Assembly (NCBI GenBank): GCA_040756435.1
Contig: JBFLZD010000038.1
Span: 1-36,159, forward strand
DNA: 36,159 bases
Direction of reading: 5' to 3'
From: Spirochaetota bacterium
GTDB lineage: Bacteria; Spirochaetota; UBA4802; UB4802
Shown: positions 1 through 36,159 of the stretch, one piece after another
Numbering within the stretch: position 1 is the first letter of the stretch
Layout of the letters: every line of letters begins with the position of its first letter
Made by a program: the position numbers and the translations under genes
Notes under the pieces: model-generated
Databases searched by the model: none
What the model was told of the DNA's origin: nothing
The model's input: the letters and a program-made list of their open reading frames with translations, nothing else

Positions 1-273
1 ACTTTTATTGCCATATTCATTGCTTCCAATAAAAAATAGTTTTTCTTTAAATCTATCAAAGTATGCACATGAAAAATCACGGTTCATTCTATAAATTGCT
101 AAATTAACTTCTTCATAAAAAAGAGCAGTTTTTGATAAACTGTTTACTGATTGAATAATTGAGTGATGAGCGGTATATATCATAATTAGAATAATTGATG
201 ATACTGCTGTTGCCACCAGAATTTCAATAAGTGTGAATCCATTATTAGAATATAAATGTTTTAAATATTTCAT
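1..273 (-). CDS. gspJ: Type II secretion minor pseudopilin GspJ (5' part only)
   Basis: Only the first 91 codons are inside the window; the gene runs off the left edge. The translation starts MKYLKHLYSNNGFTLIEILV, a short basic leader followed by the type IV prepilin cleavage motif (G then FTLIE) and a hydrophobic stretch. In the family, the prepilin peptidase cuts before the Phe and the protein joins the tip of the type II secretion pseudopilus. The identification as GspJ rests mainly on position: it is the last of four consecutive pseudopilin genes, after gspG, gspH and gspI, and starts 1 base after the gspI stop codon. The visible part has the helix N-terminal to the GspJ fold (LSKTALFYEEVNLAIYRM), and the pseudopilin class itself is certain. 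Further genes such as gspK, gspL and gspM would be expected beyond the edge. Confidence 0.8.
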   Translation of the reverse strand, partial: MKYLKHLYSNNGFTLIEILVATAVSSIILIMIYTAHHSIIQSVNSLSKTALFYEEVNLAIYRMNRDFSCAYFDRFKEKLFFIGSNEYGNKS

Positions 274-274
274 T

Positions 275-652
275 TTAGTGTTTTGGATATATATATGATA
301 TGCTATATGAGCGTTCTTGTTGTCGTTCCAGCCATTTAACAGTAATAACAACCTTATACGCATCTATAGGTCCAATCATGGCGTTCTCATAACGGGTGAT
401 AGTTCGTGAAAAGCTGAAACCTGGATAATCAGAAACTGGTTCATCCTGCAAATCAGGACCACGTTGGTTGTCTATTAAAAATTTATTCATCTGGCTTTGG
501 GCTATGAGCATTGCTATAGTTAAGTTTTTGTTTTTAGTAATTCCGAATATCCCTGATGACACTGCGCTCATAATGCCCAACATGGCAATTGATAATATGG
601 CTATTGAAACAAGAATTTCTATCAGGGTAAACCCTTTATTTGATGTCTTCAT
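275..652 (-). CDS. gspI: Type II secretion minor pseudopilin GspI
   Basis: The protein has 125 residues, a typical size for GspI. It begins [20 protein letters not shown]: a short positive leader, the prepilin peptidase site G|FTLIE and the N-terminal hydrophobic helix. The run SIAILSIAMLGIMSAVSSG and the later NKNLTIAMLIAQSQMNKF are characteristic of GspI, which with GspJ and GspK forms the pseudopilus tip. The start codon lies 17 bases inside the end of gspH, so translation is probably coupled. No lone promoter is visible; it belongs to the gspC-J operon. Confidence 0.88.
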   Translation of the reverse strand: MKTSNKGFTLIEILVSIAILSIAMLGIMSAVSSGIFGITKNKNLTIAMLIAQSQMNKFLIDNQRGPDLQDEPVSDYPGFSFSRTITRYENAMIGPIDAYKVVITVKWLERQQERSYSISYIYPKH

Positions 653-1223
653 ATGTAGTATACCCTTTTACTACTTTAGGTGCTTTTATATAGGGATTAA
701 TAATCAACGACCATTCTTCCTCATTATTTGTTAGTATGTGAACAATAGCTCCACTGGTTGATCCAGAAGAATATACTGGTATCATAACATTACCGGAAGT
801 ATAAATTGAACCATCTGGCAGCAGCACTTCTTTTATAGCAAATGAATCAGGGAATTCTCTTGTTTTTAATAATTTATTTGGATTATCTATAAATTCTGAA
901 TTATCATTGAGAATTGCAACAGATATACCATTTGTACGTTCAAATAGTGTATTAGAAATCTCTGAAATTTCATTTTCCTTGCTGTGACAATGGATTACAA
1001 AAAAATTGGTACGATGGTTGATAAATGCATCATCAAACGTTTTTGCAACTATCGTACTAAAAATTAAAAAATTATCCCGTGCTGATGAAAGATAATTAAT
1101 AATACGAGGCATTACAACAATAGACAATATAGAAAATACTGCAATAACTACTATCAGTTCAATTAATGTAAAACCCTTGTTATTTGTTTTAAGGAATTTT
1201 ATCATACATAACTGGTTGTTCAT
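636..1223 (-). CDS. gspH: Type II secretion minor pseudopilin GspH
   Basis: The 195-residue product carries the prepilin motif [20 protein letters not shown] near residues 16-36, then a beta-rich C-terminal region with a late [11 protein letters not shown] strand, as in the GspH/FimT domain. GspH is a minor pseudopilin close to the pseudopilus tip. The chosen ATG overlaps the TGA of gspG (sequence ATGA), which argues for coupled translation; a second ATG six codons in (1205) would still leave an intact leader. The assignment to GspH rather than another pseudopilin rests on position directly after gspG and on length. Confidence 0.85.
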
Positions 1224-1696
1224 TGCCAGCTTGTTATGTCAGAATCAAATCCAGTTCCACCTTCTTTGCCGTCAGCGCCATAACTCATTATCTCATAATC
1301 ATTTCCATGCTGTCCGGGACAATTATAGACGTAAGGGTTCCCCCATGGGTCATTTGGAATTTTCTTTTTATCCATATAACCTTTTGGGTTGTAATTTTGT
1401 GGAATGGGGTCAGTCGTTGGTTTTTCAATAAGTGCTTGAAGACCCTGTTCGGTTGTTGGATAGTTGCCGTTATCCAGATAATAATGGTCAAGAGCCATTG
1501 CAAATGCAGCTATCTGCTGACGTGCAGCTTCAACCTTTGCTTTCTGAGGTATATCCATAAACCTGGGGACAACTACAATTGATAGTATTGCAATTATAGT
1601 GATGACAATTAACAATTCTATAAGTGTGAAGCCTTTATCGTTGTTACAATATTTTGAAATTCTTTTAATAAACTGAAGTAAATTCTGTAACTTCAT
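1220..1696 (-). CDS. gspG: Type II secretion major pseudopilin GspG
   Basis: This is the main subunit of the type II secretion pseudopilus. The protein shows the leader and cleavage site [20 protein letters not shown], the invariant GspG stretch with [13 protein letters not shown], and DPWGNPYVY followed by the C-terminal loop [18 protein letters not shown], which in the family binds calcium and stabilises the subunit. I chose the ATG at 1696 because a strong ribosome site (GAGGGGG) sits just upstream; a TTG five codons earlier lies on top of that site. It follows gspF by about 30 bases and overlaps gspH by 4 bases. The identification is secure because GspG is the most conserved pseudopilin. 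Confidence 0.96.
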
Positions 1697-1726
1697 GTTT
1701 TTCCCCCTCAAAAAAAGTATTATAAA

Positions 1727-2977
1727 TTATTTAACTATTAAATTCATTTCAAAAATTGGCAATAGTACAGAAATTACTATTAAGCCAATAACAAACCCCA
1801 TACAAACAATAATGATAGGTTCTATGAGGCTTGTCATACTATTAATTGATAATTCAATTTCATTTTCATATATTTTGCCAATGTTAAGCAACATTTCATC
1901 TACAGTATCACTTGATTCGCCTGCTGCAATCATGCCAATGATGTATTGTGGCAAAAACTTTTCTTTTGATAATGCATTTGAAATTGAAGACCCTTCCTGT
2001 ACCATTTTGGCTGCTTTTTTTATATTTTCTTCTATAAGAACGTTTCGCATTAAGCGCTGAACTATCTCAAATGATTTTATTACATCAACTCGGTTGGATA
2101 ATAGAATTCCTAAATTATATGTAAATCTATGGATCAATATCTTTTTATACAGCGAGCTTACTACTGGTAATTTTAACTTTAATTCATCTATCTTTCTTCT
2201 TCCTTCGTCTGTTTTTTTGTATCGGTTAAAGTAGTATATACCTAATATAATAATTATCACAATAACATACCAGAATGAAGTAATAAAATTACTGATACCC
2301 ATTACTATTTTGGTAGGTAGTGGTAAATCTTTACCTAATTCTGCAAACATTCTACCTAATGAAGGTATGATACTTACCATCAAGAAAGTAACAACTGCAA
2401 TGGCAAACATGATCATAAAAGCAGGATACCATAATGCAGATTGGACTTTACTTTTTAATAAATTCTTTTTTTCTTCTAAGTCAGCCAGGCGTTCAAGAGC
2501 ATTATCAAGTGAACCTAAACTTTCACCAACACGAATCATATTTATATACATTTCATTAAAGATATAATGATGTCTTTCAAGTGCATTAGACAGAGAGGAG
2601 CCTTCCTCAACTTTTGTTTTAATATCAATGATTGCTCTTTTAAAGATTGGGTTTTCTATCTGGTCAATTATTGTTGATATAGATGTTAAAAGAGGCATCC
2701 CTGCTTTAAGCATAGTCGATAATTGTCGTGAAAAAGTACTGATCTCTTTTGCACTTAGTTGTAAACTTATATAGTATGATATCCTGTCGATTATTGTGTT
2801 AAAAATATTAGTTGAAATTTCAGGAGTAGCTGCTATTTCAGAATCCTGCTTTGAAATTTTTACTATATATAATCCGTTAGCTCGTAAACGTTGCCGTGCA
2901 ATGACTTCAGATGGTGCATCAATAATATCTGCTACAGATTCACCTTTACTGGTTAGAGCAATATATTCAAATATCAT
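1727..2977 (-). CDS. gspF: Type II secretion inner-membrane platform protein GspF
   Basis: The protein has 416 residues, normal for GspF/PilC. It opens with the GspF N-terminal signature MIFEYIALTSKGE and then has two copies of the T2SSF helical domain. Each copy carries the family pattern: LSTMLKAGMPLLTSI ... VEEGSSLSNAL near residues 87-132, and LGILLSNRVDVIKSFEIV ... VQEGSSISNAL near residues 290-340. Three membrane segments are visible (about 165-195, 228-250 and 385-410). GspF anchors the ATPase GspE to the pseudopilus base. It starts 3 bases after the gspE stop. Confidence 0.95.
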   Translation of the reverse strand: MIFEYIALTSKGESVADIIDAPSEVIARQRLRANGLYIVKISKQDSEIAATPEISTNIFNTIIDRISYYISLQLSAKEISTFSRQLSTMLKAGMPLLTSISTIIDQIENPIFKRAIIDIKTKVEEGSSLSNALERHHYIFNEMYINMIRVGESLGSLDNALERLADLEEKKNLLKSKVQSALWYPAFMIMFAIAVVTFLMVSIIPSLGRMFAELGKDLPLPTKIVMGISNFITSFWYVIVIIIILGIYYFNRYKKTDEGRRKIDELKLKLPVVSSLYKKILIHRFTYNLGILLSNRVDVIKSFEIVQRLMRNVLIEENIKKAAKMVQEGSSISNALSKEKFLPQYIIGMIAAGESSDTVDEMLLNIGKIYENEIELSINSMTSLIEPIIIVCMGFVIGLIVISVLLPIFEMNLIVK

Positions 2978-2980
2978 GGC

Positions 2981-4687
2981 TTAACTAACCCGCAATACTT
3001 CTTCTAATGTTGTAATGCCCTGAAGAGCTTTTTCTACACCATCTTGGAGAAGGGTTTTCATTCCATTGGAAATTGCTGTTTCTTTTATCTGTACTGCATC
3101 CGCATGTTCCATGATTAACTTTCGGATGTCATTCGTAACAGGGAGTAATTCGTAAATTCCCGTTCGACCTAAATAGCCGGTATTGATACATTTATCGCAG
3201 CCTTTGCCTCTGTATAATTTTTTTTCCTGAATTTGAGAAGGCTTAATACCCAGATCCTTGAGTAAAACAGGATCAGGTTTGTATGATTGTTTGCAGTGAG
3301 GGCATATGGTGCGTACCAACCGTTGAGCTAAAAAAGCATTGACTGAGGACGCAATGAGAAATGGTTCAACACCCATATCAAGCAGACGGGTAATACCACT
3401 GGCAGCATCATTGGTATGAATAGTTGAAAAAACTCTATGACCGGTCAACGCTGCCTGAATTGCAATTTCGGCTGTTTCTAAATCGCGTATTTCACCAACC
3501 ATTATTATATCAGGGTCCTGGCGTAAAATTGACCTGAGTCCAGCTGCAAAGGTGAGGTCTATTTTTGGCTTTACCTGCATTTGCCCAACACCATGTAGCT
3601 GATATTCTATTGGGTCTTCTACAGTTAAGATGTTTACATCAGCAGTATTAAGTCGTGTTAAAACACTATACAATGTTGTTGTTTTACCGCTACCAGTTGG
3701 TCCTGTAACAAGTATTATTCCGTGTGTTTTTTTGATTAAGTCATTAAATACTTTTAATGTTTCCTTGGAAAACCCCAGGGAATCCAGATCAAATTTCATG
3801 TCACTCTTATTAAGTAATCTTAAAACAATCCGCTCGCCGTAATATGTAGGGAATACTGAAACACGGATATCTATATCCTTTCCTCCAACTTTTAATTGTA
3901 TTCTACCATCCTGGGGCAGACGGTTTTCTGCAATGTTTAAATTAGCCATGATTTTAATTCGGGATATAATGGCTGCCTGATATTTCTTTGGTGGTGTAAA
4001 CATATTGTATAAAATGCCATCAATTCTGAACCGTATGACGAGATCTTTTTCAAAGGGCTCTATATGAATATCACTTGCCCGGTCTTCTATGGCCTGTTTG
4101 ATTACAGTATTAACAAGACGGATAATGGGTGCTTCATTGGCCATATCCAGAATATCTTCAGTTTCGGTAATGGGGGATGTTAAAATTTCAAAATCAGATT
4201 CTTCAAGGTTTTCTATGACCGATGTTGTTGAGTTATCTTTAATAAGTTCAAAATGATTATTAATTATTTTTGAAATTTCTTTTTCAGGTGATAGAACGGG
4301 CACAATTTTGTAATTTTCAAAGATAATCTTAATGTTATCTAATGGCTGAATTAAAAGAGGATCATTGATGGCAACTTTAATAATATTCTTTTTTACATTT
4401 ACAGAGTAGGGGGCTATTTTATATCTCTTTAGAAACTGTGCTGGGATTGCATTGAGTATATTTTCATCATCAGAAAAATTCAGTGTTTCAGCAAATTCCA
4501 TTGAAAATTGGACTGCCAGTGCTTTTAATAAAACTGATTCATTAATTAACCCTTTTTTTATAAATATCTGGCCTATTTTCAATGGTGTTGTTTGTTGCGA
4601 TAGAAGGGCATCCTGAAGATCTTCATTGTTGATTAATCTTTTATCAATTAATATCTGCCCAATTTTTTTATTCTTAATACCTATCAT
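2981..4687 (-). CDS. gspE: Type II secretion ATPase GspE
   Basis: This is the cytoplasmic hexameric ATPase that powers pseudopilus assembly. At 568 residues it has the full family layout. The N-terminal MshEN/N1E region carries two IGQILI/IGQIFI repeats (residues 9-45). The Walker A motif GPTGSGKT is at 329-336, the Asp box at about 357, the Walker B region DPDIIMVGEIRD at 391-402, and the His box TGHRVFSTIHTND at 415-427. A four-cysteine zinc site is formed by C462, C465, C497 and C500. All catalytic elements are intact. It lies 2 bases after gspD and 3 bases before gspF. The zinc site and operon context distinguish it from PilB. Confidence 0.96.
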   Translation of the reverse strand: MIGIKNKKIGQILIDKRLINNEDLQDALLSQQTTPLKIGQIFIKKGLINESVLLKALAVQFSMEFAETLNFSDDENILNAIPAQFLKRYKIAPYSVNVKKNIIKVAINDPLLIQPLDNIKIIFENYKIVPVLSPEKEISKIINNHFELIKDNSTTSVIENLEESDFEILTSPITETEDILDMANEAPIIRLVNTVIKQAIEDRASDIHIEPFEKDLVIRFRIDGILYNMFTPPKKYQAAIISRIKIMANLNIAENRLPQDGRIQLKVGGKDIDIRVSVFPTYYGERIVLRLLNKSDMKFDLDSLGFSKETLKVFNDLIKKTHGIILVTGPTGSGKTTTLYSVLTRLNTADVNILTVEDPIEYQLHGVGQMQVKPKIDLTFAAGLRSILRQDPDIIMVGEIRDLETAEIAIQAALTGHRVFSTIHTNDAASGITRLLDMGVEPFLIASSVNAFLAQRLVRTICPHCKQSYKPDPVLLKDLGIKPSQIQEKKLYRGKGCDKCINTGYLGRTGIYELLPVTNDIRKLIMEHADAVQIKETAISNGMKTLLQDGVEKALQGITTLEEVLRVS

Positions 4688-4689
4688 AG

Positions 4690-6549
4690 CTAGTCTAATT
4701 GTAATCTTCTTTGTTCTTCGCGTTTTTGTTCAGTTAGCGCATCAATTTTTGCTTGTTTCGTAACAATATGAGGTGTAATAAATACCAGAAGATTGGTTTT
4801 TTTGTATTCAACAACTTTGCGTTTAAAAAACCAACCTAATAAAGGTATATCGCCCAAAATAGGAACTTTTGTTTCTTCAACACTTTTATTGTTGGTAATT
4901 AATCCGCCTACCACTATTGTTTTGCCATCTGCAATATTAATTTTTGTTTTAATATCCCGTTTGCCCAATTTAGGAGGAATTACTGATCCTGATTCAAGCA
5001 CTGTTGTTTGACCAAGAACGGAATTTACTTCCTGATATAAATCTAAGGTAATGCTATTTTGGGATGTAATATGAGGTGTAAGCTTCAGTTTTACCCCAAC
5101 AGATTTATACTCATAGGTATAAAACTGAACACCAGTATCGCTTATTCTATTGTTGGTTGGAACAGGAATTTCTTCCCCTACATTTATCTCAGCTTCCTGG
5201 TTGTCAGTTGTAAGGATTTGTGGTGTTGATAGAATATTATAATGTTTTTCAGCACCAGTTGCATTTAACAATGCAAATCCCAACATAGATTTATCTGAAA
5301 GATAACCAATCTGGAATCCTGTTGATAATGGTACTGCAATTTTTTTGCCTGTCATGCCTGATGGAAGTGTATACGATGGTGGGGTTCCCTGTATTGATGA
5401 ACCACCATACAGATGTGAGCTATATTGATCGCCCAGCATCCAGTCTATGCCAAAACCCCAGCCACTATCTGCAGATACTTCAATAATTAATGCTTCAATT
5501 AATACCTGTTCACGTACAATATCCAGCTGGTCTATGATATTTTTTATCATCCTGAATTCTTCAGGTTTAGCTGTTATTATGAGTGAATTGGTTTCTTTAT
5601 TAGCTATGATCGATAGTTTCTGTTTATCAGTTATTGCTGCTTTGGCCTGAGCAATTTGCTGTGCCTGTTTGGCAACATCTACCTGCTGTGATTGGTCACC
5701 TTTACTTATTGCCGCATACTCTGCAAAAGGAATCCTTGATAAAACTGCAGCCAGCTTCTCAGCATCAGCATTTTCAAGATGCACAACATTGATATCGCCT
5801 TTTATGGTTTTATCAATTTCAAGTTCCTGTATTTTTTTATCAAGTGAGGATGCAATTTTGATTAGACCATGTATTTCTGATGCTGTACCGCTGTAAATAA
5901 TTATATTTAAATCCCGGTAAACAATAATGTCAGTATTAGGCGATTTTAATGCTCGCAAAACATTTGCTATTTGTTCAGCATCAGCATTTTTGATTTCCTG
6001 TAAATAAGTAATGGTCTGGTCATCTGAAGGTACAATCTGCTTTTTTGTGGTATCAATAATTACTTCAACATTTTTTTTGATTGCATCTTTGATGGGTAAA
6101 ATTTTTATAAGGTTCTCGGATTCAACTACTGCAAATCCTTTTAATTCAAGAATTGCTTTCATTACTTCGTATGCATCTTTGACAGGTATCTTCTTTACTG
6201 ATGAAATTGTAATTTTTCCTCTGACACGTTCATCAATAACAATATTTTTCCCTATAAGCTGGCTCATAACGCTTAAAAATTCAGATAACTCAACATCTTT
6301 AAAGTTGAGGGTAAAATATTTTTCTTCGTCTTTCTTTTTACCTTTGATTTTTTCAATTTTAATTTCTGGTTTTGGTTGAGCTTCTTTTGGCTCATCTTTT
6401 GGTGCAATAATTTCAGCCTGTGGAGTCTGAGGCTCAGCAGGCTTTTTGGGGGTAGTATTTTCTTGTTGAGCGTAAAGGAACGATATAATTAATATGCTTG
6501 AAAGTACAGTAAACAGATAGTAATTGAAATTAAATGTATTTTTTTTCAT
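4690..6549 (-). CDS. gspD: Type II secretion outer-membrane secretin GspD
   Basis: The 619-residue protein has an N-terminal signal segment (about 1-27, ending FLYAQQ), then a Pro/Glu/Lys-rich linker. The N0 domain begins at YFTLNFKDVELSEFLSVM, followed by N1 and N2 ring-forming domains. N2 carries an insert rich in Gln and Ala (around QVDVAKQAQQIAQAKAA). The C-terminal secretin domain includes NILSTPQILTTDNQEAEINV and the late VGGLITNNKSVEETKVPILG segment, then a polar tail. It forms the outer-membrane channel of the system, so the cell is diderm. A GGTGA ribosome site precedes the ATG. No pilotin gene is visible nearby. Confidence 0.95.
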   Translation of the reverse strand: MKKNTFNFNYYLFTVLSSILIISFLYAQQENTTPKKPAEPQTPQAEIIAPKDEPKEAQPKPEIKIEKIKGKKKDEEKYFTLNFKDVELSEFLSVMSQLIGKNIVIDERVRGKITISSVKKIPVKDAYEVMKAILELKGFAVVESENLIKILPIKDAIKKNVEVIIDTTKKQIVPSDDQTITYLQEIKNADAEQIANVLRALKSPNTDIIVYRDLNIIIYSGTASEIHGLIKIASSLDKKIQELEIDKTIKGDINVVHLENADAEKLAAVLSRIPFAEYAAISKGDQSQQVDVAKQAQQIAQAKAAITDKQKLSIIANKETNSLIITAKPEEFRMIKNIIDQLDIVREQVLIEALIIEVSADSGWGFGIDWMLGDQYSSHLYGGSSIQGTPPSYTLPSGMTGKKIAVPLSTGFQIGYLSDKSMLGFALLNATGAEKHYNILSTPQILTTDNQEAEINVGEEIPVPTNNRISDTGVQFYTYEYKSVGVKLKLTPHITSQNSITLDLYQEVNSVLGQTTVLESGSVIPPKLGKRDIKTKINIADGKTIVVGGLITNNKSVEETKVPILGDIPLLGWFFKRKVVEYKKTNLLVFITPHIVTKQAKIDALTEQKREEQRRLQLD

Positions 6550-6588
6550 TGAATCACCAGTAAAGCCATATAGTTAATAGTATATATT

Positions 6589-7425
6589 CTAATCCGAAAC
6601 ATTCAGATCATAAGTAATCATCTGACCTGAGCGTTCTAGTTCAATAACAAAACGAGTATCAGTTTTTAATGTTTCCCACATTTTCATCAATTTTTCAGTA
6701 CTATCAATTGGTTGCCCATTAATTCTTTTAACAATATCACCGCTACGGGCGCCCATTGAATACAAAATATTAAAAGGAGCAACAGAAAAAAGCTTAAACC
6801 CTTCTATTTTGCCACCAACACGGTATGGTCCAGCTCTAACACCATTCAGGGCATTGTCAAGATTGTTTAAAACTTTTTGCTGAATTTCTGATTTGCTGAT
6901 AGATTTTATTATTTTATTTGGAGAACTTTGTTGTGATAATTGTGGCCCGGAACTTGAAGAAGGTGTTTTTTCTTTTGCAAACATGTCAATAATTTCAACT
7001 TTATTATCTTTTTTTAAATATACTTTTGCATTATCAATTTTGATGAGTTTAAATCCATATACATCCATCCCAATCTTATATATTTGTACAGAGCTTTCAG
7101 ATTGTTTTTTAATGAGAGCTCGTGCAATGTTTGAGGGCCCTGAGATAGTTCCTAATACTACTAATTCATTTATTTCACTGCTCATTGCAGCAGCACCAGA
7201 GCTATCGACAGTAGCAACTTTGAAGAAATTAGAATCAAGCATTGATTGATATTCATTAAAACTTTTTAATGATGGTGTTGATGGTTTATATCTTGTATGC
7301 ACATAATTTTTAAAATCAGCAGGTTTAATAAAAAATTTTACACCCTGATTAATAACCTGCGCAGTGATAAAAGAAAATATAATTACACTGATTGTATTAA
7401 TAGCTTGTATTTGTATCCTGGTCAT
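6589..7425 (-). CDS. gspC: Type II secretion inner-membrane protein GspC with PDZ domain
   Basis: The 278-residue product has one N-terminal membrane helix (about 10-30). It then has a periplasmic homology region (about 68-146, LVVLGTISGPSNIARALI through VYLKKDNKVEII) that in the family contacts the N0 domain of GspD. A low-complexity Ser/Gln linker follows. The C-terminal PDZ domain includes GKIEGFKLFSVAPFNILYS and the loop GARSGDIVKRINGQPID. GspC links the inner-membrane platform to the secretin and may help select substrates. It is the first gene of the operon. The ribosome site is weak (only an AAAGAA-like stretch), and I saw no convincing promoter between it and the dyad at 7547-7583. 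Confidence 0.93.
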   Translation of the reverse strand: MTRIQIQAINTISVIIFSFITAQVINQGVKFFIKPADFKNYVHTRYKPSTPSLKSFNEYQSMLDSNFFKVATVDSSGAAAMSSEINELVVLGTISGPSNIARALIKKQSESSVQIYKIGMDVYGFKLIKIDNAKVYLKKDNKVEIIDMFAKEKTPSSSSGPQLSQQSSPNKIIKSISKSEIQQKVLNNLDNALNGVRAGPYRVGGKIEGFKLFSVAPFNILYSMGARSGDIVKRINGQPIDSTEKLMKMWETLKTDTRFVIELERSGQMITYDLNVSD

Positions 7426-7546
7426 ACTGAGTATTCTTTACATAAATTTGATGATACAAGGCAAAATCAAGCTCCATGCTCTCTATAATGCTCGATACCA
7501 TGCAAAAAAAACAAATTAAAATAGTAGAGTAAAACCGTCTATAAAA

Positions 7547-7583
7547 CACAATTCACTATACAGTGTAAGTATAGTGAATTGTG
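7547..7583. terminator. Perfect 14-bp dyad, likely terminator of the small gene at 7659
   Basis: The arms CACAATTCACTATA (7547-7560) and TATAGTGAATTGTG (7570-7583) are perfectly complementary with a 9-base loop. Reading the minus strand, the hairpin is followed by GTGTTTTATAG, a short T-run, which suits a terminator for the minus-strand gene at 7659-7877. It is AT-rich and the T-run is short, so an operator or processing site near the start of the gsp operon is also possible. Confidence 0.5.
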
Positions 7584-7658
7584 CATAAAGTTACAGAAAT
7601 TGATATATAAATACTGAATGATGTCAATAATTATTAGTATTATTTGTTTAAAAAATAT

Positions 7659-7877
7659 TTATGCTGCATAAAGATCTATTGATTTAATATCTGAAAGTGG
7701 GATGTGGAATTCCCTGTTTTTATTTCTGACGACTATATTATTTTTTTCCAGGCGAACATTATTCTGCAATTCAATGACTTCACCATTTACCAGATGTATT
7801 ACTATTTCCAATCCTTTGATTGAGATATATTTTTTTAGCTGCTTAATAAATGAATTGGTTTTCTTTTTTGCTGGCAT
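7659..7877 (-). CDS. Small conserved-looking protein with Sm/Hfq-like strand pattern
   Basis: The gene encodes 72 residues and has a good ribosome site (GTGAGG, 6 bases before the ATG). A basic N-terminus (PAKKKTNSFIKQLKKYI) is followed by alternating hydrophobic strands: LEIVIHLVNGEVIELQNN, NIVVRNKNREFHIPLSDIKSI. A helix followed by a VxIHLVNG strand-turn-strand and a final I-x-x-I strand recalls Hfq, where the corresponding stretch reads ... YLVNG. The usual Hfq C-terminal signature with Tyr-Lys-His is replaced by EFHIPLSDI, so I do not call it Hfq. A dyad terminator lies downstream and a candidate promoter upstream; it appears to be its own transcription unit. Function unknown. Confidence 0.7.
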   Translation of the reverse strand: MPAKKKTNSFIKQLKKYISIKGLEIVIHLVNGEVIELQNNVRLEKNNIVVRNKNREFHIPLSDIKSIDLYAA

Positions 7878-7913
7878 AAGTACCTCACATAGTAAAATTT
7901 ATGTCTCATATAT

Positions 7914-7942
7914 TTATTATGTCGGATAAATGAAAATACCAA
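7914..7942 (-). promoter_or_regulatory. Candidate promoter for the small gene at 7659-7877
   Basis: On the minus strand TTGGTA (7942-7937) and TAATAA (7919-7914) are separated by 17 bases and lie about 40 bases before the start codon. The fit to a housekeeping sigma-70-type promoter is fair. In an AT-rich region chance matches are common. Confidence 0.4.
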
Positions 7943-7959
7943 TTAAGCAAAATTTTTAA

Positions 7960-7989
7960 TTGTATATATGTCGATAACGATAATAATAT
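7960..7989 (+). promoter_or_regulatory. Promoter with ROK-type operator (GTCGATAACGAT) before the phosphatase gene
   Basis: TTGTAT (7960-7965) and TAATAT (7984-7989) are 18 bases apart. Between them, at 7970-7981, lies GTCGATAACGAT, which matches the 12-bp motif found in the two sulfosugar promoters (11452-11463 and 17739-17750) at 11 of 12 positions. The predicted start is about 170 bases before the coding start, leaving a long AT-rich leader. Confidence 0.55.
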
Positions 7990-8167
7990 TGATTTTTTTG
8001 GTATATGTATAAATATTGGCGGTGGTATATAGTATAATTTGTTTACGTGAAGTTATAGTATAAACTGAAATTAATACGGTAAGTTTTAATTCTTTTTTTT
8101 ACTAATTTAAAAGGATTTAATAAAAGAGATAGTAAAGGTTTAATGCATTTTCTGGAGGAATGTCTTG

Positions 8168-10222
8168 ATGATTAAAAAAAACAATTCAATGTTTATCCTT
8201 ACTTTTATTTTACTGTTCATTATACTATCATTAACATCACAATCCTATGTTGTGGCCCAGGTTCTTCACCTGTCTAAATGGAAATATACTACAGGTAAGT
8301 CATCACAGGGCTATAATGATGCTATGAAACTACCATTCAAACCATTAAAAGCTACCAATAATTTACATACATTAGTTCCCAACTATGAAGGATTTGTATG
8401 GTTACGCAGTGATTTTACTGCTTCAGATCAAATAATAAATGTGCCATTGATAGGAATTTTGTTAGGAAGAATAATGATAGCCGATGAAACCTATTGTAAT
8501 GGTGAGCTTATTGGAATGACGGGACAATTCCCTCCAAAATTTTTTAGCGAATGGAATAAATATAGATTATATATGTTGCCAAAGAGTATTCTGAAAACCA
8601 ATGAAAATAATGTATTACTCATAAAGGTCTATGTTAACCATGAAGGGTCTATAGCTGGGAAAAATATTATTGGTAACTATAAAGAATTAGAGAAGGAATA
8701 CGATTATTTTGACTTCATTGATTCAAGGATAAACGCAATTATTTCTTTTCTTTTTTTGTTAGTAGGTTGTTATTACATACTGATGTATATATTGCGTAAA
8801 AAAGACATAGAAAATTTATATTTTGGATTAACATGTATTGCATTTTCTTTATATTTAATAAATTTTTTTATTACCCGGCTACCAGGATTCCATTATAATG
8901 TTATACCATATCTGTTATTTCAAAAAATAATCTTTGTTTTAATTTTTGTGATTGCATATTTATTATCAAGGTTTTTAACCAGGTACCTTGATATTTCTGA
9001 CAATAAAATTATTAAGGCAATATTGGGATTATCAACTATTATACCTTCTGTAATTTTATTGCTGGCAAAGGATTACTCATCTTTCCTTAATATACGGTAT
9101 AAAGCAATACTGTTTATTATAATACCTGCTATCTATATAATTTCTATTACAATTATTGCTTTAAAACAAAAGAAGAAAGAAGCTAAAATTTTGATGTTTG
9201 GAAGTATACCTTTGTATTTCTGTACATTCTGGGATCTTATTGTTCATAATATTTTTAAAATAGATGATGCTATATATCTTATGGGTTTTGGCTTTCCATC
9301 ATTGTTAATATCAATTGCAGCAATATTAGCAATTCAAACAGTTCAGTATCATAATGAAGTGGAAGAATTAAATATAACATTAGAGAAAAAAGTTGAGGAC
9401 AGAACACGACAGTTATATGAAGCAAATCAGGAATTAAAACTTGCATTGAACCAGAATCGTGAACAGCAGGAAATTGCTCAGAGAGATATGATAATGGCAG
9501 TTAATGTTCAGCGCAGTATTATCCCGCAAAAAGCACCAGATGTTAAAAATTATGAAATAGGTTTATATGCTCAGGCAATGTCAGGAGTATCAGGTGATTT
9601 TTATGATTTTTATATTGATAATGATACATTAGTGGGAATTGGATTATTTGATGTTTCAGGGCACGGTATTGCCTCAGGTTTGTTGACAATATTGTCAAAA
9701 TCAATTGTTTTTCGTCATTTCATGAAACGTATCAATATCCATTTGGGTAAAGTAATTGAATTTATTAATCAAGAATTAGTACAGGAACTGGAAAATGTTG
9801 ATAATTATTTAACGGGTATTCTTTTACGTTTTAGTGATAATAAGGTAGAATATGTCAATGCTGCTCATACTGAGATGCTTTTAAAACGCAAAGAAACAAA
9901 TAGTGTTCTGGTATGTGCTCATAAAGAAAAAGATATAAAAGGAATGTTTTTAGGAAAAAGTGTTTTCCAGACTACCTATACACCCCTTCAATTCAGTATC
10001 AGGCCAGGTGATCAGCTGTTAGTATATAGTGATGGGATAACCGAACAAAAAAATAAAGATGCTGAAGAATTTGGATTTGAAAGGCTTAAAGAGGCTTTTT
10101 TACATGCTCAAGGACAAACTGCACAGGAAATTTGTGAATATATAATTAATATATTCAATGAATTCAGGGGGGATGTAGGGTTTGGTGATGATGTAACGGT
10201 TATAGTATTGAAAAAGAAGTAA
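8168..10222 (+). CDS. Membrane-bound SpoIIE-family (PP2C) serine phosphatase with jelly-roll-like sensor and 7TM region
   Basis: The predicted protein has 684 residues. Residues below are numbered from the TTG at 8165; I prefer the ATG at 8168, with GGAGGAA seven bases upstream. Order: signal segment (1-32), extracytoplasmic region of about 150 residues with a sugar-binding jelly-roll look (FVWLRSDF, TYCNGELIG, LLIKVYVNHEG), about seven membrane helices (190-395), coiled coil (397-445) and a C-terminal PP2C domain. Metal-binding aspartates are visible in GVSGDFYDF (D478), FDVSGHG (D496), YSDGITEQ (D623) and GDDVTVIVL (D675/D676). Such proteins usually dephosphorylate anti-sigma-factor antagonists in partner-switching pathways; the partner is not encoded nearby. 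Its promoter carries the same operator motif as the sulfosugar operons. Its stop codon abuts that of the convergent ROK gene. Confidence 0.9.
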   Translation: MIKKNNSMFILTFILLFIILSLTSQSYVVAQVLHLSKWKYTTGKSSQGYNDAMKLPFKPLKATNNLHTLVPNYEGFVWLRSDFTASDQIINVPLIGILLGRIMIADETYCNGELIGMTGQFPPKFFSEWNKYRLYMLPKSILKTNENNVLLIKVYVNHEGSIAGKNIIGNYKELEKEYDYFDFIDSRINAIISFLFLLVGCYYILMYILRKKDIENLYFGLTCIAFSLYLINFFITRLPGFHYNVIPYLLFQKIIFVLIFVIAYLLSRFLTRYLDISDNKIIKAILGLSTIIPSVILLLAKDYSSFLNIRYKAILFIIIPAIYIISITIIALKQKKKEAKILMFGSIPLYFCTFWDLIVHNIFKIDDAIYLMGFGFPSLLISIAAILAIQTVQYHNEVEELNITLEKKVEDRTRQLYEANQELKLALNQNREQQEIAQRDMIMAVNVQRSIIPQKAPDVKNYEIGLYAQAMSGVSGDFYDFYIDNDTLVGIGLFDVSGHGIASGLLTILSKSIVFRHFMKRINIHLGKVIEFINQELVQELENVDNYLTGILLRFSDNKVEYVNAAHTEMLLKRKETNSVLVCAHKEKDIKGMFLGKSVFQTTYTPLQFSIRPGDQLLVYSDGITEQKNKDAEEFGFERLKEAFLHAQGQTAQEICEYIINIFNEFRGDVGFGDDVTVIVLKKK

Positions 10223-11413
10223 TTATACTGTATATCCCCAATCCTGCTGTATTAAACTCAAGCATACACCGTGGGCTATTGATTCAGTTTTTATGCTTTG
10301 AAATTCCATTAATGCCCGTTTATACATTGAAATATATCCTGTATCATGAAATATGTCTTTTATATGAAAATCTATTTGGGCAACAGGATCATTGTATATT
10401 TCAAAGAGATCCCCAGTAAGAAGTACATAATCCGGTGAAAAAACATTTATCACATCAAGTAATGCTTCAGAAAAAAACTTCAGTGCTGTATCAAGCTTTT
10501 CAAATATACCTTCGGTTCTATTGGTATAATGGTTGTTAAGTTTTGCTATGACATTATCGTAACATTCATTTTCATCTATGGCATTTTGCTGCTGTAATAA
10601 CTTGACAAATGCTTCATAGGAAAAATAGCAATCCAAGCAGCCACTCCTTCCACAGATACATCGCTGGTTCTCATCACAGACTTTTATATGGCCAATTTCC
10701 CCTCTACTATTAACTATCGCCCCCTTATAAATTAATCCAACAGCACTTGCTGCACGTGCTGAAACAACCATTATCCTGTCATAACGCTGATTAATATCAG
10801 ACGTAGATAGAATATATGTAATCATGCTGCTGATATTATGGTCAAAAAATATTCGTGTATTGGGGAATTTAGCGGATAAAAGTTCATTAAAATTAAAATC
10901 CTTTAATTGTGGCATGAGTGTATATGATCGTAAGATTCCATTTTTGGTATCAATATCGCCAGGTACTGTGCAACCTACAGCAACAAGATTGTTTGTAAAC
11001 ACAGGATTTTTTGATAACACTTCATCAATTTGTTGTAGTATGACACGGGTAAATTCCTCTTTTGAAATACTGCTGGAAATCCCAACTTTTGCTTTTGCTA
11101 AAACTTTGTTGCTGAAACTAACGATAGTTGTGTATACTGCTTTCTGATTGAATGTGATTCCTAAATATACCTGCTTATCATGATTTAATGTATAAAATAA
11201 CGCTTTACGACCTTTTTCCTTTTGTTTTCCTTCAGTAGATACTATTATACCGGTATTTTTTAAAATTTTAAAAGAGGTCATGATGGTATCCATGGAATAC
11301 CCGGAATACCGTTTTGCTTCAGCTTTTGATAATATAGGGTGTTGTCTGAAGATATCGACTATATGCTTGCGTTTATTTTCTTTTCGTCTGTTGATTTTTT
11401 CGCCATGTGCCAT
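10223..11413 (-). CDS. ROK-family transcriptional repressor, probable regulator of the sulfoquinovose genes
   Basis: The 396-residue protein has an N-terminal winged helix (about 15-75; ILSKAEAKRYSGYSMDTIMTSFKIL) and a C-terminal sugar-kinase-like ROK domain. The ROK signature is clear: GEIGHIKV, then the zinc-binding CICGRSGCLDCYFS, and the segment VAVGCTVPGDIDTKNG. The ATP-binding DxGxT of sugar kinases is replaced (LGITFNQKAVY), which fits a regulator that binds a sugar but does not phosphorylate it. It is divergent from the symporter gene, and ATCGATAACGAT lies in the shared intergenic region. By family logic it represses the locus until SQ or an SQ metabolite binds; the effector is inferred. 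A good ribosome site (AGGAG, 7 bases) supports the start. There is no gap between its stop and the phosphatase stop. Confidence 0.92.
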   Translation of the reverse strand: MAHGEKINRRKENKRKHIVDIFRQHPILSKAEAKRYSGYSMDTIMTSFKILKNTGIIVSTEGKQKEKGRKALFYTLNHDKQVYLGITFNQKAVYTTIVSFSNKVLAKAKVGISSSISKEEFTRVILQQIDEVLSKNPVFTNNLVAVGCTVPGDIDTKNGILRSYTLMPQLKDFNFNELLSAKFPNTRIFFDHNISSMITYILSTSDINQRYDRIMVVSARAASAVGLIYKGAIVNSRGEIGHIKVCDENQRCICGRSGCLDCYFSYEAFVKLLQQQNAIDENECYDNVIAKLNNHYTNRTEGIFEKLDTALKFFSEALLDVINVFSPDYVLLTGDLFEIYNDPVAQIDFHIKDIFHDTGYISMYKRALMEFQSIKTESIAHGVCLSLIQQDWGYTV

Positions 11414-11441
11414 ATCATTACTCCTGGGTAAAATAAATTTC

Positions 11442-11471
11442 TTGACATATTATCGATAACGATTTTATTAT
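11442..11471 (+). promoter_or_regulatory. Symporter-operon promoter with operator ATCGATAACGAT in the spacer
   Basis: TTGACA (11442-11447), an 18-base spacer and TATTAT (11466-11471) form a near-consensus promoter. ATCGATAACGAT (11452-11463) sits inside the spacer, so a bound repressor would block RNA polymerase. The motif is a dyad with ATCG and CGAT halves around ATAA. The divergent ROK gene starts about 30 bases to the left, so autoregulation is likely. Confidence 0.75.
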
Positions 11472-11563
11472 TAAACTAATCAAATGAAACTTGATAATAT
11501 AACATTATTGCTCATTGTTTTTACTTATGCAACAATTTTTTACAATTTAAAATAGGTGCGCTT

Positions 11564-13003
11564 ATGAATCAAGAAAGAAAAATAACTTTTAAAAATTTAT
11601 TATCATATGGCGTTGGCGATATTTTTGGTGGAGGTTCATTTGTTGTTATAAATCTTTTATTCATATATTTCTTAACAGATATTGCAAAACTCAATCCTGC
11701 ACTGGCTGGACTTGTTGTATTGGCAGGCAAGGCATGGGATGCAATCAGTGACCCAATCATGGGGTATATCTCTGATACTACCAGGTCAAAATACGGTAGA
11801 CGCAGAATATTCTTTTTACTTGGGATATTGCCAATCATACTTAGCTTCATTGCCATGTGGCTGCCTTTTTCATCTGATAGCCAGATAATAAAATTTATTT
11901 ATTATGCCTGTGCTTATGTATTTTTCAGTACAGCCTTTACCATGGTGATGATTCCATATTCGGCACTCAATGCTGAGATGACACGAGAATATAAAGACAG
12001 GACGCGCCTATCAGGAGCACGGTTGATCTTTTCACAGATATCATCCCTCATATCAGGTACCGTTCCCAAGATGGTTGTTGATGCATTTACGGATAAGGGT
12101 GAGGGGTTCCTTGTGATGAGTATTATATTTAGTATCTTTTTTGCATTGCCATGGATTATTGTATTTTTTGGAACATGGGAACTTCCTGATGTAAAGGTTG
12201 AAAATAAATCTCTTACCGATTTTTTTAAAAATCTCTTAGTTATATGGACAAACAGATCATTCAGAGTTCATATAGGGTTGTATATCTGTGCATATTCAGC
12301 GCTTGATTTAATCATGGCAATGTTTATTTATTATCTTACCTACTATATACAAAAGCCACTTATTTTCACCAGGTGTCTTGGTGCTATGCTTGTTACACAG
12401 GTTTTGTTTTTGCCGGTATATGTCTTTATAGCAAATAGAAAGGGCAAGGGCTTTTCATATCGCGTAGGGGTCAGTGTATGGGCGATAGCTCTTGTGAGTA
12501 CTCTTTTGTTTGATAGCGCCACTCCGCTACAATATATCATTGCACTTTCAGTGCTTATGGGGGCTGGAATGTCGGCAGGAACAATGATCCCATGGGCAAT
12601 ATTGCCTTCAGTGACCGATGTTGGTGAGCTTATAACGGGAAAGCAACAGGCAGGGGTGTATGCAGGTGCCATGACATTTATACGTAAATTGGTACAGGCA
12701 GTTGTGCTTGCTGTATTTGGTTTAGTGCTGCAAACAATTGGATATAAAGCAAATACTGTTCAATCCCCTGAAACATTAGAGTATCTACGCCTGTTGTTTG
12801 CACTGGCACCATCAACGCTTATGCTCTGTGGCATTCTAATTTCCCTAAAATTTAAAATTACACCTGTAACCCATCCAATTCTTATTCAAGAAATTAACAG
12901 GTTAAAATCCGGTGGTAGCAAGGATATGGTTGAACCATTTGTTAAAAAAATTTGTGAAGTATTAACAGGATATAACTATGAAAATCTTTTTAAAAAGCAA
13001 TAG
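11564..13003 (+). CDS. GPH-family (MelB/YihO-like) sugar:cation symporter, probable sulfoquinovose or SQ-glycoside importer
   Basis: The 479-residue protein has about 12 membrane helices and the glycoside-pentoside-hexuronide:cation symporter pattern. The early YGVGDIFGG is followed by WDAISDPIMGYISDTTRSKYGRRR (about 59-82), the hallmark loop with the cation-site aspartates. YihO, the transporter of the E. coli SQ operon, belongs to this family, and here the gene heads an operon with an SQ isomerase and an SQase. Uptake of SQ or sulfoquinovosyl glycerol is therefore the best inference, but substrate specificity cannot be read directly from the sequence. An AGGTG ribosome site precedes the ATG. 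The next gene follows within 9 bases. Confidence 0.9.
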   Translation: MNQERKITFKNLLSYGVGDIFGGGSFVVINLLFIYFLTDIAKLNPALAGLVVLAGKAWDAISDPIMGYISDTTRSKYGRRRIFFLLGILPIILSFIAMWLPFSSDSQIIKFIYYACAYVFFSTAFTMVMIPYSALNAEMTREYKDRTRLSGARLIFSQISSLISGTVPKMVVDAFTDKGEGFLVMSIIFSIFFALPWIIVFFGTWELPDVKVENKSLTDFFKNLLVIWTNRSFRVHIGLYICAYSALDLIMAMFIYYLTYYIQKPLIFTRCLGAMLVTQVLFLPVYVFIANRKGKGFSYRVGVSVWAIALVSTLLFDSATPLQYIIALSVLMGAGMSAGTMIPWAILPSVTDVGELITGKQQAGVYAGAMTFIRKLVQAVVLAVFGLVLQTIGYKANTVQSPETLEYLRLLFALAPSTLMLCGILISLKFKITPVTHPILIQEINRLKSGGSKDMVEPFVKKICEVLTGYNYENLFKKQ

Positions 13004-13012
13004 GTGAAAATC

Positions 13013-14329
13013 ATGAAAGAAATAACTGTTGGTGTTGTATGTTTTGCTCGTAAAACCTTTGATTACAATGCAGCCCAAGAAATCTATATTGCTATACAAT
13101 CACAGTTAAAAAAGATTAAAGCGGTACAGTGGCATTGTTACAATGAACTTGTATATGAAGTAGAAGACGCACATAAGGCTATTACTTTTTTAAAAAAGAA
13201 CAATATTGATGCACTTGTATGTATCAGTGGAACATTTCATTTGGGGCATTTAGCTCTGGAATTGATAAAGCATGTCAGTGTGCCGGTGATGCTGTGGGGT
13301 CTTCCTGAATTACCGTATGATGGCGGCAAAATACGGCTTAATTCAATTTGTGGCGTAAATTTAGATGCCAGCAATCTTTATAAAGCAGGGATACGTAATT
13401 ACCATGCACATATTGGCAATACTATTGATACGGACTGGATTGGTGCCATACGTATCATTTCTATGCTCAAAAATGCTAAAATTGGGTTAGTTGGCTATCA
13501 CGCACATGGCTTTTTTAATATTGATACTTGGCATCCTGCACTGTATGCACAGTGTGGCACAATGATTGAACACTATGAATTGCAACATATATTCAATTAT
13601 CCTGTGAATCAGCAATACAAAGATCAGTATGCTGATATCATTGATAGTAATTTTGATACAGGTGATATTAATACCTCACAAAAACAAAAGGTTGCAGAAT
13701 TAAGTTCCAGGCTACACAGTTTTATGGAAGATAATAACCTTACCGCTATGGCAATACGGTGCTGGCCTGAATTTGCCGCTGAATTTGGCATTGCGCCATG
13801 TGCAGCCATGTCGCTGGTACAGGCTCAAAATTTTGTCATTGCCTGTGAAGGTGACGTTGATGGGGCACTATCTATGTTAGCTCACAAAGCGCTGGGTACG
13901 CAAACGCCATTTTTATTTGATTTTTCGCAGGTAAATCTTGAAGAAAATTTTGCATTGCTGTGGCATTGCGGTGTTGCGCCTTTCACACTCAAAGATACCA
14001 CAAGCACAGCGTCGCTTGATACGTATTTTGCTGCAGGCAAAGGTGTCACGGCAGGTTTTGTTTTAAAACCAGGTGATGTGTCAATTTGCAGATTTGATTT
14101 TGATGGCAGTAACTATCGCTTATTATTATTGAAAGCTCATGGCGTTACAATGGATAAATTGCTAAAAGGAACATATTTAAAAGTTATCTTTGATGTTCCT
14201 GTAAAAAACGTTCTTGATACTATTATTTATAATGGTATTGCACATCACGCGTCTATGGTATATGGTGATTTTGTAAAACCGTTTGAGATAGCAGCTCGCA
14301 TTAAAAACTGGGAGATAGTAACATGCTAA
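13013..14329 (+). CDS. sqvD: FucI/AraA-like aldose-ketose isomerase, probable sulfoquinovose isomerase
   Basis: The 438-residue protein has the L-fucose/L-arabinose isomerase-like architecture. It starts with a Rossmann-like half (VGVVCFARKTFDYNAAQEIY; LVCISGTFHLGH). The later metal-site region has AIRCWPEFAAEFGIAPCAAMSL and CEGDVDGALSML, followed by a late His pair (GIAHHASMVYGDF). Glu in WPEF, the acidic residues of CEGDVDG and the late His are the likely metal and acid/base ligands by analogy with FucI. SQ isomerases of the SFT and sulfo-TK pathways (SqvD/SftI) belong to this superfamily, and the next gene is an SQase, so conversion of SQ to sulfofructose is the likely reaction. I chose the ATG at 13013 over the GTG at 13004 because AGGTGA lies just before it. 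The last 7 bases overlap the GH31 gene. Confidence 0.83.
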   Translation: MKEITVGVVCFARKTFDYNAAQEIYIAIQSQLKKIKAVQWHCYNELVYEVEDAHKAITFLKKNNIDALVCISGTFHLGHLALELIKHVSVPVMLWGLPELPYDGGKIRLNSICGVNLDASNLYKAGIRNYHAHIGNTIDTDWIGAIRIISMLKNAKIGLVGYHAHGFFNIDTWHPALYAQCGTMIEHYELQHIFNYPVNQQYKDQYADIIDSNFDTGDINTSQKQKVAELSSRLHSFMEDNNLTAMAIRCWPEFAAEFGIAPCAAMSLVQAQNFVIACEGDVDGALSMLAHKALGTQTPFLFDFSQVNLEENFALLWHCGVAPFTLKDTTSTASLDTYFAAGKGVTAGFVLKPGDVSICRFDFDGSNYRLLLLKAHGVTMDKLLKGTYLKVIFDVPVKNVLDTIIYNGIAHHASMVYGDFVKPFEIAARIKNWEIVTC

Positions 14330-16308
14330 AAATTGAACACAGTGATGCATCGTTTTCACTATATTACAAAAATCGATGTATAGTGAAACACTCGTTTGAT
14401 AAGCCCTGCATAGCGGTAGGAAACGGCAGCGCTACGTATACCATGAAAGAAGGTAACTTTAAACTGAAAGACAAAGTTATATCAAAACAGTATTTGAAAC
14501 ATTTTACTGTTAGAGAAAATAATAACACCATAACAATACAATTAGAAGATGCTATTCGGTTAACCATACAAGCAGATACATATTGCACTGTTTCTATTGA
14601 AGCAAAAAAACCGTTTAATAGATTTTGGCTTAGTTGTGTTGCTGATCCTTGTGAACATATTTACGGTTGCGGTGAACAGTTTTCAAAATTGGATCTAAAG
14701 AAAAAGAAAGTTCCCCTATGGGTACAGGAGCAGGGAGTAGGGCGGGGACATGATCTGATAACATTTTTAGCTACTGTATTGCATGGCGCAGGAGGAGCAT
14801 GGTACACTACATATTATCCGCAACCCACGTTTGTATCAAGCAGCAATTACTTTATCCATTGCAATGCGTCATCATTTGCGGAATTTGAATTTAAAAAGAA
14901 AGAGCATATACTTCATTTCTGGCAGATTCCTGAATCAGTGGTGTTTGGTGTGTATGAAAAATCAACTGATTGTGTAAAAGCGGTGGGTGATTTATTGGGA
15001 CTACAGCCACGGCTACCACAGTGGGTCCACGATGGTATGTGGATAGGAGTTCAGGGTGGCACCGATGTTGTGAAGAAAAAATTAAAAGATGCACTTGATG
15101 CGGGAGTTAAGGTTTCTGCACTGTGGGTGCAGGACTGGGTTGGCCGACGAATTACCTGGTTTGGCAAGAGGCTTTTTTGGAACTGGAAATATAATGACGA
15201 TTCGTATCCTAATCTGCCATTATTTATACAGGAACTATCGCACAACAACATAAAATTTTTGGGGTATATCAACTGCTTTTTAAATTCTGAGGGTGACCTG
15301 TATAAAGAGGCTGTTACCAAAGGGTATTTGGTGCAAAATCGGGATGGCACAGTACGAACGTTTGATACCACCGGTATAATTGCTGGCACGATAGATCTTA
15401 CCAATCCCCAAACGCGGGATTGGATTAAAAATGTTATTAAAGAACATATGATTGGCATTGGCCTTGGTGGCTGGATGGCCGATTTTGGTGAATATCTGGA
15501 AACTGATGTAAAGCTTTATTCAGGTGAATCTTCCGAATTGTACCACAACAAATATCCGGCAGAGTGGGCGCGTGTCAATTATGAAGCTTTAGAAGAAGCA
15601 GGTAAACTAGGTGAGATAGTTTTTTTTACACGGGCAGGGTATACAGGAACATCTCAATACAGTACGTTGATGTGGGCAGGAGATCAGCTTGTTAATTGGA
15701 GCATGCATGATGGATTGGCTTCGGTAATACCTGCAGGTATTTCATTGGGATTTTGCGGAGTGGGATATTTTCACTCGGATATTGGTGGATATACAACAAT
15801 AGGTTGGATAAAACGAAAAAAAGAGCTTTTTATGCGCTGGGCAGAGTTAGGTGCATTTACAGCAGTAATGAGGACACACGAAGGTAACAGACCTGATGTA
15901 AATTGGCAATTTGACAGTAACAAAGAAACATTACAGCATTTAGCAAAAATGACAAAAGTTCATACTGCCTTAAAACCATATTTTGAGCATTGTAAGGATG
16001 AGTATCATACTGATGGGCTACCGCTAATGCGTCATCCATACATCCATTATCCTGATGATGACAAACATCATTCGTTGCAGTATCAATTTCTACTGGGTCG
16101 TGATGTAATGGTAGCACCTGTGTACAAACCACGGAAAAAGAAGTGGAAAGTATATCTTCCACAGGATGAATGGGTACACCTATGGTCAGGAAAAGAATAT
16201 AGTGGTGGATGGGTTACGGTTGATGCTCCGTTAGGGCAACCACCTGTTTTTTACAGGAAAGCTTCACAGTTTAAAACTATTTTTAAAGCAATACAGGATA
16301 TTGCGTGA
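14323..16308 (+). CDS. yihQ: GH31 sulfoquinovosidase (YihQ-like)
   Basis: The 661-residue GH31 enzyme has a beta-sandwich N-terminus and the catalytic barrel from about residue 225. GWMADFGE supplies the nucleophile D387 and WAGDQ the acid/base D454. They are 67 residues apart, exactly as in E. coli YihQ (D405 and D472). The YihQ residues known to recognise SQ also align without any gap: Q288 with Q270, R301 with R283, W304 with W286 (in GKRLFWNW) and Y508 with Y490. This makes hydrolysis of sulfoquinovosides (for example sulfoquinovosyl glycerol from plant and algal sulfolipid) the strongly preferred function over alpha-glucosidase or xylosidase. No signal peptide is seen, so it acts in the cytoplasm after uptake. 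Its start overlaps the isomerase gene (ATGCTAA). Confidence 0.95.
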   Translation: MLKIEHSDASFSLYYKNRCIVKHSFDKPCIAVGNGSATYTMKEGNFKLKDKVISKQYLKHFTVRENNNTITIQLEDAIRLTIQADTYCTVSIEAKKPFNRFWLSCVADPCEHIYGCGEQFSKLDLKKKKVPLWVQEQGVGRGHDLITFLATVLHGAGGAWYTTYYPQPTFVSSSNYFIHCNASSFAEFEFKKKEHILHFWQIPESVVFGVYEKSTDCVKAVGDLLGLQPRLPQWVHDGMWIGVQGGTDVVKKKLKDALDAGVKVSALWVQDWVGRRITWFGKRLFWNWKYNDDSYPNLPLFIQELSHNNIKFLGYINCFLNSEGDLYKEAVTKGYLVQNRDGTVRTFDTTGIIAGTIDLTNPQTRDWIKNVIKEHMIGIGLGGWMADFGEYLETDVKLYSGESSELYHNKYPAEWARVNYEALEEAGKLGEIVFFTRAGYTGTSQYSTLMWAGDQLVNWSMHDGLASVIPAGISLGFCGVGYFHSDIGGYTTIGWIKRKKELFMRWAELGAFTAVMRTHEGNRPDVNWQFDSNKETLQHLAKMTKVHTALKPYFEHCKDEYHTDGLPLMRHPYIHYPDDDKHHSLQYQFLLGRDVMVAPVYKPRKKKWKVYLPQDEWVHLWSGKEYSGGWVTVDAPLGQPPVFYRKASQFKTIFKAIQDIA

Positions 16309-16320
16309 AGAGTATTTCTT

Positions 16321-16423
16321 CCTGTCATTTCGAAGGAGCGAAGCGACTAAGAAATCTTATTATGTGAATAAAGATTTTTAGCAGCGTTCAAGTAAGATTT
16401 CTCGCTGCGCTCGAAATGACAGG
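16321..16423. repeat. REP-like imperfect palindromic element
   Basis: The left arm (16321-16359, starting CCTGTCATTTCGA and ending AAGAAATCTTA) pairs with the right arm (16393-16423, TAAGATTTCTCGCTGCGC... ending GAAATGACAGG) with small bulges. The CTGTCATTTCGA...GCGAAG...AAATCTT type of intergenic palindrome is common as dispersed repeats in many bacteria. It lies 12 bases after the GH31 stop and may act as a transcript-end hairpin. Confidence 0.8.
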
Positions 16424-16543
16424 TAATAAAGCTCCAAATGACAGGTAATAAATCTCCAAATGACAGGTGGTAAAGCTCCAAATGCTAAGTGGTAAAGCTT
16501 GAAATGACACATGAATAAGCTCGAAATAATAGTGGTAAAGTTC
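16413..16543. repeat. Six tandem 22-bp units grown from the REP element arm
   Basis: Units start at 16413, 16435, 16457, 16479, 16501 and 16523. Their shared pattern is roughly (c/g)AAATGACAGGT(a/g)(a/g)TAAAGCTC; the last unit is 21 bases. The first unit overlaps the right arm of the palindrome, so the array looks like serial duplication of the element's outer edge, with later copies progressively diverged. There are no spacers, so it is not CRISPR. Confidence 0.85.
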
Positions 16544-16708
16544 ACGATCTTATTTGGAAGGATTACCGTGATTCAAATTCTAACAATAAAAAATTATTCT
16601 AATAAATATTGTTATTGAAATAATTGACAATTAAATACATTATACATACACAGACAACAAACCTAAAAACGATATACTAATTAAGAATGGCTTGAAACAT
16701 TAAAAAAT
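16544..16708. other. AT-rich intergenic stretch before the MBL gene
   Basis: Together with the repeats this fills the 400-base gap between the GH31 and MBL genes. TTGACA occurs at about 16624, but no well-spaced -10 follows, and no copy of the ATCGATAACGAT motif is present. I see no RNA gene or ORF with a ribosome site. Confidence 0.6.
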
Positions 16709-17719
16709 ATGCCCTTGAAATTTACATATTCAATAAACCAGATTAATAACACCATTTACAAAATTTCATTACCGCTACCGGGTTATCCTCCATACATAAA
16801 TGTATATCTTTTTAAAGGGGAAGTTAATACGCTATTTGACACGGGGACATCCTGGACATGGCGATTATTACGGAGTGCACTGAAAGAATTAGGGCTTCAG
16901 TTTTCCGATATTCATCAGGTTATTCCTTCACATGGGCATGTTGACCACTATGGAGCAGCATATGCAATAGCTAAAAGAAATAAACATGTTGAAGTAATAA
17001 CCCATTATGCAGATGCAAAGCGTATAGAAGAAGGGATTTACGATAAACCTTCTGTCATGTTGCAATTCATTGAATCTATGGGTGTACCAAAGCCATTAAT
17101 AGTGCCATTGGTTTTTCTTGATTTAACATTTAAATCAATGGGTCATAGCGTTACTGTTACCCGTAAAATAATGGATGATGAATATCCATTACAGGCTGGG
17201 AATTACAATGCAAAATTAATCTTAACACCAGGGCATTCTAAAGGCGCTATGTGTTTGTATATTGAAAAAGAAGGTTTTTTATTTTCTGGTGATCACATTG
17301 TACCTGGTGTAAAGCCAATTATTTTAGCCGGTTTTGAACCAAATACATCATTTCCCGTTGCCCAAAGTCATAATATCTTTCATACTTCATTGAAAAAGAT
17401 TGAAAAATTAAGCCCAAAGTACATTTTTCCTGCCCATGGCGAACCTTTTCAGGAAAAATTGAATCGTTTGATAGTTAAATATCAGAAAGTATATCAATTG
17501 CGAAAGAAGCGCATGTATAATTTATTATTACATAACGATTATACCGTCTATGGACTGGCACGACAGGTATTCAAAAATCTAAAAGGGATAAATCTGGTGC
17601 TCGATTTATATTTGTCATTATCAGAAACATATACTCATCTTGAATCAATGTGTGAAGAGGGCGATGTAATAAAATATAATTTTGATAATACTTATTATTA
17701 TACTGCAACATTATTGTAA
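16709..17719 (+). CDS. MBL-fold metallo-hydrolase with C-terminal winged-helix-like region
   Basis: The 336-residue protein has the metallo-beta-lactamase fold. Metal ligands are visible as SHGHVDH (H75, H77, D79, H80), TPGHSKGAMCLY (H176), FSGDH (D195) and FPAHGEP (H243). After residue 250 comes a helical region with NDYTVYGLARQVFKN ... YTHLESMCEEGDV, like the winged helix found in LACTB2-type members. Related proteins cleave thioesters, esters or nucleic acids, so the substrate is open. Its place between the SQ glycosidase and the sulfonate transporter/transketolase genes suggests a role in sulfosugar metabolism, but it lacks the shared operator and sits behind a repeat block, so it could be independent. 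The ribosome site is poor. No sulfur-specific feature is visible. Confidence 0.85.
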   Translation: MPLKFTYSINQINNTIYKISLPLPGYPPYINVYLFKGEVNTLFDTGTSWTWRLLRSALKELGLQFSDIHQVIPSHGHVDHYGAAYAIAKRNKHVEVITHYADAKRIEEGIYDKPSVMLQFIESMGVPKPLIVPLVFLDLTFKSMGHSVTVTRKIMDDEYPLQAGNYNAKLILTPGHSKGAMCLYIEKEGFLFSGDHIVPGVKPIILAGFEPNTSFPVAQSHNIFHTSLKKIEKLSPKYIFPAHGEPFQEKLNRLIVKYQKVYQLRKKRMYNLLLHNDYTVYGLARQVFKNLKGINLVLDLYLSLSETYTHLESMCEEGDVIKYNFDNTYYYTATLL

Positions 17720-17726
17720 AATACAA

Positions 17727-17757
17727 TTGACATGTTTAATCGATAACGATTTATTGT
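17727..17757 (+). promoter_or_regulatory. Promoter region with operator ATCGATAACGAT before the DASS transporter
   Basis: TTGACA (17727-17732) is followed 6 bases later by ATCGATAACGAT (17739-17750), identical over all 12 bases to the site before the symporter. A -10 element is less clear: TATTGT (17752-17757) at 19 bases is the best I see. The identical operator puts this second unit under the same regulator. Confidence 0.68.
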
Positions 17758-17785
17758 ATCTCATTATTACGGTAAATGCATTAAC

Positions 17786-19231
17786 ATGAAACTATCGCAC
17801 AAAAAAACGTTATACCTGTTTTTAGCTCTTGGGATTGCTTTTGCAATTGGTTTGTTGCCAATTGAATATTGGCACAATACCGGCAGGGATACCATACAAT
17901 TAACTACTCAGGGTAAATATTCATTGGCGGTATTAGCGTTTGCAGTGATAGCGTGGGTAACTGAAATAATGCCTTTTGCTATAACAGGATTGTTTTCACT
18001 TTCGTTACTGGTTATAACGAGTTGTGCAAATCTTCCGGATCTGGTAAAAGATGGTTTTGGCAATCAGGTTATTGTTTTTTTTATTGGGGTTATGATTATT
18101 GGAGCTATCGTTAATGAAACATCCTTTGTAACAATAATCACTCAAAAGCTTTATAAACGGTATTGTACGCAACCTAAAACATTAATTTTAATTATACTGA
18201 CAATTGGTATGCTATTAGCGGGATTTGTAACCGAAATGGCTGCTGCTGCTATGGTGTTGCCATTTGCAGTTTCTATCTTAAAGAAAGCAAAAATAGAGCC
18301 TTTGAAAGATAATTACGGTAAAGCAATGATGATAGCCTGTGGCTGGGGACCGGTAATAGGTGGCATTTCAACTCCTGCAGGTTCGGGTGCTAATCCGCTT
18401 ACGGTAGGATTTTTAAAGGATTTAGCGCATATTGATCTATCGTTTGCACATTGGATGGGTATTGGTTTTCCAGCAGCGCTTTTGATGCTGCCGTTTGCAT
18501 GGTTTATACTGGTAAAAACGTTTAATGTGGAGAAAGTACGTTTACATATAGATTCTGAAAAAAATGAGAATGTACATATTTCATCAACTGATGTAATAAT
18601 TGGCGCATTGTTTCTACTAACAATAGTGTTATGGATAGTTGAGCCTGTATTGCATAATCTATTTCCATCATTACAGTTCATAACGATGTCATTTGTTGCT
18701 ATAACAGTTGCATGTTGTATGTTTTTGCCACCATTTGCACCGTTAAGCTGGCATAAAGTTGAACATTCTATTAATTGGGGAGCAATTGTATTAATTGTTT
18801 CAGGGTTGGCACTGGGAACAACAATATATAAAACGGGAGCCGCCAGGTGGCTAGCATGGGTACTATTTAAAAATCTTAATCTTTTACATCCAGTTATTAT
18901 GGTTTTTACAGTAGTCCTGGGAGTTTCCATTATAAAAGTTATGTTTTCAAGTAACACAGTAACTGGTATCATAATGGTACCGTTACTCATAGCTTTGTCG
19001 GGCACTATTGGGATTGATCCGGCAATGGTGGCAATACCTGCAGGATTGACGTCATCGCTTTCTTTTATACTGGTAACATCAACGCCAACGATTGTGATTC
19101 CGTATACTGCAGGATATTTCACAATTGCGGATATGGTGAAGCCGGGTATATATATGACCATCGTTTCATCGATATGTGTTACTATCAGTTTTTTAATTTT
19201 TGGTTCTTTGTTTAACATCATTACATGGTAA
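17786..19231 (+). CDS. DASS/SLC13-family anion transporter, possible sulfonate carrier
   Basis: The 481-residue membrane protein has the two-repeat design of the divalent anion:sodium symporter family. The first substrate hairpin motif is GISTPAGSGANPL (193-205) and the second is FSSNTVTGI (387-395). Family members carry dicarboxylates, citrate or sulfate. In this locus, regulated by the SQ operator and leading the transketolase and isomerase genes, it may export the C2 sulfonate end product (sulfoacetate or isethionate), or import a sulfonate. Export is not the usual DASS direction but anion exchange is known in the family. The direction and substrate are inference. There is a weak ribosome site (GGTAA). 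Confidence 0.85.
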   Translation: MKLSHKKTLYLFLALGIAFAIGLLPIEYWHNTGRDTIQLTTQGKYSLAVLAFAVIAWVTEIMPFAITGLFSLSLLVITSCANLPDLVKDGFGNQVIVFFIGVMIIGAIVNETSFVTIITQKLYKRYCTQPKTLILIILTIGMLLAGFVTEMAAAAMVLPFAVSILKKAKIEPLKDNYGKAMMIACGWGPVIGGISTPAGSGANPLTVGFLKDLAHIDLSFAHWMGIGFPAALLMLPFAWFILVKTFNVEKVRLHIDSEKNENVHISSTDVIIGALFLLTIVLWIVEPVLHNLFPSLQFITMSFVAITVACCMFLPPFAPLSWHKVEHSINWGAIVLIVSGLALGTTIYKTGAARWLAWVLFKNLNLLHPVIMVFTVVLGVSIIKVMFSSNTVTGIIMVPLLIALSGTIGIDPAMVAIPAGLTSSLSFILVTSTPTIVIPYTAGYFTIADMVKPGIYMTIVSSICVTISFLIFGSLFNIITW

Positions 19232-19300
19232 AACTTTAAATTAAAAGTAAAATGTAAAAAAATTTATTGTATGCGATAGTTACTGTTTATGGAGGAATTC

Positions 19301-20143
19301 ATGAGTACAATATCAACAGAACAATTAGAACGCCTTGCAAAAGAGTTCAGATATGTAATAACCGACATGATATGCAGAGCCGGTTCAGGTCATTTAGGTG
19401 GTTCATTAAGCTTGGTGGAGATAGTTACCACACTCTATTATCGTATCATGAATAGTAAGCCTGATAATCCTGCCTGGGAAGATCGTGACAGACTGGTCTT
19501 ATCAAAAGGACATGCGGGAACAGTTTTATATGTTGTACTTGCATATTTAGGTTTTTTCCCAAAAAGCTGGCTTAAAACATTGAATCAAAATGGCACAAAC
19601 CTACCAAGCCATGTTGATCACAACAAAACACCAGGCATAGATATGACTGCTGGTTCATTGGGACAGGGTTTATCCTGTGCTTGTGGTATGGCGTATGCAG
19701 CTAAGCTAAATAAAAAATCGTATAACGTTTTCTGTATTATTGGTGATGGTGAAAGCAATGAAGGACAAATTTGGGAAGCTGCTATGTTTGCAGGCCATAA
19801 TAAACTGGATAATCTTATAGTAATTTGTGATTACAACAAGATGCAGATTGATGGCAAAACTGATGATGTGATTACCTTAGAACCATTAGCTGATAAGTGG
19901 CGTGCATTTAATTTTGAAGTGTTTGAAATGGACGGTCATAACTGGGATGACATATATTCTACCATTAATAAAGCAATTGCAGTAAAAGGAAAACCTGCAA
20001 TAATTATTGCCCATACAATAAAAGGAAAAGGCAATGCAGAGGTAGAGAATAAAGTGGCAAGCCATAATATTAAGATTAATGACCAGTCAGACTATGACAA
20101 GTATATGAAAGGTTTGGGTTATACCATGGAGTTGCCATATTGA
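19301..20143 (+). CDS. sqwG: Transketolase N-terminal subunit, probable 6-deoxy-6-sulfofructose transketolase
   Basis: The 280-residue protein is the thiamine-diphosphate-binding half of a split transketolase. Motifs include GSGHLGGSLS (about 28-37), SKGHAG with a catalytic-loop His, and the ThDP/metal motif IGDGESNEGQIWEAAMFAGHNKLDNLIVICDYN ending in the metal Asn (about 146-178; given here in two runs: IGDGESNEGQIWEAA, then MFAGHNKLDNLIVICDYN). The C-terminal subunit is the next gene. Two-gene transketolases exist for ordinary pentose metabolism, but with an SQase, SQ isomerase and RpiB paralogue alongside, this pair fits SqwGH, which cleaves sulfofructose and later 4-deoxy-4-sulfoerythrulose with GAP as acceptor. 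The ATG at 19301 follows GGAGGA; an ATG at 19289 overlaps that ribosome site and is rejected. Confidence 0.88.
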   Translation: MSTISTEQLERLAKEFRYVITDMICRAGSGHLGGSLSLVEIVTTLYYRIMNSKPDNPAWEDRDRLVLSKGHAGTVLYVVLAYLGFFPKSWLKTLNQNGTNLPSHVDHNKTPGIDMTAGSLGQGLSCACGMAYAAKLNKKSYNVFCIIGDGESNEGQIWEAAMFAGHNKLDNLIVICDYNKMQIDGKTDDVITLEPLADKWRAFNFEVFEMDGHNWDDIYSTINKAIAVKGKPAIIIAHTIKGKGNAEVENKVASHNIKINDQSDYDKYMKGLGYTMELPY

Positions 20144-20183
20144 TTGTTATGATATTCATGCTTAAAAAAATTATTACACACAC

Positions 20184-20248
20184 TGTCATCCTGAATTTAA
20201 TTCAGGATCTCAGTCTTTTAGTTGGTTTCGAATCTAGTTCAGAATGAC
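20184..20248. repeat. Dispersed palindromic repeat between the transketolase subunit genes
   Basis: Outer arms GTCATCCTGAA and TTCAGAATGAC nearly complement each other. Inside the left half, CCTGAATT and AATTCAGG form a perfect 8-bp hairpin around one T. The GTCATCCTGAAT...TTCAGGATCT pattern is a widespread intergenic repeat type. It lies within an operon and may tune the ratio of the two subunits. Confidence 0.7.
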
Positions 20249-20286
20249 GCTGGAGATGAAATTTAATTTTTATAGGGAGATAAAAA

Positions 20287-21230
20287 ATGAGCTATCATGA
20301 TATGGAAATGAGGGCAGTATATGGATTAACATTATGCGAATTGATGGAACAAAATAAAAAGTGTTGTGCTTAGAAGCTGACTTAAGTAAAGCATCAGGAA
20401 CCAATCCAGCAGTATGCACAGCATTCCCGGAAAATTTTATAAACGTTGGTGTTGCCGAAGCAAATATGATAGGGTTAGCAGCAGGTTTGGCACGTGAAGG
20501 GAAAATTCCATTTTGTGCAAGTTTTACCTGCTTTGCTTCACGCAGAGTATATGATCAGATTACCATCAGTGTGGCGTATGCCAATACCAATGTTAAGATA
20601 GTTGGGACTGCGCCAGGCATAACACAGGGACCAAACGGTGGGACCCATATGGACTTTTTGGATTTAGCGATAATGCGTGCCATGCCCAATATGCACGTGT
20701 ACAGCCCCTGTGATGTATATGAACTTCGTGCTGTAATGAAGTATATGGCAGCACATCATCAGCCAACCTATATGCAGTTATTGCGGCCTAAAATGCCTGT
20801 GATATTCAATGAAAATTTTGTATTTGATCCACAAAAGGCAACCTTGCTCCATGAAGGTGGGGATGTTACCATAGTAACAACAGGGTATACAACACACCTT
20901 GCAAATAAGGCTGCTGAGATTTTACAAAAAGAAGGAATAAAGGCAGATCATCTTCACTATAGTTCCATAAAACCATTTGATGAAGACTTACTTATACAAT
21001 CAGCAAAGAAGACTGGTTGTGTTGTTACTGTAGAAAATCAAAATATCATTGGTGGATTAGGTGGGGCTGTCTGTGAAGTATTAAGTGAAAAACTTCCTGT
21101 AAAAGTAAAGCGCCTTGGTATACACGATGCTTTTGGTGAAGTTGCTACAGAAGAATATTTGCTCAATAAACATGGATTTAATGTTGAGCATATTGTTAAG
21201 GCTTGTAAAGAACTAATAAAAAGTAAATAA
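20287..21230 (+). CDS. sqwH: Transketolase C-terminal subunit, interrupted by a one-base frameshift
   Basis: Translation from the ATG at 20287 (AGGGAG ribosome site upstream) gives MSYHDMEMRAVYGLTLCELM then EQNKK, and after three more codons meets TAG at 20371. The reading frame from 20361 continues VLCLEADLSKASGTNP to the normal end. Joined, ELMEQNKK-VLCLEADLSKASG is exactly the expected family sequence. One missing A in the A-run at 20356-20360 explains the break. The rest is intact: INVGVAEANMIGLAAGLA with the catalytic Glu at about joined residue 59, the pyrimidine-binding region and the C-terminal domain (DVTIVTTGYTTHLANKAAEI). The partner is the N-terminal subunit just upstream. It may be an assembly error, a recent inactivating mutation or ribosomal slippage on AAA-AAG. 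Confidence 0.88.
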
Positions 21231-21269
21231 AATTATCATACTGGTATGTAAACCAAAAGGAGAATCATT

Positions 21270-21743
21270 ATGCATTTTGTTATAGGTTCAACCAGAGCTG
21301 GGTTACAGTTAAAGCGACAAATTATCAACTATCTTATTAAAAACGGACACCAGGTTGATGATGTGGGGATGAAGGATGAAGAGCATTTTGTGCCGTATCA
21401 TATTGCAGCTGCTAATGTAGCATCGTTAGTATCTCAGGGAAAGTATGAAAAGGGCATTGTTATATGTGGTACCGGAGCGGGTAGTGCAATTGTTGCTAAT
21501 AAATTTAAGGGTGTCTATGCAGTGCATTGTACTAATTCATTTGAAGCAAAAAAGGCATCAGCTATTAACAATGCAAATGTACTTGTATTAGCTGAATGGC
21601 TTACACCTGCAAATCATGCATTTGAGATAATCAATGACTGGCTAACAACACCATTTGGAAGCGGCTTTGAAGAAGAATGGCAAAAATTTTTAGCTAATTG
21701 CATTGAAGAAATCAAAGATATGGAAGAAAAAAATTTTAAATGA
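21270..21743 (+). CDS. sqwI: RpiB/LacAB-family isomerase, probable 4-deoxy-4-sulfoerythrose isomerase
   Basis: The 157-residue protein has the RpiB fold pattern. The catalytic cysteine is C66 in GIVICGTGAGS, at the same number as in E. coli RpiB, followed by IVANKFKGVYAV. Other active-site positions differ from pentose-phosphate isomerases. GSDHAG is replaced by GSTRAG, the HNDANVL motif by INNANVL (ring-opening His lost), and the C-terminal phosphate-binding arginines are absent. This fits a different substrate without a phosphate. Together with SQ genes and a split transketolase the call is SqwI, which converts 4-deoxy-4-sulfoerythrose to the corresponding erythrulose. GGAG lies before the ATG. 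It is the last gene of the unit; no clear terminator follows. Confidence 0.85.
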   Translation: MHFVIGSTRAGLQLKRQIINYLIKNGHQVDDVGMKDEEHFVPYHIAAANVASLVSQGKYEKGIVICGTGAGSAIVANKFKGVYAVHCTNSFEAKKASAINNANVLVLAEWLTPANHAFEIINDWLTTPFGSGFEEEWQKFLANCIEEIKDMEEKNFK

Positions 21744-22123
21744 ACAAAGTTGCAAAATATAGGGTGATAGTTATAGTTTTAATAATCTTTGTATTTGTAT
21801 AAGAATAATTATAGTGTATTGTATACGAAATATTTTTCTATATTTTACTAATGTGACATAATATATCTTATCGGAAGTAATATATGAAATATAGATGTTT
21901 TTAAATGAATCCTTACGTTTAACAATTATTTATTATTTGTAGCTTATTTATGGTTATATTACAGATAACCCCAAAAAGATTCAGCATAAGTATACCGTAA
22001 TGTAAAAAAATGTTTATAGACAAAATTATTTTTATTACTCTATATGGCTGAATGTTATAATGTATCTCTTCTTAGGTTGTAAGATACATATTTATTAATA
22101 TGATTACATTATAGGTTTTTACT
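21744..22123. other. 380-base AT-rich intergenic region with one small dyad
   Basis: No ORF with a ribosome site, tRNA or repeat copy is seen. Near its right end ATGTATCT (22060-22067) and AGATACAT (22082-22089) form an 8-bp inverted repeat with a 14-base loop, 35 bases before the CapA-like gene; it could be an operator or leader hairpin. Several TATAAT-like strings occur, as expected by chance at this composition. Confidence 0.5.
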
Positions 22124-23305
22124 GTGAAAAAGATATGTTGTATATTAATTCTAGCAATAGCCATTAGTTATTGTTCTAAAATACATTCAAAGATACATGA
22201 TGCAATAACTATCTCATTTATTGGCGATGTCATTATGCATGGTCCTGTAAAATCATTTGCTTTTAGAAATAATATAAATGATCCAAAAACTGCCAAATCT
22301 ATAAACAATGGTGGTTTTGATATACTCTTTGAACATATAAAACAAGAGTTTGCATCATCAGATTATGTGGTTGCAAATATGGAATTTCCAGTAGCTCCAC
22401 CGTATACAAGTAAAGCATTTATATTCAATTGTCCACCGTATGTTTTAGATGCATTCAAAAATATTAATATCAATATAGTTAGTATTGCAAATAATCATAT
22501 ACTGGATCAGGGATATGAAGGATTACTCAGCACTATCCAGATATTGGAGTCAAAGTATATTCAGTATATTGGTGTGGGTAAAAATAATACAACAGTAAAT
22601 GGAATTATTGTTGGTAATGACGAAATTAAAGTTGGTATTATTGCTTACACTGGAGTTTTAAATTATGAACTATCGAAAAAATATAAAAATAACATTCATA
22701 TTAATAACTTTTATGATACTAAAAAAGTATTACATGATATTGCTGAAATAAAAAATAGATGTGATTTTCTTGTGATGATTGCACATATAGGAAATGAGTA
22801 CAGTACTCAGCCATCAAAAAAAGATATGGATATGATCAAAACATATTGCAATGCAGGTGTTGATTGTGTTATTGGGCATCATCCCCATGTCATACAGCCT
22901 GTTGAACAATTTACATCGTTAGATGGGCGTATATGTACAGTATTTTATAGCTTAGGAAATTTTATAGCAAACCAATCATCAACACATAATGATCCAAAAA
23001 GTGGCGTTGAATGCAGCACCCGTGAAGGTTTAATTGTTAGTTTACTATTGGAAAAAGACGAAGGTGAAATATATAGTAAATTCAATATTATTCCCATTAT
23101 GATTCATAATGTTCCTGACATAGAATCAAAATATAAATATGGTAGAAGAATACAACCCATTGCTCTAAAACAATATATTCGTAAAAAGCAGGAAGAAAAT
23201 AATAGTAATAGCGAAGAAATTAAAAGGTTACATAATAGAATTCAAGAAATAAAGAAACATTTGTTTTTATATGGCCAATATGAAAATATAATTTATTCTG
23301 ATTAA
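22124..23305 (+). CDS. CapA/PgsA-type metallophosphatase-fold lipoprotein
   Basis: The 393-residue product begins at a GTG with MKKICCILILAIAISYCSK, a short lipoprotein signal with a possible lipobox ISYC. The body shows the CapA (poly-gamma-glutamate synthesis) pattern: ISFIGDVIMHGP (metal Asp), VVANMEFPVAPP, SIANNHILDQGYEG, LVMIAHIGNEYS and VIGHHPHVIQPVE, then YSLGNFIANQ. These are the metal-binding blocks of the calcineurin-like fold. In Bacillus the homologue acts in gamma-polyglutamate export, but single CapA-like lipoproteins in other phyla have no known role. A coiled, charged C-terminus (about 345-380) ends the protein. No capB or capC gene is present, so capsule formation should not be assumed. 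Confidence 0.88.
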   Translation: MKKICCILILAIAISYCSKIHSKIHDAITISFIGDVIMHGPVKSFAFRNNINDPKTAKSINNGGFDILFEHIKQEFASSDYVVANMEFPVAPPYTSKAFIFNCPPYVLDAFKNININIVSIANNHILDQGYEGLLSTIQILESKYIQYIGVGKNNTTVNGIIVGNDEIKVGIIAYTGVLNYELSKKYKNNIHINNFYDTKKVLHDIAEIKNRCDFLVMIAHIGNEYSTQPSKKDMDMIKTYCNAGVDCVIGHHPHVIQPVEQFTSLDGRICTVFYSLGNFIANQSSTHNDPKSGVECSTREGLIVSLLLEKDEGEIYSKFNIIPIMIHNVPDIESKYKYGRRIQPIALKQYIRKKQEENNSNSEEIKRLHNRIQEIKKHLFLYGQYENIIYSD

Positions 23306-23323
23306 ATAAGTATTTCAAGTATT

Positions 23324-24445
23324 TTATAGTAAAGATGCAATGATCATCTTTTGTACATTTTCAGTTCCATCAATAAACATCATAGTTTTTGCAAAATCGT
23401 TTAATTGCTTCATTTCACTTGTATCAATAATTGATCTGTAACCTAACGCATCCATCCCAAAATTAGTGATATCAAGAAATAATCTACTGGCATAGTATTT
23501 TGCCATTGATGCTTCTTTGGTGAATGGCTCGTTATTATCTATTTTTTCACATGCATCCCTATATAATAAACGTGCTGCATGCAATCGTGTTTCAAATTCA
23601 GCAACAGAGAAACTTATTCCCTGGAAATCAAATAGATACCTGGAAAATTGCTTTCTTGTTTTTACATGGTTTATAATAATATCCAGTGCATGTTGAGCTG
23701 CACCAACACAACATGCTGCCACTAATGGTCTTCCTTTATCAAGCATTTCAGTTAGTAAAAAATAACCACTGCCCTCTTCACCAATCTGGTATTGTGTATC
23801 AATTGTAACATTATTAAACGTAATTGATCCTATAACACTATGTAAAAATGAAGATACTTCAAGTTTTTCAAATAATATGCCATCTGCAGTTTCAGGAATA
23901 AGAAAAGCATTCAACCCTGCCCTGCCCTTTTTACTGCTTTGAGCTATCACAAGATAGTAAGAGGCTATACCACTGTTAATAACAATAACTTTCTTTCCAT
24001 TAATTAAGAATTTATTATCTTTTTTTATTGCCGTAGTTTGAATGGATGTTATATCAGAACCTGCCTGTTCTTCAGTTAAACAAAAAGCCAGTGGCTTTTG
24101 TGTATTGCTAACTGCATTCATTAGGTATTTCTTTTTATTATTATCTGCAAACGACTTTATAAGTTCAAAGCAATGTATAGTCGTTAGTAATGTAGGTAAA
24201 GTATTATAATAATTATATGCAAGAGTTTCAAAAATAGCACCAGCATGGCTAAATGACGCAGATAGACCACCATATTCTTCATGTAATAATAAAATATGTA
24301 ATTTATGTTTATAATATATTGAATAATATGCCAAGGCACGTTCTATAGGTGGTAAATCATTTATAAAAGGTGATTGTGAATCAAGCAATTGTACACATTC
24401 TTGTAAAGATTGATTAAGATTTTTGGGTAACAATATATTACTCAT
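23324..24445 (-). CDS. Acyl-CoA dehydrogenase family protein with Asp at the usual catalytic Glu position
   Basis: The 373-residue flavoprotein has the three-domain ACAD layout. LAFCLTEEQAGSDITSI and the beta-domain follow the N-terminal helices, then LDKGRPLVAACCVGAAQHALD and KTRKQFSRYLFDFQGISF. Near the end, MFIDGTENVQKMI corresponds to the family's IYEGT segment, where the Glu is the catalytic base; here it is Asp (residue 359). I chose the ATG at 24445, preceded by CTGGAG, rather than an upstream in-frame ATG at 24472. The start overlaps the stop of the XRE regulator, so both form one unit. Substrate unknown; activity may be reduced or altered by the substitution. No CoA ligase shares the unit, but one is encoded divergently. 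Confidence 0.88.
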   Translation of the reverse strand: MSNILLPKNLNQSLQECVQLLDSQSPFINDLPPIERALAYYSIYYKHKLHILLLHEEYGGLSASFSHAGAIFETLAYNYYNTLPTLLTTIHCFELIKSFADNNKKKYLMNAVSNTQKPLAFCLTEEQAGSDITSIQTTAIKKDNKFLINGKKVIVINSGIASYYLVIAQSSKKGRAGLNAFLIPETADGILFEKLEVSSFLHSVIGSITFNNVTIDTQYQIGEEGSGYFLLTEMLDKGRPLVAACCVGAAQHALDIIINHVKTRKQFSRYLFDFQGISFSVAEFETRLHAARLLYRDACEKIDNNEPFTKEASMAKYYASRLFLDITNFGMDALGYRSIIDTSEMKQLNDFAKTMMFIDGTENVQKMIIASLL

Positions 24446-24785
24446 TGTGTTTTCTCCAGAGAAGAAAATCAATAAATTGGTCTAATTCTGAAAATTCCTG
24501 CCTGTTTAGTTGTTTAATTTTATTGGTAAGTGAATTTAACATTTCATCATCAATTATATTTTCATAATCTTCTAATAATGGTTCATCATCAAGAAAGTAT
24601 GAAATAGGTTTTTCAAGATGTTCAGCTATTAATTCAATCAGATGAAAATATACTCTTCGCTTGCCTAATTCATAATTGGATAATGCAGCCTGAGTAATAC
24701 CTATCGCTTTAGCCAGTTCCAGCTGAGTAATGCCCTTCTCTTCACGGGCTATTTGTATTTTTCTACCAATCTCTTTTAAAGCCAT
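24438..24785 (-). CDS. XRE-family (Cro/C1-type HTH) regulator
   Basis: The 115-residue protein from MALKEIGRKIQIAREEKGIT has a clear helix-turn-helix: TQLELAKAIGITQAALSNYE followed by LGKRRVYFHLIELIAEHLEKP (about residues 19-60). The C-terminal 50 residues are acidic and helical and probably dimerise. The longer open frame up to 24854 adds a hydrophobic stretch without family support. No Shine-Dalgarno is seen before the chosen ATG, but TATAAT lies about 20 bases upstream, so the leader would be very short. It overlaps the acyl-CoA dehydrogenase gene at its 3' end and faces the acyl-CoA synthetase operon, which makes it the natural candidate regulator of these fatty-acid genes. Confidence 0.85.
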   Translation of the reverse strand: MALKEIGRKIQIAREEKGITQLELAKAIGITQAALSNYELGKRRVYFHLIELIAEHLEKPISYFLDDEPLLEDYENIIDDEMLNSLTNKIKQLNRQEFSELDQFIDFLLWRKHNE

Positions 24786-24859
24786 ATAAGTATATAAATA
24801 ATGATTATAATTTGATTTAATGTATAAAAGTGTGTGTATGATAAATAAAATCAATAAAA

Positions 24860-24897
24860 ATGCAATACATATTTATTCTGAAATATGCAATACATAT
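24860..24897. promoter_or_regulatory. Two 13-bp direct repeats upstream of the XRE gene
   Basis: ATGCAATACATAT occurs at 24860-24872 and again, identically, at 24885-24897, 25 bases apart centre to centre. This lies 75-112 bases before the XRE start and about 100-135 bases before the synthetase start, a suitable place for binding by a regulator controlling either side. Confidence 0.6.
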
Positions 24898-24934
24898 GTT
24901 AAATATTAAATTGGTATAAATTTAAAAATTAATA

Positions 24935-24983
24935 TTGACAAATATAACAAATATAACAGTAAATATAACAAAATGTTATATTT
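24935..24983 (+). promoter_or_regulatory. Promoter region of the acyl-CoA synthetase with four AAATATAAC half-sites
   Basis: TTGACA (24935-24940) is a good -35; the -10 is unclear. AAATATAAC occurs three times in direct orientation (24940-24948, 24949-24957, 24961-24969) and once inverted as GTTATATTT (24975-24983). The last two form a perfect 9-bp dyad with a 5-base centre. The array covers the promoter and ends just before the ribosome site GGAGG, so a bound protein would shut off both transcription and the leader. Confidence 0.68.
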
Positions 24984-24994
24984 GGAGGTTTGTA

Positions 24995-26521
24995 ATGAAT
25001 TTAACAAAAGTATTAGAAAGTAATTCGCGGAAACATCCTGACAAAGACTGCTTAAGGTATAATGGCAAAAAGTATACTTATAGAAATGTTCTAGAATTGT
25101 CATTACAAGCTGCATCACTTTTTCAATCTTTAGGTATAGAAAAAGGTGATAAAATTGCAATTATGAGCCAAAATACACCTGATTTTGTTATATCATTATT
25201 TGGCAGTTGGTTTGCAGGTGCTACTGTAGTACCTATAAACCATAAACTCATGGCTCCTGAGACGGAATATATTCTTGACCATAGTGAAGCAAAATTATTT
25301 TTATTTGATGGTTCTCTATCTAGTGTTGCTGACAAAATAACATTAAAAAAAGTTAAAAAAATGGCATTAGACACGGAAGTAAGTGGATATGAATTATTTA
25401 GTAATAACTTGAAATCTCAAAAACAACCAAAACATGCAAAAGTCAACGATGAAGATTTTGCTGAAATTCTGTATACCTCTGGAACTACAGGAAAACCAAA
25501 AGGCTGCCTTCACACACATCGTAATGTTGTTATGGCTGGTATCACAGCTGTTATAGCAACAAAAATGGATGGTGATGATGTATTATTAATGGCTATGCCC
25601 ATATGGCATTCATCTCCATTGAACAATTGGTTTTCAGGAATACTATTTATTGGTGGAACTACAGTATTATTGCGTGAATATCATCCACTGCATTTTCTTC
25701 AGGCAATACAAAATGAAAAATGTACTATATACTTTGGTGCCCCTGTTTCATATACAATGCCAGTGCAAATGATTCCAAATTTTGATTCATTTGATTTAAC
25801 AACAATGAGAGCATGGATTTATGGTGGTGGCCCAATAAGTTCAGATGTAGCAAAAATGCTTATTGAAAAATATAAAACGAATAACTTTTATCAGGTATAT
25901 GGAATGACTGAATCTGGTCCAACCGGAACAGTTTTATTACCTAAAGAACAGCTTAAAAAAGCCGGTTCCATAGGCAAAACAGGTTTGCCTGGATGTGATT
26001 TACGAATAGTGACAACAGACGGAAAAGATGCTAAGTATGGTGAAACTGGTGAAATATGGTTACGTGCTGATAGTATGATGAAAGGATATTATAAAAATCC
26101 CGAAGCTAGCAAAGAAGCATTTGAAGATGATTGGTATAAAACTGGCGATGTTGCACGTATAGATGATGATGGATATCTATTTATAGTTGATAGAATAAAA
26201 GATATGATAGTTACCGGTGGTGAAAATGTTTATTCAAAAGAAGTAGAAGACGTTATTATAACAATGCCAGGGATTACAGGTGTAGCAGTTATAGGTTTAC
26301 CCCATCCTGACTGGGGAGAAACTGTAGCAGCATTTATAATGAAAGCACAGGATAGTAATATCACAAAAGAATCTATTATAGAATATTTAAGTGACAAACT
26401 TGCAAAGTATAAAATTCCTCGACAATTTATCTTTGTAGATAGTTTGCCGTACACACCAAGTGGTAAAGTTATGAAGTATAAACTGAGAGAACAATATAAG
26501 GATTATAAAGAAAGTAAATAA
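24995..26521 (+). CDS. Acyl-CoA synthetase (AMP-forming, FadD-like)
   Basis: The 508-residue enzyme belongs to the ANL adenylating family. It has the phosphate-binding loop ILYTSGTTGKPKG (about 158-170), the aromatic-rich YGMTESGPTG, and the hinge region YKTGDVARIDDDGYLFIVDR followed by KDMIVTGGENVYSKEVED. The C-terminal catalytic Lys is K491 in PSGKVMKYK. It activates a fatty or other carboxylic acid to its CoA ester with ATP; chain length cannot be deduced. The ATG at 24995 follows GGAGG at 24984-24988; the frame is open 60 bases further but without a ribosome site. It is followed after 23 bases by an acyl-CoA dehydrogenase, so the pair performs activation and first oxidation. Confidence 0.92.
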   Translation: MNLTKVLESNSRKHPDKDCLRYNGKKYTYRNVLELSLQAASLFQSLGIEKGDKIAIMSQNTPDFVISLFGSWFAGATVVPINHKLMAPETEYILDHSEAKLFLFDGSLSSVADKITLKKVKKMALDTEVSGYELFSNNLKSQKQPKHAKVNDEDFAEILYTSGTTGKPKGCLHTHRNVVMAGITAVIATKMDGDDVLLMAMPIWHSSPLNNWFSGILFIGGTTVLLREYHPLHFLQAIQNEKCTIYFGAPVSYTMPVQMIPNFDSFDLTTMRAWIYGGGPISSDVAKMLIEKYKTNNFYQVYGMTESGPTGTVLLPKEQLKKAGSIGKTGLPGCDLRIVTTDGKDAKYGETGEIWLRADSMMKGYYKNPEASKEAFEDDWYKTGDVARIDDDGYLFIVDRIKDMIVTGGENVYSKEVEDVIITMPGITGVAVIGLPHPDWGETVAAFIMKAQDSNITKESIIEYLSDKLAKYKIPRQFIFVDSLPYTPSGKVMKYKLREQYKDYKESK

Positions 26522-26544
26522 TTATAAATTTCTGGAGGATTTAT

Positions 26545-27792
26545 ATGTTTGACTATATCATGACTGATGAACAGCTGAAATTACGAAATGAGGCGCGAGA
26601 TTTTGTTAAGTGGGTACCAAGGGAAATGATTCTTGATATGGATGCGGAAAAGATCCATTTCCCTAAAGAATTCTTACAAGAAGCGGGTAAAAGAAATCTT
26701 TTAGGAATACGGTTGCCAAAAAAGTATGGTGGTAGAGGTCTTAAATGGGTGGATGATTGTATAGTGGCTGAAGAAATTGGTGTTGCCAGCTATTCACTGG
26801 CGTGCTTGTGGGGTGTTGGTGCTGATATTGTTTGTGAGGCGATAGTAGAGTTTGGAAATGAGGAATTGAAACAGGAAGTGGTTGTACCCTTACTCAAAGG
26901 TGATGTGTATGCAGCGGAATGTTTGACTGAACCGCGTGGCGGGTCTGACTTTTTTGGTGCAACAACTATCGCTAAAAAAGATGGCGGTGATTGGATCATT
27001 ACAGGTCAAAAGCGATTTATTGTTGGTGCTGAAGGTGCTGACTGGTTTATGGTATATGCTGTAACAAATCCCAATGGCAATCCTCATGAACGGCTTACAT
27101 GTTTTATGGTGCCAAGAACAAAAGGCGTTGAGACAAAATATATATATGGACTGATGGGAGTACGTGGTGGAGGAGCTGGACGTTTAATTTTAAATGAAGT
27201 TAGAGTGCCAGAGCGATATGCGTTAAATGGCATCAATGGCGGCTTTGAAGTTTTTGTAAAGAATATGATTCCTGAACGGTTGGGCACTGCTGCAATGACA
27301 ATAGGTAGTGTGCGCCCTGCAATTGAGATAGCTACACGCTATACATCAATGCGTAAAGCATTTGGACAGCCCATAGCTAATTTTGAAGCAGTAGGATTTA
27401 AAGTAGCCGATAGCGTGATGTTACTTGATGCAATACGCTCACTGGTATATAGTACAGCTCTAGCTATTGATTCCGGCAAAGTTCATCCAGGAAGAATCAG
27501 ACGCATGGTATCCGAATCTAAAAAGTTTGTAACTGAATCAGCATGGACCATTGCTAATAATTGCATGCAGGTTATGGGCGGCATTGGATATACCAATGTT
27601 TATCCAATTGAAAGGATTGTGCGTGATATCAGGCTTTCTATGATATGGGTTGGTACTAATGAAATTATGGATCTTATTATTCAGAATGAATGGTATAAGG
27701 AGTACTTCAAAGTTATTTCAAAAGAAAATATCCGCGATGTTGAGCAGGATGCCCCAGGTGCTGATCAGGTTGAAGAAAAAGTATATGAATAA
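26545..27792 (+). CDS. Acyl-CoA dehydrogenase, IVD/LCAD-like catalytic layout
   Basis: The 415-residue flavoenzyme shows the ACAD pattern: YAAECLTEPRGGSDFFGATT (123-142), GQKRFIVGAEGADWFMVYA, YTSMRKAFGQPIANFEAVGF and MQVMGGIGYTNVYPIERIVRD (in pieces of 20 or fewer). In most ACADs the base is a Glu in YEGT; here that segment is IWVGTNEIM with V369. MIPERLGTAA (E244) instead places a Glu where isovaleryl- and long-chain dehydrogenases have theirs, so it is likely active. GGAGG precedes the ATG by 8 bases. It is the second gene of the acyl-CoA synthetase unit; a hairpin follows its stop. Confidence 0.92.
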   Translation: MFDYIMTDEQLKLRNEARDFVKWVPREMILDMDAEKIHFPKEFLQEAGKRNLLGIRLPKKYGGRGLKWVDDCIVAEEIGVASYSLACLWGVGADIVCEAIVEFGNEELKQEVVVPLLKGDVYAAECLTEPRGGSDFFGATTIAKKDGGDWIITGQKRFIVGAEGADWFMVYAVTNPNGNPHERLTCFMVPRTKGVETKYIYGLMGVRGGGAGRLILNEVRVPERYALNGINGGFEVFVKNMIPERLGTAAMTIGSVRPAIEIATRYTSMRKAFGQPIANFEAVGFKVADSVMLLDAIRSLVYSTALAIDSGKVHPGRIRRMVSESKKFVTESAWTIANNCMQVMGGIGYTNVYPIERIVRDIRLSMIWVGTNEIMDLIIQNEWYKEYFKVISKENIRDVEQDAPGADQVEEKVYE

Positions 27793-27802
27793 AATCATTG
27801 AA

Positions 27803-27837
27803 TGTACACTGCCAAAGTTGTTTATTGGCAGTGTACA
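27803..27837. terminator. Bidirectional hairpin between convergent genes
   Basis: TGTACACTGCCAA (27803-27815) pairs perfectly with TTGGCAGTGTACA (27825-27837) around a 9-base loop. It lies between the convergent ends of the acyl-CoA dehydrogenase and the beta-CASP ribonuclease genes. No T-run follows on either strand, so it may work with Rho or by stabilising mRNA ends. Confidence 0.65.
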
Positions 27838-27846
27838 CATATAGTA

Positions 27847-29448
27847 TTACAGCTCATCATTTATCATTGTAATAAGTTCTCCTACGTCCGAAATATCATT
27901 TTCTACTTGTGCCCAGTTAATTCTTCTACCCTCTTCCTTAGCTTTCTGATACCGTATTTTTATAGTAGAAAGAAGCTGTGAAATTCTTTCAATTTCAGAT
28001 TCAATATTGTCGGTTTTTTCAATGGGACTGTATTGTGCATATTCAGATTTCATAGTATCCAGGTCAATTATTTCCCCCCAGTGAGGCACATAAACGGAGT
28101 ATCCAAAGCGGTTTTGAATTTCATCAGCAAATGCTGTTGATGCTTTTTCTTCACCATGTATCACAAAAACTTTAAGATTTGGATTTTTAATATAGCTCAT
28201 CCATTCAAGTAAACCTTCTTTATCGGCATGTGCGGAAAATCCGCCAATGGTATATATCTTTGCTCTGACGGCAACATTTTCGCCATAAATTTTTACAAGC
28301 TTGGCACCATCAATTATACGCCGGCCCAATGTACCTTCAGCCTGATAACCAACAAATACCACGGAAGATTCCGGTTTATAAAGATTATTTAAAAGATGAT
28401 GTTTAATTCTGCCTGCAGTACACATGCCACTGGCTGCGATGATTATTGCTCCTTTGGCATTGGTATTTAACCATTTTGATTCTTCAACTGTCTGTACAAA
28501 ATGAAGATTGGGAAAATCAAGAGGACTATCACCTGATTTAAGGAGTTTAAGCATAGCTTCATCAAAGCAATCCTGATTATTCATAAAAATCTCAGTAGCT
28601 GATGTAGCAAGTGGTGAATCTAAATATACTGGTATTGGCGGTATCTCACCTTTTTTCACCAGCTGCGCTATAGTATACAGTATTTCCTGTGTTCGTTCTA
28701 TGGCAAATGCCGGAATGATAATGTTGCCTTTTTTATTGTATGAATCAAGTATTACGTGTTTTAATTCATTATATGTATCTTCTTTACTTTTATGTAATCT
28801 GTCACCGTATGTTGATTCAATAAGGAGAATATCAGCATATTCTGGTAATTCAGGATCTTGTATTATTGCCTGATTTTTTTGTCCAATATCACCTGAAAAA
28901 ATAATGACCTGTTCTTTATTGTTTTCCTGTACACGCATTTCAATAAATGAGGAACCCAGTATATGCCCCGCATCATAAAAGTGCGCCTTAATCTGAGGGT
29001 GAACTGATATTGTTTCATGGTAATTTACAGGATTAAAATATTGCAAACATCGTTCTGCATCTTCAGAAGTATAAATGGGATGTATGAATTCACGACCAAT
29101 TTTTTTTCTTTTTTTATTTATAATCTCAGCATCCTGTTCCTGAATATGGGCACTATCGGGAAGCATTATGGTTGCTAATTCACAGGTAGCTTTAGTTGCA
29201 TAGATTGGTTTTGTAAAGCCTTCTTTAACTAATTTTGGAATGAGACCGCTATGATCAATATGTGCGTGTGTTAAAAGCAAACAATCAATTTGTGGTGGTG
29301 CATAAATAAGATTGAGATAATTCCGTTCACGCAGTTCCCTTGTTCCCTGAAACATTCCACAATCCACCATTACAGTAAAATTGTTATTTTTAACAATAAA
29401 CGATGAACCTGTTACTGTTCGTGCTCCGCCAACAAATTCAATTTTCAT
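27847..29448 (-). CDS. Beta-CASP metallo-beta-lactamase ribonuclease-like protein
   Basis: The 533-residue protein has an MBL domain with THAHIDHSG (HxHxDH at 61-66), SGDIGQ and LIESTYGDR. An inserted beta-CASP domain includes IIPAFAIERTQEILY, YLDSPLATSATEIF and IIIAASGMCTAGRI. The return MBL/RMBL segment has TIGGFSAHADKEGLLEWM and VIHGEEKASTAFADEI. This is the CPSF-73/YsiA-like bacterial family, generally taken to process or degrade RNA. A C-terminal helical extension with about 60 charged residues follows. AAGGATG precedes the ATG. It starts 15 bases after the LolD-like gene ends and may be part of that transcript. Confidence 0.9.
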   Translation of the reverse strand: MKIEFVGGARTVTGSSFIVKNNNFTVMVDCGMFQGTRELRERNYLNLIYAPPQIDCLLLTHAHIDHSGLIPKLVKEGFTKPIYATKATCELATIMLPDSAHIQEQDAEIINKKRKKIGREFIHPIYTSEDAERCLQYFNPVNYHETISVHPQIKAHFYDAGHILGSSFIEMRVQENNKEQVIIFSGDIGQKNQAIIQDPELPEYADILLIESTYGDRLHKSKEDTYNELKHVILDSYNKKGNIIIPAFAIERTQEILYTIAQLVKKGEIPPIPVYLDSPLATSATEIFMNNQDCFDEAMLKLLKSGDSPLDFPNLHFVQTVEESKWLNTNAKGAIIIAASGMCTAGRIKHHLLNNLYKPESSVVFVGYQAEGTLGRRIIDGAKLVKIYGENVAVRAKIYTIGGFSAHADKEGLLEWMSYIKNPNLKVFVIHGEEKASTAFADEIQNRFGYSVYVPHWGEIIDLDTMKSEYAQYSPIEKTDNIESEIERISQLLSTIKIRYQKAKEEGRRINWAQVENDISDVGELITMINDEL

Positions 29449-29463
29449 ACGTACATCCTTACA

Positions 29464-30186
29464 TTAATAATTAATAACATCAGTTTGTATTGTACCATCA
29501 ATGAGTGTAATTACCCTTTGAGTTTTGGAAGCAATATAGTGATCATGAGTTACAATAACAACTGTAGAACCCTTCTCTGCACAGTTCTTAAAAAGAAGTT
29601 CAATTAATATATCAGAATTTTTTCTATCAAGGTTGCCAGTTGGTTCATCAGCTAATATGATATCAGGTTCGGTTATCAGCGCACGTGCTACAGCAATACG
29701 CTGGCATTCACCACCGGATAATTCGGCAGGTTTATGGCTGGCCCTATCGGACACACCAAAATGCTCTAAGAGTTCAAATGCTTTCTGTTTTGCTTTTGTA
29801 TATGATTGGCGTTTAATCAACAAAGGCATCATGGCGTTTTCCAATGCTGTAAACTCAGGCATAAGATTATGCATCTGAAATATAAAACCAATATGCTGAT
29901 TTCTGAAGCTGGATAATTCATCATATGAAAATGGGGAAATATCCTGATGCAATATCTGAACACTGCCACCCTGGAATGTGTCAAGGCAACCAATAATATG
30001 CAACAATGTGGATTTGCCTGCACCTGAAGGTCCCATAACAGAAACTATCTCACCTTTATTAATACTAAAGGTGATATTTTTAAGTACTGTTATGGAATTT
30101 GTACCATATCCATATTGTTTAAATAGATTTTCAGTTTTTATGATAGTGTTATCTGAATTGATGCTACGGGTCATACTATAATCCAT
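29464..30186 (-). CDS. lolD: ABC transporter ATPase of the LolD/MacB type
   Basis: The 240-residue ATPase has the Walker A motif GPSGAGKST (52-60), the Q-loop FIFQMHNLMPEFTALENAM, the signature LSGGECQR (156-163), Walker B IILADEPTGNLD and the H-loop VTHD. The LolD-like traits are the MHNLMPEFTALEN stretch and the SGGECQRIAVARAL run. With the adjacent LolC/E-type permease it extracts lipoproteins from the inner membrane toward the outer membrane. No obvious Shine-Dalgarno is seen; the start lies 5 bases after the permease stop, which suggests coupling. Only one permease gene is present, so the complex may be homodimeric. Confidence 0.9.
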   Translation of the reverse strand: MDYSMTRSINSDNTIIKTENLFKQYGYGTNSITVLKNITFSINKGEIVSVMGPSGAGKSTLLHIIGCLDTFQGGSVQILHQDISPFSYDELSSFRNQHIGFIFQMHNLMPEFTALENAMMPLLIKRQSYTKAKQKAFELLEHFGVSDRASHKPAELSGGECQRIAVARALITEPDIILADEPTGNLDRKNSDILIELLFKNCAEKGSTVVIVTHDHYIASKTQRVITLIDGTIQTDVINY

Positions 30187-30191
30187 ATAAT

Positions 30192-31496
30192 TTATTCATA
30201 CCGTATTGATTCAACAGGGTGAAGTCTTGATGCATGCCATGAAGGTAAAATAGCAGCAACTGTGGCAATAAAAATGGCCAGTATGGCAACAAGCATGACA
30301 AACTCGGGTTGAATCTGCGTTGGCAGCGAATCAATGTAATAGACATTTTTTGGCACCAGTGACACAGGATAAAATACACCTAAATCAAATGTTATATATA
30401 TCCAGGACATTATGCTATTTATAACACGTTCAACCCAGTGAATAATAGCCTCTAAATTTATTGCTGTTGCAAGTCCTGTAATAACTCCAATGATGGCACC
30501 AATAAGCCCAATAAAAAAACCCTCAAGAATAAAGATGATCATTATTGAATACGGCTGCGCGCCCATTGCTTTTAAAATTCCAATAGCTTTTCGCTTTTCC
30601 ATAACCACCATGACAAGAGTACCCATAATGGTAAATGAAGCCGAGATAATAACTAAAAAAAGAATAATAGTCATAATAAGCTTTTCTAATTTCAACGCAT
30701 AAAACAAATTCTGATTTTGCTGCTCTGCAGTAATAACCTGATAGTCATATCCAATAATACTCTGGATCATTGAAGAAACCCTATCCATATCGTACACATC
30801 ATAAAGTTTTAACCCCAACCCACTGATAATGTTGCCAATACCAAATAAAATTTGTGTTTGCGGTAACGTCATGATAATGAGTTTAGTATCAAAGTCATAA
30901 TACCCCGTCTTAAAAAAAGCTGTAATTCTGTATTTGCCAATTCCCGGAGTGATCCCCTCCCGCGCAGTCAAACGCCCTTTGGGGACAATTACTTCTATGT
31001 AATCGCCAAGCCTGAGATTGTAATTGAAAGCCATCTCTTCCCCAATTGCTATTGAAGAAGCGCTCTTGAATTCCGTATCGCCTGCGGTAATAAATTTTGT
31101 TATATCTTTGGGGACTTCACCAGGATTGCCGTAACCGCGAATTGCAACAGGGAATATATACGATTTTACACGGACAAGACCCTGACCCTGAATAAATGGC
31201 ATAATTGTTTTAATTTGTTTAACATTTTTTATCTTGTCCGATAGTTCCCTGTAATTGGCTATTCCTTCACTATCAGTATCAGCATAGTAACGGCTTATAG
31301 TAATATGTGCGTCAACATCTAAAATTTTATCTCGTATTTGACTCTGGAAACCTGTCATGACGGACATCACAACAATAAGGACAAAAACGCCGATAGCAAC
31401 AATAAATATAGAAAGGAATGTATTGAATGAAATAAATCCCTGGGATTTTTTTGCTTTGAGATATCGCCAGCCAATAAAAAGCTCAAATAAATGCAT
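30192..31496 (-). CDS. lolC: LolC/LolE-family lipoprotein-releasing permease
   Basis: The protein has 434 residues from the ATG at 31496, preceded by AAGGG; an in-frame ATG 57 bases earlier has no ribosome site. It has the family pattern: FELFIGWRYLKAKKSQGFIS at the N-terminus, a first membrane helix with SIFIVAIGVFVLIVVMSVMT, a large periplasmic domain, and three C-terminal FtsX helices. GYGNPGEVPKD and the KRKAIGILKAMGAQP motif (cytoplasmic coupling helix) are typical of LolC/E. It works with the LolD-type ATPase. The presence of Lol machinery supports the many lipoproteins expected in a spirochaete-like cell. Confidence 0.92.
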   Translation of the reverse strand: MHLFELFIGWRYLKAKKSQGFISFNTFLSIFIVAIGVFVLIVVMSVMTGFQSQIRDKILDVDAHITISRYYADTDSEGIANYRELSDKIKNVKQIKTIMPFIQGQGLVRVKSYIFPVAIRGYGNPGEVPKDITKFITAGDTEFKSASSIAIGEEMAFNYNLRLGDYIEVIVPKGRLTAREGITPGIGKYRITAFFKTGYYDFDTKLIIMTLPQTQILFGIGNIISGLGLKLYDVYDMDRVSSMIQSIIGYDYQVITAEQQNQNLFYALKLEKLIMTIILFLVIISASFTIMGTLVMVVMEKRKAIGILKAMGAQPYSIMIIFILEGFFIGLIGAIIGVITGLATAINLEAIIHWVERVINSIMSWIYITFDLGVFYPVSLVPKNVYYIDSLPTQIQPEFVMLVAILAIFIATVAAILPSWHASRLHPVESIRYE

Positions 31497-31525
31497 AGAT
31501 AACCCTTGTATAAAAAGTTTAAACG

Positions 31526-31553
31526 AATGTAATTGATAATTGTAATTTGTCAA
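31526..31553 (-). promoter_or_regulatory. Candidate promoter of the lolC-lolD operon
   Basis: On the minus strand TTGACA (31553-31548) and TACATT (31531-31526) are 16 bases apart and lie about 30 bases before the lolC ATG. It is the best promoter between flgJ and lolC. Confidence 0.5.
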
Positions 31554-31587
31554 TTAGTTATAGTGGAATTTACTATATATTTATAGA

Positions 31588-31965
31588 TTACTTCTGGCTT
31601 AACTGTTCATACAGTGTTTTGGCCAGACCAAAATTTGCAGTTTTTGACATCTGGAGGGCATATTCATTGTAAAGCATATCCTCAAATATTTCTTGCGCCA
31701 TTCCACCATACAATAAATCATTTTCTTTATGAACTGTTTTACGCATTTCTTTAAGCATCTGATATACAAATAATGATTCCATTTCAATACAAACATCCAT
31801 AAGCTTTTTATCAACTGGTTTATCGTTGTTTTTAGCTATTGCGTTATCCAGCAAGGATTTGAATTCTGTGGAGTTATTGTGTATTTTCTGTTCTATATCT
31901 TTTTGCTTATTTATAGATTGTATGGTTTTCTGGCTTTCGATTATATTTTTAATGGTTGTATCCAT
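31588..31965 (-). CDS. flgJ: FlgJ rod-binding protein without the muramidase domain
   Basis: The 125-residue protein contains the FlgJ N-terminal rod-binding domain: DVCIEMESLFVYQMLKEMRK, LYGGMAQEIFEDML, and LQMSKTANFGLAKTLYEQL. In enterobacteria FlgJ carries a second, peptidoglycan-hydrolase domain; here it is absent, as in many species with a separate enzyme. The start at 31965 follows GAGG; the longer open frame begins with TTG inside flgI. It is the last gene in the flgG-A-H-I-J series. Confidence 0.88.
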   Translation of the reverse strand: MDTTIKNIIESQKTIQSINKQKDIEQKIHNNSTEFKSLLDNAIAKNNDKPVDKKLMDVCIEMESLFVYQMLKEMRKTVHKENDLLYGGMAQEIFEDMLYNEYALQMSKTANFGLAKTLYEQLSQK

Positions 31966-31972
31966 ACTAACC

Positions 31973-32965
31973 TCACTGAACAATCAATTCTGCATGAAGA
32001 CATCCTGCCTGCTTCATTGCTTTTAAAATTACGATAATATCTTGAGTACTCATACCAATGTAATTTAATGAATCAACTAAATCTTTGACAGTAGCAGCAT
32101 CTTTTAATAAATACATACTGCCTTTTTTACGTGTTTCTTCAATAGTTATTGTAACCCCTTGCTTGCTTATCACTGCCTGTGAAACACGAATATCTCCACC
32201 CATCACTATGGTACCATTTCGTTCATTGATTACTACTCGTGCACTATATACAGGTACTATCTCTATGTTTTCAATATCGGCTATGAAATCTGTGACTGTA
32301 ACATTTTGTGGCAGTGTGCATTGAATAAAACCTTTATCTATTATGGGCTTTGAATCGGGATATTTCTTTTCAATAGCATTTTTTATTTCTTTTGCTACTG
32401 AAAAATCAAAATTTAGAAGTGAAAATTTAATGTTCCCATCTTTAACAATATCAGGCAAAATTTCTTTTTCAACTATGCCACCAGACACTATCCTGCCTAT
32501 GGTTGCCCCTTTACGCTTGTCACCAGCAATTGAAATAACACCCTGTGCAACAACATACGTAGTATCATCAGCACCTTTTAATGCTGATTGCAATAGAACT
32601 CCATTTTCAAGTGATTTTGCATCGCCAATGGATGAAACAGTAACATCAATTCTGTCACCAAGCCTGACATACGGTGGCAAAGTTGCAGTAACAAGGACAG
32701 CTGCAATATTTTTAGAATTAATATTTTCATCATTAAGCCCTAAGTTTTTCAATACATTAGACAATGAACTCTGTGACAATTTAACTTTGCTATCACCAGT
32801 ACCCTGTAAACCAATAACAAGGCCATAGCCATACACCTGATTTTCTTTTAATCCATCAATGGCAACAAGGTCTTTGATTTTTACAGGGACTTCTGCAAAA
32901 GATTGTGTAGTAAAAAATATTAATATAATTGTACAGATAATTATTTTATATACTGTATTCATCAT
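31973..32965 (-). CDS. flgI: Flagellar P-ring protein FlgI
   Basis: The 330-residue protein starts with a secretion signal ending SFAEVP (about residue 24). It then shows family blocks: VKIKDLVAIDGLKENQVYGY, GLVIGLQGTGDS, LSNVLKNLGL, VLVTATLPPYVRLGDRIDVT, ALKGADDTTYVVAQG and the C-terminal STQDIIVILKAMKQAGCLHAELIVQ (split). FlgI forms the periplasmic ring around the rod. It is present although spirochaete-like flagella are periplasmic. The start overlaps flgH by 4 bases; the end is 7 bases before flgJ. Confidence 0.95.
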   Translation of the reverse strand: MMNTVYKIIICTIILIFFTTQSFAEVPVKIKDLVAIDGLKENQVYGYGLVIGLQGTGDSKVKLSQSSLSNVLKNLGLNDENINSKNIAAVLVTATLPPYVRLGDRIDVTVSSIGDAKSLENGVLLQSALKGADDTTYVVAQGVISIAGDKRKGATIGRIVSGGIVEKEILPDIVKDGNIKFSLLNFDFSVAKEIKNAIEKKYPDSKPIIDKGFIQCTLPQNVTVTDFIADIENIEIVPVYSARVVINERNGTIVMGGDIRVSQAVISKQGVTITIEETRKKGSMYLLKDAATVKDLVDSLNYIGMSTQDIIVILKAMKQAGCLHAELIVQ

Positions 32966-33588
32966 TGCTGTGTCAACTCACCCAAAATCCTTTGCAAATA
33001 TTGAATAATAATCTGCTGCTTTTCCTGTTCGGTTAATGCTGGCGAAGTGGTTTCACCTTCTTTCAATGGTGGTCGTATAATTTGCACGCCTTCTTTTACA
33101 CCTTGTATCTGTAATACTAAATTAGCTATATCACTGGAATTAATAGTACCACCTTTTATTGCAGCAGGATTAACAATACCACTAACAGTAAATACTGTAG
33201 TAACACCACTGAATGAAAATGTTTTTGAACCTGCAATTCTGAAATTACCATTTTCAAGACGCTGCTGCACAGTTGCTGCAATATGCAAAGCTATATTCCC
33301 ACGATGCTGAAGATTGGTGTTGTTATTTTTTGTAGCTTTTTTATTTGCATTTACTGCTGGTAAAAATGGTGTAATATTGCCATCGGGTGTTGAGGTTACT
33401 GTGAATGCATCATTATTGGCAAGTGTCAGAGTAAAACGCATCTGCGAAATATCAGTAATAGCAACAGTAAAAATATCGCCAACTTTGATTGTATCCTGAG
33501 CAGTATAGATATTTTTATCTTTCCAGATAGTATCTGCATAAACAGCAGGTATTATTAAAAAAACTATCGCCAATAAAAATTTTTTCAT
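32962..33588 (-). CDS. flgH: Flagellar L-ring-like protein FlgH without a lipidation cysteine
   Basis: The 208-residue protein has a signal peptide MKKFLLAIVFLIIPAVYADT and then the FlgH core: IKVGDIFTVAITD, GNIALHIAATVQQRLENGNF, RIAGSKTFSFSGVTTVF and VSGIVNPAAIKGGTINSSDIA (overlapping pieces). In E. coli the mature FlgH is a lipoprotein with Cys at position 1; no Cys follows this signal, so it appears to be a soluble periplasmic protein. A Gln-rich tail ends the protein. The ATG at 33588 overlaps the TGA of flgA. Confidence 0.9.
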   Translation of the reverse strand: MKKFLLAIVFLIIPAVYADTIWKDKNIYTAQDTIKVGDIFTVAITDISQMRFTLTLANNDAFTVTSTPDGNITPFLPAVNANKKATKNNNTNLQHRGNIALHIAATVQQRLENGNFRIAGSKTFSFSGVTTVFTVSGIVNPAAIKGGTINSSDIANLVLQIQGVKEGVQIIRPPLKEGETTSPALTEQEKQQIIIQYLQRILGELTQQ

Positions 33589-34109
33589 AAGTAACACTCT
33601 ACACCATTATTGACAATTTTTCCTGTGATAGTTTTGCCACTTTGTAATGAAATTTTAATTTCATCACCAGTTTTGCCACTTTGCAATGCTTTGCCAATCA
33701 ACTCAATGACAATAGATTTTTTAATTAACTTAACAGTAACAAGATCACCTTTAGCAATTATTAATTCATTTTGTATGGGCGATAGTTCCTGTAATGAGCT
33801 ATTAGAAGTAGATATACTCTCTGGCACAACAAGTTTTACTGCACTACCGTGAACAACCAGAAGCCCTGTAACAACACCTTTCAACAATTGATAAACTTCA
33901 TTTTTGGTAATGTACCCATCTTCTAAAGCAGCTTCAGGTATAATTATTTTCTTCACTAAATCAGCTTCATCGCCATCAATCTGAGCAATATCAGCAACCA
34001 AAAGATTATTTTTTGGTGCAGTATTTGACTTTAAATATACAGCCAAATCTGCATACAGCAATGAATGAAATAACGTAGAAATGATTATAGCTAAAAGTAC
34101 TCTATTCAT
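33585..34109 (-). CDS. flgA: FlgA, flagellar P-ring assembly chaperone
   Basis: The 174-residue secreted protein has a signal segment (1-20) and the SAF-type domain of FlgA: LKNTAPKNNLLV-type start, YITKNEVYQLLKGVVTGLLV, then VKLVVPES, IIAKGDLVTVKLIKKSIVIE and GKALQSGKTGDEIKISLQSG KTITGKI (typical end of FlgA). It assists FlgI folding or polymerisation. Its ATG shares one base with the flgG stop (TAATG). The C-terminal ALQSGKTGDEIKI/SLQSGKTITGKI contains a short internal repeat, encoded by near-identical DNA. Confidence 0.9.
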   Translation of the reverse strand: MNRVLLAIIISTLFHSLLYADLAVYLKSNTAPKNNLLVADIAQIDGDEADLVKKIIIPEAALEDGYITKNEVYQLLKGVVTGLLVVHGSAVKLVVPESISTSNSSLQELSPIQNELIIAKGDLVTVKLIKKSIVIELIGKALQSGKTGDEIKISLQSGKTITGKIVNNGVECYL

Positions 34110-34903
34110 TATCGCTTCAATCCAATAGCAGTTCCTAACATAGAATCAGATGTCTGGATTGCTTTAGAATTGATTTCATACGCACGCTGAGCAACAATCA
34201 TGTTTACCATTTCCTCAACCACTTTAACATTAGACATTTCCAGAAATCCCTGATGCGTGCGTGCCATGCCGTCAATTCCCGGAGGCCCTGCTATTTCTTC
34301 TCCAGATGCAGGTGTTGTTTTGTATAAATTACCACCAATATTCTGTAAACCTGCCGGGTTAACAAAACGAGCAATTTCAAGCTGTCCAACTTCAATTGGT
34401 TCATCATCGCCAACGACTTTAACCGTAATTCTGCCGTCCTGACTGATAGAAAGTGAATCCATAATAAAATTTTCAGGCAACACTATTGGTGGTTCCAGTA
34501 AATAGCCGTTTGAAGTAACTATGTGCCTGTTTGAATCAACTTTAAATGATCCATCACGGGTATATGCAATAGTACCATCATAAAGCTGTACTTTGAAAAA
34601 ACCATCACCTTCCAAGGCAATATCAAGCTTGTTACCGGTTGCCTGTAAACTTCCCTGATCAAAAAGTTTCTGAGTTGCTGCCACCTTTACACCATGCCCA
34701 ACCTGTATTCCGGTGGGCACTTCGCTTATTTCAGTAGCAGGTGTACCGGCCATAAGGACTGTTTGATAGATTAAATCTTCAAATTCAGCCCGTAGCTTTT
34801 TAAAACCTGTTGTATTAACGTTGGATAAATTGTTAGATATCGTATCTATATTAAATTGCTGTCCTATCATCCCTGATGCAGCAGTCCACAATGAACGCAT
34901 CAT
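34109..34903 (-). CDS. flgG: Flagellar distal rod protein FlgG
   Basis: The 264-residue protein carries the rod/hook N-terminal motif SLWTAASGMIGQQFNIDTIS NNLSNVNTTGFKK and the C-terminal motif VVEEMVNMIVAQRAYEINSK AIQTSDSML (shown in parts). Between them lie GEGDGFFKV-like LEGDGFFKVQ, IAYTRDGSF and SNGYLLEPP. The length and the sequence EISEVPTGIQVGHGVKV are those of FlgG, not FlgF. It starts the flgG-A-H-I-J operon; GAGGTG precedes the first ATG. No flgF is seen on its 5' side in this window. Confidence 0.95.
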   Translation of the reverse strand: MMRSLWTAASGMIGQQFNIDTISNNLSNVNTTGFKKLRAEFEDLIYQTVLMAGTPATEISEVPTGIQVGHGVKVAATQKLFDQGSLQATGNKLDIALEGDGFFKVQLYDGTIAYTRDGSFKVDSNRHIVTSNGYLLEPPIVLPENFIMDSLSISQDGRITVKVVGDDEPIEVGQLEIARFVNPAGLQNIGGNLYKTTPASGEEIAGPPGIDGMARTHQGFLEMSNVKVVEEMVNMIVAQRAYEINSKAIQTSDSMLGTAIGLKR

Positions 34904-35089
34904 AGTAACACCTCATAGTAGTAAAATATTGTTCTTTTATGTATTTTTCGACATATTTATCATATTGCTTGACATAAATGATTGACAAATGAAATATAAA
35001 AGGATACATGCGTAGAATATATAGATAATTATTTGTAACTTTAATTGCATAGATAATACACATTATAAAAATAAAAAAAGGAGAAAATT
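34904..35089. promoter_or_regulatory. Divergent promoter region between flgG and the MORN lipoprotein gene
   Basis: On the plus strand TTGACA occurs twice, at 34969-34974 and 34982-34987, and TATAAA follows at 34995-35000 with a long 20-base spacing from the first copy. No sigma-28-type sequence (TAAA...GCCGATAA) is visible toward flgG. GGAG at 35080-35083 is the ribosome site of the lipoprotein gene. No RNA gene is seen. Confidence 0.4.
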
Positions 35090-36159
35090 ATGAAGTTTAA
35101 AAGTGTATTTGTATTACTTGCTATTGCATTGGTATTTACCGCATGTACTAGCACTGATAAGAAAGGGCAAACCAGCACAACCAAAAATGGCCCCGGAAAA
35201 ATTTACTGGGATGATAAATCCTTAAAAGGGGAAGGAAATTTTACCAATGGCGTGAAAACTGGTAAATGGATTTTATATCATAAAGGAACTGGTGAAAAAT
35301 TAGCTGAAGGACAGTATGTTGATGATAAACAACAGGGTTTCTGGACATATTACCATAAAAATGGAGCAAAAAGCTTAGAAGGTAACTTTGACCAGGACCA
35401 GAAAACCGGTGAATGGATAGCATATTATCCCGAAGGACCTGTTATGTGGAAAGCTACTTATGTAGTAAAGGAAAAAACTGAAAGTGGATTTACCATGAAG
35501 GTTGGAAGTATTGAAGGAATAAAAACATGGTATTATCAATCAGGAAGAATCTGGAAAGAAGAACAATTTACCAATGGAGAGCAAACAGGGAGAAGTCAGG
35601 AGTATTATGAAAATGGAAATCCCAAAATTATAGCATGGTATAAAGCAGGTCAATTAGATGGGCAGTGTAACAAGTGGTATGAAAATGGGAAAAAATTAGA
35701 AGAAGGCACCTATAAAGAAAACAAGAAAAACGGTAATTTTAAATTTTACTTTGATAATGGGCAGATTTCGGCTACAGGAAGTTTTATAATGGATAAGCCT
35801 GAAGGAGACTGGAAATTCAATTCAAAAGAAGGGTTGTTACAAAAGGAAGGAAAATATAAAGATGGCAAAGAAATTGGGTTGTGGAATTTCTACATGTATC
35901 CATCACGAGTGCAGAGAATTAAAATAATGGAACTTCCTTTACAGGGTGGAATGATTGATAATACCAATGAAAATGCAAAGTTATATGATGAAAAAGGCCA
36001 ACTCATTGGTTATGGCCAATTAACAGGAATTCCTAAAGGTATATATACGGTATTGAAAGATGGAAAACCAGCCGGGGAAATGTCATCCTCATCCGTACCT
36101 AATGATAATCCACAAGAAAAGATAACATATACCTGGACAGGGAAATGGGAAACTCCTAA
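35090..36159 (+). CDS. MORN/YwqK-type repeat lipoprotein (3' end beyond window)
   Basis: From the ATG at 35090, with GGAG seven bases upstream, 356 codons remain open to the window edge; the last two bases are an incomplete codon, so the end is not visible. MKFKSVFVLLAIALVFTACT is a lipoprotein signal with Cys at about 19. The body contains many degenerate MORN-like modules: GKWILYHKGTGEKLAEGQY, GFWTYYHKNGAKSLEGNF, GEWIAYYPEGPVMWKATY, GRSQEYYENGNPKIIAWY, GQCNKWYENGKKLEEGTY, GNFKFYFDNGQISATGSF and GDWKFN. These resemble the toxin-antitoxin YwqK family and surface repeat proteins. Function unknown; a surface or periplasmic role is likely. Confidence 0.88.
   Translation, partial: MKFKSVFVLLAIALVFTACTSTDKKGQTSTTKNGPGKIYWDDKSLKGEGNFTNGVKTGKWILYHKGTGEKLAEGQYVDDKQQGFWTYYHKNGAKSLEGNFDQDQKTGEWIAYYPEGPVMWKATYVVKEKTESGFTMKVGSIEGIKTWYYQSGRIWKEEQFTNGEQTGRSQEYYENGNPKIIAWYKAGQLDGQCNKWYENGKKLEEGTYKENKKNGNFKFYFDNGQISATGSFIMDKPEGDWKFNSKEGLLQKEGKYKDGKEIGLWNFYMYPSRVQRIKIMELPLQGGMIDNTNENAKLYDEKGQLIGYGQLTGIPKGIYTVLKDGKPAGEMSSSSVPNDNPQEKITYTWTGKWETP

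Follow-up and report, generated by a model that had tools for sequence, protein, structure and literature searches.

Described relatives of the isomerase

The closest described relatives of the protein analysed here are the SqwI isomerases of MSTE9, Acholeplasma and Faecalicatena (PMC9594981, PMC12890257), PF02502 proteins encoded directly after split transketolase genes in sulfoquinovose (SQ) clusters. This layout is that of the sulfo-transketolase pathway, whose proposed 4-deoxy-4-sulfoerythrose isomerase is SqwI (PMC9594981, PMC13219744, PMC11659671); SQ breakdown along this pathway has been shown in the genus Faecalicatena (PMC11659671). Descriptions of SqwI go back to 2021, so that a protein of this type is not new in kind; its activity has never been directly measured, because its substrate isomerises spontaneously (PMC9594981). 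No other step of the pathway is as poorly characterised.

In the ribose-5-phosphate isomerase RpiB, His99 opens the furanose ring, His10 and the equivalents of Arg133 and Arg137 hold the phosphate and Arg110 is also located at this site, while the H102N and D45N substitutions of Leishmania RpiB (His99 and Asp42 in E. coli) abolish activity on ribose 5-phosphate (PMC4783025, PMC3755991). The D-erythrulose-4-phosphate isomerases (EryI/DerI, NF051858) also have the RpiB fold and use an acyclic four-carbon substrate, with His99, His10 and Arg137 changed. A further RpiB-fold isomerase, DhuI (4u8f), acts on a phosphate-free anionic sugar (uronate) and provides a precedent for this fold working without phosphate.

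Sequence and fold of the isomerase

The DNA examined was a stretch of 36,159 nucleotides, referred to below as the window. The features of the isomerase gene are the following.

21270..21743, + strand: SqwI-type isomerase, PF02502, 157 amino acids
21285..21302, + strand: GSTRAG (residues 6–11) replacing GSDHAG, with Thr and Arg at E. coli Asp9 and His10
21465..21476, + strand: CGTG, including the retained catalytic Cys66
21564..21566, + strand: Ile99 codon, at the position of the ring-opening His99 of RpiB
21597..21599, + strand: Trp110 codon, at the position of the phosphate-site Arg110 of RpiB
21666..21680, + strand: Phe133 to Trp137 codons, at the positions of Arg133 and Arg137 of RpiB

Residues were numbered by E. 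coli RpiB, using a sequence 100% identical to an annotated rpiB. Translation gave GSTRAG at residues 6–11, ICGTG with Cys66 and INNANVL at residues 99–105, and together with the alignment this confirmed the retained Cys66 of CGTG, the change of GSDHAG to GSTRAG and the Ile in place of the ring-opening His, as given in the original prediction. The full set of active-site differences from E. coli RpiB was D9T, H10R, D42P, R83Y, H99I, R110W, R133F, H134E and R137W, from which the predicted list had omitted R83Y, R110W, D42P and H134E. Position 43 is Tyr, and Thr68 and Asn103 are retained.

Profile searches placed the protein in PF02502 (LacAB_rpiB; 130.4 bits against a curated cut-off of 24.7, E=5.7e-38) and below the cut-offs of the narrower models. 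The RpiB equivalog TIGR01120 gave 104.7 (cut-off 138.65), the D-erythrulose-4-phosphate isomerase equivalog NF051858 gave 76.6 bits (cut-off 240) and the LacA/LacB models gave at most 72.3 bits (cut-off 164), the gene being a single one with no lacAB pair. When the AlphaFold2 model of the protein (pLDDT 97) was searched with Foldseek, the top ranks were RpiB structures, namely 3he8 (C. thermocellum RpiB; TM 0.88/0.93) and 2vvr (an H99N mutant of E. coli RpiB). The window protein has the fold, Cys66, CGTG, Asn100 and Asn103 in common with RpiB (3he8, 2vvr), but all of the phosphate-site residues, Asp42 and His99 are replaced. DhuI was also returned; it differs in its length of ~210 amino acids, its 18–19% identity and its uronate rather than sulfonate substrate.

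The fold, and the RpiB subfamily models that were still the best general matches, would agree with drift of an ordinary ribose-5-phosphate isomerase. This reading is scarcely credible given the TIGR01120 score and the absence of the residues needed for ribose 5-phosphate activity (PMC4783025), the positions of His99, His10, Arg110, Arg133 and Arg137 being occupied by Ile, Arg, Trp, Phe and Trp. As His99 and Asp42 are essential for that activity and both are absent, the protein should not be a good ribose-5-phosphate isomerase. An intact, ordinary RpiB is encoded elsewhere in the window genome, and at least one further PF02502 gene was present in all 12 of the other SqwI or SqwI-like genomes tested. 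The protein belongs to a branch of five genomes whose members have the altered residues in common, apart from Val99 in the most distant member and either Glu or Asp at residue 134. Since these residues are common to the five members and dN/dS between congeneric species of the branch is ~0.05, the altered active site is not a product of decay; a pseudogene or drift of canonical RpiB was rejected on the dN/dS and the separate RpiB gene.

The sulfoquinovose gene cluster

The genes surrounding the isomerase in the window are listed below.

10223..11413, - strand: ROK-family regulator, divergent from the operon
11564..13003, + strand: GPH-type MFS sugar:cation symporter
13004..14329, + strand: sulfoquinovose isomerase-like (SftI/SqvD); NF048012 E=1.4e-68, under the curated cut-off
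14323..16308, + strand: GH31 sulfoquinovosidase, YihQ family; PRK10426 893 bits against a cut-off of 553
16709..17719, + strand: metallo-beta-lactamase-fold hydrolase, retained in the window clade
17786..19231, + strand: DASS-family anion transporter, possibly a C2-sulfonate exporter
19289..20143, + strand: N-terminal transketolase subunit, SqwG-like
20288..21230, + strand: C-terminal transketolase subunit, SqwH-like, frame broken

The PF02502 gene adjoins the split transketolase genes (19289–21743), and the cluster contains both a sulfoquinovosidase (PRK10426) and an SQ isomerase-like gene, for whose product the sub-threshold NF048012 was the sole NCBIfam match. The sulfosugar setting that had been predicted was borne out by this sulfo-transketolase cluster and by the position of the protein within the SqwI clade. 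Since the window carries genes for a sulfoquinovosidase, an SQ isomerase-like protein and a split transketolase, the protein is taken as the SqwI of the published pathway; locus, clade and signature all identify it as SqwI, and in the sulfo-transketolase route it quite probably serves as the aldose-ketose isomerase. This identity draws on fold, motifs, locus, clade and purifying selection, and from it we infer the substrate, the reaction and candidate sulfonate-holding residues.

In the proposed sequence of reactions the split transketolase would take a C2 unit off 6-deoxy-6-sulfofructose to give 4-deoxy-4-sulfoerythrose. With Cys66 as the base, SqwI would convert this acyclic sugar by way of a cis-enediolate to 4-deoxy-4-sulfoerythrulose. 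Removal of a second C2 unit from the sulfoerythrulose by transketolase would leave sulfoacetaldehyde. The ribose-5-phosphate pocket (His10, Asp42, Arg83, Arg110 and Arg133) would be rebuilt for a shorter, sulfonated chain, with the further loss of Asp9 and gain of Arg at position 10 in the window branch, and with a substrate that forms no ring, His99 would not be needed.

Some features count against the SqwI identity, namely a branch of length 1.51 without Asp9, a frameshift in the transketolase and the lack of an adjacent SqwF, SqwD or SqwKL gene. The C-terminal transketolase subunit begins at ATG 20288 and is one base short near 20360 relative to three congeners (L058, L059, L060), in which the frame is intact; the frameshift may be either a sequencing error or real. 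No SqwF, SqwD or SqwKL gene adjoins the window SqwI, and a homologue of SqwD (sulfoacetaldehyde dehydrogenase) was not found in a search of the window genome, where five Fe-ADH matches, all unlinked to SqwI, are not decisive for the sulfoacetaldehyde step.

In the window as in the three congeners, the metallo-beta-lactamase-fold gene precedes the DASS transporter gene, and it adjoins the sulfoquinovosidase gene wherever the fetched stretch covers the latter. We know of no role for this gene in sulfoquinovose breakdown.

Family signature and phylogeny

Homologues were sought in the GTDB contig collection and in genomes of the same order (46) and phylum (393). The family sample was made up of the 90 distinct ones whose PF02502 gene has a transketolase half no more than 2.5 kb away. 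These span Spirochaetota, Chloroflexota, Clostridia and Acholeplasmatales and include Faecalicatena contorta (L155) and Faecalispora (L163); for 63 of them the fetched stretch also encodes a homologue of GH31 or SQ isomerase. The joint loss of His10, Arg83, His99, Arg110 and Arg133 was seen in all 90 transketolase-adjacent homologues and in none of 25 ordinary RpiB proteins, which at the level of sequence marks the active-site losses as a family signature and not chance. Asp42 and His134 are likewise absent throughout the 90, Trp110 is invariant and position 66, where resolved, is always Cys. The signature, with Cys66 kept, supplies concrete residues for testing and helps to separate SqwI from RpiB genes, RpiB being the label under which SqwI is annotated. 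For the window protein, this amounts to a sound family assignment together with residues that can be tested; it does not reveal an enzyme of a new kind.

The ligand proposed for the sulfonate fared less well across the family. Position 10 is most commonly Leu (63 of 90), followed by Lys (16), Arg (8) and Gly (3), and the idea that the Arg of GSTRAG is a general sulfonate ligand was accordingly rejected. The predicted absence of the C-terminal arginines holds for the window protein (Phe133, Trp137) but not family-wide, as a Lys or Arg aligns with Arg137 in 85 of the 90, in a region where an insertion makes the alignment uncertain. It is plausible that SqwI recognises sulfonate; candidate ligands are the Lys/Arg kept at 137 in most members and, in the window branch, Arg10 and Lys95 instead.

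A tree of 81 proteins joined the window branch to the SqwI clade, which includes the Faecalicatena protein L155, with moderate support (91/83). The SqwI clade was nested in a larger clade lacking His99 (100/99), with the EryI-like proteins on the RpiB side. In the best tree SqwI and EryI thus lose His99 independently, yet convergence is not claimed since a single clade of all His99-less proteins was not rejected (p-AU 0.265). Two SqwI-like proteins, L167 782–1231 (Hydrogenedentota) and L156 1018–1494 (a Spirochaetes MAG), fell outside the main SqwI clade, and their short contigs carry no transketolase.

The GSTRAG branch

The window branch is fast-evolving, with 68–92% identity among its members. 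Compared with described SqwI, with which it has in common Cys66, Ile/Val99, Trp110 and the loss of Arg83 and Arg133, the branch carries Thr9 where they have Asp, Arg10 where they have Leu or Lys, Trp137 where they have Lys or Arg and Glu109 where they have Gly, and it has no adjacent SqwF or SqwD/SqwKL gene. The change of Asp9 to Thr is found only here, Asp9 being present in 85 of the 90 SqwI and in all ordinary RpiB sampled. The branch is also alone in pairing Arg10 with Trp137, and has Ser or Ala at position 97 where other SqwI have Lys or Arg.

The long branch and the loss of Asp9 mean that the substrate of the window branch could have shifted. The loss of this sugar-contacting residue hints at a different, related sulfosugar intermediate or a changed stereochemistry, and the gene cluster also differs from those of other Spirochaetota, with a metallo-beta-lactamase gene and without SqwD/SqwKL. 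We regard such a shift as unlikely, because none of the sulfoquinovosidase, SQ isomerase-like and split transketolase genes is missing, and from the upstream chemistry one would expect the same intermediate, 4-deoxy-4-sulfoerythrose.

Loss of His99 and a probable acyclic substrate

The original prediction held that the pattern of losses matches an acyclic, phosphate-free substrate. The first part is well explained by the chemistry, as 4-deoxy-4-sulfoerythrose has no C4 hydroxyl for furanose closure and the loss of His99 tracks four-carbon substrates, including those of the curated D-erythrulose-4-phosphate isomerases; it fits an acyclic tetrose substrate. Erythrose 4-phosphate and sulfoerythrose are alike in lacking a free C4 hydroxyl. 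The second part does not follow as argued from His10, Arg133 and Arg137, since the phosphate-using erythrulose-4-phosphate isomerases lose or vary these too. Two Rhizobium controls scoring above the NF051858 cut-off (256.6 and 257.7) have Ser99, Ser10 and Asn137 and keep Arg83, Arg110 and Asp9. The loss of His10 and Arg137 is thus no proof of phosphate loss, the loss of arginines was discarded as evidence for a phosphate-free substrate, and the altered active site alone does not prove that sulfonate has replaced phosphate. Judged from the alignments, SqwI can be told apart from the erythrulose-4-phosphate isomerases only by its loss of Arg83 and Arg110, so the comparison may separate an acyclic four-carbon trait (His99) from a possible sulfonate trait (Arg83, Arg110).

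The same comparison raises the alternative that the window protein is a tetrose-phosphate isomerase of the erythrulose-4-phosphate type, its losses reflecting a short acyclic phosphosugar and not a sulfonate. The curated enzymes likewise lack His99, His10 and Arg137, and the tree allows one origin for all His99-less forms. This alternative is very unlikely in view of the low NF051858 score, the sulfoquinovose cluster, the Arg83 and Arg110 that the curated members keep and all SqwI have lost, and the position of those members in a separate clade on the RpiB side of the best tree.

The original prediction treated the same substitutions in RpiB proteins outside sulfosugar loci as evidence against it, and some were encountered. 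Across 391 genomes of the class to which Faecalicatena belongs, a pattern scan for Ile, Val or Met at position 99 found ten matches, one due to chance and nine genuine PF02502 genes. Five of the nine are SqwI genes, with transketolase and sulfoquinovose genes alongside; the remaining four (L216, L217, L218 and L221) are in other loci, three of them beside split transketolase genes, so that loss of His99 is not specific to sulfosugar loci. L221 comes closest to the full signature, with Ile99, Trp110, Tyr83 and Phe133 but Glu9, Met10 and Ala42, and the five-position signature is therefore not strictly confined to sulfosugar loci either. Tentatively, the GSTRAG branch may represent a distinct SqwI active site, in which Asp9 is lost and Arg10 and Lys95 may replace Lys/Arg at 97 and 137 for the sulfonate, and loss of His99 may be a usable marker of acyclic-substrate PF02502 enzymes, including those of undescribed split-transketolase pathways such as that of L221.

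The His99-less gene of L221 (7446–7946) lies by a split transketolase and a glycyl-radical dehydratase-like enzyme with its activase, and those of L217 and L216 also lie by split transketolase genes; no sulfoquinovose genes were detected in these three loci, which possibly encode an undescribed pathway. L218 and L222, the latter from the family search, are near ribose-type transporter genes or regulators. An EryI-like isomerase with Ser99 is plasmid-borne in Raoultella (L172, 1989–2453), where it adjoins transaldolase and transketolase genes.
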